Positions 1-64,000 of a stretch of 64,000 bases of DNA are shown here, in pieces; positions within the stretch are counted from its first letter, which is position 1, and each line of letters starts with the position of its first letter. The position numbers and the translations under genes were made by a program. Location: contig NZ_JAFKCU010000006.1 in the NCBI RefSeq assembly GCF_017254845.1, positions 124,001-188,000 on the forward strand. Reading direction: 5' to 3'. The notes beneath the pieces were generated by a model. It did no database searches. It saw only the letters and a list, made by a program, of their open reading frames with translations, and was not told the DNA's origin. The DNA comes from Algoriphagus pacificus. Its GTDB lineage: Bacteria > Bacteroidota > Bacteroidia > Cytophagales > Cyclobacteriaceae.

Positions 1-642
1 ACTGCTTCCAGAAATTCAGTAAAGCTACTTGGTAAAGACATGGGCTTTGAAACTTCCTATCAGGTAATCGAAGGCAATCCCCAGAAAAGATCCTATGGGC
101 TAGCTATTTTCAGCCGCTATCCGATTATTAATGAGGGAAAGGTTTTTGATAAAAACGGAACCAATGGAGCAATTTTCGCTGATATTTTAGTGAATCAGGA
201 TACGATCCGAATCTATAATGCTCACCTTGAGTCTATGAAAATAAACTCTGACGGATTGGAAAATCTGGAAGGAGTTAAAGAAAATTACAGGCAGACTTTG
301 GGCAAATTACATAGAGGTAGTTTGGAGCGAAGTAAGCAGCTTAAAGTTTTGGTAGAGCATATGCAAAATAGTTCACACCCATTGATTCTGATGGGTGATT
401 TAAATGAAATCCCCTATTCCTATACCTATTTTAAACTGGGTGAATTCTGGCAAAATGCCTTTGAAACTGCCGGAAGGGGATTTGGTTTCACCTATAATAA
501 GATCCTTTTCTTTTTGAGAATTGATCATATTTTTTCGAGTAAGGAATTAAAAGCGATTCAGTTCAAAACCCATCGAGAAGTTGACTATTCGGATCACTAC
601 CCTGTTTCTGCAACATTTGATTTAAGTGGATTAGGAGAGTAA
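1..642 (+). CDS. Endonuclease/exonuclease/phosphatase family protein, C-terminal part
   Basis: The reading frame is open from the first base of the window, so the gene starts upstream and only about 213 codons are seen. The visible part has the EEP (DNase I/exonuclease III-like) core in order: LAIFSRYPI, the NAHLES strand, the metal-site GDLNEIPYS, IDHIF, and the terminal SDHYPV with the conserved Asp-His pair. Members hydrolyse phosphodiester bonds in nucleic acids or small phosphoesters. In Bacteroidota, paralogs of this type often follow several N-terminal membrane helices, which would lie outside the window. It converges on the RND exporter gene, overlapping its end by 12 bp. Family assignment is secure; the substrate is unknown. 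Confidence 0.85.
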   Translation, partial: TASRNSVKLLGKDMGFETSYQVIEGNPQKRSYGLAIFSRYPIINEGKVFDKNGTNGAIFADILVNQDTIRIYNAHLESMKINSDGLENLEGVKENYRQTLGKLHRGSLERSKQLKVLVEHMQNSSHPLILMGDLNEIPYSYTYFKLGEFWQNAFETAGRGFGFTYNKILFFLRIDHIFSSKELKAIQFKTHREVDYSDHYPVSATFDLSGLGE

Positions 643-2892
643 TTTTCGTTTTTTCTTTTCCCAAACCTGCTTCATCGGTAGAAGCAAAAGAGGCAACAGG
701 AATAAATCAGCCAGTAAAGCAAAAATCAGTGCCGCAGCTATTAATAATCCAGTGTAATGAGTTACCCCAAATTGGCTAAAAATCAATAGGCCAAAGCCAA
801 GAACAAGAATCAACGAGGTAAGGATAATCGCTCTTCCCGTTTCCAAAAAAGTTCTTTTAATCGCATAAACCAGACTTGATCCTTTCCCTAATTCAAACCT
901 AAGTCTAGTCATAAAATGGATACTATCATCCACTGCAATCCCAAAAGCAACTGTAAATAGAATTGCGGTAGTCAACTTAAATTCAATCCCTAGTAAATAC
1001 ATAAGACCCAACATCCAGATCAAGGGAATCACATTTGGAATGAGCAGGATAAAAGAAATTCTCCAGGATTTAAAGAGTATACCTGCAATAATCCCAACCA
1101 CCAAAAATGCAAACCCAAGCCCTTTGGCCATTTGGAAGGTAACAGATTCATGGCCTTTGTCAATGAGAAAGGCTGTACCTGTCCACCTGACCTGAATTAA
1201 ATCCTGATTAATTTCTTGGGAAACAAATTCATTCAAATCTTTTCTGATTTGGGACATTTTCAATGTTCCTAAATCGGGAGCTCTGGAACTGATCCTTCCC
1301 ATTTCCCTGTTTTTTGAAATCACTTTGATTCCTAATTCTCCCAGATCTCTGCTGAGGTACTTTTCAAGTCTTTTATATTGACCTGGTGTTGGTAGAGAAA
1401 ACGCTTTAGGATTCCCTTGATTTTGTGCTTGGTTTAAACTTTTCACCAAAGTCAAAGGAGAGGCAAAATGAGAAGAACCTGTCAGTTCTTTGAGCTTTTG
1501 CTCTAATTTGTCAATTTCTTGGAGGACTTCATAGTCCAAAAGTGATCTCCCCTTCTCCCCAGTTTCAAGGAATAATTCCAATGGATTTGACCCCCCAAAC
1601 TGCTCATCAAAATACTGGAAATCCAATAAAATGGGATGGTTTTGGGGAAGGTTATCAAGCAAGTATCCGTTGATATCATTTTTGGAACCCAAATACAGGC
1701 CTGATAAACTGATTGTGGCAAAAGAGATCAAAACCAGTTTTCGACTGGAAATCAAGAATCCCAAACAGGATTGTAAAAAACTTGTAGAGATAAACTGAAG
1801 CGCCTTTTTCCTTTGCTTTATGCTGATCAGATATAGTAGTCCGGGACTAATTGAAATGACAGCCAAAAACATGAGGATTATTCCGATACCTGTGCTAAAG
1901 CCAAAGGATTTTAAGGCTGGGATAGAAGTGAAATAAAGCGAAACAAATCCCAAAGAAGTGGTAATTATCGTCAGCCAAACAGGCATTAGCAGTTCCGAGA
2001 ATACCTGTTGAATAGCTTGGTCTTTCGGGATCCCAGCATTGATTTTAGAGATAAGGTGCGTGAAAAAATGAATCAATGCACTCAATCCAACGATCAGAAA
2101 AATAGTGGGCTGCATAGTGGACATGACATCCAAAGGTTTTCCAAAGTAAAGCATGGAAGCAAAAGACCATAAAGTCCCTAAAACCAAAATGAGCAAAGGA
2201 ATCCAAACTGCCCAAAATGCTCTAAAAATAAGCCACAGCATGGTAATAATAAGAAGCAATGAAAAACTGAAAAACATTCCAAACTCCTGTTGCATCAAAT
2301 TGATAAAATCACCTTGGGCTTGAATTTTCCCTGCAACAGCTTTGGGGATAATCTGATGCTCCTCCAAAACTTTGTTAATTTCCTGATAGAGTAAATCTCC
2401 ATCCTCTTTGGATATATTCTGACTGTTTTTTATCCAAAGCAAAAGCGCTTTTCCATCTTTGGAAATCAAATTGGAGGAATAGTTTTCCAAGTCATCCTCA
2501 GAAGTCTTTACTTCCCCATCTTCGTCCCATTCCAATATTTTTTGCCATCGCACACCAAAAACTCCAATTATCGGCTGGCGAAGAGTTAAAATAGAAAGGA
2601 CTGTATCGACTTGGTTTAAAGCTTCTATTTCTTGTTGGACTTCCAGGCTTTTTTCTAAAAAATCAGCTTTTAGCAAGGGGCCTTTTGGGTTTTCCAAGGC
2701 GATTAATAAATAGTCATTGTCATTTTCAAAGTCCTTTCTGTATTGCTGATAAAATTCAAGATCCTCATTATCCTGTGGGAAAAACTGTTCAAAATCATAG
2801 TTGAATTGAGGTACTGGAGGAAAAATTAGAAGCAGTAGAGAAACCAAAAAGGCGAATCCCATTAATAAAAAAGCGGAAGATTTTTTAAACAT
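631..2892 (-). CDS. RND/MMPL-superfamily exporter
   Basis: A 753-residue protein with the RND layout: a TM helix at the N terminus, a long periplasmic loop rich in charged residues, a block of about five helices, then a repeat of the same loop-plus-helices pattern. The second helix block contains AFGIAVDDSIHFMTRL, a typical signature of the 'efflux RND transporter permease / MMPL' group that includes hopanoid and lipid exporters. It probably uses the proton gradient to move a hydrophobic substrate across the inner membrane. I start it at the ATG at 2892 (MFKKSSAFLL, directly before the first helix); a TTG at 2910 is the only longer choice. It appears to be a single-gene unit divergent from thyA. 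The substrate cannot be told. Confidence 0.85.
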   Translation of the reverse strand: MFKKSSAFLLMGFAFLVSLLLLIFPPVPQFNYDFEQFFPQDNEDLEFYQQYRKDFENDNDYLLIALENPKGPLLKADFLEKSLEVQQEIEALNQVDTVLSILTLRQPIIGVFGVRWQKILEWDEDGEVKTSEDDLENYSSNLISKDGKALLLWIKNSQNISKEDGDLLYQEINKVLEEHQIIPKAVAGKIQAQGDFINLMQQEFGMFFSFSLLLIITMLWLIFRAFWAVWIPLLILVLGTLWSFASMLYFGKPLDVMSTMQPTIFLIVGLSALIHFFTHLISKINAGIPKDQAIQQVFSELLMPVWLTIITTSLGFVSLYFTSIPALKSFGFSTGIGIILMFLAVISISPGLLYLISIKQRKKALQFISTSFLQSCLGFLISSRKLVLISFATISLSGLYLGSKNDINGYLLDNLPQNHPILLDFQYFDEQFGGSNPLELFLETGEKGRSLLDYEVLQEIDKLEQKLKELTGSSHFASPLTLVKSLNQAQNQGNPKAFSLPTPGQYKRLEKYLSRDLGELGIKVISKNREMGRISSRAPDLGTLKMSQIRKDLNEFVSQEINQDLIQVRWTGTAFLIDKGHESVTFQMAKGLGFAFLVVGIIAGILFKSWRISFILLIPNVIPLIWMLGLMYLLGIEFKLTTAILFTVAFGIAVDDSIHFMTRLRFELGKGSSLVYAIKRTFLETGRAIILTSLILVLGFGLLIFSQFGVTHYTGLLIAAALIFALLADLFLLPLLLLPMKQVWEKKKRKLLS

Positions 2893-3031
2893 CTGCAAAG
2901 CCTGTGGCAATCTCTATGTTGAAAATTTTTATATTCAAGTATACAAGTTATCTGGCAGCTTTGTTCTTTTCCGGTTCCATTTCTTAACCGAACTGACTAA
3001 CTTGCCAAGCAAGAAAAAGAATTAAAATCCC

Positions 3032-3826
3032 ATGAAGCAATATCACGATCTAATGAGGAAAATCCTCGATGAAGGAGTTCAAAAAGGAGACAGAACCGGA
3101 ACCGGCACGATCAGTATTTTTGGACATCAAATGCGTTTTGATCTTTCGGAAGGATTTCCGTTGGTTACCACCAAAAAACTTCATTTAAGGTCAATCATCG
3201 TGGAATTGCTTTGGTTTTTGAGAGGGGACTCAAACATTGGATACCTCAAAGAGAATAAAGTTTCAATCTGGGATGAATGGGCAGATGAAAACGGAGATTT
3301 AGGTCCAGTATATGGCTATCAATGGAGACATTGGCCTGATGGCAAGGGTGGAGAAATTGATCAGATCAAAAACTTAATTCACCAGATCAAAACCAAGCCA
3401 GACAGTAGAAGACATATAGTGAGTGCCTGGAATGTCGCCGATGTAGATCAAATGGCTTTACCTCCATGTCACACGATTTTCCAGTTCTATGTGGCAGAAG
3501 GAAAACTTTCTTGCCAATTGTATCAGAGAAGTGCTGATGTGTTTTTGGGAGTTCCTTTCAACATAGCTTCCTATGCTTTGTTTACGATGATGATTGCACA
3601 GGTTTGCGATCTAGAATTAGGAGATTTTGTACATACGTTTGGAGATGCACATTTATATTCTAATCACTTGGAACAAGCCGAACTTCAATTGAGTAGAGAT
3701 TTGAGACCATTACCAAAAATGAAAATAAATCCAGCTGTCAAAGATATTTTCGAATTCAAGCTGGAAGATTTTGAATTAGTGGATTACGATCCGCATCCTC
3801 ACATAAAAGCTGCTGTAGCTGTATAA
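3032..3826 (+). CDS. thyA: Thymidylate synthase
   Basis: Converts dUMP to dTMP with 5,10-methylene-tetrahydrofolate as carbon donor and reductant, the last step of de novo dTTP synthesis in the cytosol. The 264-residue length equals that of E. coli ThyA. The nucleophile is Cys146 in [10 protein letters not shown]. The dUMP phosphate and base contacts are seen in [21 protein letters not shown] and the C-terminal GDAHLYSNH, and the protein ends in AAVAV, as expected for the mobile C-terminal tail. The ATG at 3032 starts directly at the conserved MKQYHDLM. Dihydrofolate reductase, often the next gene, is absent here: a strong bidirectional terminator follows at once. Confidence 0.97.
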
Positions 3827-3866
3827 AAAAAATGGCCTGGAATTTACTCCAGGCCATTTTTTTTAA
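3827..3866. terminator. Bidirectional intrinsic terminator between thyA and the S9 peptidase
   Basis: An 11-bp perfect stem (3831-3841 with 3848-3858, 6-nt loop) is flanked by an A-run on the left and a T-run on the right. It can therefore stop transcription of thyA on plus and of the peptidase gene on minus, both of which end within a few bases of it. Confidence 0.9.
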
Positions 3867-6676
3867 TTATCGCTGAGTTCATATTTCAACGTCTTTCCTT
3901 TTTCCACTGCAGGAAGACCTTCCGTCATCCAAAGCGGAGCTGGCGCACCTTTTAGATAATGGTCGAAGAACTGACTCAAACGCATGGACAAATCCTTTCT
4001 ATTTCTTCTTTGAACCAAGTTATGATCTTCACCATTGTACTGAAGCAACCAAGCTGGCTTACTTAGTCTCTTTAAAGCCATAAACATCTCAATACCTTGG
4101 TACCATGGCACTGCGCCATCTTCATCGTTATGCATGATCAAAACCGGAGTATTTACACGATCCATGAAAAACAAAGGTGAATTTTCGATGTAATAAACAG
4201 GCTTTTCCCAAAGGGTTCCTCCAATTCTGGATTGGGTCTGCTCGTATTGAAACATTCGGCTCATTCCTGTACCCCAACGAATACCACCATAAGCAGATGT
4301 CATATTTACAACAGGAGCACCGGCACCTGCAGCTTTAAACAAATTTGTCTGTGTGATCAAATAAGCAACTTGGTAACCTCCCCAGCTTTGGCCTTGAATA
4401 GCCATATTATCTGCATCAACAAAGCCTTTTGCCACCACTGCTTGCACACCTGGGATGATACAATTAAATGCACTTGGTCCTGGAAGCCCTAATTCATATT
4501 TGATATCCGGAACAAAAACCAAGTATTCATTACTTACAAAATATGGAATATTGATAGTAGAGGCACTTGGCGCTGGGCTTCTGTAGGAATAAAGTCCATC
4601 ACTGCTTCTTTCATAGAAATACACCATCATTGGGTATTTCTTATTTGGGTCGAAATTTTCCGGCTTAAACAATATCCCTTGTAAAGGATCTCCATCTGTC
4701 GTGGTATAAGAAACCAATTCAGCTGTTCCCCAATTGATATTTGCTTGCTGTGGGTTAAGATCAGAAGCTTTTGTCAAACTCTTGAAAGTCAGATCTGTCA
4801 AATACAAGTCTGGGTTTTCTATATAAGTAGATCTTCTTACCGTTACTTCATCTGAATTCTTTGCCTTATTCAATCCATAATATCTATTGGCTGTAAAGAT
4901 CAATTTCTTTGGAGCAGTTTTGGAATCAACCATGGTTGAGTAATAACCAGATTCTTTAGTCAATTCATTGAACGCATTTAGAATCAAAGTTTCCTTTGGA
5001 TTAATACTCAAAACTTCTCGATCTAAATTCTCAACTCTGAAAACTGTTTCTGATTTTCTTCCTTCACCCAGAGTAACCATCGTGGCGGTAGCAGGATTTT
5101 TAGGATTAATTTTCCAGATGTCAAAACGATCGTTGATCAAAAATGCTGCATCATTATCCAACCAACCAGCGGTTCCATAGCTTCCCGGCAAGGAAGGAGA
5201 ATCATGTATTTCATCATAAAAAGCAACTGGCAATTGCTTGGTAAGATTAATTTTCTTCTCAGCTGCTATATCGTAGGCTACCCAAGAACTGTCCTTGCTA
5301 TCGTACCAATACACGTATTTACTTCCAGGTGAAATACTAGGAAAACCTGACATGTTTTTCTCGATAAGCTTTCTTGAGCCGTCATTGAAATTCACTAAAT
5401 AAACATCTCTACCAATCTGAATATCCCAGCTATAGCTTCTTCTATAAGGTGCATTGGTTGTCCCTAAACCAAACTCTCTTTTGATCTTATTTTCCAAACT
5501 CACATCTTCAAGATCTGGGGTTTCGAGTTGGGCAATTTTACCAGTGCCAAGATCAACAGTCGCTAAATAGGCTCTTCTTTCCTCTCTCGACTTTTGTCTT
5601 AGTTGCATCGGTTGGATATCATTATCCATCCAACCCCAAATATCTAGTCGAGGTCTTTCATCATCCAAAATAGTGCTATCCGACTCGTATGGATAATCTA
5701 CGTATTCTGGAGCTGTTCCGAAAAACAAGCGACTTTCATCTTCTGAAAATCTTAAAGAACCATTTTCACTGATTCTTCCCTCTGCTAAAATTCCTGCTGT
5801 TTTTTCATCAGCTATCTGTTTTAGCTCACCACCTTTTAGATCATAAAGCTGCAATTGGTAATAAGGCTTTTTTGCTTTGGTGGAATCATCGGAAGTAAGA
5901 AATGCCAAATATTTCGATTGAGGAGAGAAACGATTCATCGTGTAAGAAGTCATTCCCTCATGAACCATCTTAGCCTCTCCTGTAGCCAAATTCAATACAT
6001 GAATTGCGGCATTATCTAAGGTATCTTCCTCTGCTAATTCGAAATGAAGGTAATCTCCATTTGGAGCAAAACCGAAAGACTTCACTCTTTCAAATTCAAA
6101 TGATTTGCTTCCATCCAAAGTTCTCACCAATAGTTTTGTACCATCTGTTTTCTTTGGTTTTTCTGTCTTGGTGGAATCAGAAGGATCTTTTTTTGCAGGT
6201 TTTTCCTTTTCAAAATGGATGGCAATCCAGCTTCCTTTTTCCGAAGGAATATCGAAGGATTTCACTTTTGGAAATTTTTCCAACTTACCAGAACTCATTT
6301 GATAGATAAAAAGACTATCCGAAGGCATGTCATCCTTTTTGGTCTTTTTTACTTTCAAAAGATGAACAGTATCCTCTTGTGGAAGGATTTTCCCTACAGC
6401 AAAAGCATCATCTGCAGAGAAATCAAAACCTGATGCCCGAGGAATAATGAACTTTGAAGAAGGATTTTTATAAGAAAAAACCTCAACTCTTCCATCTCCC
6501 TCTTGAGGTGAGATTTGGTATCCAACCCAAACACCGTCTTTGGTAAGTTTTTCTGACCTCAAGCTCTCCCAGCCATCATAGTCATCGTGAGTAAGTGATC
6601 TCTTTTGCTGCCCTTCAACTGTTGAAAATGCGAAAAGCAGGCAAACGAAATACACAAGAGTAAAATTCTTAAGCAT
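3863..6676 (-). CDS. Secreted S9-family peptidase (prolyl oligopeptidase-like)
   Basis: A 937-residue exported serine peptidase. Residues 1-22 form a signal peptide ending at VEGQ. Residues from about 25 to 630 form a WD40/TolB-like beta-propeller, with a lysine-rich insert near 160-180. The C-terminal 280 residues are an alpha/beta hydrolase with the nucleophile Ser764 in GQSWGGYQ, an Asp in MHNDEDGAVPW and a His in GEDHN. This is the dipeptidyl-peptidase/acylaminoacyl-peptidase arrangement, in which the propeller limits access to short peptides. It probably degrades peptides in the periplasm for nutrition. The M14 peptidase lies 9 bp upstream on the same strand, so the two are probably cotranscribed. 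Confidence 0.92.
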   Translation of the reverse strand: MLKNFTLVYFVCLLFAFSTVEGQQKRSLTHDDYDGWESLRSEKLTKDGVWVGYQISPQEGDGRVEVFSYKNPSSKFIIPRASGFDFSADDAFAVGKILPQEDTVHLLKVKKTKKDDMPSDSLFIYQMSSGKLEKFPKVKSFDIPSEKGSWIAIHFEKEKPAKKDPSDSTKTEKPKKTDGTKLLVRTLDGSKSFEFERVKSFGFAPNGDYLHFELAEEDTLDNAAIHVLNLATGEAKMVHEGMTSYTMNRFSPQSKYLAFLTSDDSTKAKKPYYQLQLYDLKGGELKQIADEKTAGILAEGRISENGSLRFSEDESRLFFGTAPEYVDYPYESDSTILDDERPRLDIWGWMDNDIQPMQLRQKSREERRAYLATVDLGTGKIAQLETPDLEDVSLENKIKREFGLGTTNAPYRRSYSWDIQIGRDVYLVNFNDGSRKLIEKNMSGFPSISPGSKYVYWYDSKDSSWVAYDIAAEKKINLTKQLPVAFYDEIHDSPSLPGSYGTAGWLDNDAAFLINDRFDIWKINPKNPATATMVTLGEGRKSETVFRVENLDREVLSINPKETLILNAFNELTKESGYYSTMVDSKTAPKKLIFTANRYYGLNKAKNSDEVTVRRSTYIENPDLYLTDLTFKSLTKASDLNPQQANINWGTAELVSYTTTDGDPLQGILFKPENFDPNKKYPMMVYFYERSSDGLYSYRSPAPSASTINIPYFVSNEYLVFVPDIKYELGLPGPSAFNCIIPGVQAVVAKGFVDADNMAIQGQSWGGYQVAYLITQTNLFKAAGAGAPVVNMTSAYGGIRWGTGMSRMFQYEQTQSRIGGTLWEKPVYYIENSPLFFMDRVNTPVLIMHNDEDGAVPWYQGIEMFMALKRLSKPAWLLQYNGEDHNLVQRRNRKDLSMRLSQFFDHYLKGAPAPLWMTEGLPAVEKGKTLKYELSDN

Positions 6677-6685
6677 TTGTATCGA

Positions 6686-8602
6686 TTATTTTAATGTAAA
6701 TTCTTTTTCAAAAAAGCCTCCTCGAGTAGAAGAGAGTCGGATTTTACCTTTGACTTCTTCATCAGTAGTCACTTTAACTTTGAAGGTGGCGGATTTCTTT
6801 TCGCCGACTCCAGTGTATCCAGCATAAATGGTCTTATCAAACAAGTCCGGATCCAGTATTTGTACTTTTGCATCCTCGAAACCTTTGGTCAACTCACGAT
6901 CAAAATTGAGCGAAACACGATCTTCCTGTACGATCTTAACCAATTTGGCTTGCTCAAGTGCTACTGGAAGTTCACCTGAATTAGTCCATTCCAATGAAAT
7001 CTCAAACTCACCCGATTTCAACTTGTTTACTTTTAAATCAGTAATTGTCAACTGAGGAAGCTTTTTGGCCATCGCTAGGTTAAACAATGCCTGCTTTTTT
7101 GCCCAGTTTTCCAATTGCCAAGTTGGTCCATTCTGGCCAAAGAATTTAGGATGAAAACCTCCTATTTCTACTTCTCCCAGTACAGGATGTTGAAATGTTG
7201 TCCAGGATTTAAAGCCTTTTCCTTCATTGGCTTCCTCATCCCATCTCAGGCCATCAAAATCATCATAGATACCATCTCCATTATAATCTTTCATGGCGCC
7301 ATTGTTCCATAGTTCATCCCCATACCAAATACTTCCATAATAGAAATACCCGAAATCAGGTCCATGTCCAAAAAGTGGAGTAGGCTTTAAAGGATCTCCC
7401 GTCATGGAGTTCACTTTGTATCGGGTAGCATAGGTTTCATAAACATCCCCAGCCCAAGGATAGGCTGTAAAAGAAAGTCCCAACTGGTCCATTTTCTTGT
7501 AAATCGCTAAATCTGAAGGATACATACGTTCCTCTGCTTTGGAAGTAGAAGGTGCCCGTAAGTGCATTGGAACTCGTGTATCCATAGAGTTGACCACTGA
7601 AATATTTGGGTGAGTCAGCATCCACATAACTGTATATCGAGACTCTACTTCACTCATGGGGAATTCTCCAGCTCCATTTTGGGTATAACCTCTACCTGTC
7701 AAATCACCACCTGTATCGGGTCTCCAGTTTTCTGGGTAATTTCTATGAAGGTCTAAACCACCAATTCCATCTTCATTGTAAGAACCATCTCCGTCATTAT
7801 CATATCCCTCGGTGTAAACCAAATAATCACCTTTTCCGGCAAAAACTCTTTTCATCAGTTTTTTGCTTGGGTCTTCCGGGTCGACGATAAAGTTTGCCTT
7901 CTCCTTTTCTTCTGGAGTTACAGCTTTCTTTCTCATTTGATAGATGACGCCATCCCCATCTAAATCTTCTTCTGGATCTTCATCCAACAAACCATCTCGA
8001 TCATTATCATGAGGTTTAACAGTACTTCTGTTGCGCTGCTCCGTTCTCAGGTATAGGTTGGAGCCGTCCGGGTTATTTTGAGGACGGAGGTAAACAGCTT
8101 TAGTATCCACCAAAGCAGTGATTTCAGGATCTTTACCGTAATTCTCTAAAATGTGTTGGGTAAGCCATAAGATAGATTCACTTGAAGTGATTTCTCCTGA
8201 ATGTCTTCCTCCTTCAAAATATGCGGCAGGCTTGTCTGTGTCCTTTCCTGTTTTTTTATTGGTGATGGTCATTTGAATAATGGGTCTTCCCTCAAATGAT
8301 TTTCCAACTTCATACAGGTCTACAATTTCAGGATACTTTTCTGCCCATACTTTGTACCAGTGATACATCACTTCTACCGTATGGTAATGTTCAAAATTCA
8401 AAACTTCTCCTGGAGAATACTCCACTTCAGGAAAATTGAATTTCTTAAAAAAAGACGGTCCATGTCTTTCTCCTGAAACTGTGTAAAACTTTAATTTTTG
8501 ATTATCCTCTGGAAAGACCTCTTGCGGAGTGAATGGTTTTACTTGCGAAATAGCAAGACCAGAGCTCAAAGTTAAAAGAGTTAGTAAAAAAGACTTTTTC
8601 AT
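6686..8602 (-). CDS. Secreted M14 zinc carboxypeptidase
   Basis: A 638-residue protein with a signal peptide (residues 1-19, ending AISQ). The M14 domain starts near residue 75; zinc ligands His134 and Glu137 lie in GGRHSGE, and substrate-binding Arg/Asn residues in LRPQNNPDG and the DLHRNYPENW segment. Several Asp/Asn/Gly-rich stretches (DNDRDGLLDEDPEEDLDGDG, YNGDGIYDDFDG) look like calcium-binding loops. Residues from about 530 form a C-terminal beta domain. It should trim C-terminal residues from peptides outside the inner membrane, a natural partner for the S9 peptidase 9 bp downstream. This is a long Bacteroidota form of the family; its specificity cannot be inferred. Confidence 0.9.
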   Translation of the reverse strand: MKKSFLLTLLTLSSGLAISQVKPFTPQEVFPEDNQKLKFYTVSGERHGPSFFKKFNFPEVEYSPGEVLNFEHYHTVEVMYHWYKVWAEKYPEIVDLYEVGKSFEGRPIIQMTITNKKTGKDTDKPAAYFEGGRHSGEITSSESILWLTQHILENYGKDPEITALVDTKAVYLRPQNNPDGSNLYLRTEQRNRSTVKPHDNDRDGLLDEDPEEDLDGDGVIYQMRKKAVTPEEKEKANFIVDPEDPSKKLMKRVFAGKGDYLVYTEGYDNDGDGSYNEDGIGGLDLHRNYPENWRPDTGGDLTGRGYTQNGAGEFPMSEVESRYTVMWMLTHPNISVVNSMDTRVPMHLRAPSTSKAEERMYPSDLAIYKKMDQLGLSFTAYPWAGDVYETYATRYKVNSMTGDPLKPTPLFGHGPDFGYFYYGSIWYGDELWNNGAMKDYNGDGIYDDFDGLRWDEEANEGKGFKSWTTFQHPVLGEVEIGGFHPKFFGQNGPTWQLENWAKKQALFNLAMAKKLPQLTITDLKVNKLKSGEFEISLEWTNSGELPVALEQAKLVKIVQEDRVSLNFDRELTKGFEDAKVQILDPDLFDKTIYAGYTGVGEKKSATFKVKVTTDEEVKGKIRLSSTRGGFFEKEFTLK

Positions 8603-8660
8603 GTGTGTTGGTGGTTTTGACTCAAATTAAGTAGAGTCAAAGTTTTCCTCCCAACCGCTC

Positions 8661-8686
8661 AAAAAAAAAGCCGGTCAAACCGGCTA
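8661..8686 (-). terminator. Intrinsic terminator
   Basis: A 7-bp stem AGCCGGT/ACCGGCT with a 3-nt loop is followed on the minus strand by nine Ts. It lies directly after the stop of the gene ending at 8690 and separates it from the peptidase pair. Confidence 0.88.
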
Positions 8687-8689
8687 TTA

Positions 8690-9226
8690 TTATTTTCTGA
8701 TGACTAATTCGAATATTTCTGGGCTGTAAACTTCATAGCCAGGAACCGGTTTGCAATCCGGTAGCTTTCTAAGCATATGGTCTAGTCTTTCTTTCAATCC
8801 ATTATCTATCTCCCCTACTACTTCGAAACCACTTAATCTTCCTTTTGCATTTACTTGCAATAAAACTTTAACCTCGTCCAAAGAAGCTGATTTTTTGGTA
8901 CGGAATAAAAATGGCGAATAACTATCGATCATATCCAAAGTATATTCTGGCCAAGTCCAATGAGAGTTTAAATTTCTGGCAACATTTTCTTCAACAATGG
9001 TCAAAGGTGCCATTTTTAAATCTTCAGCTTCAGAGCCCTCAACTGGCAGGTCTTGATCAACAATATGTCTAAGACTAAGCTTATTATAATTAATAGAATT
9101 GATTCGGCTTTCAGGAATCTCTCCGGAAATTTGTGCTTTCACTTCTCCACTTACCACTGGAAATAGACTTGCTACGGCAAAAACGCCCAAAAAGGAAAGA
9201 ATACGAAAAATAGTTCTTGGCTTCAT
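8690..9226 (-). CDS. Exported protein of unknown function with a TonB-C-like end
   Basis: About 178 residues from the ATG at 9226 (MKPRTIFRIL). A hydrophobic segment, SFLGVFAVASLFPVV, acts as signal peptide or anchor. The C-terminal 80 residues (a VLLQVNAKGRLSGFEVVG strand, then a helix and PVPGYEVYSPEIFELVI) resemble the TonB C-terminal fold seen in many small Bacteroidota envelope proteins. That comparison is by pattern only. In-frame ATGs at 9235 and 9286 exist, but the 9286 start sits inside a perfect 8-bp hairpin (9269-9288) and would bury the signal peptide, so I prefer the shorter form. It is a single gene ending in its own terminator. Confidence 0.65.
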   Translation of the reverse strand: MKPRTIFRILSFLGVFAVASLFPVVSGEVKAQISGEIPESRINSINYNKLSLRHIVDQDLPVEGSEAEDLKMAPLTIVEENVARNLNSHWTWPEYTLDMIDSYSPFLFRTKKSASLDEVKVLLQVNAKGRLSGFEVVGEIDNGLKERLDHMLRKLPDCKPVPGYEVYSPEIFELVIRK

Positions 9227-9600
9227 AAGTAACATTGTATTCAACAAAAATACATTAATAAAACTTTCAAATGCAATTTTTTGCATTTTAAATTATGAAA
9301 AGTAAACAAAAAAGTCCTGCCATAAGCAAGACCCTTTTCAGAATATAAACCCAAATATAACTTTAGAGATTAAAAGTTTCGAAGAAATTAAGTTCAAAAA
9401 TTTGGCCAAAACAATAGAAGCCAATTAAAATTTGAACTTTTTAGATAAACACCAAATATTTGACTGGTCATCTATCTTGAGTCCAAAGTAAATAGATTTT
9501 ACTTTTAATTACAAATTGAAAAAAAAATTTTGCAATATTTTGAAGAACCTCTAATTTACAGGCACATTCATTAACAATCATCTAAATCCAATAACCGAAA
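9227..9600. other. Divergent intergenic region
   Basis: About 370 bp of strongly AT-rich DNA lie between the exported protein (minus) and the AsnC-type regulator (plus). It holds a perfect hairpin, stem AAATGCAA/TTGCATTT with a T4 loop, at 9269-9288. I see no ORF and no convincing complete promoter. Confidence 0.5.
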
Positions 9601-10074
9601 ATGGATAAAATTTTAGATATCGACAACATAGACCTAAAAATCATCTCCCTATTAAATGAAGATGCGAAGACTCCTTACACTGAAATTGCTAAGAAGGTTT
9701 TTGTCTCTTCTGGTACTGTTCACGTGAGGATGAAGAAGTTGGAAGACATGGGTATCGTGAAAAGTGCAACTTTGAATATTGACTTTTCCAAATTAGGATA
9801 TGACATCTCCGCTTTCTTGGGTATTTATTTAGAGAAAAGCTCCTTATATGATAATGTCATTGAAAAGCTAAAAACAATTTCCGAGGTGGTCAGCGCCTAT
9901 TATACCACGGGTAATTATTCCATTTTTGCCAAAATCATCTGTAGAGATACCAATCACTTAAGGCTAGTTTTGGATAATATTCAAAAGGTGGAAGGAATTG
10001 ATAGAACAGAAACTTTGATCGTCTTAGAAGAAAGCATCAATCGTCCTATTCAGTTTTTCGATAAAGAGAAATAA
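9601..10074 (+). CDS. Lrp/AsnC-family transcriptional regulator
   Basis: 157 residues, the usual size of the family. The N-terminal winged helix-turn-helix (about residues 5-50: DLKIISLLNEDAKTPYTEIA, then SSGTVHVRMKKLEDMGIV) is followed by the alpha/beta RAM effector domain (about 65-145). The RAM domain shows the G-Y-D-I-S-A-F-L-G and TTGNYSIFAKI strands. Such proteins form octamers that sense an amino acid and control amino-acid or general metabolism genes. Long AT-rich DNA precedes it and a terminator follows, so it is monocistronic. It lies 240 bp upstream of sufB, but nothing in the sequence shows that it controls the SUF operon. Confidence 0.93.
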   Translation: MDKILDIDNIDLKIISLLNEDAKTPYTEIAKKVFVSSGTVHVRMKKLEDMGIVKSATLNIDFSKLGYDISAFLGIYLEKSSLYDNVIEKLKTISEVVSAYYTTGNYSIFAKIICRDTNHLRLVLDNIQKVEGIDRTETLIVLEESINRPIQFFDKEK

Positions 10075-10137
10075 CTCTATTTGGATTAAATCTAAATAAA
10101 TAAAAATCAGGGTTTTTAGAAATTCCTCAAAAATTTA

Positions 10138-10164
10138 AGTGCTGAAGATTCAGCACTTTTTTTT
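10138..10164 (+). terminator. Intrinsic terminator after the AsnC-type gene
   Basis: A 9-bp perfect stem, AGTGCTGAA/TTCAGCACT, with a 2-nt spacer is followed by eight Ts at 10157-10164. Confidence 0.9.
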
Positions 10165-10270
10165 GTTTAAAACCCATCAAAACGCAATGAAATCAAGGTT
10201 TTGATTGAATAATTATATCAATCATAGATTTTTCGAATGAATGTGAACATAATATTTTCATTATATGTTG

Positions 10271-10279
10271 TACCTTCGC
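10271..10279 (+). promoter_or_regulatory. Possible -7 box of the SUF operon
   Basis: TACCTTCGC differs by one base from the Bacteroidota TANNTTTG -7 element and lies 37 bp before the sufB ATG. No good TTTG -33 element is seen at the right distance, so this is tentative. No IscR/SufR-like repressor gene is present nearby. Confidence 0.35.
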
Positions 10280-10315
10280 AGTTAAAATGTAATTAGTCTA
10301 AATAACTTAGCTAAT

Positions 10316-11761
10316 ATGAGCAAAGACAATCAGATTTTAGAAGAATTAACCTCCAAAGAGTACGAACACGGGTGGTCTGTCAATTTTGAGGCAGATGAAG
10401 CTCCAATCGGGCTCAATGAAGAAATCATTAGATGGATTTCTGCAAAAAAAGAAGAGCCAGAATGGTTACTTGAGTGGAGATTAAAAGCTTTCAAAACCTG
10501 GCAATCGATGACTGAGCCTACTTGGGCAAATGTCACCTACCCAAAAATCGATTTACAAAGCCTAAGATATTATTCAGCACCTAAGCAAAATAATAAACCA
10601 AAATCATTGGATGAGGTAGATCCTGAATTGCTTCAAATCTATGAGCGTTTGGGCATCAATCTTAATGAGCAGAAAAAGCTTCAAGGGATTGCTGTAGATG
10701 CAGTTCTGGATTCAGTTTCAGTTGCAACCACATTCAAAGGGACACTTTCCAAACTTGGAATCGTATTCTGTTCTTTCAGTGAAGCTGTAAAAGAACATCC
10801 TGAGTTGGTGAAAAAGTATCTTGGTTCGGTGGTTCCTATGACGGACAACTATTACGCAGCTTTGAACTCTGCTGTATTCTCCGATGGATCCTTCTGCTAT
10901 ATTCCAAAAGGCGTGAGATGCCCAATGGAGCTTTCTACCTACTTTAGAATCAATGCTGCCAATACAGGTCAGTTTGAAAGAACTTTGATCGTGGCTGAGG
11001 ATGAAGCGTACGTTTCTTATCTAGAAGGATGTACAGCTCCTCAAAGAGATGAAAATCAACTTCACGCTGCAGTGGTAGAAATTTATGCTGCCAAGAATGC
11101 TGAAGTAAAATATTCAACTGTTCAAAACTGGTTCCCTGGTGATAAGAACGGTAAAGGTGGTATCTACAACTTCGTAACTAAAAGAGGAATCTGTGCTGGG
11201 GATCATTCCAAGATATCTTGGACTCAAGTAGAAACCGGATCTGCAGTGACCTGGAAATATCCTTCTTGTATCCTTAAAGGAGATCACTCTATTGGAGAGT
11301 TTTATTCTGTAGCTGTGACCAATAACTATCAGCAAGCAGATACCGGAACGAAAATGATTCACATTGGTAAAAACACCAAATCCAGAATTGTATCTAAAGG
11401 TATCTCAGCTGGAAAGTCGCAAAATTCCTACAGAGGACAAGTTCAGGTAATGAAGCGTGCAGATAATGCAAGAAACTTCTCCCAGTGCGATTCACTTTTG
11501 ATGGGTGATCGTTGTGGTGCACATACCTTCCCTTACATTGATATCAACAATTCTTCTGCTAAAGTTGAGCATGAAGCAACTACCTCTAAAATTGGAGAAG
11601 ATCAGTTGTTCTATTGTAATCAGCGAGGCATTTCCACTGAAGATGCCGTTGCTTTGATTGTAAACGGCTATGCCAAGGAAGTTTTAAACCAACTTCCAAT
11701 GGAATTTGCTGTAGAAGCACAGAAGTTATTGGCACTTACTCTGGAAGGATCTGTTGGGTAA
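10316..11761 (+). CDS. sufB: Fe-S cluster assembly scaffold protein SufB
   Basis: Core subunit of the SufBC2D scaffold on which [4Fe-4S] clusters are built before transfer to apoproteins. At 481 residues it has the normal SufB length and shows family signatures: [25 protein letters not shown] with a conserved cysteine, the beta-helix core with [10 protein letters not shown], and QCDSLLMGD near the C terminus. It is the first gene of a seven-gene unit, sufBCDSE-sufT-brx, all on plus with short or negative gaps, so the whole assembly route is probably made from one transcript. No scaffold protein SufU or SufA gene is included. Confidence 0.97.
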
Positions 11762-11806
11762 TCCCAATTGAAAAATTGGAAAATTAAAAATTGAAAAATT
11801 AGTATC

Positions 11807-12571
11807 ATGCTAACAATAAAAAATCTACACGCTTCAATTGAAGGAACACCGATTCTTAGAGGAATCAATTTGGAAGTCAAAGCCGGTGAGGTTCATGCTA
11901 TCATGGGACCAAATGGTTCTGGTAAATCCACATTAGCTTCAGTATTGGCTGGAAGAGAAGAATATGAAGTTACTGAAGGTGAAGTAACTTTCAAAGGAAA
12001 AGATCTTTTGGATTTGGCACCTGAAGATAGAGCAAGAGAAGGTGTTTTCTTGGCATTTCAGTACCCTGTAGAAATCCCTGGAGTTAGTTCTACCAATTTC
12101 CTAAGAACTGCAATAAATCAAGTGAGAGAGTATCGTGGATTGGAAGCTTTGGATGCTGTGAAATTCCTAACGATGATGAAAGAGAAGATGAAATTGGTTG
12201 AAATAGATCAAAAACTTCTCAGCAGATCTCTAAATGAAGGTTTTTCCGGAGGAGAAAAGAAAAGAAATGAGATTTTCCAAATGGCAATGCTTGAGCCTAC
12301 GCTATCCATCCTTGACGAAACCGATTCAGGTTTGGATATCGATGCTTTGAGAATTGTATCCAATGGAGTAAATCAGTTGAAATCTAAAGACAATGCAACG
12401 ATTGTAGTTACCCACTACCAGAGATTGTTGGATTACATTGTTCCTGATTATGTCCATGTCCTTTACAAAGGAAGAATCGTAAAATCCGGTACAAAAGAAC
12501 TGGCTTTGGAGCTAGAAGAAAAAGGATACGACTGGATAAAAGAAGCCATCGATTCAGAGGCAACTGTCTGA
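11807..12571 (+). CDS. sufC: Fe-S cluster assembly ATPase SufC
   Basis: A 254-residue ABC-type ATPase that binds SufB and SufD and drives the conformational change needed for cluster building. Visible motifs are Walker A GPNGSGKST (residues 32-40), the Q-loop AFQYPVEIPG, the SufC-type signature FSGGEKKRNE and Walker B LSILDETDSGLD. The unusual E-x-D-S-G-L-D context is characteristic of SufC. It has no membrane segments, so it is a soluble, non-transport ABC protein. It starts 45 bp after sufB; the gap is an imperfect A/T-rich repeat of AATTGAAAAATT units. Confidence 0.97.
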   Translation: MLTIKNLHASIEGTPILRGINLEVKAGEVHAIMGPNGSGKSTLASVLAGREEYEVTEGEVTFKGKDLLDLAPEDRAREGVFLAFQYPVEIPGVSSTNFLRTAINQVREYRGLEALDAVKFLTMMKEKMKLVEIDQKLLSRSLNEGFSGGEKKRNEIFQMAMLEPTLSILDETDSGLDIDALRIVSNGVNQLKSKDNATIVVTHYQRLLDYIVPDYVHVLYKGRIVKSGTKELALELEEKGYDWIKEAIDSEATV

Positions 12572-12593
12572 TTTTCGCATCAACCCCAAAAAC

Positions 12594-13862
12594 ATGAGTA
12601 CGCTGACTAAGCAAAATCTATTTGAAGGTTTTCTGGAGACTTCTTTTGCTGGATTTGAATCCGCAAGAGAGGAAGGAAAGACAAGTTTCCTGAACCAAGG
12701 TTTACCGACCCTCAAATCAGAAGAATATAAATTCACAGCCATCACAAAGAAATTAGAGCAATCACTCCAAAATGTGGGTGCCGCTAAATCCTTTGAGGTA
12801 AGTGAAGCTGAGGTAAAAGCTGCAATTCCTGCAGGTTATGAAGGTGCCGTATTGGTATTTACCAACGGATTCCTACAAAAAGAAAGATGCCTCAAAGTGG
12901 GTTCTTTGGAATTTTCTCCACTTTCTGAAAAAACAGAAACTCCTATAGGAAGTATTGCCAAAGCAGCCAAAGACCCTTTTGCTGCATTGAACCAAGCATC
13001 TTTTCAGGATGGGATATTTATTCAGATTCCAAAGAAAGCTGTCATTGATGAGCCTATTCTGTTGTTGTCTTTTAATAAGGCAAATGAAGGACAGGTAATT
13101 CAACCTAGAACTTGGATTGAAGTAGGTGACTTTTCAGAGGTTACGTTTATCACTTTGAATGTCAATTTGAGTGAAGCTCCTTTCTTTGTCAATAAAGTGG
13201 TTGAAATCAAAGGAGGACTAAATTCCCAAATTAGATATTATCGAATCCAAAATGATGGCAAATTTGCCATTGAAGTTAGTAACATAGAAACAAACCTTTT
13301 GAAGGATTCTAGATTTACTTCTGTGAATATTTCACTATCTGGTGAAATGGTTCGGAATAACCTAAGCTTGAATCTTTTAGGAAGCAATTCTGAAGGAAAC
13401 ATGTATGGGATTTATTTGTTGAATGGAAAATCACATGTGGACAATCACACCAATGTGGATCACACCATTCCTCATGCAGAATCCAACGAATTGTATAAAG
13501 GGATTTTGGCAGATCAGTCTAGAGGGGTTTTCAATGGAAAAATCTTTGTAAGACAGGATGCTCAAAAAACTAATGCCTTTCAGCAAAACAACAACATCCT
13601 CCTTTCCGAAAATGCTATTGTCAATACCAAACCACAGTTGGAAATCTGGGCAGATGATGTAAAATGCTCCCACGGGTGTACAACTGGCCAGTTGGATGAA
13701 GAAGCTTTATTTTATCTTCAGGCTAGAGGAATAGACAAAACCCAGGCAAAAGGTTTACTTCTTTTTGCTTTTGCAGGAGAGGTATTAGAGCATATCAAGA
13801 ATGACAGCTTCCGTGAGTACTGTACACAACTTGTACAGGAAAGATTGGGAAGCAAATTCTAA
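12594..13862 (+). CDS. sufD: Fe-S cluster assembly protein SufD
   Basis: The SufB paralog that forms the SufB-SufD heterodimer of the SufBC2D scaffold and supports iron delivery. It is 422 residues. The N-terminal helical half (to about residue 130) precedes the right-handed beta-helix that contains GIYLLNGKSHVDNHTNVDH and HGCTTGQLDEEALFYLQ. The conserved His in the C-terminal CSHGCT segment matches the SufD residue thought to act with SufB in cluster formation. It is 22 bp downstream of sufC and 6 bp upstream of sufS. Confidence 0.95.
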   Translation: MSTLTKQNLFEGFLETSFAGFESAREEGKTSFLNQGLPTLKSEEYKFTAITKKLEQSLQNVGAAKSFEVSEAEVKAAIPAGYEGAVLVFTNGFLQKERCLKVGSLEFSPLSEKTETPIGSIAKAAKDPFAALNQASFQDGIFIQIPKKAVIDEPILLLSFNKANEGQVIQPRTWIEVGDFSEVTFITLNVNLSEAPFFVNKVVEIKGGLNSQIRYYRIQNDGKFAIEVSNIETNLLKDSRFTSVNISLSGEMVRNNLSLNLLGSNSEGNMYGIYLLNGKSHVDNHTNVDHTIPHAESNELYKGILADQSRGVFNGKIFVRQDAQKTNAFQQNNNILLSENAIVNTKPQLEIWADDVKCSHGCTTGQLDEEALFYLQARGIDKTQAKGLLLFAFAGEVLEHIKNDSFREYCTQLVQERLGSKF

Positions 13863-13868
13863 ATCCCA

Positions 13869-15092
13869 ATGAGTTTCCCAATAGATCAAATCAGAAAAGA
13901 GTTTCCTATTCTTCATCAAGAAGTCCATGGGAAGCCTCTGATTTATTTTGATAATGCTGCCACAACTCAGAAACCAAAGTCGGTAATTGAAGCTTTGGAA
14001 GGTTATTATTTGCATGATAATGCGAATATTCACAGAGGGGCACATGCATTGGCAGACAGATCGACTCGATATTATGAAGAGACACGAGTTGCTGTTCAGG
14101 AATTCATTCGGGCAAAGGAGCCTGAAGAAATCATCTTTACCAAAGGGACAACTGAGAGCATCAACTTGGTAGCTTATACTTTTGGAAGGAAATTCATTCA
14201 GGCCGGAGATGAAATTATCATTTCTACCTTAGAGCATCATTCCAATATTGTTCCTTGGCAAATGCTTTGCGAGGAAAAAGGTGCCAACTTAAAGGTCATT
14301 CCTATCAATGAAGCTGGAGAAATTCTTTTCGAAGAGTTTGAAAAGCTTCTCAGTCCTAAAACCAAGTTGGTCAGCATCGTTCATGCTTCCAACGCTTTGG
14401 GCACCATCAATCCCGTAAAAGAAATCATTGCTGCAGCGCATCAAGTTGGGGCAAAAGTTCTTTTGGATGGAGCACAGTCGAGCAGCCATTTGGAGATTGA
14501 TGTGCAGGATTTAGACTGTGATTTCTTCGCTTTTTCTGCGCACAAACTTTATGGTCCAACTGGATTGGGAGTTTTGTATGGCAAGAGAGAAGTCCTCGAA
14601 GCTATGCCCCCTTTTCAAGGAGGTGGCGAAATGATCAAGGAAGTAAGTTTTGAAAAGACTACTTACAATGAAATCCCATTTAAGTTTGAAGCAGGTACTC
14701 CAAACATCGGAGATGTAATTGCTTTCAAACATGCCTTGGAATTTATTGGCAGTTATGGCAAAAAAGCCATCAAAGCTCATGAGGATGAATTATTGGCTTA
14801 TGCCAATGAATTATTACTTCCTGTAAAAGGATTTAACCCCGTTGGTACAGCAGAAAAGAAAGTCAGCGTTTTGTCTTTTAATATCAATGGAATGCATCCG
14901 TTTGATGTGGGAGTGATGCTAGATGCCAAAGGGATCGCAGTAAGGACGGGACATCACTGTACCCAACCCTTGATGAAAAGACTGGGACTTGAGGGAACTG
15001 TTAGAGCCTCATTTGCTGTTTACAATTCCAAATCAGAAATAGAAAAATTGGCTGAAGGCGTGACGCAATTAGCCAGAATAAAAAATAAATGA
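13869..15092 (+). CDS. sufS: Cysteine desulfurase SufS
   Basis: A PLP enzyme that removes sulfur from cysteine, leaving a persulfide that is passed through SufE to SufB. It is 407 residues. The PLP lysine lies in FSAHKLYGPTGLG, the cofactor-ring His in TLEHHSNIVPW, and the persulfide Cys in RTGHHCTQPLM, whose short loop is typical of group II (SufS) rather than group I (IscS) desulfurases. The stop overlaps the sufE start (ATGA), suggesting translational coupling of the two partners. Confidence 0.97.
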   Translation: MSFPIDQIRKEFPILHQEVHGKPLIYFDNAATTQKPKSVIEALEGYYLHDNANIHRGAHALADRSTRYYEETRVAVQEFIRAKEPEEIIFTKGTTESINLVAYTFGRKFIQAGDEIIISTLEHHSNIVPWQMLCEEKGANLKVIPINEAGEILFEEFEKLLSPKTKLVSIVHASNALGTINPVKEIIAAAHQVGAKVLLDGAQSSSHLEIDVQDLDCDFFAFSAHKLYGPTGLGVLYGKREVLEAMPPFQGGGEMIKEVSFEKTTYNEIPFKFEAGTPNIGDVIAFKHALEFIGSYGKKAIKAHEDELLAYANELLLPVKGFNPVGTAEKKVSVLSFNINGMHPFDVGVMLDAKGIAVRTGHHCTQPLMKRLGLEGTVRASFAVYNSKSEIEKLAEGVTQLARIKNK

Positions 15093-15520
15093 GTAGCATT
15101 CAAGAAGTTCAGAACGAAATCATCAGCGAATTTGAAATCCTAGGGGATGATAAAGAAAGCACCATTTTCTATATCATGGAATTGGGAAATGGACTGGAAA
15201 AATTTCCTGAAGAAGAACAGATTGAAGCAAATATTATCAAAGGATGTCAATCCAAAGTTTGGTTGATCGCCGATGAAAAAGATGGAAAAGTCCATTATCA
15301 AGCCGATTCCAATACGGATATCACCAAAGGTCTCATATCTTTGCTGATCCGAGTATTAAATGACAGAACTCCTCAGGAAATCATTTCTGCAGAACTTGAT
15401 TTTATTCATAAAATCGGAATGGGAGGAATAATCGGTAGTCAAAGATCCAATGGATTGGCGGCTATGATCAAGCAAATGAAATTATATGCCTTGGCATTTC
15501 AAGCCAAGCAAAACGCCTGA
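15089..15520 (+). CDS. sufE: Sulfur acceptor protein SufE
   Basis: Accepts the persulfide sulfur from SufS and carries it to SufB. It is 143 residues, as usual. The acceptor Cys is in NIIKGCQSKVWL, and the C-terminal GLISLLIRVLNDRTP and GLAAMIKQMK segments complete the SufE fold. Its start overlaps the sufS stop by 4 bp and the next gene begins 2 bp after its stop, so it lies in the tightest part of the operon. Confidence 0.96.
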   Translation: MSSIQEVQNEIISEFEILGDDKESTIFYIMELGNGLEKFPEEEQIEANIIKGCQSKVWLIADEKDGKVHYQADSNTDITKGLISLLIRVLNDRTPQEIISAELDFIHKIGMGGIIGSQRSNGLAAMIKQMKLYALAFQAKQNA

Positions 15521-15522
15521 GA

Positions 15523-15861
15523 ATGGAAACTGAAAACAACACCACTGTGGGACAAATTACAGATTTAAAGGAAAAAGTAGTCACTGCTATCAAGCAGGTT
15601 TATGATCCTGAAATACCTGTAGATGTTTACGAATTGGGACTGATTTACGAAATCACAGTTTATCCAGTCAATAATGTCTTTGTTCTTATGACTTTGACAT
15701 CTCCTAATTGTCCTTCAGCAGAATTCATTCCGTCAGAAGTGAAAGATAAGATTCAGCAAATTCAAGGCATCAGCAATGTAGAGGTAGAAGTAACATTTGA
15801 CCCACCCTACTCTCAGGACATGATGTCTGAGGCAGCTAAATTAGAATTAGGATTTCTTTAA
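15523..15861 (+). CDS. sufT: SufT-like DUF59/MIP18-family protein
   Basis: A 112-residue DUF59 (MIP18) domain protein with the family signature DPEIPVDVYELGLIYE and the conserved cysteine in TSPNCPSAEFIP. Stand-alone proteins of this kind in suf operons help Fe-S cluster maturation or carriage to targets; the eukaryotic relative is CIA2. Its place between sufE and the bacilliredoxin supports this role. A PaaD-like role is unlikely because no phenylacetate genes are near. It follows sufE by 2 bp. Confidence 0.85.
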   Translation: METENNTTVGQITDLKEKVVTAIKQVYDPEIPVDVYELGLIYEITVYPVNNVFVLMTLTSPNCPSAEFIPSEVKDKIQQIQGISNVEVEVTFDPPYSQDMMSEAAKLELGFL

Positions 15862-15887
15862 ACAGTAATATATAAATAGTAATAAAT

Positions 15888-16310
15888 ATGTATCCAGAAG
15901 AATTAATTGCTCCCATGAGGGCAGAGCTTTCTAATGAAGGATTTGAAGAGTTCAGAACAGCTGAAGTTGTAGCTGAAAAACTTGGTCCAGATCAAAAAGG
16001 AACCACATTTGTGGTAGTGAATTCTGTTTGCGGATGTGCTGCAGGAGCTGCAAGACCAGGAGTAAAATACGCTTTGGACCATGCTAAAGTTAAGCCAGAT
16101 GTTCTGGGAACCGTATTTGCAGGAAATGACAAAGAGGCTGTAGCTAAATTCAGAGAACTGGTTCTTCCTTATCCTCCATCTTCTCCAGCAATGGCATTGT
16201 TCAAAGATGGTGAATTGGTACATTTCATCGAGCGTCACCACATCGAAGGTAGAAATGCGAAGATGATCGGGGATCATTTGGTAGAAGTATTCGAGCACTT
16301 TTGTGCTTAA
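15888..16310 (+). CDS. Bacilliredoxin, BrxA/BrxB family
   Basis: 140 residues with the family's CGC active site in VNSVCGCAAGAARPG and the conserved YPPSSPAMALFKDG loop. In Bacillus, BrxA/BrxB (YphP/YqiW) remove bacillithiol from oxidised proteins. Members in Bacteroidota sit at the end of suf operons, where a thiol-disulfide role protecting the sulfur-relay cysteines is plausible; that is inference. It is 26 bp after sufT and followed at once by a terminator, so it closes the operon. Whether this organism makes bacillithiol cannot be seen here. Confidence 0.88.
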   Translation: MYPEELIAPMRAELSNEGFEEFRTAEVVAEKLGPDQKGTTFVVVNSVCGCAAGAARPGVKYALDHAKVKPDVLGTVFAGNDKEAVAKFRELVLPYPPSSPAMALFKDGELVHFIERHHIEGRNAKMIGDHLVEVFEHFCA

Positions 16311-16316
16311 AAAGAA

Positions 16317-16337
16317 AAGCCCTCAGGGGCTTTTTTT
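16317..16337 (+). terminator. Intrinsic terminator of the SUF operon
   Basis: A 6-bp stem, AAGCCC/GGGCTT, with a TCAG loop is followed by a T-run, starting 6 bp after the bacilliredoxin stop. Confidence 0.88.
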
Positions 16338-16553
16338 ATTCCTTTAAAATAAGTTTAGCTGATTAATTATCGTTAAAGCCAGTTTTTTATTAGAATTGTA
16401 CCAAAACCTTTCTTCAGCAAAGACTGTTTATCAATTAATCGAAGAATTATAACTCCCTTCATACAATTATCATCCAAAAAACAAGCTGCTTTTATTAACT
16501 TAAGCCCGAAATTCTAAGTTTTTTCTTAAGAGCAATCCAAACAAACCTGTTAT

Positions 16554-17840
16554 ATGTCTGAATCCGCTAAGTTGTCCTTCAAGGGACAAGAGTATGAATT
16601 CCCGGTAATTACCGGCACAGAAAACGAATCTGCAATTGATATTGCAAAGCTCCGCGGAGCATCCGGTTTAATCACCCTTGATCCGGGATTTAAAAACACT
16701 GGTTCTACAACTAGTGCAATTACATTTTTAGATGGAGAAGAAGGTATTCTTCGCTACAGAGGTTATAGAATCGAAGATCTTGCTGAAAAATCTTCATTTC
16801 TTGAAGTTGCCTATTTATTGATCTATGGTGAATTGCCAAGCCAAAAAGAGTATGAAAATTTCTCTAAAGAAATCACGCATCATACCTTGGTTCATGAGGA
16901 TATCAAAAAGATCCTAGAAGGTTTCCCTTCCAATGCGCACCCAATGGGCGTGCTTTCTTCATTGATCTGTTCACTTACTGCATTTTATCCTGATTCCTTA
17001 AATCCTAACAGGACTGAGGAAGAAGTAAACATGAGCATCATCCGACTATTGGCTAAAATGCCAACTTTCGCAGCATGGGCTTATAAAAATGAAGTAGGTC
17101 ATCCAGTTAATTACCCTGACAATTCTTTGGATTACTGCTCAAACTTCTTGAAAATGATGTTTGCGCTTCCTGCAGAGAAATATGATGTGGATCCGGTAGT
17201 AGCGGCTGCTTTGGACAAGCTTTTGATTCTTCATGCAGACCACGAGCAAAACTGCTCAACCTCTACTGTTAGAATTGTAGGTTCTTCTCAAGCGAGCATT
17301 TATGCTTCCATTTCTGCAGGTATCAATGCACTTTGGGGACCACTTCACGGAGGAGCAAATCAGTCAGTAATCGAGATGCTTGAAGCTATCAAAGCTGACG
17401 GTGGAGATGCTAAAAAATACCTGGACAAAGCAAAGGACAAAAACGATCCATTTAGATTAATGGGCTTTGGACATAGAGTTTATAAAAACTTTGACCCAAG
17501 AGCGAAAATAATTAAGAAAGCAGCTGATGATGTGTTGGACAAGTTGGGTGTGAATGACCCAGTATTAGACATCGCAAAAGAACTTGAGCATGCTGCTTTA
17601 AATGATCAGTATTTCATTGACAGAAAGCTTTATCCAAATGTAGATTTCTACTCTGGAATTATTTACAGAGCCCTAGGAATTCCTACTGACATGTTTACTG
17701 TCATGTTTGCTTTGGGTAGACTTCCAGGCTGGATCGCCCAATGGAAAGAAATGAGAGAGAATAATGAGCCAATTGGTCGTCCAAGGCAAGTTTATGTTGG
17801 AGCCAATGAGCGTGATTATGTCTCTATGAACAAGAGATAA
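16554..17840 (+). CDS. gltA: Citrate synthase
   Basis: Condenses oxaloacetate and acetyl-CoA to citrate, the entry step of the TCA cycle. It is 428 residues, the type II (hexameric, NADH-sensitive type) length. Signatures are ILHADHEQNCSTSTVR, the active-site His in WGPLHGGANQ, GFGHRVYKNFDPRA with the catalytic His, and a catalytic Asp in PNVDFYSG. The N-terminal beta-rich extension (about residues 1-45) is typical of Gram-negative forms. It has its own terminator and about 240 bp of upstream DNA, so it is monocistronic. Confidence 0.97.
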   Translation: MSESAKLSFKGQEYEFPVITGTENESAIDIAKLRGASGLITLDPGFKNTGSTTSAITFLDGEEGILRYRGYRIEDLAEKSSFLEVAYLLIYGELPSQKEYENFSKEITHHTLVHEDIKKILEGFPSNAHPMGVLSSLICSLTAFYPDSLNPNRTEEEVNMSIIRLLAKMPTFAAWAYKNEVGHPVNYPDNSLDYCSNFLKMMFALPAEKYDVDPVVAAALDKLLILHADHEQNCSTSTVRIVGSSQASIYASISAGINALWGPLHGGANQSVIEMLEAIKADGGDAKKYLDKAKDKNDPFRLMGFGHRVYKNFDPRAKIIKKAADDVLDKLGVNDPVLDIAKELEHAALNDQYFIDRKLYPNVDFYSGIIYRALGIPTDMFTVMFALGRLPGWIAQWKEMRENNEPIGRPRQVYVGANERDYVSMNKR

Positions 17841-17860
17841 TCTCACTCTTATAAATTACT

Positions 17861-17891
17861 AAAAGCCAACTGTTAAAAGTTGGCTTTTTTT
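17861..17891 (+). terminator. Intrinsic terminator after gltA
   Basis: An 11-bp perfect stem (17861-17871 with 17878-17888, 6-nt loop) runs into a T-tract. Confidence 0.9.
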
Positions 17892-17961
17892 GTTTGCATC
17901 TAGTTTAATCCGCAAAATGGTATCATATTTGGAAACTCAAAATACCAAATTGAGTTTATTT

Positions 17962-18237
17962 ATGAAACCTGAAAACTTAGACCAAGCAATAGCTTTAACA
18001 GAAAAATTTACTAGCAGACCTTCCAACGAGGAATTGCTAAAACTATATGGGCTTTACAAGCAAGCTACTGAAGGAGACAACGAAGGAGAACGTCCAGGAG
18101 GATTCGATTTTAAAGCCGCCGCTAAATACAACAGTTGGTTGTCTTACAAAGGAAAATCAAAAGCTGAAGCTGAGGCAGAATACATCAAACTGGTAGAAGA
18201 ATTAGCTAGTAAGCATCTAGAAAATACACAGGCCTGA
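17962..18237 (+). CDS. Acyl-CoA-binding protein
   Basis: A 91-residue ACBP that binds long-chain acyl-CoA esters and buffers or delivers them in the cytosol. The four-helix signature is complete: NEELLKLYGLYKQATEGDN, then the hallmark KYNSWLSYKGKSKAEAEAEYI. I start it at the ATG at 17962 (MKPENLDQ), which gives the usual length. A longer frame from 17890 would begin inside the T-run of the gltA terminator and is not credible. ACBPs are unusual in bacteria but occur in Bacteroidota and some others. Confidence 0.9.
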   Translation: MKPENLDQAIALTEKFTSRPSNEELLKLYGLYKQATEGDNEGERPGGFDFKAAAKYNSWLSYKGKSKAEAEAEYIKLVEELASKHLENTQA

Positions 18238-18251
18238 AATGGCCTTTTTTT
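18230..18251 (+). terminator. Intrinsic terminator overlapping the ACBP stop codon
   Basis: A stem AGGCC/GGCCT with a 6-nt loop that includes the TGA stop is followed by seven Ts. Confidence 0.75.
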
Positions 18252-18263
18252 ATATCTATACTT

Positions 18264-19256
18264 TTAAATTCTTGACTTCCTTGCCATGCTAGAAGCGATG
18301 ATAGAACCGGCTATAAGCTGCTGAATGTGATACAACATCACTGGCAATAAAACCAAAGCCAGCATTGCTGGATCGGGAAATATTACTTTACCCATCACGA
18401 CACCCTGAACCAGAGATTTTTTTGAGCCGCAAAAAAGAGAGGTAATTCTATCTTCTCTTGAAAACTTCAACACTCTACTTAAGATTTCTATAATTCCCCA
18501 AATCAGAAGGAACAGCAATAGCATCGTAACACTAATTTCCACCAAGGTTGTGATTTTGTATGGGGCAAATACTCCCTGAGAAAAAGACTGGGCAAAAGAA
18601 GTGTATACAATGATCATAATAACCGTTTGGTCTAGGTATTTCACTTTTCCAATCTTGCTCTTGATCAATGGAAATAGCCAACGGTGAGAAAATATCCCCA
18701 AGAATACAGGCAGAAGAACTTTCAAAGAAAGCTCTCCTAGAGTAGGCAAAAAGTCCATCTGAAGATCTGTACCATCCACTAAAAATCCCAACCAAGCAGG
18801 TGTAATAACTACTCCTAATAAACTAGAAATACTTGCATTAAAGATTGCTCCTGGAAGGTTCCCTCCTGCTATCGAGACCATGACTACTGATGCACTCACA
18901 GTAGAAGGAAGTATAGACAGATAAGTAACACCAAGCTTAAAGTCCTCATTTAAAAATGGAAAAACTGAAAAGACCAACAATACCAGACTAGGGAAAATCA
19001 GGTACGTTGATATTTGAATCAGGACATGCAGTTTCCAATTACTGAGACCCGCTTTGAGCTGGACAGGATCCAATTTTACTCCATAAAAGAAAAACACCAA
19101 TGCAATACCAACATTAATTATAGGCTTCCAAGGCACTATGGATGCATCAGATCCAAAATCAGGAATCAGATACCCCAAAAATATTGCTGCAAAGATTCCC
19201 AGCAAGAATCCATTGATCCCCACCTTGTTTAGAGTCTTTCCTAATTTTTGAATCAT
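18264..19256 (-). CDS. Bile acid:sodium symporter-family transporter, YfeH type
   Basis: A 330-residue inner-membrane protein with about ten hydrophobic helices, matching the SBF-like (PF13593) branch that includes E. coli YfeH. The diagnostic segment SLFCGSKKSLVQGVVMGKVIFP is present at about residues 275-298, and an earlier STVSASVVMVSIAGGN matches the crossover region that binds sodium in this fold. The substrate of this branch is not established; bile acids are unlikely. Its ATG overlaps the end of the TrmH-type gene upstream by 4 bp, so the two are translationally coupled. Confidence 0.85.
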   Translation of the reverse strand: MIQKLGKTLNKVGINGFLLGIFAAIFLGYLIPDFGSDASIVPWKPIINVGIALVFFFYGVKLDPVQLKAGLSNWKLHVLIQISTYLIFPSLVLLVFSVFPFLNEDFKLGVTYLSILPSTVSASVVMVSIAGGNLPGAIFNASISSLLGVVITPAWLGFLVDGTDLQMDFLPTLGELSLKVLLPVFLGIFSHRWLFPLIKSKIGKVKYLDQTVIMIIVYTSFAQSFSQGVFAPYKITTLVEISVTMLLLFLLIWGIIEILSRVLKFSREDRITSLFCGSKKSLVQGVVMGKVIFPDPAMLALVLLPVMLYHIQQLIAGSIIASSMARKSRI

Positions 19257-20002
19257 AATCCTGAGAGCCTCTTAAAATTATCACAGAGTATCGCGGTAGC
19301 TATGGCAACATTCAAGGACTCAGTTTCTCCATAAGCAGGGATGGTCACTTTTTCTGAAACGATCATTTTTAATTCCTCAGATATTCCGTTTGACTCGTTT
19401 CCCATCAACAAAACTCCTGGCTCGATGGATTTGAGATTATGAACATTCTGTCCATCTAAAAACGCACCATAAACAGGTACTTTCCATTGCTTTAAAACAT
19501 CGCTTAATTCACAATAATAGAAATTCACACGGGTAAAAGATCCCATGCTAGCCTGAATTACTTTGGGATTATAGAAATCTGCAGTTTGAGATGAAAAAAG
19601 TAAATTTTTGATCCCGTACCAGTCCGCCACTCGAATGATTGTTCCAAGATTTCCTGGATCTCTCACATCATCCAAGGCAATTACAAAGTTTGAGGTAGGG
19701 AATTCAAAATATTGATTTGCTTTCATTTTCACGACTGCAAGTGCCGCATCATTACTTTGAAATTGACCAACAGATTCCAGTTGGTTTTGGGTAACTTCTA
19801 TGAATTCAGCTTTTGATTTTCGGATGATGCTGGCATGATTCTCAGAAAAAGCCGGAGTGGCTAAAAGCATATCCACTTCGAAATCAGAATTTAATACCTC
19901 TAAAACTGATTTTTCGCCCTCCACAAAGAACTTTTGCTCTTGGTTTCGGTATTTCTTTTGATGTAAGGTTTTTATAAACTTAACTGTATTTTTGCTAAGC
20001 AT
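19253..20002 (-). CDS. TrmH/SpoU-family RNA 2'-O-ribose methyltransferase
   Basis: 249 residues: an N-terminal substrate-binding domain (MLSKNTVKFIKTLHQKKYRN, about 1-90) and a C-terminal knotted SPOUT domain. All three SpoU motifs are visible: LDDVRDPGNLGTIIRVADW (motif 1), LLMGNESNGIS (motif 2) and IPAYGETESLNVAIATAIL (motif 3). It uses S-adenosylmethionine to methylate a ribose in rRNA or tRNA; the position is not predictable, and RlmB/TsnR-like roles are both possible. It is divergent from tamL, with start codons overlapping on opposite strands. Confidence 0.9.
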   Translation of the reverse strand: MLSKNTVKFIKTLHQKKYRNQEQKFFVEGEKSVLEVLNSDFEVDMLLATPAFSENHASIIRKSKAEFIEVTQNQLESVGQFQSNDAALAVVKMKANQYFEFPTSNFVIALDDVRDPGNLGTIIRVADWYGIKNLLFSSQTADFYNPKVIQASMGSFTRVNFYYCELSDVLKQWKVPVYGAFLDGQNVHNLKSIEPGVLLMGNESNGISEELKMIVSEKVTIPAYGETESLNVAIATAILCDNFKRLSGL

Positions 20003-22436
20003 TCCGATCTATTCTCCCATTTTGAAATTCATCAAATATATACTTTTTATCTGTGTCCTAGGTGGGATGGCGGCCTGTTCTATTACTAAAAACGTCCCTG
20101 AAGGGAAATATGTCTTATTTGAAAATAATCTCGAGGGGCTAGACAAAGTAAACGAGGAAGATATCAGTCCTTTGATCAAGCAGGAGCCAAATACTTTTAT
20201 CCCCTTGTTGAATTATTCTCTTGGAGTAAATATCTATCGATTTGGTGAGGCATTTTATGATAGTGCCGAAGTTGCTGAAAAACTACAGGAAAAGAGAGAA
20301 GAGCTTAGGGAAGTAAGCACTCAACGTGGGGAAGATTCTGACAATAGAAAACTGATCAAAAAACAGGACAAGCTTGAGAGTAAAGTAAATAGTCTTGAAA
20401 AAAAGGCAGAATTCGGAAATTTCTTGATGAGAACCGGAAATCCTGCTACAATTTTAGATAGCAGCCAAACGAAAATCTCCGTCACTGAGATTGACAATTA
20501 CCTGTACAACAAAGGCTTCATGGATGCCAATGTGGGTTTTGAGGTAGAAACCAAAAAGAAAAAGGCTTTTGTCACTTACAAGATTGATGAAAAACAGCCC
20601 TACCTAATCGATTCCATCTATATCAGAACTGAAAATCAGGAAATCCTCAAACTGATTAAAAGTTCTGAAAGTGAGTTGAAAGTCAAGGAAAACTACGATC
20701 AGGATAAGATAGTTGCTGAGAGGAATAGATTGGAGGAGTTGTTGAAAAACAACGGCTTTTTCATGTTTTCAAAATCCTTTATTGAATACAATGTTTTTCA
20801 GGACACCAGCAAAAAAACTGTTGTCATTGAAGAGTTAATCCGAAAACCGACTTTCACAGATATCCACGAAGTCTACACGATAGATTCGATCTATTTCAGG
20901 GTTAATCCTCCAAGCAATGAGTTTATCGATCAAAAGATCACAGCAGAATACCGAGACATAGATTTCTCATTTTATAGAGATCGGTATTCTGAAAAGATCT
21001 TTTCTTCAAGGGTATTTTTAAATACAGGTGATCGGTACAATCGCCTTGAAGTGCTAGAATCCCAAAGGCAACTGAGCAATCTGGATTTATTCAGATTTGT
21101 GAATATTTCTTTTGACACGGTTGGAACATCTCTTACTGCGAAAATCATCACCCAACCGAATCAAAAATATCAGTTAACCAATCAGTTGGGTCTCAGTATA
21201 ACGGAGCAATTGCCCGGTCCATTTTTCTCGGCCTCACTTCGAAACAGGAACTTCTTCAGGGCAGGAGAAATACTCGAATTCAACTTTCGTGCAGGCCTTG
21301 AAGGAGTTGCGTCTGCAACAGATCAGGGGGTTTACCAAAGTAGGGAATTAGGGACATCGGCCTCCATTATTTTCCCTAGGTTTTTGATTCCTTTCTTCCC
21401 GACTAGCTTAGAAAAATACGGTCGTTATAATCCCAATACGCGTACTTTGATCGGTTTTAATTATACCAATAGACCCGAATACACCAGAAGTGGTCTCAAT
21501 GCACTACTTTCCTATACTTGGGCCACTCGGAATAACCGTCAGCAGTTCACGTTCAACTTGATGGATTTGAACTATATCCGAACTCCTAGCATCACCCCTG
21601 ATTTTCTTGATGTTTTGACAAATCTCGCAAACCAAGGGAATAATTTGATTTGGTCTTTCCTACCTTCTATCGTAAGCAGTGTGTCGGGCCAAACCATCAT
21701 CAACTTCAATCGCTATGGGGAATTTGATTCAAATCGATCCTCCCTTCTCAAACTATTTGCAGAAAGCGGCGGAACAACCTTAAACCTGATTGATGCTGTA
21801 AGTAATAATGAAGCAACAGATTTTGCCCGTTTTCAATGGCTGAAATTTCAGGCAGATTTCAGAAGGTATTTTCCGATTGACAAGAAACAAACGGTGGCTT
21901 ATCGCTTGAACTTTGGGATTGCAAAACCATATGGTTTGAGTAGCGGGATTTTACCTTACGAAAAATACTTTTTTGCAGGTGGTGGAACCAGTATTCGAGC
22001 TTGGCAAGCCAGAAGATTAGGTCCTGGAAGCTATACCCCTCCCCTGACTGAAGAGGGTTATTTCGACTACCGATTTGAGCAGCCCGCTGAAATGATATTG
22101 GAATCCATGTTGGAATACAGAAGGAACTTGGTCGGCTATTTCGATATGGCATTATTTATTGATGCCGGTAACTCTTGGAACATCGGTTATGAACCATCCC
22201 GTCCTGGTTCAGATTTTAGATACGATAGATTTTACAAAGAAATTGCAGTAGGTACAGGCATAGGACTTAGGATGGACTTCGACTTTTTGATTATTCGTTT
22301 GGATATGGCTACTAAAGCTATTGATCCGGCGAGACCAGAGGGGGAAAGATGGATTCTCGATAATTTGAGTTTTAAGAGACCTTTGGGTGAAAAAGGCCAA
22401 ACTGTGTTTAACTTTGGGATCGGTTACCCTTTTTAA
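19992..22436 (+). CDS. tamL: TamL-type BamA/TamA-family outer-membrane lipoprotein
   Basis: An 814-residue Omp85 protein with a lipoprotein signal (hydrophobic stretch, lipobox GMAAC), POTRA-like repeats (about 45-400) and a C-terminal barrel with the surface-antigen/D15 pattern (AGGGTSIRAWQARRLGPGSY, ending FGIGYPF). Lipidated TamA homologs with this layout are known in Bacteroidota as TamL and are thought to help outer-membrane biogenesis. A charged coiled-coil insert is visible near residues 95-135. No ATG precedes the lipobox: the start is TTG at 19992 or, giving a more usual short signal, TTG at 20022. The TamB partner is not adjacent. Confidence 0.88.
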   Translation: MLSIPIYSPILKFIKYILFICVLGGMAACSITKNVPEGKYVLFENNLEGLDKVNEEDISPLIKQEPNTFIPLLNYSLGVNIYRFGEAFYDSAEVAEKLQEKREELREVSTQRGEDSDNRKLIKKQDKLESKVNSLEKKAEFGNFLMRTGNPATILDSSQTKISVTEIDNYLYNKGFMDANVGFEVETKKKKAFVTYKIDEKQPYLIDSIYIRTENQEILKLIKSSESELKVKENYDQDKIVAERNRLEELLKNNGFFMFSKSFIEYNVFQDTSKKTVVIEELIRKPTFTDIHEVYTIDSIYFRVNPPSNEFIDQKITAEYRDIDFSFYRDRYSEKIFSSRVFLNTGDRYNRLEVLESQRQLSNLDLFRFVNISFDTVGTSLTAKIITQPNQKYQLTNQLGLSITEQLPGPFFSASLRNRNFFRAGEILEFNFRAGLEGVASATDQGVYQSRELGTSASIIFPRFLIPFFPTSLEKYGRYNPNTRTLIGFNYTNRPEYTRSGLNALLSYTWATRNNRQQFTFNLMDLNYIRTPSITPDFLDVLTNLANQGNNLIWSFLPSIVSSVSGQTIINFNRYGEFDSNRSSLLKLFAESGGTTLNLIDAVSNNEATDFARFQWLKFQADFRRYFPIDKKQTVAYRLNFGIAKPYGLSSGILPYEKYFFAGGGTSIRAWQARRLGPGSYTPPLTEEGYFDYRFEQPAEMILESMLEYRRNLVGYFDMALFIDAGNSWNIGYEPSRPGSDFRYDRFYKEIAVGTGIGLRMDFDFLIIRLDMATKAIDPARPEGERWILDNLSFKRPLGEKGQTVFNFGIGYPF

Positions 22437-22446
22437 AATATTGCTA

Positions 22447-23358
22447 ATGCCTAGAAAAAGTAAAGAAGAAATCTCCACTATCTACCAAGGAATCCAAGAC
22501 CACATTTGCGCAGCACTTGAAAAAGGTGATGGTCAGGGCAAATTCATGGAGGACAAGTGGCAAAGAGAAGCAGGCGGAGGAGGTAGAACGAGAATTTTCC
22601 AAAACGGCAAAATCATTGATAAAGGCGGAGTGGCATTTTCAGCTGTTCATGGTCCTACCCCTGATAAAATACTTCAGAAGTTGGGTCTTGAGAAAGCTGA
22701 TTTTTATGCAACGGGAGTATCCATTGTACTACATCCTAAGAGTCCAATGGTCCCGATCATTCATATGAATATCAGGTATTTTGAAATGGACAATGGGGTT
22801 CATTGGTTTGGTGGCGGAATAGATTTAACTCCCCACTACATTGATCCAGATGATGCCAAATATTTCCATTCAGCAGTCAAAAACGTGTGTGATGCCTATG
22901 ATCCTTTGGCATACGAAAAATATAAAAAGTGGGCGGATGATTATTTCTTCATCAAACATAGGAATGAAACGAGGGGAATTGGCGGCATCTTTTATGATCA
23001 TTTGAAAGCACAATCAGATGAAGAATTTGATAAAATCCTTAATTTCAGTTTAAGTATCGGTAGATTATTCCCCGAAGTCTATAATTACTTTATGGCTAAA
23101 AACAGCCAGTTACCATTTGGAGATCAGGAAAAATCCTGGCAAAACCTAAGAAGAGGCAGGTATGTGGAATTTAATTTAGTTTGGGATGCCGGGACAAAAT
23201 TTGGTCTAGACACCAATGGAAGAACAGAAAGTATTTTGATGAGTATGCCTCCTCAAGCCAATTGGGAGTATATGCATCAACCAGAAATCGGAAGTAGGGA
23301 AAGCTTTACTCTGGAAAATCTCAAAAAAGGAATCGACTGGTTAAATTTTGTGCCATGA
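22447..23358 (+). CDS. hemF: Oxygen-dependent coproporphyrinogen III oxidase
   Basis: Decarboxylates two propionates of coproporphyrinogen III to vinyl groups using O2, giving protoporphyrinogen IX in haem synthesis. It is 303 residues, the HemF length. Family motifs include GGGGRTRIF, VHWFGGGIDLTPHY with the conserved His/Asp, GIGGIFYDHL and GRYVEFNLVWDAGTKFGL. The ATG at 22447 lies 10 bp after tamL; an upstream in-frame start at 22387 would lie inside tamL and is rejected. HemF implies aerobic haem synthesis. The PAP2 gene overlaps its stop by 4 bp. Confidence 0.96.
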   Translation: MPRKSKEEISTIYQGIQDHICAALEKGDGQGKFMEDKWQREAGGGGRTRIFQNGKIIDKGGVAFSAVHGPTPDKILQKLGLEKADFYATGVSIVLHPKSPMVPIIHMNIRYFEMDNGVHWFGGGIDLTPHYIDPDDAKYFHSAVKNVCDAYDPLAYEKYKKWADDYFFIKHRNETRGIGGIFYDHLKAQSDEEFDKILNFSLSIGRLFPEVYNYFMAKNSQLPFGDQEKSWQNLRRGRYVEFNLVWDAGTKFGLDTNGRTESILMSMPPQANWEYMHQPEIGSRESFTLENLKKGIDWLNFVP

Positions 23359-23930
23359 TAGAAAATTTAAAAAAGTGGGATGAAGAGTTATTTATTTTTC
23401 TGAATTCACTCCATGCAGATTGGTTGGATCCTATCATGTTTCAGATTTCCCAAACCATCACTTGGATCCCATTTTATGCCATTTTGATCTATTTCATTTA
23501 TAAAGCTGACCCAAAAATCAGTTGGTGGGTTTTTGGTGGAGCTGCCTTGGCTATTTTGATTGCAGATCAAACAACTTCCGGTTTTATGAAACCCTTCTTT
23601 GAAAGGCTGAGACCTTGTCATGATGAGCGCTGGGAAGGCATTATTCACAATTATGAGAGATGCGGCGGCTTATATGGGTTTGCTTCCTCCCATGCTGCAA
23701 ATACATTTGCTATTGCTACATTTTTGAATCTCAAAGTTGGAAAACAAATCAAATACCTAAAATGGCTCTTTTTATGGGCTGCATTTATTTCTTATACCAG
23801 AATTTATCTAGGCGTTCATTATCCTGTAGATGTTTTTATTGGAGCATTTATTGGATGTTTGGCCGGATGTGTGAGCTGGTTTCTGATAGTTTTTATCAAG
23901 AGAGAAATCCTAAAATCTTTATTAAAATAA
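23355..23930 (+). CDS. PAP2-family membrane phosphatase
   Basis: A 191-residue inner-membrane protein with five to six helices and the three PAP2 phosphatase motifs: KPFFERLRP (motif 1), SSHAAN (motif 2, with the catalytic His) and TRIYLGVHYPVDV (motif 3). Proteins of this size dephosphorylate phosphatidic acid, phosphatidylglycerol phosphate or undecaprenyl pyrophosphate at the periplasmic face. The Bacteroidota context does not tell which. The ATGA overlap with hemF suggests cotranslation without an obvious functional link. Confidence 0.9.
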   Translation: MIENLKKWDEELFIFLNSLHADWLDPIMFQISQTITWIPFYAILIYFIYKADPKISWWVFGGAALAILIADQTTSGFMKPFFERLRPCHDERWEGIIHNYERCGGLYGFASSHAANTFAIATFLNLKVGKQIKYLKWLFLWAAFISYTRIYLGVHYPVDVFIGAFIGCLAGCVSWFLIVFIKREILKSLLK

Positions 23931-24084
23931 TCTCTTACTTTTAAATTTTTGACCTTAGAAAATTTTGATCCTTCTCTAAGAAACTTAAGTTATTTCTAAA
24001 CCTAATTCCAACATTTGTTCAATTATTCAAATTTGAATTTGTAAATTCATAGAAGATATTCTCCATATTTTAACTTTTAAAAGA

Positions 24085-24207
24085 ATGAATTTCAAAAACA
24101 CATTAGTAAAAGGAGGAAAACTGATTTTTTATTTAGGAATGCTTTTATTTCTATTTGTTCCTACTAAAAATCTAGGCAACCCTTTTAAAAAATCAACTAC
24201 TCACTAA
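24085..24207 (+). CDS. Possible 40-residue membrane micropeptide
   Basis: An ATG-started frame of 40 codons encodes a basic N terminus (MNFKNTLVKGGK), one clear hydrophobic helix (LIFYLGMLLFLFVP) and a basic tail (KKSTTH). The charge-hydrophobic-charge layout is that of a small membrane protein or a truncated signal peptide. There is no homology I recognise, no strong ribosome site, and it could be chance in AT-rich DNA. Confidence 0.25.
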   Translation: MNFKNTLVKGGKLIFYLGMLLFLFVPTKNLGNPFKKSTTH

Positions 24208-24297
24208 TTGTGAATGGGGCTTAATTGAAGAAAATAAACACTTCCCGGTTTAGTTTGTTTTCTGATTATATGTTTCGAATAGGGCTTATTTCAATTA

Positions 24298-24328
24298 TTT
24301 GACTCCCTATTTTTTCCCGTTAGTTTCG
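24298..24328 (+). promoter_or_regulatory. Promoter candidate for the OmpA-protein operon
   Basis: TTTG at 24298-24301, a 19-bp spacer, then TAGTTTCG at 24321-24328 fit the Bacteroidota TTTG-N19-21-TANNTTTG promoter with one mismatch. The predicted start leaves a leader of about 65 nt before the ATG at 24400. Confidence 0.5.
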
Positions 24329-24399
24329 GGATTGAGAGAAAATCTCAAAATGATTAAAGCATAGATTTCAAAGTTAGTTTTCATCCTTATTTGAATCTT

Positions 24400-25563
24400 A
24401 TGAATAAATTTTTACTCAGTTTAGTTGGAATACTGTTTTTCATATTCCCGCTCTTTGGTCAGGTCGAAACTGTTGATCTTGACCTTCTCCAAAACAAATT
24501 AAATGGAGGAAATCCATTACCCGCAGAACAGGCATTTTATGTAAGAGGGGCTATTCCTGAGAAAATAGAAATGGTTAAACTCACCATTTACCCTGCAAAA
24601 AAGACCATTAATGCAGGCTACTCCTATTTCTGGAAGTCACCATTTGGGTACAAGGATATCTCCTATTCCGTTTTGGTTTCAGACCCACTTCGTTCCAATG
24701 AAGATTATTATGTAGAGATAGGATTTTACCAAAAAGCAGGTGCAGAACAGATTGAGGAGGTAAGAGCATTAATCAGCCAAAACATCAAAACATACCTTAG
24801 CACGATCACTACAATTAAACGAGGTGGAATTCATTTTTCAGAATCAGATATCGTCATTCTCAACAATCTGAAAAGAATTGTAGAGCAAGGGGCTTATTAT
24901 TTTGAATTGCCAAACGGTGAAGCTTTTCCAGGATTCAGTGATATTACCCAATCAAAGTTAGAGCAGCGGGAAAAACTTAAAATGGGCAAAGCTAAATTCA
25001 ATGCAACTGGTTTAAGTGAAAACGATAATGCAAGAGCAGTCTATGCAGCCCAATATCTGGAAGAATTGAATGCCATTATTTCCTCTGAAATCAGTCAATA
25101 TTTAAGCCCGAATATGTTGGTTCGCGTGGATGAAAAAGTCTTTGAAAACTACCCAACTGAAAAGACTTCCAATGCCCTTCCAATTAATGTTGGTTATGGC
25201 GGAATTTCTCTAACTAATGGATTGCCTAATCAGGAATTTGTCCATGGTCCATATGTAGGCTTGTCATTCCCACTTGGAAATAGAACTTTCGCCAGATTCA
25301 TGAACAACATGTCTATTTCTGCTGGCGCCTTTATTTCCGGTAAAATGGAAAACAGTCTGAATGAAAGAATCTCAGGACCAGTCATAGAAAGGCCAGTTTA
25401 TATTGGCTTGGGATATAACTTTTTTAGGGTGATCAGGCTAAATGCCGGCGGTACATTTATTACCACAGAGCAACTTTCAGGTAATGATGTCAATAGCTTC
25501 CAACCATTTATTGGTGTAAGTGCAGAGTTTAAACTGTGGTTAGGTTTCGGAAATAAAAAGTAA
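24400..25563 (+). CDS. Exported protein of unknown function, probable beta-barrel end
   Basis: 387 residues from the ATG at 24400; a TTG three codons upstream is the only longer start. A signal peptide ends at PLFGQ. I do not recognise the family. Residues about 20-240 are mixed and charged, with a helical region near 105-160. From about residue 265 the sequence alternates hydrophobic and polar residues and ends in FIGVSAEFKLWLGFGN, which suggests outer-membrane strands. It is 4 bp upstream of the OmpA-family gene and probably cotranscribed and functionally linked with it. Confidence 0.75.
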   Translation: MNKFLLSLVGILFFIFPLFGQVETVDLDLLQNKLNGGNPLPAEQAFYVRGAIPEKIEMVKLTIYPAKKTINAGYSYFWKSPFGYKDISYSVLVSDPLRSNEDYYVEIGFYQKAGAEQIEEVRALISQNIKTYLSTITTIKRGGIHFSESDIVILNNLKRIVEQGAYYFELPNGEAFPGFSDITQSKLEQREKLKMGKAKFNATGLSENDNARAVYAAQYLEELNAIISSEISQYLSPNMLVRVDEKVFENYPTEKTSNALPINVGYGGISLTNGLPNQEFVHGPYVGLSFPLGNRTFARFMNNMSISAGAFISGKMENSLNERISGPVIERPVYIGLGYNFFRVIRLNAGGTFITTEQLSGNDVNSFQPFIGVSAEFKLWLGFGNKK

Positions 25564-25567
25564 AAAA

Positions 25568-27889
25568 ATGAAGAAGCTACTCACGTTTTTATTTCTGCTA
25601 TCCATTGTATCGACAACTTATGCCCAATTGCATGGAAATAAGTGGAGAATAGGATTCAGCGCTGGACCGACCAATTACTTTGGAGATATCAGGCCTTTGG
25701 AAGTAAATAATTTTCAGAATTTTACGAAGCTTTATAACCGGTATAAGAATTATTCGGAGCAACTCTCCTATCAGTTTTCCCTGGAATATGCCTTAGGGAA
25801 TTCAGTAGGATTAATGCTTTCTGCAGGTAGCTATCAATTTGGATCTGGCGACCGGTTCCTAAAAAATGATGGCACTCTATATACTGAAAGTCCGACTTTT
25901 GACCGAGCTCTCAACTTTCAGACTGATTTATACGATGCTGGATTATCTTTTGTCATCAAACCGGATAATGACTGGCTTTTGTCAGGGAAATCCATTTTTG
26001 CGCCTTATTTGACGGTTGGATTGGGGATCCAGACCTTTAATGTCTATGGGGACCTTTTAAATGAAAATGGAAACAGGTATGACTATACCAACCTTTCTAC
26101 GATTCCTGATGGAACTTTTGAAACCAAACTTTCTGACCTCAACACTGAAAATCCTAATGGCTATAGAAATGCTACGCTATATGCCAATTTAGGCTTGGGC
26201 TTTAGAATCAGAATCAGCAATTCTTTAGAACTATTTGCACAAACGGATTTTAAAAGAGCGGCAACGGATTATTTGGATGATATTTCAGGAGTATATCGAA
26301 ACAGTTACGACAATGATTTCCAAGCTTATGCAGCAAAACCTGGGACCAATCTAGTCACTGCTGACGATCCTTACAGAGGATTTGAAAATGGACATAAGGA
26401 CTGGTACATCTACCATGGTATGGGAATCAAATTCAGCTTTGGGGCCAACAAAGAGTCATTTAGGCCCCCTGTAATAACCCAGCGATATACTTATGTGCCC
26501 ACAGAACTCTCGCAAAGACAATTGGCAGAAGAGGAAGCCGAATTAAATCCGAGTGCTCATGGAACTACCAACAATTATTTTACGGTCATTCAGCTTCCAT
26601 CTAATTCCAAAGATTCAAAGATGGGATTTGTAGCTGATTCCCTTCAATTACTTGAAATCCAAAATGATTTGGATTCGCTCGAATTGATGCAAAGTCAATT
26701 GACAAATGAAATGGATTCAGTGCAGACAGAAATTCTGGGATTCGATCAAGCAATAGCTTTAGCGGAGCGTGACAGTACCGTTTCTGCCAATATCAGGGAA
26801 ACACGGATCAGCAATTTTGAGAATGAAAAGTCTGTTGTCGTTGGAAAGATGACCAGCCTTAATGGAATATCTAGTCAAAATCAGTTTAAAATTGATTCTT
26901 TAAGAGCTATTCAAACCAGCAGTTCTCCTGATCAATTGGCTTTGGATTCGGCATCCATGATGCGAGAATTGATTATTTATCCTGGGCAAGTAAGTCGAAT
27001 CTTGTATTCAGAAGGAAATCCAACTGTACTTCAACTTGATTCAGCTCAACAAACTGCAGCAATTCAAAAATCAGAGGCAGAAGGCATGATGACAAGAGAG
27101 CAATTTGATGATGAAATGGAGAAGTTCCGCTCTGAAATGCTTCAAGCTCAAGCCAAAAGAGATTCTGCGATGATGATGGCATTTGCTTCGAAAATACCTG
27201 TCGCCGAAGAAGATGATTCTAAGAAAGTAGCAGAAGCTGAGCCTCAGGAAATCCAAATAAATACTGAGGCAATGGATGACAAAACAGCTAAAAAACTGGA
27301 AAAGAATAGAAAAAAACAGGAGAAGCTGGAGAAGAAAAATAATGATTTGCTAAAAGATGTTTTGCTAGTAGGCGGTACAGCAGCTACCACCGCAGCTATT
27401 GCCAACAGTGGCGAAAAGAAAGAGGCTGAACAACAAGCTGCCTATGATTCTGCTTTACTGGCGAGAATAGCTTTGGACTCAATGCTGATAGATAGCTTAA
27501 GTAATATCCCACGACAAATTGATACAGTTGAAATTGAAAAAAATGTACCGCAACTCTTACATGCAAGTAAGATTGAAGTTTACTTCGATGTCAACAAAAC
27601 TACTTTGGCGGAGCAGGAATTGTCAAAGCTTAGTCCGATTGTGGATTATTTAAAGGAAAATCCGGATGTAATGGTAGAATTGATTGGTTATGCAGATAAT
27701 ACTGGATCTGTGGCCTATAATCTTCAGATTTCAGAGAAACGGGTAAATGAAGTAGCCCGACTACTTCAAGAGGATTATGGCATATCACCTGATCGCATAG
27801 ATAAAAGCAATGGAGGAATGATCATACGAGGAAGAGAAAAAGGATCAGTTGAAAATGATCGAAGAGTAGAAATCAGGGTATTGTATTAA
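25568..27889 (+). CDS. OmpA-family protein with barrel-like N domain and coiled-coil linker
   Basis: 773 residues. A signal peptide (ends TTYAQ) precedes a beta-rich domain (about 20-300; GNKWRIGFSAGPTNYFGD, then FSFGANKE) that looks like an outer-membrane barrel. Residues about 340-640 are strongly charged and predicted coiled coil, including an EKNRKKQEKLEKKNNDLLKD stretch and a hydrophobic Ala-rich patch. The last 100 residues are an OmpA peptidoglycan-binding domain (KIEVYFDVNKTTLAEQELS, ELIGYADNTGS, NDRRVEIRV). It would tie the outer membrane to the cell wall. The very long linker is unusual compared with classical OmpA. Confidence 0.88.
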   Translation: MKKLLTFLFLLSIVSTTYAQLHGNKWRIGFSAGPTNYFGDIRPLEVNNFQNFTKLYNRYKNYSEQLSYQFSLEYALGNSVGLMLSAGSYQFGSGDRFLKNDGTLYTESPTFDRALNFQTDLYDAGLSFVIKPDNDWLLSGKSIFAPYLTVGLGIQTFNVYGDLLNENGNRYDYTNLSTIPDGTFETKLSDLNTENPNGYRNATLYANLGLGFRIRISNSLELFAQTDFKRAATDYLDDISGVYRNSYDNDFQAYAAKPGTNLVTADDPYRGFENGHKDWYIYHGMGIKFSFGANKESFRPPVITQRYTYVPTELSQRQLAEEEAELNPSAHGTTNNYFTVIQLPSNSKDSKMGFVADSLQLLEIQNDLDSLELMQSQLTNEMDSVQTEILGFDQAIALAERDSTVSANIRETRISNFENEKSVVVGKMTSLNGISSQNQFKIDSLRAIQTSSSPDQLALDSASMMRELIIYPGQVSRILYSEGNPTVLQLDSAQQTAAIQKSEAEGMMTREQFDDEMEKFRSEMLQAQAKRDSAMMMAFASKIPVAEEDDSKKVAEAEPQEIQINTEAMDDKTAKKLEKNRKKQEKLEKKNNDLLKDVLLVGGTAATTAAIANSGEKKEAEQQAAYDSALLARIALDSMLIDSLSNIPRQIDTVEIEKNVPQLLHASKIEVYFDVNKTTLAEQELSKLSPIVDYLKENPDVMVELIGYADNTGSVAYNLQISEKRVNEVARLLQEDYGISPDRIDKSNGGMIIRGREKGSVENDRRVEIRVLY

Positions 27890-27927
27890 ACTATTTATTA
27901 CATTTCATAAGACACAACTTTAATCAA

Positions 27928-28590
27928 ATGAGAAAATTACTCTTTTTACTCTCAATTTTATTTCTCTCAGGGGCTGTAATGGCACAGGAACTCAGAGTAA
28001 ATACCTATGCAGGTTACATTTTCAAGGACAAGGTAGATTCCTATTTTTCAAGTAGTTCTTATTTCGAAGGACAAATCCAAGATGGACTACGCTGGGGTGC
28101 AGGCCTCGAATACCATATTCCTAATAGAGGTGCGATAGAAATCCAGTATTTAAGACAGGACACCAATGCCCCAACGATCTATCAAGATGGAGGCTTTCTG
28201 GGTGGAGCTCTTCAAAGCACCAATTTTGATATGGCGATTAATTGGATCATGTTGAATGCAACTCGCTATTTTCCAGTGAATGAAACGGTAGAGCCATTCG
28301 CGGGAATAGGTGTTGGAATGGGGATTTTTAATATTGGAAATCCTGACAATGGTAGAGAAAACTCTGCAACAAAATTTGGATATAATATCCGTGGTGGATC
28401 AAATTTCTGGCTTGCTGAAAACGTTGCTTTGCGAATTCAAGCCAGCTTATTTTCAGCCACTCAAGCAGTTGGTGGTGGACTGTATTTTGGCACTGGAGGA
28501 GTTGGTGGTGGACTTTCCAGCTACAGCAGCCTTTACCAATTCGGGCTAGAAGGAGGCCTTGTTTTCAGGTTGCCACAAGCATCAAAGTAA
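27928..28590 (+). CDS. Outer-membrane beta-barrel protein
   Basis: 220 residues with a signal peptide (ends AVMAQ) and a small eight- to ten-strand barrel in the OmpX/OMP_b-brl style: YHIPNRGAIEIQY, ATRYFPVNETVEPFAGIGVG, GYNIRGGSNFWL, and a C-terminal aromatic strand. A Gly-rich loop (GGGLYFGTGGVGGGLSS) lies before the last strand. It lies 38 bp after the OmpA-family gene and ends in a terminator, so it is the third gene of that unit. Its function is structural or unknown. Confidence 0.8.
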   Translation: MRKLLFLLSILFLSGAVMAQELRVNTYAGYIFKDKVDSYFSSSSYFEGQIQDGLRWGAGLEYHIPNRGAIEIQYLRQDTNAPTIYQDGGFLGGALQSTNFDMAINWIMLNATRYFPVNETVEPFAGIGVGMGIFNIGNPDNGRENSATKFGYNIRGGSNFWLAENVALRIQASLFSATQAVGGGLYFGTGGVGGGLSSYSSLYQFGLEGGLVFRLPQASK

Positions 28591-28613
28591 ACCTATCCTG
28601 AAATATTTATAAT

Positions 28614-28652
28614 AAAGCACTGGGAAAATTCTAATTTTTCTCAGTGCTTTTT
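28614..28652 (+). terminator. Intrinsic terminator
   Basis: A long stem, AAAGCACTG with CAGTGCTTT extended by A/T pairs, is followed by Ts, 23 bp after the beta-barrel gene. Confidence 0.85.
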
Positions 28653-28691
28653 ACGTTCTTTGCACCCATTCTCTCACCAATAAGTACCTAA

Positions 28692-29930
28692 ATGAGTTTC
28701 TTCAGGGTCACCCTAATCAAAAGCATCAAACTAGTTCCATTATTAACCCTCTTGGTAATCAGTAGCTTAGTAGCACAAGAAAATAAGGATAGCACCGCCG
28801 TTGATCCCATTATCAAAGAAAAACCCATCAGGCATACCTCCAAAGGTTTTGTATTTACAACAGCCGATGAAAAGTATGAGCTACAGATAGCAAGTAGGTT
28901 GCAATTCCGATTTGCAGTACCGGATGACCAAGATCCGATCACCTTTAATGACTTTAGGAATCAAGACGTTAAGTTATTTAAAATCAACAGAGCGCGACTA
29001 AAAATTGGAGGACACGCTTATCAACCTTGGTTGAAATATTACTTCGAATACGAACTGGGACAAAGCATCTTGCTGGATTTTAGATTCATGGTAGAAAAGT
29101 GGCCTTGGTTGAAATTCAAAGCTGGTCAATGGAAAGTAGAATATACCAGAGAACGATTTATCAGCAGTGGAAATCAGCAACTTGTGGATAGATCTCTTCT
29201 GAACAGGATTTTCACAGTAGACAGACAACAGGGTATGTCTATTTATGGAAATTTAGATGGAGGTGGAGCAGCTAACTTTAACTATTGGTTGGGAGTATTT
29301 ACAGGAACTGGAAGAGGTTCACGCTTTAACGATGACTCCAAACTGATGTATTTCGGTAGATTCCAATGGAACTTATTAGGTAGAGAAGTGCCATTTTCTG
29401 GAGGTGATGTAGGTATTTCAGAAAAACCTGCAGCTCTAATAGCTTTGGCTGGAATTACCAATACCAGTCCATACACGCGTTTTTCAAGTTCTGGTGGAGG
29501 TAATCTAGCTGGGTTTGAGGGGACAAATGATGGACAGTATACTATCAAGCAATACAACATCGAAACAGCTTTTAATTACAAGGGATTTTCATGGGCAAGT
29601 GAATTCCACAGAAAAAACATAGTGGATAATTTTGAGGATAGTGGTAGTACAGATCTGGGAGGCTATTACATGACAGCTGGTTATTTCCCTTATCAAATTT
29701 TCAACTTTTGGCCAAAGCCTCTGGAGATTGCAGTTCGATATGCTGAAATTCGACCGGATTTAACCATTGCAAAAAATAAGCAAAAAGAATTAGCTTTAGC
29801 CTTCAACTGGTTTTTTGTGGGGCACCTAAATAAGCTGACCACAGAAATCACTAAATTCACTTTTGAAGATCAGGCACTTCCTCAAAGTGATGAATTGAGA
29901 TTCAGACTTCAATACGATATTTCCTTCTAA
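28692..29930 (+). CDS. Phosphate-selective porin O/P-type outer-membrane porin
   Basis: 412 residues with a signal peptide and the 16-strand OprO/OprP-like pattern: LQIASRLQFRFAVPDD at the first strand, the RARLKIGGHAYQPWLKYYFEYELG segment and a periplasmic end of LRFRLQYDISF. The family imports anions such as phosphate or pyrophosphate, though Bacteroidota members are diverse and no pho genes are near. The stop codon shares its last base with the next gene's ATG, so the two are coupled. Confidence 0.85.
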   Translation: MSFFRVTLIKSIKLVPLLTLLVISSLVAQENKDSTAVDPIIKEKPIRHTSKGFVFTTADEKYELQIASRLQFRFAVPDDQDPITFNDFRNQDVKLFKINRARLKIGGHAYQPWLKYYFEYELGQSILLDFRFMVEKWPWLKFKAGQWKVEYTRERFISSGNQQLVDRSLLNRIFTVDRQQGMSIYGNLDGGGAANFNYWLGVFTGTGRGSRFNDDSKLMYFGRFQWNLLGREVPFSGGDVGISEKPAALIALAGITNTSPYTRFSSSGGGNLAGFEGTNDGQYTIKQYNIETAFNYKGFSWASEFHRKNIVDNFEDSGSTDLGGYYMTAGYFPYQIFNFWPKPLEIAVRYAEIRPDLTIAKNKQKELALAFNWFFVGHLNKLTTEITKFTFEDQALPQSDELRFRLQYDISF

Positions 29931-31129
29931 TGAAAAAGCTACTGACTATATTACTGGTTTTGATTTTCTCTCAAGTTGGTTATAGTCAGGAGCAAGAAAC
30001 TTATAAACCAAACCAGATAAGGGACTTCAAATTAGTCCCATTGCCTGCCATCGGTTCGAATCCAGCGAACGGATGGCTTTTTGGTTTAGCCCCCTCTGCT
30101 ACCTGGAGAATGGGAAATCCCGAAACTACTCACCTTTCTAATCTAGTTGGCAATTTTTTATACACGACAAAGAAACAGTGGATTTTCAGTTCCAGATCAA
30201 ATGTCTTTCTTTCAGAGGATAAGTGGATTTTAGTAGGTGACTGGCGTTATTTTATTACTTCCCAACCCACCTATGGACTTGGTGCCTCTACACCTAATGA
30301 GCCTTCTGAGAACCCTAATCAACAAGGAGTTTTATGGGGAGAGCAGCAAATGAATTATTCTTGGGTAAGATTTTATGAAACCGTCCTGAAGAGAATAGGC
30401 TTCTCAAAATTCTATTTAGGAATGGGCTATCATTTGGATGTCTTTTCAAAAGTTGAAAACTTCTTGGACACAGAGCTCCCTCCTTCTGAGTTGAATTTCG
30501 CCCATAACTTTTACAATACCCAATTGGGCTTTGACCAAGATAAATACACGCTTTCCGGAATTACTTTAAATGGAGTAATGGAGAATAGAGATGTTGCCGT
30601 ATCGCCTTATGAAAATAATTTTGCACTGGTTTCATTCAAAGTCAATCCAAGTTTCTTAGGCTCAGATAAGAGTTCCTCTACCCTACTCCTCGATTACAGG
30701 CATTATTTCAATTTAAGTGAAAAGAGAAAGCGCCATTTGATAGGACTTTGGGGACTAGGAAACTTTTTGGTTTCTGGAGATTTGCCTTATATGAATTTAC
30801 CATCTATTGGATATGACATGTTTGGAAGATCAGGAAGAGGCTATGCTCAAGGTAGGTTTCGAGGTGAGTCCATGCTCTATTCCGAGGCTGAATACAGATT
30901 TCCTCTACAGAAAAACAAAGAGACTTTTGGAGGAACTGTATTTTTTAACGCATCATCATTTGGCAGCAAAATGACCAATGAAAAACTCCTTGAAAAAATC
31001 AATGCTGCCTATGGTATTGGATTCAGAGTGATGATCAATAAGGAAAACAGGACAACCATATCGGCCGATTATGGATTTGGAAGTAAAGGTAATTCAGGAT
31101 TTTATTTGAATGTAAACGAGTCATTCTAA
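29930..31129 (+). CDS. Omp85-like (BamA/TamA superfamily) outer-membrane protein without POTRA domains
   Basis: 399 residues with a signal peptide (ends VGYSQ). No POTRA region is visible; almost the whole protein looks like a 16-strand barrel. The segment GRGYAQGRFRGESMLYSEAEYRFPL carries the R-F-R-G motif that corresponds to the conserved VRGF/Y of loop 6 in Omp85 proteins. Such short members are common in Bacteroidota; one suggestion is insertion or secretion of a partner lipoprotein, unproven here. It directly follows the porin gene in the same transcript. Confidence 0.8.
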   Translation: MKKLLTILLVLIFSQVGYSQEQETYKPNQIRDFKLVPLPAIGSNPANGWLFGLAPSATWRMGNPETTHLSNLVGNFLYTTKKQWIFSSRSNVFLSEDKWILVGDWRYFITSQPTYGLGASTPNEPSENPNQQGVLWGEQQMNYSWVRFYETVLKRIGFSKFYLGMGYHLDVFSKVENFLDTELPPSELNFAHNFYNTQLGFDQDKYTLSGITLNGVMENRDVAVSPYENNFALVSFKVNPSFLGSDKSSSTLLLDYRHYFNLSEKRKRHLIGLWGLGNFLVSGDLPYMNLPSIGYDMFGRSGRGYAQGRFRGESMLYSEAEYRFPLQKNKETFGGTVFFNASSFGSKMTNEKLLEKINAAYGIGFRVMINKENRTTISADYGFGSKGNSGFYLNVNESF

Positions 31130-31265
31130 TCGATAGATCAGTTATTTTTTTGTAAACATTCGTCCATTCTTTTCGGTTTGAATGTTATTTTACAATTGAA
31201 TTATACTATTTGGATTCAAGACTTTTTAAATTCAGGTATGTTTTAATTACCTAATTAATATTGTT

Positions 31266-31742
31266 ATGAAAACTTGGATTTTTACAATAGCTATCTTTTT
31301 GGCTATTCCAGTTACAAAAGCTATTTCACAAACGATGACAATCGATGATGAAATAACACTTATTCAAGCTGCTTTTGGAAGTGATAAAAAAATGTTGGTT
31401 GAGGCCTATATGGATCTCCCAGAGGCTGTAGCTCCGGGATTTTGGACTATTTATCAAGCTTACGAAAGTGAAAGACAGGCTCTTTCACGGGAGCGGATGA
31501 AAATCATCAATGACTACTTGGACGAGTATCAAACTCTAAACAACGATCAAGCAGATCTATTGGCAAAAAGAACCTTGGCAAATGATCAGGCGCTTTCAAA
31601 ACTTCATTCGAAGTATTATAAAAAATTCAAGAAAGTAACCTCTCCTATCGACGCTGCAAAATTCCTTCAAATTGATACTTATATCCACAATACCATCAGA
31701 AATGCCATGCAGCAAGAATTACCTTTTATAGATGAAAATTAA
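31266..31742 (+). CDS. Exported helical protein of unknown function
   Basis: 158 residues with a signal peptide (hydrophobic IFTIAIFLAIPV, ends AISQ). The mature part is charged and almost entirely helical, with a central heptad-like stretch (YESERQALSRERMKIINDYL). It resembles the size and shape of small periplasmic helical proteins found near DUF4136 lipoproteins in Bacteroidota. I know no function. It is the first of five exported proteins on plus, 12 bp before the next. Confidence 0.7.
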   Translation: MKTWIFTIAIFLAIPVTKAISQTMTIDDEITLIQAAFGSDKKMLVEAYMDLPEAVAPGFWTIYQAYESERQALSRERMKIINDYLDEYQTLNNDQADLLAKRTLANDQALSKLHSKYYKKFKKVTSPIDAAKFLQIDTYIHNTIRNAMQQELPFIDEN

Positions 31743-31754
31743 ACCTTTTAAAAC

Positions 31755-32402
31755 ATGATGAGAAAAATTTACCAACTATTATTTAGCGTGCTGATTGCGT
31801 CAAGCATCCTAGCTTGTAAGCCTGACGGTGCAGAGTATGTAGACGAACTGGATATCGTTTATACTAACTATGATGCAGGCTTTGATTTCCAATCAAAAGG
31901 AACCTATGCAATTCCTGATAATGTCATTAAAATAACAGATCAATTTATCGATTTCAATCCAGGAGACGAGCCTGAATATGTAGATCAAGTTTATGCGGTT
32001 ACAATCCTAAACTCAATCAAGAGCAATATGGATGGACTTGGATATAGACAGGTTGATCCAAGTGCAAACCCTGATCTGATTTTACTTCCATCTGTGACAC
32101 AGACAGATCAGGTATTTTTCTATTATGATTGGTGGTATTGGAACTGGTTTTATCCAGGATGGGGTCCAGGATGGGGTTGGTATTATCCGGGATATTATCC
32201 TCCGCAAGTAAGCAGAGTAAGAACTGGCACATTGATGATTCAAATGACTTCGCCAAATGACCTAGACGCTACAGATAAAATCCCTGTTGTCTGGACAGGT
32301 GTCATCAATGGATTACTTGAAGGAAATACGAACAGTATCAGCAAAAGAGTGAATGATAGTATCAATCAGTCTTTTAGTCAATCACCCTATCTAAAGAAAT
32401 AA
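31755..32402 (+). CDS. DUF4136-type lipoprotein with aromatic-rich loop
   Basis: 215 residues, lipobox SILAC with the lipidated Cys21. The fold pattern matches DUF4136: an N-terminal strand with NYDAGFDFQSKGTYAIPD, a helix with DQVYAVTILNSIKSNMDGLGYR, then NPDLILLPSVTQ and a last strand-helix pair. Between the central strands lies an insert of about 30 residues made almost only of Tyr, Trp, Gly, Pro and Phe (near 118-150). Another DUF4136-like gene lies 750 bp downstream. Function is unknown; it is probably attached to the inner face of the outer membrane. Confidence 0.75.
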   Translation: MMRKIYQLLFSVLIASSILACKPDGAEYVDELDIVYTNYDAGFDFQSKGTYAIPDNVIKITDQFIDFNPGDEPEYVDQVYAVTILNSIKSNMDGLGYRQVDPSANPDLILLPSVTQTDQVFFYYDWWYWNWFYPGWGPGWGWYYPGYYPPQVSRVRTGTLMIQMTSPNDLDATDKIPVVWTGVINGLLEGNTNSISKRVNDSINQSFSQSPYLKK

Positions 32403-32404
32403 AA

Positions 32405-32995
32405 ATGAAAAATATACTACTCACATTTATTCTGCTTGTGGGAATCACTTCCCTATCCAAAGCGCAAAACTCCTTGTTTTCATTTAATTACGCAGTGACC
32501 GTCCCGATGGGAAATACCTCTGATTTTATCGATCAGGCATCAGGAAGAGGATTTGTTTTTGAATATCAGAAATTCATTAATCCCCATGTAACGCTGGGAT
32601 TAGAGGCAGGTCATACAACCCTTTACAAAAGAGAAGATGAAAAAGTGTATACAGAAGGCACTGCTTCTCTTTCTGGTGTCCAATACAGATATCAATACAG
32701 CTGGCCAATCTTGGCTACGGTAAATTACTATGCTTTAAGAACAGAATTGTTTAGACCTTATGCAGGTTTTGGCATAGGAACCATGGCTAGCCACAGAAAA
32801 ATTGATATGGGCATTTTTTCATCAGACAAAACACATTGGCAGCTCGCGATCAAACCTGAAATCGGCACACTGATCCAACCAAATCCAAATATGGCTTTTC
32901 GTATAGGAATTAAATATCTGATGGGTTTTGAAAGCAATGATTTGGCTGGTCAGTCAAATCTCAACTTTAATTTCGGGATTGTATTTATAAACTGA
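32405..32995 (+). CDS. Small outer-membrane beta-barrel protein
   Basis: 196 residues with a signal peptide (ends LSKAQ) and an eight-strand barrel pattern: LFSFNYAVTVPMG, PHVTLGLEAGHT, FRPYAGFGIGTM, IKPEIGTLIQ and NLNFNFGIVFIN at the end. The final aromatic-containing strand is the usual BAM recognition end. It begins 2 bp after the DUF4136-type lipoprotein, so the barrel and lipoprotein are cotranslated and may interact. Confidence 0.78.
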   Translation: MKNILLTFILLVGITSLSKAQNSLFSFNYAVTVPMGNTSDFIDQASGRGFVFEYQKFINPHVTLGLEAGHTTLYKREDEKVYTEGTASLSGVQYRYQYSWPILATVNYYALRTELFRPYAGFGIGTMASHRKIDMGIFSSDKTHWQLAIKPEIGTLIQPNPNMAFRIGIKYLMGFESNDLAGQSNLNFNFGIVFIN

Positions 32996-33146
32996 TTTCA
33001 ATTTGGATGACTAGCAGGGTTAAAATACAGGCAAATTATAGATAACTCACTCTAAAACTAAACTCAATTTAGATTCTTAAAAGTAACATTCATAAATATT
33101 TATCAATCAAATTTTAAGTTTATCTTTAATCTAAACTCAGAAAGCT

Positions 33147-33689
33147 ATGAATGCCTATAAGTTAATTCTTGGATCATTTTTGTTGCTAGCTTTTAGCTGC
33201 ACCTCTTCTTTGGTCACTATAGAAGATAATGCCTATCAAGATTTTGAATTATCAAATTATAAGAGTTTTGACTTTTTAGAAATTGATAATACGAACCCTG
33301 AAAATCCAAACTTTGAAAAGGCCATTGCTTTATTGATGAAAGATGTAGAAGAGGAAATGGTTAAGAGAGGTCTACAAAAATCCTCCAATCCGGATCTTAA
33401 AGTTAATTTGGGTTTGGTAGTAGAAGAAAAAGTGCAAACCAGAACTACCAGCCTTGCCACTGACCCATTTATGTACACAGGTCAGAGACGCTATACTTGG
33501 CAAAGTCAAGAAGTACCTGTAAATACTTACAAAGAAGGGAGTTTAACCCTGCATTTGGTAGATAGCAAAAGTAATCAGGCTGTTTGGGTTGGCTCGATTG
33601 ATCGGGTTGTTCCTAAAAAAGATGAGAAAAAAGCAGAAGCAATAGATTTTGCTGTGACCGAGCTTTTTAATGAAATAGACAAAAAATAA
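33147..33689 (+). CDS. DUF4136-domain lipoprotein
   Basis: 180 residues, lipobox LAFSC with Cys18. The DUF4136 pattern is clear: NYKSFDFLEID, helix EKAIALLMKDVEEEMVKRGLQKSSNPDLKVNLGLVVEEK, the YTWQSQEVPVNTYKEGSLTLHLVD strands and QAVWVGSIDRVVP before a C-terminal helix. This is the most canonical member of the local group. It is 22 bp upstream of another lipoprotein gene and likely shares its transcript. Confidence 0.85.
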   Translation: MNAYKLILGSFLLLAFSCTSSLVTIEDNAYQDFELSNYKSFDFLEIDNTNPENPNFEKAIALLMKDVEEEMVKRGLQKSSNPDLKVNLGLVVEEKVQTRTTSLATDPFMYTGQRRYTWQSQEVPVNTYKEGSLTLHLVDSKSNQAVWVGSIDRVVPKKDEKKAEAIDFAVTELFNEIDKK

Positions 33690-33711
33690 AAATTCTCAAT
33701 TCAATCTAATC

Positions 33712-34353
33712 ATGAAAAAACGTAATCTAATTTTCACCTTTTTGATCTTGGCAATAGCAGTAAGTTGCTCTCCAAGCACAAAAATCCTGGGCTCTTGGAC
33801 TGGTCCAAATACACCATCTGAGCCTTATTCCAATGTCTTTGTAACTGCAATTACTGAAAATCTTGTTGCCAGACAGACCATTGAAAATGATATTGATACT
33901 TATATGTCTGCAAAAGGCGTAAATGCGGTAAGTAGCTTCGACATCATTCCTCCAGGCTTCAAAGCTTCTGAAGAAAATAAAGCTGCAACTGTAAAAGCAA
34001 TTCTTGATGGTGGAAGTGATGCAATTTTGACCATCGCTTTGCTTGACCAAACTTCAGAAACCCGTTATGTCCCTGGAACAACCATGTATTCTCCTATGAT
34101 GTATGGTGGCTATTATGGTAGATTCTACGGTTATTATTCTTATTATAATCCAGTAATGTATGATCCTGGATATTATGCTACGGATAAGAATTATTACTTG
34201 GAAATGAATCTCTATGATGCAAAATCCGAACAATTGGTTTGGTCTGCACAATCAGAAACTACAAACCCTTCTTCAATTGAGACTTTTTCCAGAAGCTTCT
34301 CTGAATTAGTTGTAAATCAATTGATCAAAGATGGTCTGATTTCTGGCAAATAA
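33712..34353 (+). CDS. Lipoprotein related to the DUF4136 group, aromatic-rich loop
   Basis: 213 residues, lipobox AVSC with Cys19. A helix-strand pattern (TKILGSWTGPN, an IENDIDTYMSAKGVNA helix, ILDGGSDAILTIALLDQTSE) is followed by a loop of about 35 residues rich in Tyr, Gly and Met (near 125-160). The strands YLEMNLYDAKSEQLVWSAQSET then complete a DUF4136-like end. The place and composition of the loop parallel those in the lipoprotein at 31755, although the sequences differ. Function unknown; last gene before a strong terminator. Confidence 0.75.
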   Translation: MKKRNLIFTFLILAIAVSCSPSTKILGSWTGPNTPSEPYSNVFVTAITENLVARQTIENDIDTYMSAKGVNAVSSFDIIPPGFKASEENKAATVKAILDGGSDAILTIALLDQTSETRYVPGTTMYSPMMYGGYYGRFYGYYSYYNPVMYDPGYYATDKNYYLEMNLYDAKSEQLVWSAQSETTNPSSIETFSRSFSELVVNQLIKDGLISGK

Positions 34354-34368
34354 TTCAAAAACTACTCA

Positions 34369-34402
34369 ACAAAAAAGCCCCGGAATTCCGGGGCTTTTTT
34401 GT
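34369..34402. terminator. Bidirectional intrinsic terminator between lipoprotein genes and ppc
   Basis: A perfect 30-bp palindrome at 34371-34400 has six A/T pairs at each end around a GCCCCGGAATTCCGGGGC core, so it can terminate on both strands. Confidence 0.92.
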
Positions 34403-34419
34403 TTTAGAACCTTGCTGGA

Positions 34420-36954
34420 TTAAGCCGCATTTCTCGCTGCATTGATAATTCCAAACATACTTCGAAGAATCAATTTTTCTAGGAGCTCAGAACTTTTTCC
34501 TGTTTCCAACATAGTCTGAATAGCATATTGCTGGATTGTAATCAAAGGCAATACAATTCGCTCTCTAATGGCAATAGATCTTTTGCTGACTTGGTTATCC
34601 CCCATCAGCTCATCCATATCAGACACGATTTTTAGCTTTTCAATTGACTTATTGTACTCCTGGAACATGATTTCCCAGAAAGGGCCATAACTCTCATTAT
34701 CTTTCAAATAAGAAGTAGCTGGGTAGAAACATTTGTTCAAAGACTGCATGGAATTACCAAGCAGCGTTCTGAAGAACAAACTGTTCTGATATAAAGCCTT
34801 TACTTCATCGAGTCTCCCTTCTTTTTCAAGCTTTTCAATTGCTGTGCCTACCCCATAAAATCCGGGAATATTCTGTTTCATCTGAGCCCAGCTTCCTACA
34901 AATGGGATGGCGCGAAGATCTTCAAATTTCAGTCCTCCACCTTTTCCTCTTTTCAAAGGTCTTGAACCTATGTTTGTCATTCCAAAATATTTCAATGGAG
35001 TCACATGCTCCAAATAAGGTACGAATTTGGGATGGCTCTTGAAATCTTTGTAGGATTCATAGGCTTCACTTGCAAGCTCCTCGATCAAAGCTCTTTGCTC
35101 TGGATTTAGATTGTTTTCGGAATCAGAATAAAGGTGGTTTTCCAAACCAGCACTTAGCAATTGTTCAAAGTTGTAAGTACAAGAGGCCTGCTTTCCATAA
35201 TTTGCTGAGATAGTCTGTCCCTGAATGGTCACTTGGATTTCAGAGTTTTCCACTTTCTCTCCTAAGGAAGCATAGAAATTATGCATGTTTCCTCCACCTC
35301 TTGCTGGAGGTCCACCACGACCATCAAAGAAGACTACTTCTATGTCATTCTCACGGGAAACTCTCGTCAATTCTTCTTTAGCCCGCAAAATTGACCAATT
35401 CGCTTGTAGATAACCACCATCTTTGGTTCCATCTGAGAAACCTAACATGATGGTCTGTTTATTTCCTCTACTTGCCAAATGAGCTCTGTATTCCGGCAGA
35501 TTATAAAGACTCGTCATAATCTCAGGAGCCTCAGCCAAATCATCAATCGTCTCAAACAATGGAACGATATCCAGAGGAAGCAAATCTTTCCCTTCTCCTA
35601 CCGTGAGCTTGGCTAGTTTATAAACTTCCAATAAATGCTTTCTCGATTGGCAATTGGAGATAATATATCTATGTAGCGCTTCTTCACCGTTGGATGTCTG
35701 AACCTGGCTGATTACACCAAAAGTCTGAAGCATCTCTCTATGAAACTCGTCTTGGATTTCAGTTAATTCTGGTAAACTATCAATTCCAAGAATCTGCTTG
35801 ATTTGATCCTCTTCAGTAGAAGCCCATTCGATTCCTTTGATAGCAAAAATTTCCTCCCAAAGGCTATCATGTTTTCTGCTGTCCTGTCGGGCATCCATGT
35901 AGGCAAAATGGAATCCGAAAATTTTGACTTTCAAGATAAATTGATCCAAAAGATCCAAAAACATTCCATTATGGTATTGAATCAATGATTCTCTGACTTC
36001 GAAGAGATCATTCAACAATTGGTCTTTGGAAGTATAAACTGCCTGGTCTTCAAATAAGGTTGAAAAGATTGCTCTTTCGATGTGTAGGACTTTATCCTCT
36101 ACATTTTTGAAAGTCAGTCTTCTTTTGAGTCTTCTGAGGTCTCTGTAGTAGCATCGCAAAATCCATTTCTGAAGTCTCTCAGCAACTTTCACCGTGGTAT
36201 CGTGCGTCACGAAAGGGTTCCCGTCTCTATCTCCTCCTGGCCAGAATCCTATTTTCAATAATCCTGGATTTTCCCAAGTATGGAGAGGAATCTCTAAGGT
36301 TGAAAGCAATCTGATGGTGATATCAGAAATACTTTGGTAAAATACATTTTCCAGATACCAGATCAAGCTGACAGCTTCTTCGTATGGACTTGGTTTTTCG
36401 CGATTGATAAAACCTGTTTTTCCCAACTGCTTCAGCAATTGGTTGATTTGTCCGATATCATCAGTACGGATGGCATTTTCTAGATCAGTTATGATCCCCA
36501 AAACACTACCTGGATAAAATTGAGTTGGGTGGGCAGTAAGTGTCAATCTTACAGAGAAGTTTTTCAACTTTTCAATTAACATTTCACGTTTATGGTCATT
36601 ATCAGCTCTATTGATCAGAGCTTTAATAGAACCTTTTCCACTGAGATCATTGATTTTTTCATAGGCAGCATCCTCGATAGAATCAAACAAAACCACTTGT
36701 CTTTCCACATATTGGATCATTTTAAAAAGCAGATTGTTTTGCTCGGTCTCCGTATTGCCTGCCATCATTTCATCAAAAAAACCTTTGATGATGGCTTTAG
36801 GTGTTAATCCGGATTGGAAGCCTTTTTGGCAAGCTGACCCCAGAATAGGTAATAATGTACCCGTCCGGTAAATGTCATCGAAAGGAAGATCTAAAAATAA
36901 GCTGTTGTAAATTGTAAATCGCTTCGCGACTTCGGTATCATAGGTTTTATGCAT
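34420..36954 (-). CDS. ppc: Phosphoenolpyruvate carboxylase
   Basis: Carboxylates PEP with bicarbonate to oxaloacetate, replenishing the TCA cycle. It is 844 residues, slightly shorter than E. coli Ppc. The catalytic His142 is in LTLTAHPTQFYPGS. Other signatures are GFWPGGDRDGNPFVT, MLGFSDGTKDGGY and the essential loop GRGGPPARGGG around residue 545. The protein ends IINAARNAA, where most Ppc proteins end in RNTG; the C-terminal residue takes part in catalysis and regulation, so this end is slightly divergent. Single gene, with the shared terminator downstream. Confidence 0.96.
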   Translation of the reverse strand: MHKTYDTEVAKRFTIYNSLFLDLPFDDIYRTGTLLPILGSACQKGFQSGLTPKAIIKGFFDEMMAGNTETEQNNLLFKMIQYVERQVVLFDSIEDAAYEKINDLSGKGSIKALINRADNDHKREMLIEKLKNFSVRLTLTAHPTQFYPGSVLGIITDLENAIRTDDIGQINQLLKQLGKTGFINREKPSPYEEAVSLIWYLENVFYQSISDITIRLLSTLEIPLHTWENPGLLKIGFWPGGDRDGNPFVTHDTTVKVAERLQKWILRCYYRDLRRLKRRLTFKNVEDKVLHIERAIFSTLFEDQAVYTSKDQLLNDLFEVRESLIQYHNGMFLDLLDQFILKVKIFGFHFAYMDARQDSRKHDSLWEEIFAIKGIEWASTEEDQIKQILGIDSLPELTEIQDEFHREMLQTFGVISQVQTSNGEEALHRYIISNCQSRKHLLEVYKLAKLTVGEGKDLLPLDIVPLFETIDDLAEAPEIMTSLYNLPEYRAHLASRGNKQTIMLGFSDGTKDGGYLQANWSILRAKEELTRVSRENDIEVVFFDGRGGPPARGGGNMHNFYASLGEKVENSEIQVTIQGQTISANYGKQASCTYNFEQLLSAGLENHLYSDSENNLNPEQRALIEELASEAYESYKDFKSHPKFVPYLEHVTPLKYFGMTNIGSRPLKRGKGGGLKFEDLRAIPFVGSWAQMKQNIPGFYGVGTAIEKLEKEGRLDEVKALYQNSLFFRTLLGNSMQSLNKCFYPATSYLKDNESYGPFWEIMFQEYNKSIEKLKIVSDMDELMGDNQVSKRSIAIRERIVLPLITIQQYAIQTMLETGKSSELLEKLILRSMFGIINAARNAA

Positions 36955-37125
36955 CAGGGTCTGGTTTAATAAGCTTACTAAATTAATTAAAATTCTATAT
37001 TTTACCCAATTATTTACTTATTCAATAACAAAAAAGCCATATCATTTAATTTTTTGTAGATTTTTATCAGAAAAACAACATTTGAGAAAAATCACTTAGA
37101 TTCGGGAATTCCCTATCTTTCATTC

Positions 37126-38265
37126 ATGAAACAACTCCTCTATCTCTCTTTAGTAACACTTTTTGTTGCTGCCTGTTCTAATCCTTCTGCAATTCAAATG
37201 CCTCAAGAAACCCAAACTTATTCCTTCCTTGTAGGGACTTATACAGATACTGTTGACCAAGGAATCAATTTTTTGAAATTTAATCCTGAGGAAAATCTCT
37301 TCGAAGTCCAGTTGTTGGCTCCGGATGTCCAAAACCCTTCTTATGTAATAGCCAGTAAAAATTCAAAGCTGGTTTTTGCTTTGGAAGAGTCTGCAGGAGT
37401 CAGTGGAGGGGATGTTTTGAGTTTCAATTTGAATCTAGCTAAGGACTCTCTTGAATTGATAGCTAAACAATCTTCCTATGGTAATCATCCTTGTTATTTG
37501 GCTTTGTCTCCTGACGAAAGCCTATTGACAGTTGGGAATTATTCTGGAGGGAATCTTAGCATATACAGTGTACAAGAGGATGGAAATTTCACCTATTTAC
37601 AAACTGTTCAACATGAAGGAAAAAGTGTCAATGAAGCGAGACAAGAAGGCCCACATGTACATAGCACAGTATTTAATCCAAAAGGAGACCGACTTCTAGT
37701 TGCAGATTTAGGCACAGATAAAATCTACAATTATAAGGTTTCAGGAAATGAAGCGGAACCTTTGAGCTTGCTGGCAGAATTCCCAGTAACTCCAGGTGAT
37801 GGCCCAAGACACATGAAGTTTTCAGAAGATGGCGAATCAGTTTTTGTGGTTCAGGAAATGAGTGCCACGCTGGAGATTTATAGCTTCATGGAAGACAAAT
37901 TGGAGCTAAAGCAACGTTTGTCATTACTTGATGAAGGTTTTACGGGTCAAGTTGGTGCCGCAGAAGTAAGATTATCCTCAGATGGCAAAAACGTTTATGT
38001 TTCGAATCGTGGTGAAGCAAACACAATCTCTGTTTTCTCAAAAAATGAAAGTGGGGAGTTTGAAAGAATTCAAAACATAAGCTCTGGCGGAGTCATGCCG
38101 AGGAATTTTATTGTAACAAAGGATGGAAAGTATTTGCTAGCTGCACATCAATCGAGTAATGATATCGTGGTTTTTGAAAGGAACCCAGAAACTGGAGAAT
38201 TGACCATTACCGATTGGAAGGTCACCTTAAATAAACCAGTTTATTTATTTCAGTTAACCGATTAA
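37126..38265 (+). CDS. Lactonase-family beta-propeller lipoprotein (YbhE/Pgl type)
   Basis: 379 residues, lipobox FVAAC with Cys17, then a seven-bladed propeller of the 6-phosphogluconolactonase (PF10282) family: FLVGTYTDTVDQGI, GNHPCYLALSPDE, VGNYSGGNLSIYS, EGPHVHSTVFNPKGDRLLVADLGTDKIY, GDGPRHMKFSEDG, and MPRNFIVTKDGKYLLAAHQSS. Cytosolic relatives hydrolyse 6-phosphogluconolactone, but an exported lipidated form is more likely to act on another sugar lactone. The stop overlaps the convergent menC stop by 4 bp. Confidence 0.85.
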   Translation: MKQLLYLSLVTLFVAACSNPSAIQMPQETQTYSFLVGTYTDTVDQGINFLKFNPEENLFEVQLLAPDVQNPSYVIASKNSKLVFALEESAGVSGGDVLSFNLNLAKDSLELIAKQSSYGNHPCYLALSPDESLLTVGNYSGGNLSIYSVQEDGNFTYLQTVQHEGKSVNEARQEGPHVHSTVFNPKGDRLLVADLGTDKIYNYKVSGNEAEPLSLLAEFPVTPGDGPRHMKFSEDGESVFVVQEMSATLEIYSFMEDKLELKQRLSLLDEGFTGQVGAAEVRLSSDGKNVYVSNRGEANTISVFSKNESGEFERIQNISSGGVMPRNFIVTKDGKYLLAAHQSSNDIVVFERNPETGELTITDWKVTLNKPVYLFQLTD

Positions 38266-39344
38266 GATGGCTCTTCCCAAGCTTTTTTGGGATCGTAAAT
38301 AATTTCTCCCTTTCTGACAGTCAGCGGAGAACCTAAGTTATTTTCAAATAGCTTGCCTGTACCCAAGCCTTGCGGTATCTCAGGGGAATACTGGCTTGTC
38401 AATTGACAAATCGCATTTAAACCAATATTACTTTCAAGAGCAGAAGTCATCCACCAGCCAATTCCATGTTTCTCGGCTACTGAAATCCACTCTCTTGTTT
38501 CTTTGATTCCTCCCAATAAACAGGGCTTTAAAATAATGAATTGAGGAGCAATCTTTTTTAATAAAGACTCCTTCTCTTCTACTCCAATCAATTCCTCATC
38601 CAAGGCAATTGGAAGCGGTGAAATCTCACAGAGCTTTCTCATTTCCTCAGGTTGACCCGCTCTAATTGGTTGCTCAATGCTATGAATGGAAAGCTCCGCT
38701 AATCGAGTTAATTTCTCCAGGGCTTCTTCTGGAGAAAATGCGCCATTAGCATCAACCCGTAAAGTGATTTGATCAGCAGAATATTGAGACCGGATGTAAG
38801 AAAGGAGCTCCAGTTCTTTTTCAAAACTAATTGCTCCAATTTTCATCTTTATGCAGTCAAATCCTTCCTCAAGCTTTTGATCAATTTGGTCTTTCATAAA
38901 TTGAACCTCACCCATCCATATCAACCCATTGATTGGCATAGGTTGATATTGATCCCGAAAGTCATTCTGAAGAATCTGTTTATTTCCTCCATTCATCAAA
39001 TCCAAAACAGCCACTTCCACCCCAAATCGAATGCTGGGAAAATCAAAGGGAATAGTTTCTGAAACCTGATCTAATACTTTCTCCTCACTCATTTCCCAAT
39101 CGAGCTGGGAAAGTTTTACCAGAAAATCTTCAAGTTTAGATTCAAAATCAGGTCTGTCATCAGGGCTGAGTTTTACCAAAGGAGCTGCCTCTCCCCAACC
39201 AATCACGGTTGGGTTTTCAGCAGAACTCGCTTTAATCCAAAAGACTTCTTTGGTTTTTAAAATTCCGCGGGAAGTTCCGGCATCAAAGCGGAAAACCAAC
39301 TTTCTTTTAATGTAGCTGAAACTGATCCTTTTATAGTTTGACAT
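38262..39344 (-). CDS. menC: o-Succinylbenzoate synthase (enolase superfamily)
   Basis: 360 residues with the muconate-lactonizing-enzyme subgroup catalytic set: Lys166/Lys168 in IKMKIG, metal ligands Asp198 (RVDANG), Glu224 (SIEQP) and Asp249 (ALDEE), and Lys273 (ILKP). The segment TSALESNIGLNAICQL near 301-316 is typical of Bacteroidota OSBS enzymes, which dehydrate SHCHC to o-succinylbenzoate in menaquinone synthesis. Dipeptide epimerases share the scaffold, so the call rests on that segment. No other men genes are adjacent. Confidence 0.85.
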   Translation of the reverse strand: MSNYKRISFSYIKRKLVFRFDAGTSRGILKTKEVFWIKASSAENPTVIGWGEAAPLVKLSPDDRPDFESKLEDFLVKLSQLDWEMSEEKVLDQVSETIPFDFPSIRFGVEVAVLDLMNGGNKQILQNDFRDQYQPMPINGLIWMGEVQFMKDQIDQKLEEGFDCIKMKIGAISFEKELELLSYIRSQYSADQITLRVDANGAFSPEEALEKLTRLAELSIHSIEQPIRAGQPEEMRKLCEISPLPIALDEELIGVEEKESLLKKIAPQFIILKPCLLGGIKETREWISVAEKHGIGWWMTSALESNIGLNAICQLTSQYSPEIPQGLGTGKLFENNLGSPLTVRKGEIIYDPKKAWEEPS

Positions 39345-39416
39345 AGAATAAGCTAAGGTTGAATCAGGATTTCTTTGGACATGAACTATATTTGCGCTCG
39401 AATCAGTAAAAAGTTC

Positions 39417-40628
39417 ATGGATATCCCTACGATTGATTTAAAGGCTTACGAATATACATTACCAGAGGAAAGAATAGCGAAATTCCCCCTTGAAAAGCGG
39501 GATTCCTCGAAACTTTTACATTTCAAAAATCATAAAATCGAGCATTTGCATTTTTATGATATTCCAAAATTACTTCCTTCCGATAGTTTACTGGTTTACA
39601 ACAATACCAAAGTAATCCCTGCCCGACTGATTTTTCAAAGAGAAACCGGTGCGAGAATAGAGATTTTTTTATTGCAACCAATCGCTCCCACCACAGTGAT
39701 TCCTGAAATTATGCTGGCTAAGCATCCAGTAACTTGGGAAACCATGATTGGAAATGCGAAAAAGTGGAAAGATGGAGAAATCCTGAAAGGCAAGATCCCC
39801 TACCAAAGGAAAGAAATTATTTTATCTGCAAAACTGATTGACAGGGAATCAAAACAGGTGGAATTTTCATGGAATGACGCTGATGTTGCCTTTGTAGATG
39901 TGGTGGAAGCAAGCGGAGAGGTTCCTCTTCCTCCCTATCTAAACAGGAAACCTGTGGAAGAGGATAAAACCCGATATCAAACAGTTTATTCAGAAAAAGA
40001 AGGTGCCGTAGCAGCTCCTACTGCGGGGCTTCATTTTACGGATGAAATCTTAAAGCAATTAAAAGATAATGGGGTTAAGCAAGAACAAGTGACTCTACAT
40101 GTAAGCGCTGGGACTTTTCAGCCAATAAAAGCAGAAAAAATCACCGACCACCCCATGCATCGAGAGCAAATCCATGTGAGCAAGAAAGCAATCCAAAATT
40201 TCATCGCCCATGAAGGAAAGATCGTAGCTGTAGGAACAACCTCTATAAGATCTTTGGAAAGTCTCTATTGGTTTGGAGTAAGATTGATCAGAAAAGAAAC
40301 TGAGGAATTCTTTGTCCCAAAATTGTATCCCTACGAAAACACACAAAACTTACCTACTGTCAATTCATCCTTTGAAGCCATTTTATCCTTTATGGAAGAA
40401 ATTGACAAGGATGTATTAGTGGGTTCGACCGAGATTTTTATTTTCCCAGGATATCAATATAAAGCAGTAAAAGGTTTGATCACCAATTTTCACCAGCCAG
40501 GATCGACTTTGGTATTATTGATTGCTACCATCCTAGGTGAGGAATGGAAGAAAGTTTACGAGGAAGCTTTGGCGAAAGAATATCGGTTTTTAAGCTACGG
40601 CGATAGTAGCCTGCTTTGGATTAGTTAA
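39417..40628 (+). CDS. queA: S-adenosylmethionine:tRNA ribosyltransferase-isomerase
   Basis: Transfers and isomerises the ribosyl group of SAM onto preQ1-tRNA, giving epoxyqueuosine at wobble position 34. It is 403 residues from the ATG at 39417, where the conserved IDLKAYEYTLPEERIAKFP begins; a longer frame from a TTG at 39375 adds non-conserved residues. Signatures are SLLVYNNTKVIPARL, GAVAAPTAGLHFTDEIL, HVSAGTFQPIKAE, HREQIHVS and ITNFHQPGSTLVLL. It has a C-terminal stretch slightly longer than in E. coli, as in other Bacteroidota. Confidence 0.95.
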   Translation: MDIPTIDLKAYEYTLPEERIAKFPLEKRDSSKLLHFKNHKIEHLHFYDIPKLLPSDSLLVYNNTKVIPARLIFQRETGARIEIFLLQPIAPTTVIPEIMLAKHPVTWETMIGNAKKWKDGEILKGKIPYQRKEIILSAKLIDRESKQVEFSWNDADVAFVDVVEASGEVPLPPYLNRKPVEEDKTRYQTVYSEKEGAVAAPTAGLHFTDEILKQLKDNGVKQEQVTLHVSAGTFQPIKAEKITDHPMHREQIHVSKKAIQNFIAHEGKIVAVGTTSIRSLESLYWFGVRLIRKETEEFFVPKLYPYENTQNLPTVNSSFEAILSFMEEIDKDVLVGSTEIFIFPGYQYKAVKGLITNFHQPGSTLVLLIATILGEEWKKVYEEALAKEYRFLSYGDSSLLWIS

Positions 40629-41039
40629 TTATTCCGATCCGGAACCTAATTTTTGTATCCCATTCAGAAGCATTTGATAGTAAGTCCTACCCACAGGAAC
40701 TGGATCTTTTCCTACAATTACTTCTTTCATATTTATGGAATTGATTTCATCGATTCTGACGATATAACTTTTATGAATTCGAACGAATTGATCCGAAGGA
40801 AGGCTTTTTTCAAAATCCTTTAAAATATTCCTGACGATTAAGGTTCCGGTTTTTAAAACGATATTGGTGTAATTCCCCTCACCTTTCATCCAAAGCATCT
40901 CATTGAATTTAACCTTCACCAATGACCCTTCGTGCCTTACGAAAATTGCATCTTTGATTAAAAACTCCGGTTTTTGGTCGTCTATTGTATCAGGTAATTT
41001 TATTCCATTCTTAACTTTACCTTTATCTATAATTTCCAT
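40629..41039 (-). CDS. LytTR DNA-binding domain protein
   Basis: 136 residues. After a charged 35-residue N-terminal arm the whole protein is a LytTR domain: KVKFNEMLWMKGEGNYTNIVLKTG, RNILKDFEKSLPSDQFVRIHKSYIVRIDEI, and VPVGRTYYQMLL. There is no receiver domain, so phosphorylation control is absent or comes from another protein. Such stand-alone LytTR proteins bind direct repeats in promoters. Its gene starts 142 bp from the divergent lipoprotein gene at 41182, a possible target, and its stop abuts queA. Confidence 0.88.
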   Translation of the reverse strand: MEIIDKGKVKNGIKLPDTIDDQKPEFLIKDAIFVRHEGSLVKVKFNEMLWMKGEGNYTNIVLKTGTLIVRNILKDFEKSLPSDQFVRIHKSYIVRIDEINSINMKEVIVGKDPVPVGRTYYQMLLNGIQKLGSGSE

Positions 41040-41181
41040 CCTTTTTCTCGCTTTCTATTTCAACCCACAGGTTACCAGATTGTTTATAAGAATTAATTTT
41101 CCTTGGATTTCAATATTGAAAAAGGACCGATACTTAAATAATAGTTTAATTTTAAGAGTCTCGAAAGGAATTCCCCAACTT

Positions 41182-42711
41182 ATGCAGAAAGCAATTCTTT
41201 TACTTTTTACTATTAGCATTCTACTACTCTCTTGTAAAGAGAAGGAAAAGCCTAGGGAGGGATTTGGGAAAGTGTTTGTTACGGGAATTGATCTCACAAA
41301 AGACCTACAAAATCCTGGAGCAAGAACCCTTGCAAAAGGCTGGAACCACGTGTTTGATTCGCCTTTAAATTTATCCTTTGAGAATCAAAATGGAGAGACT
41401 TTTTCTCTGCAAATTGATCCCAATCTCATAGATCAAAGTGTTTCGATAGAATTACCTTTTGGTAGCTATTCCTACGTTGGCACCCAACAAAGAGAAGAAA
41501 CCAGCAATACCTTGGCAGTTTGGGCTAATGGATCATTCAATCTAGATTCTGAAGAAAAGGAGTTGATCCTAGCAACTGGGACTGATGAAGGATTAATTAC
41601 AATCAATGAAAATCTTCTCTCCAATGCAGAAATCCTACTACCAGAGTCAAAACCACTTGAAAAAAGTCAAGGCGAATTTTATACCTATGCGAAAAGCGGT
41701 ACTGATTTAACGCTTGAGCTAAGTACTAAATCGCCTGAAAATATTTTTAGAATCAAAAATCAAATTTCAAATTTTGAGCATTTAGCTATCCAGGTTCAAA
41801 CCCAAGGAGAAATCGAAGAATTTCAGGAAAGTGACTTTGATCTAGTCAAGAAGAAAATCATTCTCGATGCTTCTAATCAGCCGCTGAACTTTTTCCCCTT
41901 CATCTCTACAAATCTTGTGGCGGAAGCAAATGAAAGTTCAGGAATTGCGTACATCCAAGGTCGTTTGTTTTCTATCAATGACAGCGATAATTCTCCAAAG
42001 ATTCAGGAACTCAATCCCGAATCAGGGTCCTTGATCCGTGAAATTGAAGTTCAGAATGCAACTAATATTGATTGGGAAGACCTCGCCCAAAGTGAAACCC
42101 ATCTGTTTATAGGAGATTTTGGGAATAATCTTGGAAAACGGCAAAATTTGGCCATTTACAAAATTGCCATTTCGGATCTATTAAATGCGAACCAAGTACT
42201 TGCTGAAAAAATCAATTTTTCCTTTTCGGACCAAACTGACTTTTCAGGAACTGTAAGTAACCATAATTTTGATTGTGAAGCTTTCTTTTATTTAAATTCT
42301 GAACTCCATCTCTTTTCTAAAAACAAAGGAGATAAACGATCCAAACATTATACACTGAATATCTCCGAATCAAACCAAACGGCATCACTAAGAGAATCTT
42401 TAGATGCGCAAGGTTTAATCACCAGTGCTACTATTTCCGAAGACGGGAAAAACATAGTTCTTCTAGGTTATGAAGATCAAGGAATTAGCTCCCAGTCTTT
42501 TGTTTGGGCTATTTCTGGGTTTTCAGGAAATGATTTTTTTAATGGAAAAAAGAGAAGAATCACTCTTGGAAGCCCATCAGTCCTCTCCCAAACAGAAGGA
42601 ATTACCTTTACAAAAAATCTAGAGGTATTAATCGCCGGAGAAGGTTTTAGCTTTGCCGGATTCGAAATTAAGTCTACGCTTTCAGAAATGGACTTAACCG
42701 GACTTTTCTAA
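41182..42711 (+). CDS. Lipoprotein with C-terminal propeller-like region, unknown function
   Basis: 509 residues from the ATG at 41182, which gives a clean lipoprotein signal (ILLLSC, Cys18). A longer frame from 40903 would run antisense through the LytTR gene and is rejected. Residues about 20-240 form a beta-rich domain with AVWANGSFNLD. Residues about 250-500 contain repeated strand patterns (SSGIAYIQGRLFSIND, NIDWEDLAQSETHLFIGDFGNN, DCEAFFYLNSELHLFSKN) like the beta-propellers of Bacteroidota surface proteins. No function can be named. It converges on the PAS gene with a 4-bp overlap. Confidence 0.75.
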   Translation: MQKAILLLFTISILLLSCKEKEKPREGFGKVFVTGIDLTKDLQNPGARTLAKGWNHVFDSPLNLSFENQNGETFSLQIDPNLIDQSVSIELPFGSYSYVGTQQREETSNTLAVWANGSFNLDSEEKELILATGTDEGLITINENLLSNAEILLPESKPLEKSQGEFYTYAKSGTDLTLELSTKSPENIFRIKNQISNFEHLAIQVQTQGEIEEFQESDFDLVKKKIILDASNQPLNFFPFISTNLVAEANESSGIAYIQGRLFSINDSDNSPKIQELNPESGSLIREIEVQNATNIDWEDLAQSETHLFIGDFGNNLGKRQNLAIYKIAISDLLNANQVLAEKINFSFSDQTDFSGTVSNHNFDCEAFFYLNSELHLFSKNKGDKRSKHYTLNISESNQTASLRESLDAQGLITSATISEDGKNIVLLGYEDQGISSQSFVWAISGFSGNDFFNGKKRRITLGSPSVLSQTEGITFTKNLEVLIAGEGFSFAGFEIKSTLSEMDLTGLF

Positions 42712-44003
42712 TCGAAAATGCTCATTTTTTTGGCATTTGTCCGGATCACATCATCCAACTCCTTAGCCAAAGGCTTGAGATAAGAGAAATACTTTTGATT
42801 TTCTTTATCCAATTGGCGTGGATCAATAAGGTCCAATAAACCCAACATGGATGACAAAGGTGATCTCAATATGTGGGATGGTTTCAAAGCTAGTTCTTTC
42901 AATTGCTGGTTTTCAGATTGAAGTTCCATCAACTTTTTACCCCAAGCAGAAATGTCAATAGCCTGAATTAAAACAGCAATTCGCTCACCATTGGAATTTT
43001 TAATTGGGCGAATATTCATTTTCCAAAAGCCAAATTCCGTTGGACTGACCTTTACTCTTAATTCAACTTCAGCAGGATTCCCAGAGTTGACGCAGTCCTT
43101 CACTTTATCCAGAAGTGTAGTAAATCGGTTGCTTTGATGATTAAAACTAAAAAGCGATCCTTCTTTAAATGGTTTCCCCTTCCATGCATTAGATAAGACA
43201 CTTCCAGAATTATTCTGTTGCAACAGGCGCAGTTCTTGGTCTACAATCCAAATTGACCCTGGGAAATTTGACAATTGATTTTCAGTAAATGGCTTAACCA
43301 AAGCATCCATGCTTGACTTTGTGTTTTTTGGAAGTATAAACAGATGAAATTCAAGATTGGTCGAAACCAACAGCCCAGCAAACTGCTGGCAATTCTCAGG
43401 GTTCTTAAGCAAAAGGCAACAAGAAACTCGGTCTTGTTTAAATCGATCTATTTTTTGTTGGTTCTCCGAATCGGCAGGCACTAAAAGTGTTTCAAAGATA
43501 TTGTTGCCTTTACTGCCTCGAGTATTCAACCCAATTTTAGATACGGATGCATTTAGGGAATCTAATAATTCGAAATCAGGAGAAAGTTTGATCTTAGAGA
43601 AACCAAGTACATCACTGAGGTTTTCCCAAGGAAATTCATTTTTAAGGAATTGGAATTCTATTCCTACTCCCATCACTCCTAAAAAATCCATTTCTGGAGA
43701 GGTAATGACCGAAAATTCCCACCATACTTTCGTGGCCTGATTCTTTCCTTCAAAATCCAATAGTAAATGCCTTTTTTGTTTAGGAGAAGAAAGCATTTCA
43801 TCTATTGTCTGAGTGAAATCGTCTCCTGATTTAGCGGACAAATAGAGAGATAGAGCTGACTCAGAGGAGCTCTTGGTTAGTTCCTGAAAGATTTTATTGG
43901 AGTTCAAGACATTCCCTTCTACATCCAGAAGGATGAGGTAGAAATGGTCGGAATCCATTAAAATCTCCGGAATAAGATTTTCTATTTTCTCTGCACTAAT
44001 CAC
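42708..44003 (-). CDS. PAS-domain protein ending in a HisKA-like helix pair, no ATPase domain
   Basis: 431 residues if the GTG at 44003 is used; the ATG at 43958 gives 416. At least two, probably three, PAS-like regions are visible (FYLILLDVEGNVLNSN at the start, SIWIVDQELRLLQQNN near 250, and FGFWKMNIRPIKNSNGERIAVLIQAIDIS near 320-350). A short coiled coil and an H-box-like segment follow, HILRSPLSSMLG, with His377 at the phospho-acceptor position. The protein stops where the HATPase domain should begin. It may be a sensor that dimerises with another kinase or receives phosphate, or a degenerate kinase. Confidence 0.72.
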   Translation of the reverse strand: MISAEKIENLIPEILMDSDHFYLILLDVEGNVLNSNKIFQELTKSSSESALSLYLSAKSGDDFTQTIDEMLSSPKQKRHLLLDFEGKNQATKVWWEFSVITSPEMDFLGVMGVGIEFQFLKNEFPWENLSDVLGFSKIKLSPDFELLDSLNASVSKIGLNTRGSKGNNIFETLLVPADSENQQKIDRFKQDRVSCCLLLKNPENCQQFAGLLVSTNLEFHLFILPKNTKSSMDALVKPFTENQLSNFPGSIWIVDQELRLLQQNNSGSVLSNAWKGKPFKEGSLFSFNHQSNRFTTLLDKVKDCVNSGNPAEVELRVKVSPTEFGFWKMNIRPIKNSNGERIAVLIQAIDISAWGKKLMELQSENQQLKELALKPSHILRSPLSSMLGLLDLIDPRQLDKENQKYFSYLKPLAKELDDVIRTNAKKMSIFD

Positions 44004-44162
44004 AATAAAAAGAAGAAATAGGTGATAACTTCTAGGTTCTTGGATTCGAAATATTGAGAAAAATATTCAATAAAAAAACTAGCGATTTTTAAAATTATCT
44101 ATGCAAAACAGCTAATAATCAGACGATTATTCTTTAGCTGACAATAAAAAGTAATACCCTAA

Positions 44163-44200
44163 ACAAAAAATGCTTTTCATCACTGAAAAGCATTTTAATT
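44163..44200 (-). terminator. Intrinsic terminator
   Basis: A 13-bp stem, AAAATGCTTTTCA/TGAAAAGCATTTT with a 4-nt loop, is followed on the minus strand by a T-run. It lies after the 84-aa gene. Confidence 0.82.
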
Positions 44201-44223
44201 TTTTTTTAAGTTTTTTTAAAATA

Positions 44224-44478
44224 TTATGAGTTCACATACGTTTCCTGTCCAAAATCAGAGTATTCTATCTCTTTGACCATCAAAATAAGGGCATTTGCAA
44301 ATTCCTGTTTGCATGCTAAAACCTGAAAAGGAAATTGCTGCTCAATAGAAAACTGGACATTTGATGATCCAAAAAATCGTTGTAGCTCCTCTTTTGAATC
44401 TGCTTTGATTTTGACGCAATCTGATTTTCCCAGATTCTTCTCAATCAAAAAATTTGCTTTGCTGGTTTGAATTAACAT
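44224..44478 (-). CDS. Small protein of unknown function
   Basis: 84 residues, soluble, alpha/beta: LIQTSKANFLIEKN, a CVKIKADSKEELQRFFG turn-helix, a strand with QFPFQVLACKQEF, and a helix ALILMVKEIEYSD. I do not recognise the family. The support for its being real is structural: a matching -7 box (44498-44505), a perfect 22-bp palindrome just upstream (44526-44547) and a strong terminator downstream. It is a compact independently controlled gene. Confidence 0.6.
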   Translation of the reverse strand: MLIQTSKANFLIEKNLGKSDCVKIKADSKEELQRFFGSSNVQFSIEQQFPFQVLACKQEFANALILMVKEIEYSDFGQETYVNS

Positions 44479-44497
44479 ATTGGTAAAAGTTTATACC

Positions 44498-44527
44498 CAA
44501 AATTAGATAAGCATCTAATAAATCGAA
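44498..44527 (-). promoter_or_regulatory. Promoter candidate for the 84-aa gene
   Basis: On the minus strand TAATTTTG (44505 to 44498) is a perfect TANNTTTG -7 box. TTCG (44527 to 44524), 18 bp upstream, is one base from the TTTG -33 element. Confidence 0.45.
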
Positions 44528-44547
44528 ATACCCAGTACTGGGTATTT
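44526..44547. promoter_or_regulatory. Perfect 22-bp palindrome, candidate operator
   Basis: AAATACCCAGT is followed immediately by its reverse complement. The centre lies about 58 bp upstream of the 84-aa gene's ATG and the left edge overlaps the -33 region, as expected for a dimeric regulator site. A terminator is less likely since no gene reads into it. Confidence 0.5.
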
Positions 44548-44645
44548 TTCTAAGAATAGGACTGTAGCACAAAGAAAATTATTTCTTTTGATTACCAGTA
44601 ATTTATCTAAAAAGATTTTTGAAATTAATTTCTAAGCAGCTTTAG

Positions 44646-44678
44646 TTTGTAATAATCTTAGCAATTGATTTATATTTG
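44646..44678 (+). promoter_or_regulatory. Consensus promoter upstream of the tRNA-Ser region
   Basis: TTTG (44646-44649), a 21-bp spacer and TATATTTG (44671-44678) match the Bacteroidota primary-sigma promoter fully. Transcription would start near 44685 and run through the broken tRNA copy into the intact tRNA-Ser. Confidence 0.65.
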
Positions 44679-44806
44679 CAACGCCTTAGGAATTCGCAGC
44701 AAGGGTTTAAAGATTGTTTAGATTTTAAGCTTGCTATTTATTTCAAATTGGCCTTTCTAAAGTTCGGTGAACAGCTTCTCTGAGATAATTGTTTACCAAA
44801 GTAATT

Positions 44807-44880
44807 TAGAGAGTTGGGTGAGTGGCTTATCCACGATCCCGATAATTATCGGGGACTATCGGGACAGCAGTTTGCCAAAA
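44807..44880 (+). pseudogene. Truncated tRNA-Ser copy with palindromic insert
   Basis: The 23 bp at 44807-44829 are identical to 44886-44908, the 5' acceptor and D-arm start of the intact tRNA. A foreign stretch of about 35 bp (44830-44864) follows, containing the palindrome CCCGATAATTATCGGG at 44838-44853. Then CAGCAGTTTGC (44865-44875) matches the anticodon arm. The variable arm, T arm and 3' acceptor strand are missing, so no functional tRNA can form. Confidence 0.75.
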
Positions 44881-44886
44881 GAAAAT

Positions 44887-44975
44887 AGAGAGTTGGGTGA
44901 GTGGCTTAAACCAGCAGTTTGCTAAACTGTCGTACGGGTCAAACCGTACCGGGGGTTCGAATCCCCCACTCTCTG
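44887..44975 (+). tRNA. tRNA-Ser (anticodon GCU)
   Basis: The acceptor stem AGAGAGT/ACTCTCT, a five-pair anticodon stem with the loop TTGCTAA (anticodon GCT), a long class II variable arm (GTACGG with CCGTAC) and a T arm GGGGGTTCGAATCCCCC define a serine tRNA reading AGC/AGU. The discriminator is G; CCA is not encoded (GCA follows). The start codon-proximal copy upstream is broken, so this is the functional gene. Confidence 0.95.
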
Positions 44976-44983
44976 CATATACG

Positions 44984-45028
44984 AACCCTAATTCATTAAA
45001 TATCAATGAGTTAGGGCTTTATTTTTTA
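44984..45028 (+). terminator. Intrinsic terminator of the tRNA-Ser transcript
   Basis: A 12-bp stem (44986-44997 with 45005-45016, one G-T pair) with a 7-nt loop is followed by a T-rich tract. Confidence 0.82.
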
Positions 45029-45118
45029 ATGTAGTAGCGAAACCAGTAGCGATTCCATCAGTTTCTTGCATCAAAAATTTCAATTCGACTTATCACTGTT
45101 TAAAAACATTTTAATGTT

Positions 45119-45167
45119 TCGTACACTTCGTACGGTACGAGATGTACGAGCCGTACGAAGTGTACGA
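45119..45167. repeat. 17-bp perfect inverted repeat containing 9-bp-spaced GTACGA iterons
   Basis: Positions 45119-45135 are the exact reverse complement of 45151-45167. Across the array, GTACGA occurs at 45135, 45144, 45153 and 45162, precisely 9 bp apart, each followed by three variable bases. This is protein-binding-site architecture (replication initiator, recombinase or partition site) rather than a terminator; no T-run follows. Confidence 0.8.
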
Positions 45168-45213
45168 TATTTGGAATATTTGTTTAAGGTATATTTTCAC
45201 TCCTATATATATA

Positions 45214-45552
45214 CTAGGGAATCAGTGATTTCCTAAAAATTTTCAATACTTCGTTTCTAGTGTAACACATTAGAAATGGCCAAGATCCTGGAAGCTTCAC
45301 TACATACATCCCGACAAGCATTCTATAGCTACTTCCTCTCCCACTTGAATACTTCTCGCCAGTGTAGAGAGTTAACCAGTTTGGCTGAGTCTCATCGGCG
45401 ACAAAGTGATTGCTTACATCCACTCCAATTTCTAAACACCAGTCACGAAGATCTTCCCAGCTTGCCTCATATCTCCTCCATAGGAATTTAGGCACCCTTA
45501 CCCCCAAAAAATCTACATATTGCATCATTGTTAATTTACTTGACAAATTCAT
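45214..45552 (-). CDS. Protein of unknown function in the tRNA-Ser island
   Basis: 112 residues, or about 104 if the second ATG pair (MMQYVDFLGV) is used. Rich in Trp and aromatic residues (KFLWRRYEASWEDLRDWC, QPNWLTLYTGEKY, SWPFLMCYTRNEVLKIF). I recognise no domain. It lies between the GTACGA repeat arrays and is divergent from the Toprim-like gene, 60 bp away. The context suggests a mobile-element remnant. Confidence 0.5.
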   Translation of the reverse strand: MNLSSKLTMMQYVDFLGVRVPKFLWRRYEASWEDLRDWCLEIGVDVSNHFVADETQPNWLTLYTGEKYSSGRGSSYRMLVGMYVVKLPGSWPFLMCYTRNEVLKIFRKSLIP

Positions 45553-45612
45553 GATTAATTGATAGACAATAAGATTTAAGGAAACAATTCAGAGTCTTTA
45601 TTTTGACAGGAA

Positions 45613-46041
45613 ATGAGTAAAAGTTTTGAAGGCTGGTTTGATTTCCTCAGTTATCTAAAGCTTTCTGGCACTAAAAATTTTAAGTCAATCATCTTGGACA
45701 GCACTGCTAATCTCAGCTTTCGGTTGATAATGGATATTTTAAAAGAGAGCAAGAATATCGACCTCTACCTAGATAATGATGCAACTGGTAAAAAGTACAC
45801 CACTTCCGTTATAAAAATAGCTCAGCTGTATCGCTATTGCCAAGAAAATGGACTAACGACAAATTGGGATTTAAATGGCTTGAAAGGTAGTAGGAACAAA
45901 ATAGGAAAGCTGATCAATAACCTTGGAATTAAGCCCTTCGAAGCAAAGGGTATTTTTAAAATCAAATCAGACGTTTCGGATCAAAGAATTCATTTTAGAG
46001 AATTTGAAGACTTGAATGACAATCTAATAGTCAACTTTTAA
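45613..46041 (+). CDS. Orphan Toprim_2-like protein, probable primase fragment
   Basis: 142 residues. FEGWFDFLSYL (Glu6), SIILDSTANLSF and DLYLDNDATGKK (Asp54-x-Asp56) match in order the Glu, strand and DxD motifs of the Toprim_2 domain in primases of Bacteroidota mobile elements. In those proteins a zinc-ribbon and primase-core region of some 150-200 residues precedes the Glu motif. Here the frame starts five residues before it, with a stop codon (45604-45606) just upstream. The C-terminal half (about 75-142) is a basic unknown region. It may be a remnant or a small stand-alone Toprim protein. Confidence 0.6.
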   Translation: MSKSFEGWFDFLSYLKLSGTKNFKSIILDSTANLSFRLIMDILKESKNIDLYLDNDATGKKYTTSVIKIAQLYRYCQENGLTTNWDLNGLKGSRNKIGKLINNLGIKPFEAKGIFKIKSDVSDQRIHFREFEDLNDNLIVNF

Positions 46042-46090
46042 AGTTGAATCCTTTTGAATGGATTTCAAGCTTCTAAGAAACCCATAATTT

Positions 46091-46124
46091 CCTTACGAAA
46101 CGAGCCGTACTTATGGTACGAATC
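46091..46124. repeat. Second GTAC(GA) repeat cluster
   Basis: ACGAGCCGTAC here is identical to part of the array at 45119-45167. Two GTAC units start 9 bp apart (46107, 46116), and CGTAC-N5-GTACG forms an inverted repeat. Together with the first array it brackets the two small genes at 45214-46041. Confidence 0.65.
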
Positions 46125-46129
46125 AGAAT

Positions 46130-46984
46130 TCAATTTTGAGACGAAAGGAATAAACTATTACTTTTTCTAAAATCTCGGGGAGTGCAACCAGTGATCTTCA
46201 AAAAAGTGGCGTTAAACCGACTAATCGATTGAAAGCCACAATTGAATGCCAGCTGGGTGATCGAAAGATCCGAAGTAAGTAATAACCGCTGTGCATGTGA
46301 AATGCGCTCTTCGGTAATGTACTCACTTAAGGTTGTTCCAAAAGTTTTTTTAAAGATAGTATTCGCATGGTCCGGATGCAATTCTACGGCTTTTCCTATA
46401 TCAGATACTTTGATGGGTTCTGTATAATGTTGAGCAATAAACATGGCAATTTTTTCCACTTGGTTGGCTTCTTTGTTTTGTGAAGTGGAAATACTTTTGG
46501 AAGTGCTTGGAATATATTCATAGGCCATTCTATTGACACGCCCCTGAACTTCCAACAAGGCAATTTTAGGATTTTTCTTTTCCTGAAAATCATTAAACCA
46601 ACGTTTGAAGTTGGTTTCATCTACAGAAGAATAAATAGGATTGGTCTCAGAAATAATTTCTCCGTTCAAAATTTTTTCAACAAAGCTTGCCGGTAATTTC
46701 CATTCCAAGAAAACTGAAAAGGGAACAGTACAAACGTAATATGGAAGTCCGGCTTCGAAATCTACTATTTGATGAGGTGTCAGGGCCCAAAATAAAGTGA
46801 ATCTATTAGCTGGAATTTCTATTTTCTTTCCTTGAAATAGATAGGTAATCCCTTCTTCAGGGAAAAAATTAATTTCTATTTCATTATGGCGATCAGGTCT
46901 GTGCATTAGATTAGGCAACCACATTTCACAGGAAAAACCATAAGGTTTAAAAACACTTCTCTTCTCGTCAAAACGTCTTATCAT
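46130..46984 (-). CDS. AraC-family transcriptional regulator
   Basis: 284 residues from the ATG at 46984; a TTG at 47059 would extend it but would run across a possible promoter of the divergent gene. The N-terminal half is a cupin-like sensing domain (HNEIEINFFPEEGITYLFQGK, GLPYYVCTVPFSVFLEW). The C-terminal 100 residues carry the double helix-turn-helix (KVSDIGKAVELHPDHANTIFKKTFG, then ITQLAFNCGFQSISRFNATFLKITGCTPRDFRK). This two-domain form usually activates sugar or nucleoside use genes. Its likely target is the divergent DUF1593 gene, 101 bp away. Confidence 0.9.
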   Translation of the reverse strand: MIRRFDEKRSVFKPYGFSCEMWLPNLMHRPDRHNEIEINFFPEEGITYLFQGKKIEIPANRFTLFWALTPHQIVDFEAGLPYYVCTVPFSVFLEWKLPASFVEKILNGEIISETNPIYSSVDETNFKRWFNDFQEKKNPKIALLEVQGRVNRMAYEYIPSTSKSISTSQNKEANQVEKIAMFIAQHYTEPIKVSDIGKAVELHPDHANTIFKKTFGTTLSEYITEERISHAQRLLLTSDLSITQLAFNCGFQSISRFNATFLKITGCTPRDFRKSNSLFLSSQN

Positions 46985-47041
46985 CTCGGAATTCGATAGG
47001 TTTTTAGTCAAATTTAGGTAGTTTTTGTTTAATGACGAGTA

Positions 47042-47049
47042 TATGTTTG
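47042..47049 (+). promoter_or_regulatory. Possible -7 box of the DUF1593 gene
   Basis: TATGTTTG is an exact TANNTTTG match 36 bp before the ATG at 47086. The nearest TTTG (47024-47027) is only 14 bp upstream, so dependence on the AraC-type activator would make sense. Confidence 0.35.
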
Positions 47050-47085
47050 CAACATTCAATACCCCAGAATAAATCAGCTTAAATC

Positions 47086-48471
47086 ATGAAGAGAATAATT
47101 GCCCTTTTGTTTGTTGTTTTTCTTTCACTTCCTGTGCTATCACAACAAAATAAGAAGACCTCTTTGAAACCCAGAATAGTAATACTTACAGATGTGTCCA
47201 CTTGGGAAACAGACGATAGTGAATCTCTCGTTCGATTGATGGCACATGCAGATCTCTTTGAGATTGAAGCCTTGATTTTTACTACGGGTTGGAGTTTGGA
47301 TAAAACTCGAGAGGATTTTATGGATCTTATTCATTCAGCTATCGATGCGTATGAGAAGGATTTGCCCAATCTTCAAAAACGCTCTAATCAAGTACAATTC
47401 AATTCTGATGAATCTCGTCAGGCCATCGGGTATTGGCCAAGTCCAAAATACCTGAGGAGTGTCACCATGTTTGGAAGTGAAAACCGTGGATTAAAATTTA
47501 TAGGAGAAGGCAATGAATCTTCAGGAAGTGATTTTATTATCCATCTAGCTGACGAAAAAGATGATAGACCACTTTGGATTACGGTTTGGGGTGGTGGAAA
47601 CACACTGGCCCAAGCAATTTGGGATGTGAAACAAACTCGTTCTGAAGCTGAACTGGAGGGCTTTCTTCACAAAATACCAACCTATGCGATTACAGATCAG
47701 GACCGGGATCAAAAAACGCCATATGATATTAGTTCTCATCACTGGATGAGAAAAGAATTTTCTGATGACCTTTTATTTATATGGGATGAATCTGCCTGGA
47801 GATTTCAAAATGGAACAGGTAGGAGAAATTGGGAAGCCTATGCTGAGCATATTCAAAGCCATGGGGCTTTGGGTGCGGTCTATCCCAAATACAAATATGG
47901 AGTAGAAGGAGACACACCAGCATTTTTGTATTTGCTGCCAAATGGTTTGAGCGACCCTATGCAACCTAGTCAGGTGAGTTGGGGTGGATATTCTACTTTC
48001 CAGCTCAGTGAAGATGCTGAAACCATGGCATATACAAACTTTAAAACGCCTGAATATGATATATCAAATAAGTATTTGGAGCATTTCTACCCTGCCACTT
48101 TCAACAATTTCGCTGCTCGAATGAATTGGGCAAAAGAAGGTACTGGAAATCGGAATCCAAATGTGGTGATCAATAAAAATGAAGGAATTGAAATCATCAA
48201 ACAAAAAGTTAAACCAGGAAGGAAAGTTTCTTGGGATGCTTCGAAGTCCTCCGACCCAGAAGGGGATGCTTTAACTTTCAGTTGGTGGACAATTCCTGAA
48301 GCCGGAACTTACAAAGGAGACGTCATCCTTAAAGGAAATGATTCCAGAAAAGCAAGTTTAACCGTTCCAGATGATTTTGCGGGAAAGACCTTACATATCA
48401 TCTGTGAGGTAACAGATTCTGGATCACCAAAGTTGACCAGTTATCGCAGAATTATAATCGAAGGTAGATGA
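47086..48471 (+). CDS. Secreted DUF1593 (nucleoside hydrolase-like) protein
   Basis: 461 residues with a signal peptide (ends PVLSQ). The DUF1593 domain (about 28-330) starts with PRIVILTDVSTWETDDSESLVR, an Asp-rich loop like the calcium-binding DTDxxxDD loop of nucleoside hydrolases, and includes WITVWGGGNTLAQAIWD. A C-terminal Ig/cadherin-like domain (about 365-461, GRKVSWDASKSSDPEGDALTFSWW) resembles carbohydrate-binding modules of this family. It probably cleaves an N-ribosyl or glycosyl bond of an external substrate. Regulation by the divergent AraC protein is inferred. Confidence 0.87.
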   Translation: MKRIIALLFVVFLSLPVLSQQNKKTSLKPRIVILTDVSTWETDDSESLVRLMAHADLFEIEALIFTTGWSLDKTREDFMDLIHSAIDAYEKDLPNLQKRSNQVQFNSDESRQAIGYWPSPKYLRSVTMFGSENRGLKFIGEGNESSGSDFIIHLADEKDDRPLWITVWGGGNTLAQAIWDVKQTRSEAELEGFLHKIPTYAITDQDRDQKTPYDISSHHWMRKEFSDDLLFIWDESAWRFQNGTGRRNWEAYAEHIQSHGALGAVYPKYKYGVEGDTPAFLYLLPNGLSDPMQPSQVSWGGYSTFQLSEDAETMAYTNFKTPEYDISNKYLEHFYPATFNNFAARMNWAKEGTGNRNPNVVINKNEGIEIIKQKVKPGRKVSWDASKSSDPEGDALTFSWWTIPEAGTYKGDVILKGNDSRKASLTVPDDFAGKTLHIICEVTDSGSPKLTSYRRIIIEGR

Positions 48472-48502
48472 ACCAATAAATATCTCTTTATATAAAAACA
48501 TC

Positions 48503-48560
48503 TTTACTCATTTACACCTTTAAACCCAACAACTTTGAATCCTACCCGTAAATGAGTAAA
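48503..48560. repeat. 13-bp perfect inverted repeat
   Basis: TTTACTCATTTAC at 48503-48515 and its exact complement at 48548-48560 are separated by 32 bp, between the DUF1593 gene and the next small gene. There is no T-run, so a weak hairpin or regulatory site is possible. Confidence 0.5.
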
Positions 48561-48586
48561 TTAGATATTCACTAAACCATCTGATT

Positions 48587-48907
48587 ATGTGGTCAGTAAT
48601 AAAATTTTTAGGAACAGTTTTTATCAGCTTTTTTGCCATGATTGGTGCTTTGGGAGCAGAAAATCCATTTCCTCTTTTTGCTGTGGCATGGGGAATATGG
48701 ATTATTTATATCGTCAGCCTGCGATCAAAAAGAAAAAAAGAGATAGACAAAGAGCGTCTAATTCGGGAAATTTTGGATAAGCTCTATAATCCAAAAAGGA
48801 ACTTCAGAGATGCGAAAGATCCTAGCATAAAAAAACAAAAGGCCCCAAAACTGACCAATCGAAAACACATTGTCGAAAGAAAAGGCTTTTTCATATGTGC
48901 TTCTTGA
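48587..48907 (+). CDS. Small membrane protein of unknown function
   Basis: 106 residues. Two hydrophobic helices (about 5-24 and 28-44) are followed by a strongly basic cytosolic tail (SLRSKRKKEIDKERLIREILDKL and on). I do not recognise a family. The C-terminal 20 residues are low in information and the end of the frame may be chance. It lies at the left edge of the accessory island, and whether it belongs to the island is unclear. Confidence 0.55.
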   Translation: MWSVIKFLGTVFISFFAMIGALGAENPFPLFAVAWGIWIIYIVSLRSKRKKEIDKERLIREILDKLYNPKRNFRDAKDPSIKKQKAPKLTNRKHIVERKGFFICAS

Positions 48908-49042
48908 ATTAGGGATAGCAAGAAACCGAGCCCTAGAAAAAAAGTAACAATTAGTAAGGATTCCATCATTTAAGATCTAACGGTTTTTAATAATCACAGT
49001 TCAACCTACAAAAATCTTTTATGACAAAAAAAAAAGGGAAGA

Positions 49043-49948
49043 TTACTCCTCCCCTTCTGAATCAATTCCTAGTATGTAATTAGCTGCCTGGTGTGCCTTT
49101 TGGGCAGCGTAGATCAGCATCTTTGGATCTTCCTGTAGTGGCTTAAACCATCCTTTTAGGTAAGCCAGGGAATTTTTAAAGTTGGCATCTTTGATTCCAG
49201 CATAGGCATTTAGGAAACTAGCTCCCATTTCTGCAATCAATTCTTCTTTCGAATATTCAACAGAGCCGAAACCAACCAATGCAGGTCTTTCTGAAAATCT
49301 ACCCAAACGGGTACTATGGCCAGTTGAGTGCAACATTTCATGAAAAAGTACAGAATAGTACTGTTCGTCTCCTTTAAATGATTCCTTGCTAGGCATATTG
49401 ATATAATCAGTTGAGGGGCTGTAAAATGCTTCATGGCCATAGTGAACAATTTTTGGGCAATCTGAATATCCATTAATAATCTGCTCACAAGTTTCAATTG
49501 GCTTAAAAACTCTTTCCACTGTTTCATTTATGGCAAATTCGATTCCTTCAATTTGGCCGATGTTGAAAACTGTCCAGATAAATGGAGTAAATTTTCTTCC
49601 GAAAAGGTCCTCATCTTCTCCGGCTTCATTTTTTGTTTGACCTTTGACGAATTTGGAGATCTTCCAGAATACCACTTTAGTCCCTTTTTGACCTTTTTTG
49701 ATATTTCCGCCTAGCTGTTTCGCTTGTTTGAAAGTCAGGAAGTAAGGATGGTCAAATTTTTTTGAAATTGTCACCCAAGCTAACCAAAGCGCATTGAACC
49801 CTAAATAAGGGCGATTTGAAGCATAGTTTTTAGGGGCATTTTTCGGATTCCAAACTTGTTCCCAAGTGAGATTTTCATTTTGGATTCCTTCGATGATTTC
49901 ATTGGTTACGGTTTCCGCTAGTTTGTTGAAGTTTTCCCAAGCTGTCAT
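49043..49948 (-). CDS. ArdC-like antirestriction protein with zincin metallopeptidase domain
   Basis: 301 residues from the ATG at 49948. The N-terminal ssDNA-binding ArdC domain (about 1-140; LTWEQVWNPKNAPKNYASNRPYLGFNALWLA, KKGQKGTKVVFWK) is followed by a zincin domain with HEMLH (203-207) and a probable third ligand Glu in EELIAEMGA (235-243). ArdC proteins enter recipients with conjugative DNA and protect it against restriction. This one marks the region as plasmid/ICE-derived. A longer frame to 50272 lacks conservation and would span the conserved hairpin at 50199. It is in the same orientation as radC and the 73-aa gene. Confidence 0.85.
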   Translation of the reverse strand: MTAWENFNKLAETVTNEIIEGIQNENLTWEQVWNPKNAPKNYASNRPYLGFNALWLAWVTISKKFDHPYFLTFKQAKQLGGNIKKGQKGTKVVFWKISKFVKGQTKNEAGEDEDLFGRKFTPFIWTVFNIGQIEGIEFAINETVERVFKPIETCEQIINGYSDCPKIVHYGHEAFYSPSTDYINMPSKESFKGDEQYYSVLFHEMLHSTGHSTRLGRFSERPALVGFGSVEYSKEELIAEMGASFLNAYAGIKDANFKNSLAYLKGWFKPLQEDPKMLIYAAQKAHQAANYILGIDSEGEE

Positions 49949-50198
49949 TTTGATAATAATTTTAGGGTTGAAAAAGAGCCAACTAGTACCAAAGTATCCC
50001 CCATCATATCCAAGGATGTAAGGAACATCGACCCGACAAATCCAGAGCTTTTCCCTGGAGTGAGGGGAGCTTGGTTTTTCTGGCAGAGTGGGGATATTTG
50101 GCTGAGTAGTGACATTTTTTTTATCCACTGGTGTTGAGGTACCGACCGACAAGCGTTTTCTGGAAACCCTGAAGCTGGATAAGACAAAAACCTGAAGA

Positions 50199-50235
50199 AA
50201 AATGTCGGAGGTAGTCCGTAGGAGACCGCCATTTT
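50199..50235. repeat. Conserved island hairpin, copy 1
   Basis: Stem AAAATG-T-CGG / CCG-C-CATTTT (6 bp, one mismatch, 3 bp) encloses a 17-nt loop AGGTAGTCCGTAGGAGA. The same architecture with compensatory stem changes recurs at 61626-61662. It lies about 250 bp upstream of the ArdC-like gene, which reads on minus. Confidence 0.75.
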
Positions 50236-50392
50236 GCGGAAGGAAGAAGCGGATTTTTGACGATTCCAGCATCAGGGTTTCACCTTTGCTTGGTTGGACG
50301 GTCTAACACCTGTTAAAACTGGAACGGATCAGACAAGCCACTCGGAAGAAAAACGCTCCCTGACGAAAGGAACAGAAAAGCGAAAAACGGCT

Positions 50393-50418
50393 TGCCCCCC
50401 TAAAGGAGGATTGGGGCA
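50393..50418. repeat. GC-rich hairpin
   Basis: TGCCCC pairs with GGGGCA, and an inner CCT/AGG continues the stem. No T-run follows. It resembles the C-rich/G-rich interspersed stem-loops common in Bacteroidota intergenic DNA. Confidence 0.4.
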
Positions 50419-50598
50419 CTTATTCGAGAAGCGGGTTTCTATTGTTCTAGTCTCGACGGAACAAGGAAAGTAAAGCGGATTGAATGTGTGGCCGTGTGGA
50501 GCTGAAAGCTATTTGACTGCAACGAAAGAATGGAGAGAAAGGAAAATTGCTGAAAGTGGAGATTCCGGCACCGGGCCACTGTTGAACTGAATGACCGC

Positions 50599-50625
50599 CC
50601 CATTCCCAGACTTGTTGGGAATGGG
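50599..50625. repeat. 10-bp perfect hairpin
   Basis: CCCATTCCCA (50599-50608) pairs with TGGGAATGGG (50616-50625) across a 7-nt loop. It is not followed by Ts on either strand, so it is not a typical terminator. Confidence 0.5.
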
Positions 50626-50807
50626 TTAAGGGAAGTGGAATAAAACTGTTGCCGTGGGGAATAGTTAATCTCTCCAGGAATAAAGCGCAGCAAGCAGTCA
50701 TTTAGAAAATGGCGCGCATAAAGCGGAATAAATGGAGTGGTTTATATGGGGAAAATGGCTTAAGGATAGTAGCGATAAGCCTTTCTTAGGAAGTTCAAAA
50801 AGGAAGC

Positions 50808-51269
50808 CTAAAGCTTCCCTTCATCAGCGAAAGAGAAATACCCTTCACTGGTCACTATGATATGATCCAGAACTGGTAGATCCAGAAACTTCCCAGCTTC
50901 AACTAGGCGTGTGGTCAATCTTTCATCCTGCGAACTTGGAAGTAGATTTCCACTCGGATGATTGTGTCCAAGGATTACAGACTGACAATTACTTTTTAAT
51001 GCTGCTGCAAAGACCAATTTGGGATCCACTACCGTTCCGGCTGTCCCACCAGTTGAGATTTCTACTACTCCCAGAACTCTATTTCCTCTGTTCAGCAGGA
51101 TGATTTTAAAGGATTCAATAAATTGGATTTTATCCTCACCCCATACTTCCTTGAAAATCTGGTATGCACAGTTAGAACTACTCACTTTTCGAGCTTTTTG
51201 AACATCAATTTTGGGTCTGTAAACTAGCTCGATTTCGGCGACTTGGGAGGATGTTTTGATCGTTTCCAT
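50808..51269 (-). CDS. Short RadC-family JAB-domain protein
   Basis: 153 residues, only the JAB/MPN domain of RadC: Glu52 in FIESFKIILLN, the metal motif HNHPSG (102-107) with downstream Ser and Asp115 (SSQDERLT). Full-length RadC is about 220 residues with an N-terminal helix-hairpin-helix that is absent here. This short form is typical of ICEs, plasmids and defence islands, next to ArdC-like genes. The biochemical role is unsettled; isopeptidase or DNA-processing functions have been proposed. Confidence 0.9.
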   Translation of the reverse strand: METIKTSSQVAEIELVYRPKIDVQKARKVSSSNCAYQIFKEVWGEDKIQFIESFKIILLNRGNRVLGVVEISTGGTAGTVVDPKLVFAAALKSNCQSVILGHNHPSGNLLPSSQDERLTTRLVEAGKFLDLPVLDHIIVTSEGYFSFADEGKL

Positions 51270-51560
51270 AATAATAACGGTTAGGAGTTAGAAATTAATT
51301 ATGGTGCAACCCCAGCTTTTGAGCGATCAAGGCCAATTGGAAACTGAATAAATGAAAGAATGTGGGCAGGCGGTGTTTATGCGGTAGTCTATTGGCCGCT
51401 TCAGATGTAAAAAAGGTAATTTTGAGGCATTATTGATATCACTTCCAGATTTTATAGTTCGCTCTACATTATTCGTGGTGGCATTCAGGCCAAACGTTAT
51501 TATCTTAGGAATCTCCAAAAGCTACAGCAATTTTTGAGTAGCCTCAAATAAAAAAGTTAA
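51270..51560. other. Intergenic region between radC-like gene and the defence cargo
   Basis: About 290 bp between divergent genes. I see no ORF and no strong repeat; it should hold the promoters for both directions. Confidence 0.4.
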
Positions 51561-54329
51561 ATGAACATAGCCCAGATTGAGTCAAACCTTCAAAATCTGA
51601 TCAAGTCCTTTTCCAAAGAAACTTTCATTTACGATTTGCTCTTGGTGTATGGCCTGCCAAAAGCTTCCATCACAAGATTGCAAAAAGGAAACCTTAACCT
51701 ATCCAAATCAGAAGGGGAGATTTCCTGGAAAAAGAAACTTCGATTCCAAGAAGAGTATTCAGCCGACTTGCATCTAACTATTTCTGAGCTGGCCCAATCC
51801 ATCAAGCATGAAGAGCGATTTGTAATCGTGACTGACTATGTGCTTTTCTTGGCAATTGACACCAAAACGGGTGAAAAACTGGACATAGAAATCCAGGATT
51901 TGCCGAAGCATTTTGATTTCTTTCTGCCTTGGGCTGGGATGGAAAAAGCCCAACACCGAAATGAAAACCCCGCTGATGTCAAGGCCGCGGAACGGATGGC
52001 AAAGCTTTTTGACGAGATCAAAAAAGACAATCCGGTCAAATCAGAGGAAGATTCTCATGCCCTTAACGTCTTTTTGACTAGACTTCTTTTTTGCTTTTTT
52101 GCTGAAGACACTCACATTTTTCAGGATGGGCAATTTACGAATGCGATCAGCTCTCACACTGCGGTAGATGGCAATGATCTTCGTCCCTATCTGGAGAGTT
52201 TATTTGAAGTGTTGAATACCGCATCAAAAGACCGAAAAGATCTACCGGCTTATTTAAACGCCTTCCCCTATGTCAATGGAGGCTTATTTAAGGATTCTTT
52301 CCAGGCACCTGAGTTTAACCGAAAATCTAGACAGCTGATTATCGACGCAGGGGAGATGAACTGGAAGGATATCAATCCGGATATTTTCGGGTCAATGTTC
52401 CAAGGAGTCATCGATCCTGAAAAAAGAGGAAGTCTTGGCGCACATTACACCTCTGTACCCAATATCATGAAAGTGATTGAGCCTCTCTTTCTGGATGAAT
52501 TCAAGGATGAGTTTGAAAAAGCAAAACATAATCCCAAAAAGCTCAATGAACTGCTCTACCGTCTGAGTAAAATCAAAATCTTCGATCCGGCCTGTGGCAG
52601 TGGCAACTTCCTGATCATTGCCTACAAGGAACTCCGAAAACTGGAAATAGCGATTATCCATCACCTTCAGGACTTGCAAAAAGCTGCGGCTGGATTTAAC
52701 AGTAAAAGCGAACAACTTTCCTTTATCCCTAAGGCACAACTTAGCCTTGCTGCATCTTTTCAAGTTGAGTTGTTTTCGAGAATACAACTTAGTCAGTTTT
52801 TCGGGATAGAGATCGATGACTTCGCTCATGAGATCGCACAACTATCGCTCTGGCTGGCGGAGCATCAGATGAATGTGGAATTCCATCGTGAATTCGGAAA
52901 GACAAGTCCTACCCTCCCACTCAAGGAAGCTGGAAAGATTGTCTGCGGCAATGCCTGTAGGCTGGACTGGGAGGAAGTCTGTCCGAAGAAGGAAGGAGAT
53001 GAAATTTATATATTGGGAAATCCTCCATACTTGGGAGCAAGAAATCAATCACTCTTACAAAAAAAGGATTTGGAGGATGTTTTTAGTAGCGCCTCGGGAA
53101 CAAATAGTCTAGATTATATTTCGGCTTGGTTTATAAAAGCAGCAATATATAACGACAAGAATAATTCCCATGCTGCATTTGTTTCCACTAATTCAATAAT
53201 TCAAGGTGAACAAGCTGGAATATTATGGCCTCAAATACTTGCTGTTAACAATCAAATATTCTTTGCTCACACCTCTTTTCTTTGGAATAATAGTGCTAAA
53301 AATCAGGCAGCGGTATACGTAGTAATTATTGGTATTGGAAAAGCATCAGTTAAAAAGAAAAAAATCTTTCTGGGTGATAATGTAAAGATGGTAGAAAACA
53401 TTTCACCCTATTTGACAGAAGGATCTAATACAATCGTCGGCAAAAGATCAAAACCAAGAAATGGTCTGCCTTCATTAGTTTTTGGCAATCAGGGGATAGA
53501 TGGGGGACACTTGATTTTATCTAATGAGGAACGAAAGTCCCTATTGAATAAAAATCCAGAATTAGAAAAATTCATCAGACCGTTATTTGGAGCAGAAGAC
53601 TACATGAAAAATGAAAACAGATGGTGTATTTGGATAAATGAAAGGGATAAAGATGAAGCGCTGGCCTTTCCTGAAATTCAGAAAAGAGTAAAAAGTGTGG
53701 AAAATTATAGAAAAGGAGGTGGACAAGTAGCTAGATCGCTAGTCAATTTGTCTTATAGATTTCGATACATTCATGAGGCAAAAAGATCTACTCTTATTTT
53801 ACCTAGAACGACAACTGAAAGAAGAGACTATTTAGTAGTAGGTTTTTTGGACAAGAAAAATATTGTAACGGATGCTGCTCAAGTAATTTATGACCCAGAG
53901 CCATTTGTATTTGGATTGTTATCATCAAAAATTCATATGATCTGGGTCAAGGCAACCGCAGGAAGGTTAAAAATGGACATTAGATATTCAAATTCTATTT
54001 GTTACAATAATTTCCCCTTTCCTCCAATCTCGGACCAACGAAAGCAGGAAATCACCCAATGTGTCTTCCGTATTCTTGAGGAGCGAGAGCGTCACTCAGA
54101 GAAGACTCTAGCACAGCTGTACGACCCGGACAAAATGCCAGAAGGCTTAAGGGAAGCCCATCGGCAGAATGACCTAGCCATTGAGCGCTGCTACCGCAGT
54201 CGGCCGTTTGAATCCGACGAGGAACGTCTGGAATATCTATTCAAATTGTATGAGAAAATGATCGCAGAAGAGAAAGTAAAGGACAGTCTATTTGAAAAAG
54301 AGAAAAAGGGAAGGAAGGTAAAAAAATGA
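51561..54329 (+). CDS. MmeI-like class I SAM-dependent DNA methyltransferase
   Basis: 922 residues with the architecture of type IIL (MmeI-like) enzymes: an N-terminal region (1-160, with VTDYVLFLAIDTKTGEKLDIE), a helical spacer (about 165-330), an adenine-methyltransferase core with motif I DPACGSGNFL (342-351) and motif IV NPPY (487-490), a target-recognition region (about 620-820) and a C-terminal helical tail. I cannot find the D-xn-(D/E)-x-K nuclease motif of true MmeI at the N terminus, so it probably only methylates adenine. Cutting would come from another gene, the GIY-YIG protein being the obvious candidate. It overlaps the next gene by 4 bp. Confidence 0.88.
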   Translation: MNIAQIESNLQNLIKSFSKETFIYDLLLVYGLPKASITRLQKGNLNLSKSEGEISWKKKLRFQEEYSADLHLTISELAQSIKHEERFVIVTDYVLFLAIDTKTGEKLDIEIQDLPKHFDFFLPWAGMEKAQHRNENPADVKAAERMAKLFDEIKKDNPVKSEEDSHALNVFLTRLLFCFFAEDTHIFQDGQFTNAISSHTAVDGNDLRPYLESLFEVLNTASKDRKDLPAYLNAFPYVNGGLFKDSFQAPEFNRKSRQLIIDAGEMNWKDINPDIFGSMFQGVIDPEKRGSLGAHYTSVPNIMKVIEPLFLDEFKDEFEKAKHNPKKLNELLYRLSKIKIFDPACGSGNFLIIAYKELRKLEIAIIHHLQDLQKAAAGFNSKSEQLSFIPKAQLSLAASFQVELFSRIQLSQFFGIEIDDFAHEIAQLSLWLAEHQMNVEFHREFGKTSPTLPLKEAGKIVCGNACRLDWEEVCPKKEGDEIYILGNPPYLGARNQSLLQKKDLEDVFSSASGTNSLDYISAWFIKAAIYNDKNNSHAAFVSTNSIIQGEQAGILWPQILAVNNQIFFAHTSFLWNNSAKNQAAVYVVIIGIGKASVKKKKIFLGDNVKMVENISPYLTEGSNTIVGKRSKPRNGLPSLVFGNQGIDGGHLILSNEERKSLLNKNPELEKFIRPLFGAEDYMKNENRWCIWINERDKDEALAFPEIQKRVKSVENYRKGGGQVARSLVNLSYRFRYIHEAKRSTLILPRTTTERRDYLVVGFLDKKNIVTDAAQVIYDPEPFVFGLLSSKIHMIWVKATAGRLKMDIRYSNSICYNNFPFPPISDQRKQEITQCVFRILEERERHSEKTLAQLYDPDKMPEGLREAHRQNDLAIERCYRSRPFESDEERLEYLFKLYEKMIAEEKVKDSLFEKEKKGRKVKK

Positions 54330-54625
54330 TGGAAAGTCTACTAAGACAGTTTTTGGCCCAAGATACTGAAACGGAAATTTTGGAATTTAAAGTGGCAAAA
54401 ACCCAATACGATAAAGACAAATTGGGCAAATACTTTTCAGCCCTAAGCAATGAGGCCAACCTTAAAAACAGGCCTAATGCTTGGTTTATTCTAGGAGTAA
54501 ATGATAAAAAGCAAGTGGTGGGCACTGAAATCTCGGACAAGCAAATCAACGAGTACAAAAAAGAAGTGTCAGACCATACCTCACCAAATATGACATTCCG
54601 AGAGATTCACAAGGTGGAAATCTAA
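54326..54625 (+). CDS. AlbA_2 (Schlafen-like) N-terminal fragment
   Basis: 99 residues: ETEILEFKVA, LGKYFSALSNEANL and AWFILGVNDKKQVVGT form most of an AlbA_2 domain, which in relatives binds nucleic acid or has a Schlafen-like nuclease-related fold. The last strand of the domain lies beyond the TAA, so this fragment alone is probably not stable. Confidence 0.6.
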   Translation: MMESLLRQFLAQDTETEILEFKVAKTQYDKDKLGKYFSALSNEANLKNRPNAWFILGVNDKKQVVGTEISDKQINEYKKEVSDHTSPNMTFREIHKVEI

Positions 54626-54637
54626 GGAAAAAAGGTT

Positions 54638-55981
54638 TTGTTATGTGAGATACCTGCTGCAGCTAAAGGCATACCCGTTTCTTGGAAACGGCAATATTAT
54701 GGTCGAGATGGCGAAAGTCTTGGAGTCTTGAGTCTTGATGAAATAGATAGGATCCGAGAGCAATCAAATGCTTTTGATTGGAGTGCCCAGATAATAGACG
54801 GTGCTACCCTGAATGATTTATCACCGGAAGCAATCGCTGTTGCGAAACAAAAATTTGCAGAGAAGAATACTCACATTCACGAAGAGGTTTTAAAATGGGA
54901 TACCTGCACTTTCTTGAACAAGGCCAAGATCACTATTCAGGGTAAAATCACAAATGCTGCAATTCTACTATTGGGGAAACCAGAATCAGAGCATTTCATC
55001 AGTCCTGCAACGGCAAAGATTTCTTGGATTTTGAAAGATAAAGATGGTTTGGAAAAAGACTATCAGCACTTCACCTGCCCTTTGATCCTTTCTGTCCAGT
55101 CGGTTTTTTCAAAAATCCGGAATCTCAATTACAGGTATTTGCAGGAAGGTAGCATTTTCCCGGAAGAAGTCAGCCAGTTTGACCCCTACATCATAAGAGA
55201 AGCATTAAATAACTGCGTGGCTCATCAAGATTATACTTTAGGCGGGAAAATCAATGTAGTGGAGAGAGAAGATGGCGTTTTGACTTTTTCCAACTCCGGT
55301 AGCTTTATTCCTGGAACAGTCGAAAAGGTAATTGACTCCGATGCCCCAGAGACCAAGTATCGCAATCCCTTTTTAGCAAATGCAATGGTGGACCTGAAGA
55401 TGATTGATACAATCGGCAGTGGGATTCGGAAAATGTTTATCATTCAAAAAAGCAAATTCTTCCCCTTACCCGACTATGATTTCTCTGACAATAAGGTTTC
55501 TGTCAAGATTACCGGGAAAGTGATGGATATTAATTACGCCCGGAAACTGGCACAGATGCCGGAGCTATCTCTTCATGATATCATGCTTTTGGACAAAGTT
55601 TCAAAAGGTAAAAAATTGACGAATCCGGATATTCAGCTATTGAAAAAAAGGGGCTTGATTGAAGGCAGAAAACCCAATTTTCATATTTCCGCCATAGTTG
55701 CTAGGCGATCTAATCAAAAAGCAGATTACATCAAACTGAAAGGAATTGATGATCAATATGCAATGGAATTGATTCGGGAATATTTGAACAAATTTAAAAC
55801 TGCCTCTAGGGGAGAATTTGAGGAGTTTCTTTTGGAAAAACTTGGAGATAGATTTTCTGAGGATCAGAAAAAACATAAAATCAAAAACCTCCTCCAAAAA
55901 ATGAAAAAACAGGGAGAAATTAGATTGAATAAAGATCGAAGATGGGAACATGATCCAAGCTATGAGTATGGCGGGATTTAA
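54638..55981 (+). CDS. HATPase_c_4-type C-terminal part
   Basis: 447 residues if translation restarts at the TTG at 54638. It contains the end of AlbA_2 (IPAAAKGIPVSWKRQYYGRDG), then an ATPase of the GHKL-like HATPase_c_4 family with REALNNCVAHQDY (N box) and SNSGSF (G1-like), then RNPFLANAM and a C-terminal winged-helix pair with LLQKMKKQGEIRLNKDRRW. A restart this close to a stop would be inefficient without a visible ribosome site. Relatives are often annotated as RecG-like ATP-binding transcriptional regulators. Confidence 0.6.
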   Translation: MLCEIPAAAKGIPVSWKRQYYGRDGESLGVLSLDEIDRIREQSNAFDWSAQIIDGATLNDLSPEAIAVAKQKFAEKNTHIHEEVLKWDTCTFLNKAKITIQGKITNAAILLLGKPESEHFISPATAKISWILKDKDGLEKDYQHFTCPLILSVQSVFSKIRNLNYRYLQEGSIFPEEVSQFDPYIIREALNNCVAHQDYTLGGKINVVEREDGVLTFSNSGSFIPGTVEKVIDSDAPETKYRNPFLANAMVDLKMIDTIGSGIRKMFIIQKSKFFPLPDYDFSDNKVSVKITGKVMDINYARKLAQMPELSLHDIMLLDKVSKGKKLTNPDIQLLKKRGLIEGRKPNFHISAIVARRSNQKADYIKLKGIDDQYAMELIREYLNKFKTASRGEFEEFLLEKLGDRFSEDQKKHKIKNLLQKMKKQGEIRLNKDRRWEHDPSYEYGGI

Positions 55982-56002
55982 AGCTTTCTAGACCACAGGA
56001 GA

Positions 56003-56104
56003 TTTAGACGAGTTTAGACGGGATTTAGACGAAATTTAGACGAGAATAACGCGCATCATTCTGATTATCATTGTTTTAACAAAACCAAAGATTGGATTTA
56101 GACG
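56003..56104 (+). repeat. TTTAGACG iteron array upstream of the small winged-helix gene
   Basis: TTTAGACG occurs at 56003, 56013, 56024 and 56035 (spacing 10, 11, 11 bp, one helical turn) and again at 56097, ending 7 bp before the ATG at 56111. Most copies are followed by A or G. Face-aligned repeats of this kind are binding sites for an oligomerising DNA-binding protein. Confidence 0.85.
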
Positions 56105-56110
56105 AAAAAA

Positions 56111-56614
56111 ATGGCAACAGTTCAAACAAAAGTTTTAAGTGAGATCAAAGAGTCTAGAATGATTTCAACTACCAAGAGTACTCCAGATGAAGAGGTTGCA
56201 GTACTTCAAAAGTTGGAAGCCTTTGGGGTACTTCAGAAAGAAAACCATTCATTTAGACCCACAGCACGCTTCTATAAGTATGCTGATCAATTAATTGAGC
56301 AAGAAATTCCAGTAGAGAAGTTTGCCTTTGATGATCTACCAAGTTCCCAACAAACCTTCAATAATACAATTCATGCTCAAAGCATTGGACAAATAAATCA
56401 AGGCTCTGGAAATTTCAGTTTTGAACAGATTAACATTGAAATAGTGAAAGAATCATTGAAAAATGAGTTGAGTGAAGATCAAATGGACGAGGTCATGCAG
56501 GCACTAAAAGAAAAGGGGAAAAGTGGTGTTTTTCAAAAGTTGAAAAGCTTTGGAAGTGACGTACTTGCGAATGTAATCGCTGGAATTCTTTCTAATCCGG
56601 GACTCTATGGATAA
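56111..56614 (+). CDS. Small protein with putative winged-helix N terminus
   Basis: 167 residues. The first 65 (VLSEIKESRMIS, EEVAVLQKLEAFGVLQKENHSFRPTARF) read like a winged helix-turn-helix with a wing. A polar Asn/Gln/Gly linker (about 82-102, NNTIHAQSIGQINQGSGN) leads to a helical region (EIVKESLKNELSEDQMDEVMQAL) and a short hydrophobic C-terminal segment, DVLANVIAGILSNPG. I know no named family. The gene is flanked on both sides by TTTAGACG repeats, so an autoregulatory controller is a reasonable guess; the hydrophobic tail also recalls small effector proteins of defence systems. Confidence 0.65.
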   Translation: MATVQTKVLSEIKESRMISTTKSTPDEEVAVLQKLEAFGVLQKENHSFRPTARFYKYADQLIEQEIPVEKFAFDDLPSSQQTFNNTIHAQSIGQINQGSGNFSFEQINIEIVKESLKNELSEDQMDEVMQALKEKGKSGVFQKLKSFGSDVLANVIAGILSNPGLYG

Positions 56615-56662
56615 GAGAAAATCTAACTGGCTAAAAAGAAATAAAATATAAATAAATTATTT

Positions 56663-56702
56663 AAAAAGTGCTTTAGAACTCATTCAAGCCACTTTTTCTC
56701 TT
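56663..56702 (+). terminator. Intrinsic terminator after the winged-helix gene
   Basis: AAAAAGTG-CTT pairs with AAG-C-CACTTTTT (one bulge, 12-nt loop) and is followed by a T/C-rich tract. Confidence 0.65.
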
Positions 56703-56825
56703 TTTGCTGTAAAAACAAATAAAAATAAAGTAAGAGAATAAGGCTGATGTTTAGCAAGTGATGGCATTAAATTCTTATAGAATGGTTAGGTGACAGAAGT
56801 CAGAATATCGAAAAGTAGAAAAACT

Positions 56826-56947
56826 CGTCTAATTCAATATTTAGTTTATTAGGTTAGACGAACTTTAGACGAGAAAACACCTAATATTTTTGATAAACAG
56901 CGACTTAAAAAATTAAACTTAGACGGATTTTAGATATACTTTAGACC
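56826..56947. repeat. Second TTTAGACG cluster, upstream of the helicase gene
   Basis: An inverted copy CGTCTAA lies at 56826-56832. Direct copies lie at 56854 (TTAGACG), 56864 (TTTAGACG) and 56919 (TTAGACG), with a near copy TTTAGACC at 56940. The 56854/56864 pair again lies about one turn apart. The last copy ends 16 bp before the helicase ATG, so bound protein would block or guide that promoter. Confidence 0.75.
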
Positions 56948-56962
56948 ATTAACCTTTTTGAA

Positions 56963-58891
56963 ATGCCCAATATAGTAGAAGTAAATTATCACCAGACTGG
57001 CAAAAGTACCCAAACTAACCCTATGGGAATGCGCGATATGCAAGCCCGGGCATATGAGGCTAGACACGCCCAATATTTATTGCTTAAAGCCCCACCTGCA
57101 TCCGGGAAATCCAGGGCATTGATGTTTTTGGGACTTGATAAACTTTTCTACCAAGGCATCAAAAAAGTGATTGTCGCTGTACCGGAACGCTCTATTGGGA
57201 GTTCCTTTGCCCACACCGATCTAAAATCCCATGGATTTTTTGCAGACTGGGAGCCAAACGATGCCTATAATCTGTGCATGCCCGGAAGTGATGGGAGCAT
57301 GAGTAAAGTCAAGGCTTTTCACAATTTCATGGCAAACGAAGAGAAGCTTTTGATCTGTACCCATGCCACACTGAGATTTGCATCAGAAGAATTGGAAGAA
57401 AAAGTATTTGACAATTGCCTCCTTGCTATAGATGAATTTCACCATGTTTCCGCGGATATCAATAATCGTCTGGGTGATATCCTTCGGAATATCATGCAAA
57501 AGTCTTCGGCGCACATTATTGCGATGACCGGCTCCTATTTCCGGGGTGATAGCGTGCCGGTACTTCCTCCGGAAGACGAAGCCAAGTTTGAAAAAGTCAC
57601 CTACAACTATTACGAACAGCTGAACGGATATAATTACCTGAAATCCCTAGGAATTGGCTACCACTTTTATCAGGGCAGATACACAGAAGCCATTTTGGAA
57701 GTATTGGATACGGACAAGAAGACGATTCTTCATATCCCAAATGTGAACTCAGGTGAATCCACTAAGGACAAACACAATGAAGTAGACTTTATTCTGGATG
57801 CGATCGGAGAAGTTATCAAGCAAGACACTGAAACTGGTGTGATCTATATCAAACGGCACTCAGATGGCAAAATCCTGAAAGTTGCTGACTTGGTAGAGGA
57901 TAATTCCAGAGAGCGGGATAAAATCGTAGAATACCTGAGGAAAAGCAAAGACGAGGAGGATATGGATTTGATCATTGCTTTGGGTATGGCTAAAGAAGGA
58001 TTTGATTGGCCTTATTGCGAACATGCCCTGACTGTTGGTTACCGTGGATCCTTGACTGAAATTATCCAGATTATTGGCCGATGCACACGTGACAGTAGCA
58101 ATAAAACACATGCACAGTTTACTAATTTAATTGCCCAGCCAGATGCTGCGGATGATCAGGTAAAATTATCCGTCAACAATATGCTGAAAGCTATTACAGC
58201 TTCTCTACTGATGGAGCAGGTCTTGGCTCCCAACTGGAAATTTAAAACCAAACTATCCGATGAGGATAAGGCAAAGCCAGGCGAACTCAAAATACGTGGA
58301 CTGAAAGAACCAAGCTCCAAAAGAGTAAAAGACATTATTGAATCGGACCTAAATGACCTGAAGGCGGTAATTCTTCAGGATGATCAAATGCTCAAGGCTA
58401 TGCCAGGGAATGTAGATCCAGAGGTAATCAATAAAGTTCTAATCCCGAAGATCATTCAAGTGAGATACCCTGACCTCTCGGCCGATGAAGTAGAAGAAGT
58501 TCGCCAGCAAGTAGTGGTCGATTCTGTGATTAAAAACGGTGAAGTCAAAGAAACTGGGGACAAACGCTTTATCCGAATGGCCAATACATTTGTGAATATT
58601 GATGACCTTCATATCGACCTGATTGATCAGGTTAATCCTTTTCAGAAAGCTTTTGAGATCTTGTCAAAATCTGTGACCACCAAAGTTCTAAAAGTGATAC
58701 AGGAAACTATAGAAGCAACTCGAATTTCAATCAGTGAGGAAGAGGTTTTACTTCTATACCCAAAAATCAAGGAATTTATAACCATGTATGGCAAAAAGCC
58801 AAACATCAATTCCGGAGATCCATTGGAAAGAAGAATGGCTGAGGCGATCATTTACATCAATGAACAAAGAAGGAAGCATGCAGCATCGTAA
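56963..58891 (+). CDS. DEAD/DEAH-type superfamily 2 helicase
   Basis: 642 residues. SF2 motifs in order: Q-like GMRDMQARAYEAR, Walker A APPASGKSR (43-51), motif II DEFH (157-160), motif III MTGSY (188-192), motif V GMAKEGFDWP (341-350) and motif VI QIIGRCTR (369-376). A C-terminal region of about 230 helical residues has no recognised domain. DEFH in place of DEAH is an uncommon variant. SF2 motors of this kind translocate on DNA in restriction systems and would supply the motor for the adjacent nuclease, whose gene overlaps its end. Confidence 0.87.
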   Translation: MPNIVEVNYHQTGKSTQTNPMGMRDMQARAYEARHAQYLLLKAPPASGKSRALMFLGLDKLFYQGIKKVIVAVPERSIGSSFAHTDLKSHGFFADWEPNDAYNLCMPGSDGSMSKVKAFHNFMANEEKLLICTHATLRFASEELEEKVFDNCLLAIDEFHHVSADINNRLGDILRNIMQKSSAHIIAMTGSYFRGDSVPVLPPEDEAKFEKVTYNYYEQLNGYNYLKSLGIGYHFYQGRYTEAILEVLDTDKKTILHIPNVNSGESTKDKHNEVDFILDAIGEVIKQDTETGVIYIKRHSDGKILKVADLVEDNSRERDKIVEYLRKSKDEEDMDLIIALGMAKEGFDWPYCEHALTVGYRGSLTEIIQIIGRCTRDSSNKTHAQFTNLIAQPDAADDQVKLSVNNMLKAITASLLMEQVLAPNWKFKTKLSDEDKAKPGELKIRGLKEPSSKRVKDIIESDLNDLKAVILQDDQMLKAMPGNVDPEVINKVLIPKIIQVRYPDLSADEVEEVRQQVVVDSVIKNGEVKETGDKRFIRMANTFVNIDDLHIDLIDQVNPFQKAFEILSKSVTTKVLKVIQETIEATRISISEEEVLLLYPKIKEFITMYGKKPNINSGDPLERRMAEAIIYINEQRRKHAAS

Positions 58892-60125
58892 AAAGTATTC
58901 TTCTTTGGATGAAATTTTTAATGATGAGGAGTTTCATCTGATTGAAGAGAAAAAGAAAGTTTCGTCAACTAGTACTCCTGATGACCGATTACTTGCATCA
59001 TTTCACCAGATCAATGACTTTTTTGCAAAAAATGGAAAAGCCCCAGAAGCGAATATCTCCAATGTATCTGAATACCAGCTTTACTCACGGTTGAAAAGTA
59101 TTCGTGAGGATGCTTCTAAAGTCGAAATGCTGCTTCCTGAAGATATCCACGGCCTGCTGCAAAAGAAAGATACTTTTTCGGTAGAAGAACCGAGTGGGCA
59201 ATATCATAAGAAGCCGAAAAAAGAAATAAAGTCCATCGCTGACATATTGGATGATGATTTGGACATTTTGGGAGACGATGCCGGACTTTTTGATTTCAAA
59301 CATACTCCAAAACCAGAAGAACGGGCAAGTGCCGATTTTGTAGCCAAAAGAAAACCATGCAAAGATTTCGCTACCTATGAACCGCTTTTCAAAGAAGTGC
59401 AAAAGGATTTGGCAGAGGGCAAGAGGAAACTGATAGATTTTAAAGTGGATAATTTGAAAGAGGGTGCCTTTTATGTACATAATGGAGTTCTGTTTCTATT
59501 GGAGCATGTAAACATTTCACAAAAAGAGCATTACAGAGAGGATGGCACCAGAGTCCGTGAAGATGGAAGGACAAGGTGTATTTTTGAAAATGGCACCCAA
59601 TCCAATATGCTCAAACGGTCTGTCGAAAAAATTCTTTATGCCAATGGGAAGGTAGTCACTGAGAATTTTGAAAAATTAAACCAGTCATTCCAGGAAAACT
59701 TTGGGATGATTACCGAAGAAGACAAAGAATCAGGCTTTATCTACGTGCTGAAATCTCTGAGTTCCAATCCAGAGATCGCATCAATAGACAACCTATTTAA
59801 GATCGGCTATTCAAAAATCGCGGTTGAAGACCGGATCAAAAATGCATCAAAAGAACCAACCTATCTAATGGCGGATGTGGAATACATCGCCGGATGGAAA
59901 TGCTATAATATGAACACCCAGAAATTCGAACAGCTGATCCATAATTTCTTTGGTTCTTCCTGTCTGAACATTGACGTATTTGATGATAAAGGAAAAAGAT
60001 ATACTCCTAGAGAATGGTTTATTGCCCCTTACGAAGTGATCGAACAGGTCATTGGTTTAATTATCAGTGGTGAGGTGGTGAAGTATCGGTATGATGCGGA
60101 GGAGGAGAGGATTATCTTGAAATAA
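58878..60125 (+). CDS. T5orf172/GIY-YIG-type nuclease
   Basis: 415 residues from the ATG at 58878, which follows AGGAAG; it overlaps the helicase gene by 14 bp. The ATG at 58860 is an alternative. The N-terminal 280 residues are mostly charged, include an acidic stretch (ILDDDLDILGDDAG) and a beta region (EGAFYVHNGVLFLLEHV). The C-terminal domain (about 285-390) is a GIY-YIG nuclease of the T5orf172 type: FIYV (287-290) for GIY, KIGYS (308-312) for YIG, catalytic Arg319 and Glu351. It is the only clear nuclease in the cargo and is probably targeted by its N-terminal region or by the helicase. Confidence 0.82.
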   Translation: MQHRKKYSSLDEIFNDEEFHLIEEKKKVSSTSTPDDRLLASFHQINDFFAKNGKAPEANISNVSEYQLYSRLKSIREDASKVEMLLPEDIHGLLQKKDTFSVEEPSGQYHKKPKKEIKSIADILDDDLDILGDDAGLFDFKHTPKPEERASADFVAKRKPCKDFATYEPLFKEVQKDLAEGKRKLIDFKVDNLKEGAFYVHNGVLFLLEHVNISQKEHYREDGTRVREDGRTRCIFENGTQSNMLKRSVEKILYANGKVVTENFEKLNQSFQENFGMITEEDKESGFIYVLKSLSSNPEIASIDNLFKIGYSKIAVEDRIKNASKEPTYLMADVEYIAGWKCYNMNTQKFEQLIHNFFGSSCLNIDVFDDKGKRYTPREWFIAPYEVIEQVIGLIISGEVVKYRYDAEEERIILK

Positions 60126-60138
60126 AGGCTTATAAGTT

Positions 60139-60747
60139 ATGCTTTATAAAACTAGTGACCGACTAGCTGAAAAACTGCTTACACTTCCAGAGTCAGGTAT
60201 GGGATATCAGATAATAAAAACAAAATCATTCACGGGGTCTAAACAATATATCTTTTTTAATGGCATCGTTGGCAGCGATTTTGGATACCCTGGTAGTTTC
60301 AGCAACTATGAATTAAAGGCCATTGATTTTGATATTGATATTTCTAATCTTGTCATAGATAAAACAAGAGGAGCTATTGACTCTTCATTTGAGACAACAA
60401 ATGGTTCTGAAATTCAGAAATTCGTCAGGTTGTCTGCATTCGAAAATGATTTTCGTGTTGATACAGAAAGCGGTAGATTGTTACCGGGGAGTTTTACAAC
60501 TGATCTTGAAGATTTTTTAACAATGACAATTCCTTTCAATAATTTTGACCCGATAGCTTATTACAGCTTACCCAACCCTTTACCAATTAAGTGGCTATTC
60601 TACTTTAAATCAATCGCCGGTGATACTTTTCAAAGAGGAACTGTTCAGCCGGCATTTGGACAAAATGGAGGTGGAAGAGAATACTATTTTAAAAATGGCA
60701 CTTCTGAAAAATCCTTGATTTCAGTAAATCCATTTGGTTACTCTTAA
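60139..60747 (+). CDS. Unknown protein with a TNT-like C-terminal motif
   Basis: 202 residues, no signal peptide. Most of it is unrecognised (GYQIIKTKSFTGSKQYIFF, then strands to about 110). The C-terminal 60 residues contain GTVQPAFGQNGGGREYYF (FGQNGGG at 173-179). This resembles the A-P-x-F-G-Q-P-G-G-G-x-Q-Y motif of the TNT (tuberculosis necrotizing toxin, NAD glycohydrolase) family, preceded by a possible SGRLLPGSF counterpart of its earlier motif. The match is by eye and the catalytic set is not confirmed. It lies 13 bp after the nuclease gene and 3 bp before the membrane protein gene, so it is in the defence operon. Confidence 0.6.
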   Translation: MLYKTSDRLAEKLLTLPESGMGYQIIKTKSFTGSKQYIFFNGIVGSDFGYPGSFSNYELKAIDFDIDISNLVIDKTRGAIDSSFETTNGSEIQKFVRLSAFENDFRVDTESGRLLPGSFTTDLEDFLTMTIPFNNFDPIAYYSLPNPLPIKWLFYFKSIAGDTFQRGTVQPAFGQNGGGREYYFKNGTSEKSLISVNPFGYS

Positions 60748-60750
60748 ACT

Positions 60751-61173
60751 ATGGAACAAATAATTAGTACTTTGACAAATCCTGAAGATCCTAATTTCTG
60801 GACAGCGTTAGGTGTTGTAGTTACCGCCTTGGTAGCTTTAGGTGGATTATTGGGTTGGGTTTTGACTAACATCCTCAATAATAGGGTTTCTAAAACATCA
60901 AAGATCCTCATTCAGGCAATGATTGAGATTTTTCTCGATTGGGTGAAAGTAAAAAGTAAAAGTCAGACTGTTGATGATGAAAATATAAGAATATGGATTT
61001 CAGAAACAGGCGGTGCCATTTTAACAGGTCGATCTTACATGGTTTTTAAAAGATTCTTAAAAGAGCTCAAAAAGTCAGCCTACAAAGATTTACTGACTCC
61101 TGATGAAAACACTTATAAATCGTGGGTAAGCAAAAGTGATTCCAAGCCGACCTGGGAACGAATTGATTGGTAA
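60751..61173 (+). CDS. One-TM protein of unknown function in the defence operon
   Basis: 140 residues. One strong N-terminal transmembrane helix (about 18-41, ALGVVVTALVALGGLLGWVL) is followed by a basic soluble domain with a helix ILIQAMIEIFLDWVKVKSK and a Trp-rich end (YKSWVSK, TWERIDW). I recognise no family. Its gene starts 3 bp after the TNT-like gene. A membrane anchor, an effector or a neutralising partner for its neighbour are possible, but nothing visible decides. Confidence 0.6.
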   Translation: MEQIISTLTNPEDPNFWTALGVVVTALVALGGLLGWVLTNILNNRVSKTSKILIQAMIEIFLDWVKVKSKSQTVDDENIRIWISETGGAILTGRSYMVFKRFLKELKKSAYKDLLTPDENTYKSWVSKSDSKPTWERIDW

Positions 61174-61302
61174 TCACATTTAAAATCCCCTCCTATGGAA
61201 ACAGTTCCTTAAGTAGGAAACTTTCCATTTAATCCGTCACAAATCTTGACGTTTTTTGTAACAGAATTAAATAAAATGAATTGCTATTAAAGTGATTGGA
61301 AA

Positions 61303-61330
61303 ATCAAAAAAAGCCCCGAAGGGCTTTTAA
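61303..61330 (-). terminator. Intrinsic terminator of the 73-aa gene
   Basis: An 8-bp stem, AAAAGCCC/GGGCTTTT with a CGAA loop (61309-61328), runs into Ts on the minus strand right after the 73-aa gene's stop. Confidence 0.88.
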
Positions 61331-61552
61331 TCAAGACTCTTCCGATTCCGGCTCTTTGACTGAAACATACACCGTGTGAGTTTTGCCGTATTGGTCTGGT
61401 TCTTTCAGTTTGGCGACGTTGAACTTGACGTAGGTTTCTCCTTCGTATTCGAAGCTGTGGTTTTGAAGTTCAGCCATGTTGAGGCTTACTTCGACGATGT
61501 CCATGTTTTCGACTTGTTTGCCTTTTCCGATGTACTTTTTTGAAAATGCCAT
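61331..61552 (-). CDS. Conserved small protein of Bacteroidota mobile elements
   Basis: 73 residues: MAFSKKYIGKGKQVEN, then strands with VEVSLNMAELQNHSFEYEG, YVKFNVAKLKEPDQYGKTHTVYVSV and an acidic end. Small proteins with this KKY-GKGKQV start and a K-E-P-D-x-Y-G-x-T-H-T-V core recur in Bacteroidota plasmids and integrative elements, as far as I recognise them; no function is known. It is in the same orientation as radC and the ArdC-like gene and has the second copy of the conserved hairpin about 75 bp upstream. Confidence 0.75.
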   Translation of the reverse strand: MAFSKKYIGKGKQVENMDIVEVSLNMAELQNHSFEYEGETYVKFNVAKLKEPDQYGKTHTVYVSVKEPESEES

Positions 61553-61990
61553 AGATTTTTGGTTTTAGTTAAAATTTATGCATGTCTTTTAGGAAGGCTT
61601 GGTGAGTGGATAAAAATTAGAATTCAAAAACTGGGAGGTAGTCCGTAGGAAACCCCGTTTTTATAAGATATTCTGCTAGCAGCCCCAATTTTTAGAAACT
61701 GACAAGCGGACTGACCTTTGTGCATACAATTGAACAAAACCGGAATTTGGCATATAAATTCATAACGAATCAGTTGAAAGAAATGTACGAGCCATTATGG
61801 AATCTACTTGAAGAAATAATAGAGATTTCAAAAACCATTCATATTAAATACAAAAGCCCCTCATAAGCAAAGAACTGATCTTGAATCCTTTGGTTTAACC
61901 TTAGGATTTATCCTTAAAAAAGCTGGAAATTTTCATAAAAAAAGAAATACTAACAATTTCAAAAATCTCATATTTTTAGACAAAAAGAAA
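61553..61990. other. Intergenic region with conserved hairpin
   Basis: About 440 bp between the 73-aa gene (minus) and a plus-strand gene. It holds the second island hairpin (61626-61662). The rest is AT-rich, without a credible ORF or clear promoter. Confidence 0.5.
61626..61662. repeat. Conserved island hairpin, copy 2
   Basis: Stem AAAAAC-T-GGG / CCC-C-GTTTTT (6 bp, the same single mismatch, 3 bp) encloses the 17-nt loop AGGTAGTCCGTAGGAAA, one base different from copy 1 at 50199-50235. Three stem positions differ from copy 1, each with its partner changed to keep pairing. Confidence 0.75.
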
Positions 61991-62836
61991 ATGAAAAAAT
62001 TATTCGCTAGCTTAATTGAAAGAGTAAAAAATAAAGAGACCAGCTTAACATTTTATGAACAACTTGTTGACAAAACTTGGCTAAAAATAGATGAATCCAG
62101 AAATATACTCAGACAACTAGAATTCCAAAGGAATGGTGAATTATTGGATTCTAATCATGGAAATGTCACAAGGAAAAAGTGGGAATTAACGGCTTCTGGA
62201 AAAATTATTATCTCCTTTGAAGGCAAAGAGCAGCTCTTTTATGCGACATTTTCAGAAATATTCAAGCTTACTTTGATAAAATCTGGAAGTATAGACTCAT
62301 CTGAGACGTTTTTAGAAGAAAAATATGTAATTAATAGTGTAAAGGAGTTTTTACAACAAGAAAATGAAAGACTGATTCAAGAAGAACAAAAGAAAATCGA
62401 GGAAGCAAGAAAAAGAGAGGAAGCTATTGATTTGCAATTATTTAAAAGTGGAATTCCAAATCCAAAGCAGTACAGAGAAGTAATGAATACAATGGCGAAC
62501 CTTAGCAAAGATATTGACAAAAGGTTTGACTCAAGGATAAATGATTTTTCTAAAAATCCACCAAAAATTGAGAACCTTATTAAGTTCTATGATTTTTTAT
62601 CAACACATGAGCAAAACAATGATAAACCATTTTTTTCTAGCAGGACCACATTAGAATCTCAGAAAGACGACTGTATTAAAGTTATAAGGGAAATAGATTC
62701 GAAAATTGATCATATTAATAATTCAAATCCTAATTCCCAATCAGAATCAATAGAACTCAGGAGAAAAAAAAGAAACCTAATTCAATCCAAGGAAATATAT
62801 CAAGCATACTATAATTATCTCCTAGAAAAATCTTAA
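61991..62836 (+). CDS. Coiled-coil protein of unknown function
   Basis: 281 residues, cytosolic. An N-terminal beta-rich part (about 20-105, LVDKTWLKIDESRNILRQLEF, KWELTASGKIIISFEGKEQLFYATF) reads like a small lipocalin- or PH-like sensor domain. A highly charged coiled coil (about 115-150, FLQQENERLIQEEQKKIEEA) and further helices follow. I know no family. AT-rich composition and position at the right edge of the island suggest accessory DNA; no neighbour is close enough to form an operon. Confidence 0.65.
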   Translation: MKKLFASLIERVKNKETSLTFYEQLVDKTWLKIDESRNILRQLEFQRNGELLDSNHGNVTRKKWELTASGKIIISFEGKEQLFYATFSEIFKLTLIKSGSIDSSETFLEEKYVINSVKEFLQQENERLIQEEQKKIEEARKREEAIDLQLFKSGIPNPKQYREVMNTMANLSKDIDKRFDSRINDFSKNPPKIENLIKFYDFLSTHEQNNDKPFFSSRTTLESQKDDCIKVIREIDSKIDHINNSNPNSQSESIELRRKKRNLIQSKEIYQAYYNYLLEKS

Positions 62837-62976
62837 CCAGTTTACAACTGAAAATTAAAACTTGAACTAGGAAGCAATTTGTAAAATAAAACCCGCATCA
62901 ATTAATGCCTGCATGTTTTTCAAAAACATCAAAAGAATAAAAAAACGACGTCTTACTTAGAATTTTCAAATCCTAG

Positions 62977-63471
62977 CTACTGGAAAATTATCTCCTCAGC
63001 CAATGGCACCGAAGTCTCCCCAGAAGCCAAAGCCTCATAGGTGAACTCTTTGAAAACAGAACCATCTGCCAAAACCCGCACATCGGCCGAAAGTGGTTGA
63101 AAGGATTCATCTGTTTCTCCTCCCAAATGGACGGCATTGAATACAAATCCCAAACTGTGGATAGGGGAAGAAGAACTCACCAAGATCGAAGACGACTCAG
63201 GCTCTAAAGTCAAAGTATAAGTATTCCCCTGTTCTACCACCTGAGTCCAATCCAAATCACTTGGCTCTCCCAACACAGGAGCAACAAAAGTAGATGTTCC
63301 AGCCAGCATACTATGAACTGAAAAAGTAACCAAATATTCAGAATAGTCTCCTCCCATTTCTACTTCGATCGTGACGTTTTTCTCCACCAATTTGGGTTCT
63401 TCATCTTCGGAAGAACAGGCGAAAGCTAGACCGGCAAAAACAAAAAGTAGTAGGTAGTTCAGTTTTTTCAT
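62977..63471 (-). CDS. Lipoprotein of unknown function
   Basis: 164 residues with lipobox LAFAC (Cys19) followed by SSEDEEP, the acidic run after the lipidated Cys that acts as a surface-export signal in Bacteroidota. The mature part is beta-rich, with a Ser-rich stretch (PESSSILVSSSSP) and an Ig-like pattern. It is probably displayed on the outer membrane surface. No partner is adjacent, and GC content is closer to the chromosome than to the island. Confidence 0.75.
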   Translation of the reverse strand: MKKLNYLLLFVFAGLAFACSSEDEEPKLVEKNVTIEVEMGGDYSEYLVTFSVHSMLAGTSTFVAPVLGEPSDLDWTQVVEQGNTYTLTLEPESSSILVSSSSPIHSLGFVFNAVHLGGETDESFQPLSADVRVLADGSVFKEFTYEALASGETSVPLAEEIIFQ

Positions 63472-63540
63472 AGTGGAATTGGTTTGGTTTAAAAATTCAG
63501 TTTTAATAATGGTTAGTCAATAAATATAGCAAAACCATAT

Positions 63541-64000
63541 TTATTCTAAGTCCTCTTTAACCTGTTTATTAAGTTGATAAAATGACTCTGCTCCCTTCTT
63601 TCTGGGCTTGAATGTCCTTACTGTTTGTAATACTCCTTGGGATATGCAATAGGCTCGGAGTGAAAAGGAAGTTATTGGCTCTACTGAATCTTTTTCAGTT
63701 TTAAGGTTCTTCAAATGGATTGATCCATTTGAGAGTCGGTATGAACAATTTCTTTTATGGATTAAGTCCTGAATTTTGCAATCCATCACACGTCCCAAAA
63801 TCGAGGAACTGAAAACCGTATTCACCTTGCTTTTCGCATGGATTTCCTCCAATGATTTTTTCAAAAGATCTTCATCAAACTTTGCTCCCACAACCATAAA
63901 ACCCGCCTCCTCAAAAGCGATTCTTGCCTTATATTGGTTGACAAAAAATATCAATGAAGCATAGGAATCCGAGACAAAAACCGAGCGTGTAGTCTCAGAA
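63541..64000 (-). CDS. Unknown protein, 5' part beyond the window
   Basis: The frame is open through the last base of the window and has no ATG, so the gene starts beyond 64000; about 152 codons are visible. The sequence is basic and mixed alpha/beta (VNQYKARIAFEEAGFMVVGAKFDEDLLKKSLEEIHAK, SLRAYCISQGVLQTVRTFKPRKK). I recognise no domain. Confidence 0.6.
   Translation of the reverse strand, partial: SETTRSVFVSDSYASLIFFVNQYKARIAFEEAGFMVVGAKFDEDLLKKSLEEIHAKSKVNTVFSSSILGRVMDCKIQDLIHKRNCSYRLSNGSIHLKNLKTEKDSVEPITSFSLRAYCISQGVLQTVRTFKPRKKGAESFYQLNKQVKEDLE

Follow-up and report, generated by a model that had tools for sequence, protein, structure and literature searches.

A conserved imperfect hairpin before the ArdC-like and p73 genes of Algoriphagus conjugative elements, a possible single-strand promoter

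Introduction

Two hairpins of one plan, lying in the same orientation on either side of a defence cargo in the genome of Algoriphagus pacificus (Bacteroidota), raise the question of what such a structure does and in which form of the DNA or RNA it is read. They lie in a window of 64,000 nucleotides, the whole stretch that was analysed (NZ_JAFKCU010000006.1, positions 124,001 to 188,000 of the forward strand), where a preliminary description made from the letters alone had suggested either a structured RNA leader or single-stranded DNA hairpins recognised by a relaxase, HUH enzyme or recombinase. Single-strand promoters have been described as helping incoming plasmids to protect themselves ahead of second-strand synthesis. 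In F, Frpo1 and Frpo2 are stem-loops about 5 kb apart that rebuild -35/-10 boxes, and they are needed for early downstream expression in recipients and become inactive after duplex formation (PMC9849209). The word stem 'Bacteroid' is absent from the main text of a large survey of single-strand promoters, and the literature searched, as judged by titles, gave no paper on single-strand promoters in Bacteroidota or Algoriphagus.

A hairpin pair in the window and its relatives

Copy 1 (50199..50235, + strand) reads AAAATG-T-CGG-(17 nt)-CCG-C-CATTTT and copy 2 (61626..61662, + strand) reads AAAAAC-T-GGG-(17 nt)-CCC-C-GTTTTT. Each has 6 bp, a T-C mismatch, 3 bp and a 17-nt loop; the loops are a single base apart, and stem positions 5, 6 and 8 have changed together with their partners, all of which can be read in the sequence as the preliminary description had reported. 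The 21-nt tip core, searched with R allowed at one place and up to 3 mismatches, is present at just two places in the window, as compared with 0.00 times on average in 100 shuffles. A 16-nt core (up to 2 mismatches) occurs at three places in the host genome, which are the two tips at full match and one place with 2 mismatches. RNA folds of 56-nt pieces around both tips were no better than those of shuffles (z -1.04 to -0.03, four folds), and since the window pair taken alone is this weak, the case rests on its relatives.

The covariance-model search that had been proposed for this pair, made with a model of 20 distinct tips, gave 57 matches in 22 of 73 genomes of the genus under strict filters, many of these genomes being incomplete; 54 of the matches have E values of 1.2e-5 or lower and three lie between 0.002 and 0.006. 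When sorted by their flanks, 26 matches belong to class 1 (the ArdC side), 23 to class 2 (the p73 side) and 8 to neither, so that 49 class-consistent copies remain after leaving out five with neither flank, two with the class-2 right flank only and one chimera; counts over 47 copies also leave out two class-1 copies whose right flank is unclear. An ArdC gene follows class 1 in 26/26 copies (blastp identified it for 25, in one case as two pieces, and Pfam for the window's own copy, whose ORF reads on upstream), and p73 follows class 2 in 23/23. There are 21 ArdC-p73 hairpin pairs, spaced 5,315 to 30,147 bases apart, in which the ArdC hairpin always comes first along the + strand; pairing required equal strand, while ArdC-first order was no precondition. 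In each of 26 contigs, all class-consistent copies lie on one strand.

An 18-nt core (1 mismatch) was found in 8 of 295 family genomes, namely in seven of the 17 tested members of the genus, one of them the source of the window, and in one member of another genus (G255). The exact 21-nt core was found at 31 loci in 84,980 species genomes, all of them titled Algoriphagus. The gene is present at 29 of 31 loci (14 ArdC, 15 p73), and at the other two (L048, L052), which have too little flank, the small ORF and p73 start were seen on inspection of the ATG codons. The tip model, run with strict filters on 295 class genomes, gave besides G000 and G158 only a weak match in G334 (E 0.003), and the viral contigs searched for the tip core gave 0 matches. 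At three loci (L151, L152, L153) the tip has neither a class-1 nor a class-2 left flank, and two of them (L152 and L153, in G697) have the class-2 right half and, 66 nt from the tip, a different sort of small ORF on the minus strand; these three may represent a third gene class or decayed copies.

The tip as the apex of a longer fold

The 37-nt hairpin is only the apex of an imperfect hairpin of ~160 nt, and the idea that it forms the entire unit was dropped because folding extends to this length. In class 1 the extended hairpin spans 50141..50302 (+ strand, minimum-energy DNA fold) and consists of base, mid and A-tract stems below the tip, and in class 2 it spans 61573..61731 (+ strand, minimum-energy DNA fold and class-2 consensus fold). 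It is kept in conjugative elements of this genus. Of the 14 copies first examined, most fold as 170-nt DNA into a long imperfect hairpin, ten of them with a small side hairpin, and consensus folds made from 17 sequences of each class have a similar plan. For 150-nt pieces, z was -4.20 for window copy 1 (0/200 shuffles as good), -5.20 for the locus L054 and -4.13 for the class-2 locus L060, and some single copies fold weakly on their own (window copy 2, -1.43; G255, -0.48; L059, -1.56).

The relatives bear out the proposal that selection has acted on a fold with a sequence-specific loop. Further copies exist, and in the 20 distinct tips 98.9% of the 180 cells of the 9 tip pairs hold a standard pair. 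Tip cells changed on both sides number 13, as against 3.2 in shuffles (0/500 as high), and only 3 tip pairs contribute such double changes, which is not above shuffles (143/500 as high). The class-1 structure (17 sequences) has 45 pairs, with 97.5% of 761 cells paired; double changes are seen at 13 of its pairs, as against 9.1 in shuffles (1/500 as high), and in 49 cells, as against 14.2 (0/500 as high), where these controls take no account of relatedness, and relatives can outdo shuffled sequences even with no structure at all. Sliding one class-1 arm along the other lowers pairing to 38-51%, a comparison in which a structure derived from the same alignment, as the folds here were, beats its own slid versions anyway. 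The class-2 structure has 53 pairs with a double change at one, and class 2 is conserved yet too uniform for covariation to tell, so that its fold is hardly tested by this means. A joint MAFFT alignment of both classes misaligns the outer stems and was left out of the pair counts.

The 1x1 mismatch of the tip is itself retained, being T-T in 37 of the 49 copies, T-C in 7, C-T in 3, C-A in one and G-T in one, so that a non-pair is kept in 48/49 copies. The + strand is the better folder in 15/17 class-1 and 15/17 class-2 copies (30/34 together). In folds limited to Watson-Crick pairs, the columns with wobble pairs favour the + strand in class 1 (6 vs 2) and do not in class 2 (1 vs 2). Class-2 conservation stands at 0.78-1.0 across the hairpin and ~20 nt past its base, and then falls to 0.44-0.56, with no conserved sequence right of the class-2 hairpin; class 1 is conserved for another ~400 nt rightwards. 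A noncoding, GC-richer block lies right of copy 1 at 50370-50770, and its right ~220 bp recur in the same orientation inside the cargo of several related elements. A search of Rfam gave no family match, the single hit being a miRNA at chance level that lay elsewhere than the tip, in agreement with the initial impression that this is no named RNA family.

Genes that follow the hairpins

Both copies lie in the same orientation and 5' of minus-strand backbone genes, as had been noted at the outset. On the side of copy 1 this is an ArdC-like antirestriction gene (49043..49948, minus strand) whose product has the Pfam domains ArdcN and MPTase-PolyVal, the latter a zincin-like metallopeptidase (1.8e-26, 3.9e-31). 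Between it and the hairpin is a small ORF of 56 aa (49945..50115, minus strand), which begins at the first ATG past the stem base, 26 nt off, and whose stop overlaps the ArdC start. The class-1 copies examined have an ORF starting at this position too, 56-64 aa in length. Differences by codon position over 90 related pairs (363/235/438) hint at weak coding constraint on this ORF. On the side of copy 2 the gene is p73 (61331..61552, minus strand), which encodes a protein of 73 aa and begins 21 nt away from the stem base. The hairpin sits 83-84 nt before p73 in 15/15 loci, and measured from a reference point set 50 nt leftwards of the core, the first ATG is 33-34 nt away in class 2 and 42-45 nt away in class 1.

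The p73 protein had no match in Pfam, NCBIfam or PDB, and none in plasmids; of 395 genomes searched, 4 from other genera gave distant matches, two of which contain an internal stop. Its predicted fold (mean pLDDT 55, pTM 0.36) is too poor to compare.

A general rule by which ArdC genes of Bacteroidia are preceded by a hairpin was considered and found no support. A search of 295 genomes gave 30 ArdC loci, from which 29 upstream and 29 downstream stretches were scored and then reduced to 26 + 26 when the three that belong to this element were left out; folds with a z of -4 or lower, counted as strong, were no commoner upstream than downstream (6/26 each, Mann-Whitney p 0.16). The same genome carries another, distant ArdC (L104, G000 contig C23), which does have a strong upstream hairpin (z about -4.9), with no TTTG-N15-22-NAnnTTTG match within its 440-nt upstream stretch.

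Promoter-like boxes in the 3' arm

The housekeeping promoter consensus of Bacteroidota has been described as a -33 TTTG and a -7 TAnnTTTG box (PMC7366714, PMC2483708), and similar boxes stand on the + strand in the 3' arm of the hairpin as TTTG-N17/20/21-NACCTTTG. In copy 1 the -33-like box TTTG, recognised by the consensus of PMC7366714, is at 50256..50259 and the -7-like box CACCTTTG at 50281..50288, with 6/8 of its columns unpaired in the class-1 consensus fold. In copy 2 the -33-like box reads TTAG (61692..61695), where 20/23 class-2 copies have TTTG, and the -7-like box GACCTTTG is at 61713..61720, with GACC paired and TTTG looped out in the class-2 consensus fold. The likeness to Bacteroidota housekeeping promoters thus covers both boxes, with the differences that the first T of the -7 box TAnnTTTG is missing in 49/49 copies and that the boxes face off the genes unless the strand is folded. 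In duplex DNA they aim away from ArdC and p73, and could fire rightwards, whereas in the folded strand they aim towards ArdC and p73.

These boxes match 9/10 consensus letters in 46/49 copies and 8/10 in the other 3, with spacers of 17 (23 copies, class 2), 20 (18 copies) and 21 (8 copies). Among 68-nt stretches of the window, 4.6% reach 9 and 27.8% reach 8, and for single copies p against shuffles ranges from 0.007 to 0.37; because the copies are related, their conservation amounts to two or three observations and not to 49. A coding-strand site of 9/10 was found between tip and gene in 0/47 copies and 50-300 nt left of the core in 0/26 class-1 copies, and right of the tip in 9/47 copies, at varied places and about chance level. 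As such low counts are near chance at a 4.6% base rate, they rule out only a strong conserved coding-strand promoter. Sites of 8/10 lie on the coding strand between tip and gene in 19/23 class-2 and 4/26 class-1 copies, so that an ordinary duplex promoter may serve p73 as well or instead; these class-2 sites lower our confidence in a single-strand promoter and raise that in duplex regulation.

The element and the transferred strand

The hairpins bracket a defence cargo, as the preliminary description had it. The cargo (51561..61173, + strand) is variable, with hairpin spacings of 5.3 to 30.1 kb among elements, and in the window includes a type IIG restriction-methylation enzyme (51561-54329, PADLOC 2.3e-303). 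Beyond the window, on the minus strand, are genes for a coupling protein (Pfam T4SS-DNA_transf; NCBIfam MobC below cut-off), TraM, a TraG-type ATPase and a PF03432 relaxase that is MOBP-like by NCBIfam matches below cut-off, all sharing the strand of ArdC and p73.

Which strand is transferred matters here because a similar idea for pLS20 was abandoned for two reasons, of which the transferred strand was the weightier (PMC8708921). Relaxase genes are described as typically lagging (PMC11541004), and with the relaxase gene on the strand of ArdC and p73 we infer that the + strand is the one transferred, so that it should template both genes. In a test for a leading region, the relaxase and the tra order fit, and the oriT is a candidate by inverted repeat only. 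This inverted repeat, with 17-nt perfect arms and 46 nt in total, is found ~77 nt before the mob operon, 5' of a small gene (ribbon-helix-helix by eye) and the relaxase gene, at L018:18327-18372 (window-equivalent 81327-81372), and is similar in three elements. On the assembled contig stretch, the last 14 nt of tRNA-Ser, looked at as a mark of integration, had no repeat, and neither a nick site nor the ends of the element were found.

A proposed single-strand promoter

The reading that we favour, and which we hold to be somewhat better than even, is an Frpo-like single-stranded DNA promoter that would give early ArdC and p73 from incoming DNA. The transferred + strand, on entering the recipient, would fold into the ~160-nt imperfect hairpin, whose 3' arm would offer the -33 TTTG and a partly open -7 NACCTTTG to the Bacteroidota housekeeping RNA polymerase, with the A-tract stems placed between boxes and tip. 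Transcription would begin near the stem base and head into the 5' flank, giving short leaders to the small ORF-ArdC operon at copy 1 and to p73 at copy 2. Anti-restriction functions would in this way be made ahead of the second strand, and the promoter would disappear once the DNA is double-stranded. Of the options first put forward, that of a single-stranded DNA hairpin has held up in its direction, with RNA polymerase as a likelier reader than a relaxase or HUH enzyme.

The likeness to Frpo and ssi (Frpo1/Frpo2 of F, and ColIb-P9) is that of a noncoding stem-loop on one strand that rebuilds host sigma boxes (PMC9849209, PMC11541004, PMC8708921), stands 5' of establishment or anti-restriction genes in uniform orientation, and is found in two copies some kb apart. 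Boxes of the host sigma factor do appear in the stem and face the genes when it is folded, as a match of sequence only, the E. coli boxes not being expected in this host. The window hairpins differ from Frpo and ssi in having Bacteroidota -33/-7 boxes where those have -35/-10, in their conserved 17-nt loop with a kept mismatch, and in belonging to a conjugative element with a PF03432 relaxase on a chromosome-type contig. Copy 1 (50100-50330) showed no sequence similarity to known Frpo or ssi by blastn against 72,556 plasmid records, and for lack of such a match the hairpins are proposed to work like Frpo and not as its homologue.

Single-strand hairpins read by RNA polymerase are also known as the sso of rolling-circle plasmids and ICEs. 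As sso are generally described, the window hairpins differ from them in being tied to the start codons of two genes.

Alternative explanations

The other option of the preliminary description, a structured RNA leader in which a minus-strand hairpin in the 5' UTR of ArdC and p73 controls translation or termination, is now less favoured and we regard it as unlikely, if the foremost of the alternatives. The copies do lie 5' of genes on the minus strand, and paired changes suit RNA as well as DNA; such a leader would nevertheless leave the best-kept boxes, which are on the other strand, unexplained, and it finds no conserved coding-strand promoter right of the tip, where the scattered 9/10 sites are, no class-2 conservation beyond ~20 nt past the stem base, a minus strand that is the poorer folder in 30/34 copies, and no family in Rfam. 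Regulation in duplex DNA, by which ordinary promoters drive p73 and ArdC while the palindrome is an operator or the 3'-arm boxes promote a rightward RNA, seems quite unlikely as well. The 8/10 coding-strand sites of class 2, the rightward reading of the boxes in duplex DNA and the ~400 nt of further conservation right of class 1 would all suit it, but the coding-strand site is rare in class 1, class 2 has no conserved sequence rightwards, and an operator has no need for paired changes across a ~160-nt fold.

A folded + strand that serves only as an origin, recruiting polymerase or primase for the complementary strand without being a promoter of ArdC or p73, has the identical structural requirement, and Frpo is described, in the title of a work in the reference list of PMC11541004, as serving both transcription and primer synthesis; we consider this improbable, as an origin needs neither the fixed placement before p73 nor that just before the small ORF, and most elements carry two copies. 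The least probable of these explanations is that the 37-nt tip is a recombination site at which cargo modules are exchanged or excised. The range of copy spacings fits such a site, as do half copies in G158 and G227 that start at or in the tip and a scar in G723 at which a class-1 left half and a class-2 right half are joined at the tip; yet this is one scar of its sort among 57 matches, the remaining half copies seen start elsewhere, and gene placement, long stem and boxes would be left unexplained. A homologous deletion across a pair of similar promoters, of the kind considered for Frpo1/2 (PMC9849209), suffices to account for the scar. The G723 remnant (~430 bp, L168 4786-5216 in reverse complement coordinates), with its ArdC-side and p73-side halves and only a 12-aa ArdC match left beside it, is what such a deletion would leave.

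Implications

A broader reading, which we put forward tentatively and think rather doubtful as a whole, is that these hairpins form a lineage-specific class of single-strand promoters built on Bacteroidota sigma boxes, with a sequence-specific apical loop that may be read by a protein of the element or the host, and present twice so that an exchangeable slot for defence genes lies between two early operons, in which case p73 and the small ORF might be new establishment or anti-defence proteins. A Bacteroidota version of the single-strand promoter, if true, would mean that this strategy adapts to a different sigma factor. It would also name two protein candidates, p73 and the small ORF, and would help to find anti-defence genes of the leading region in such elements.
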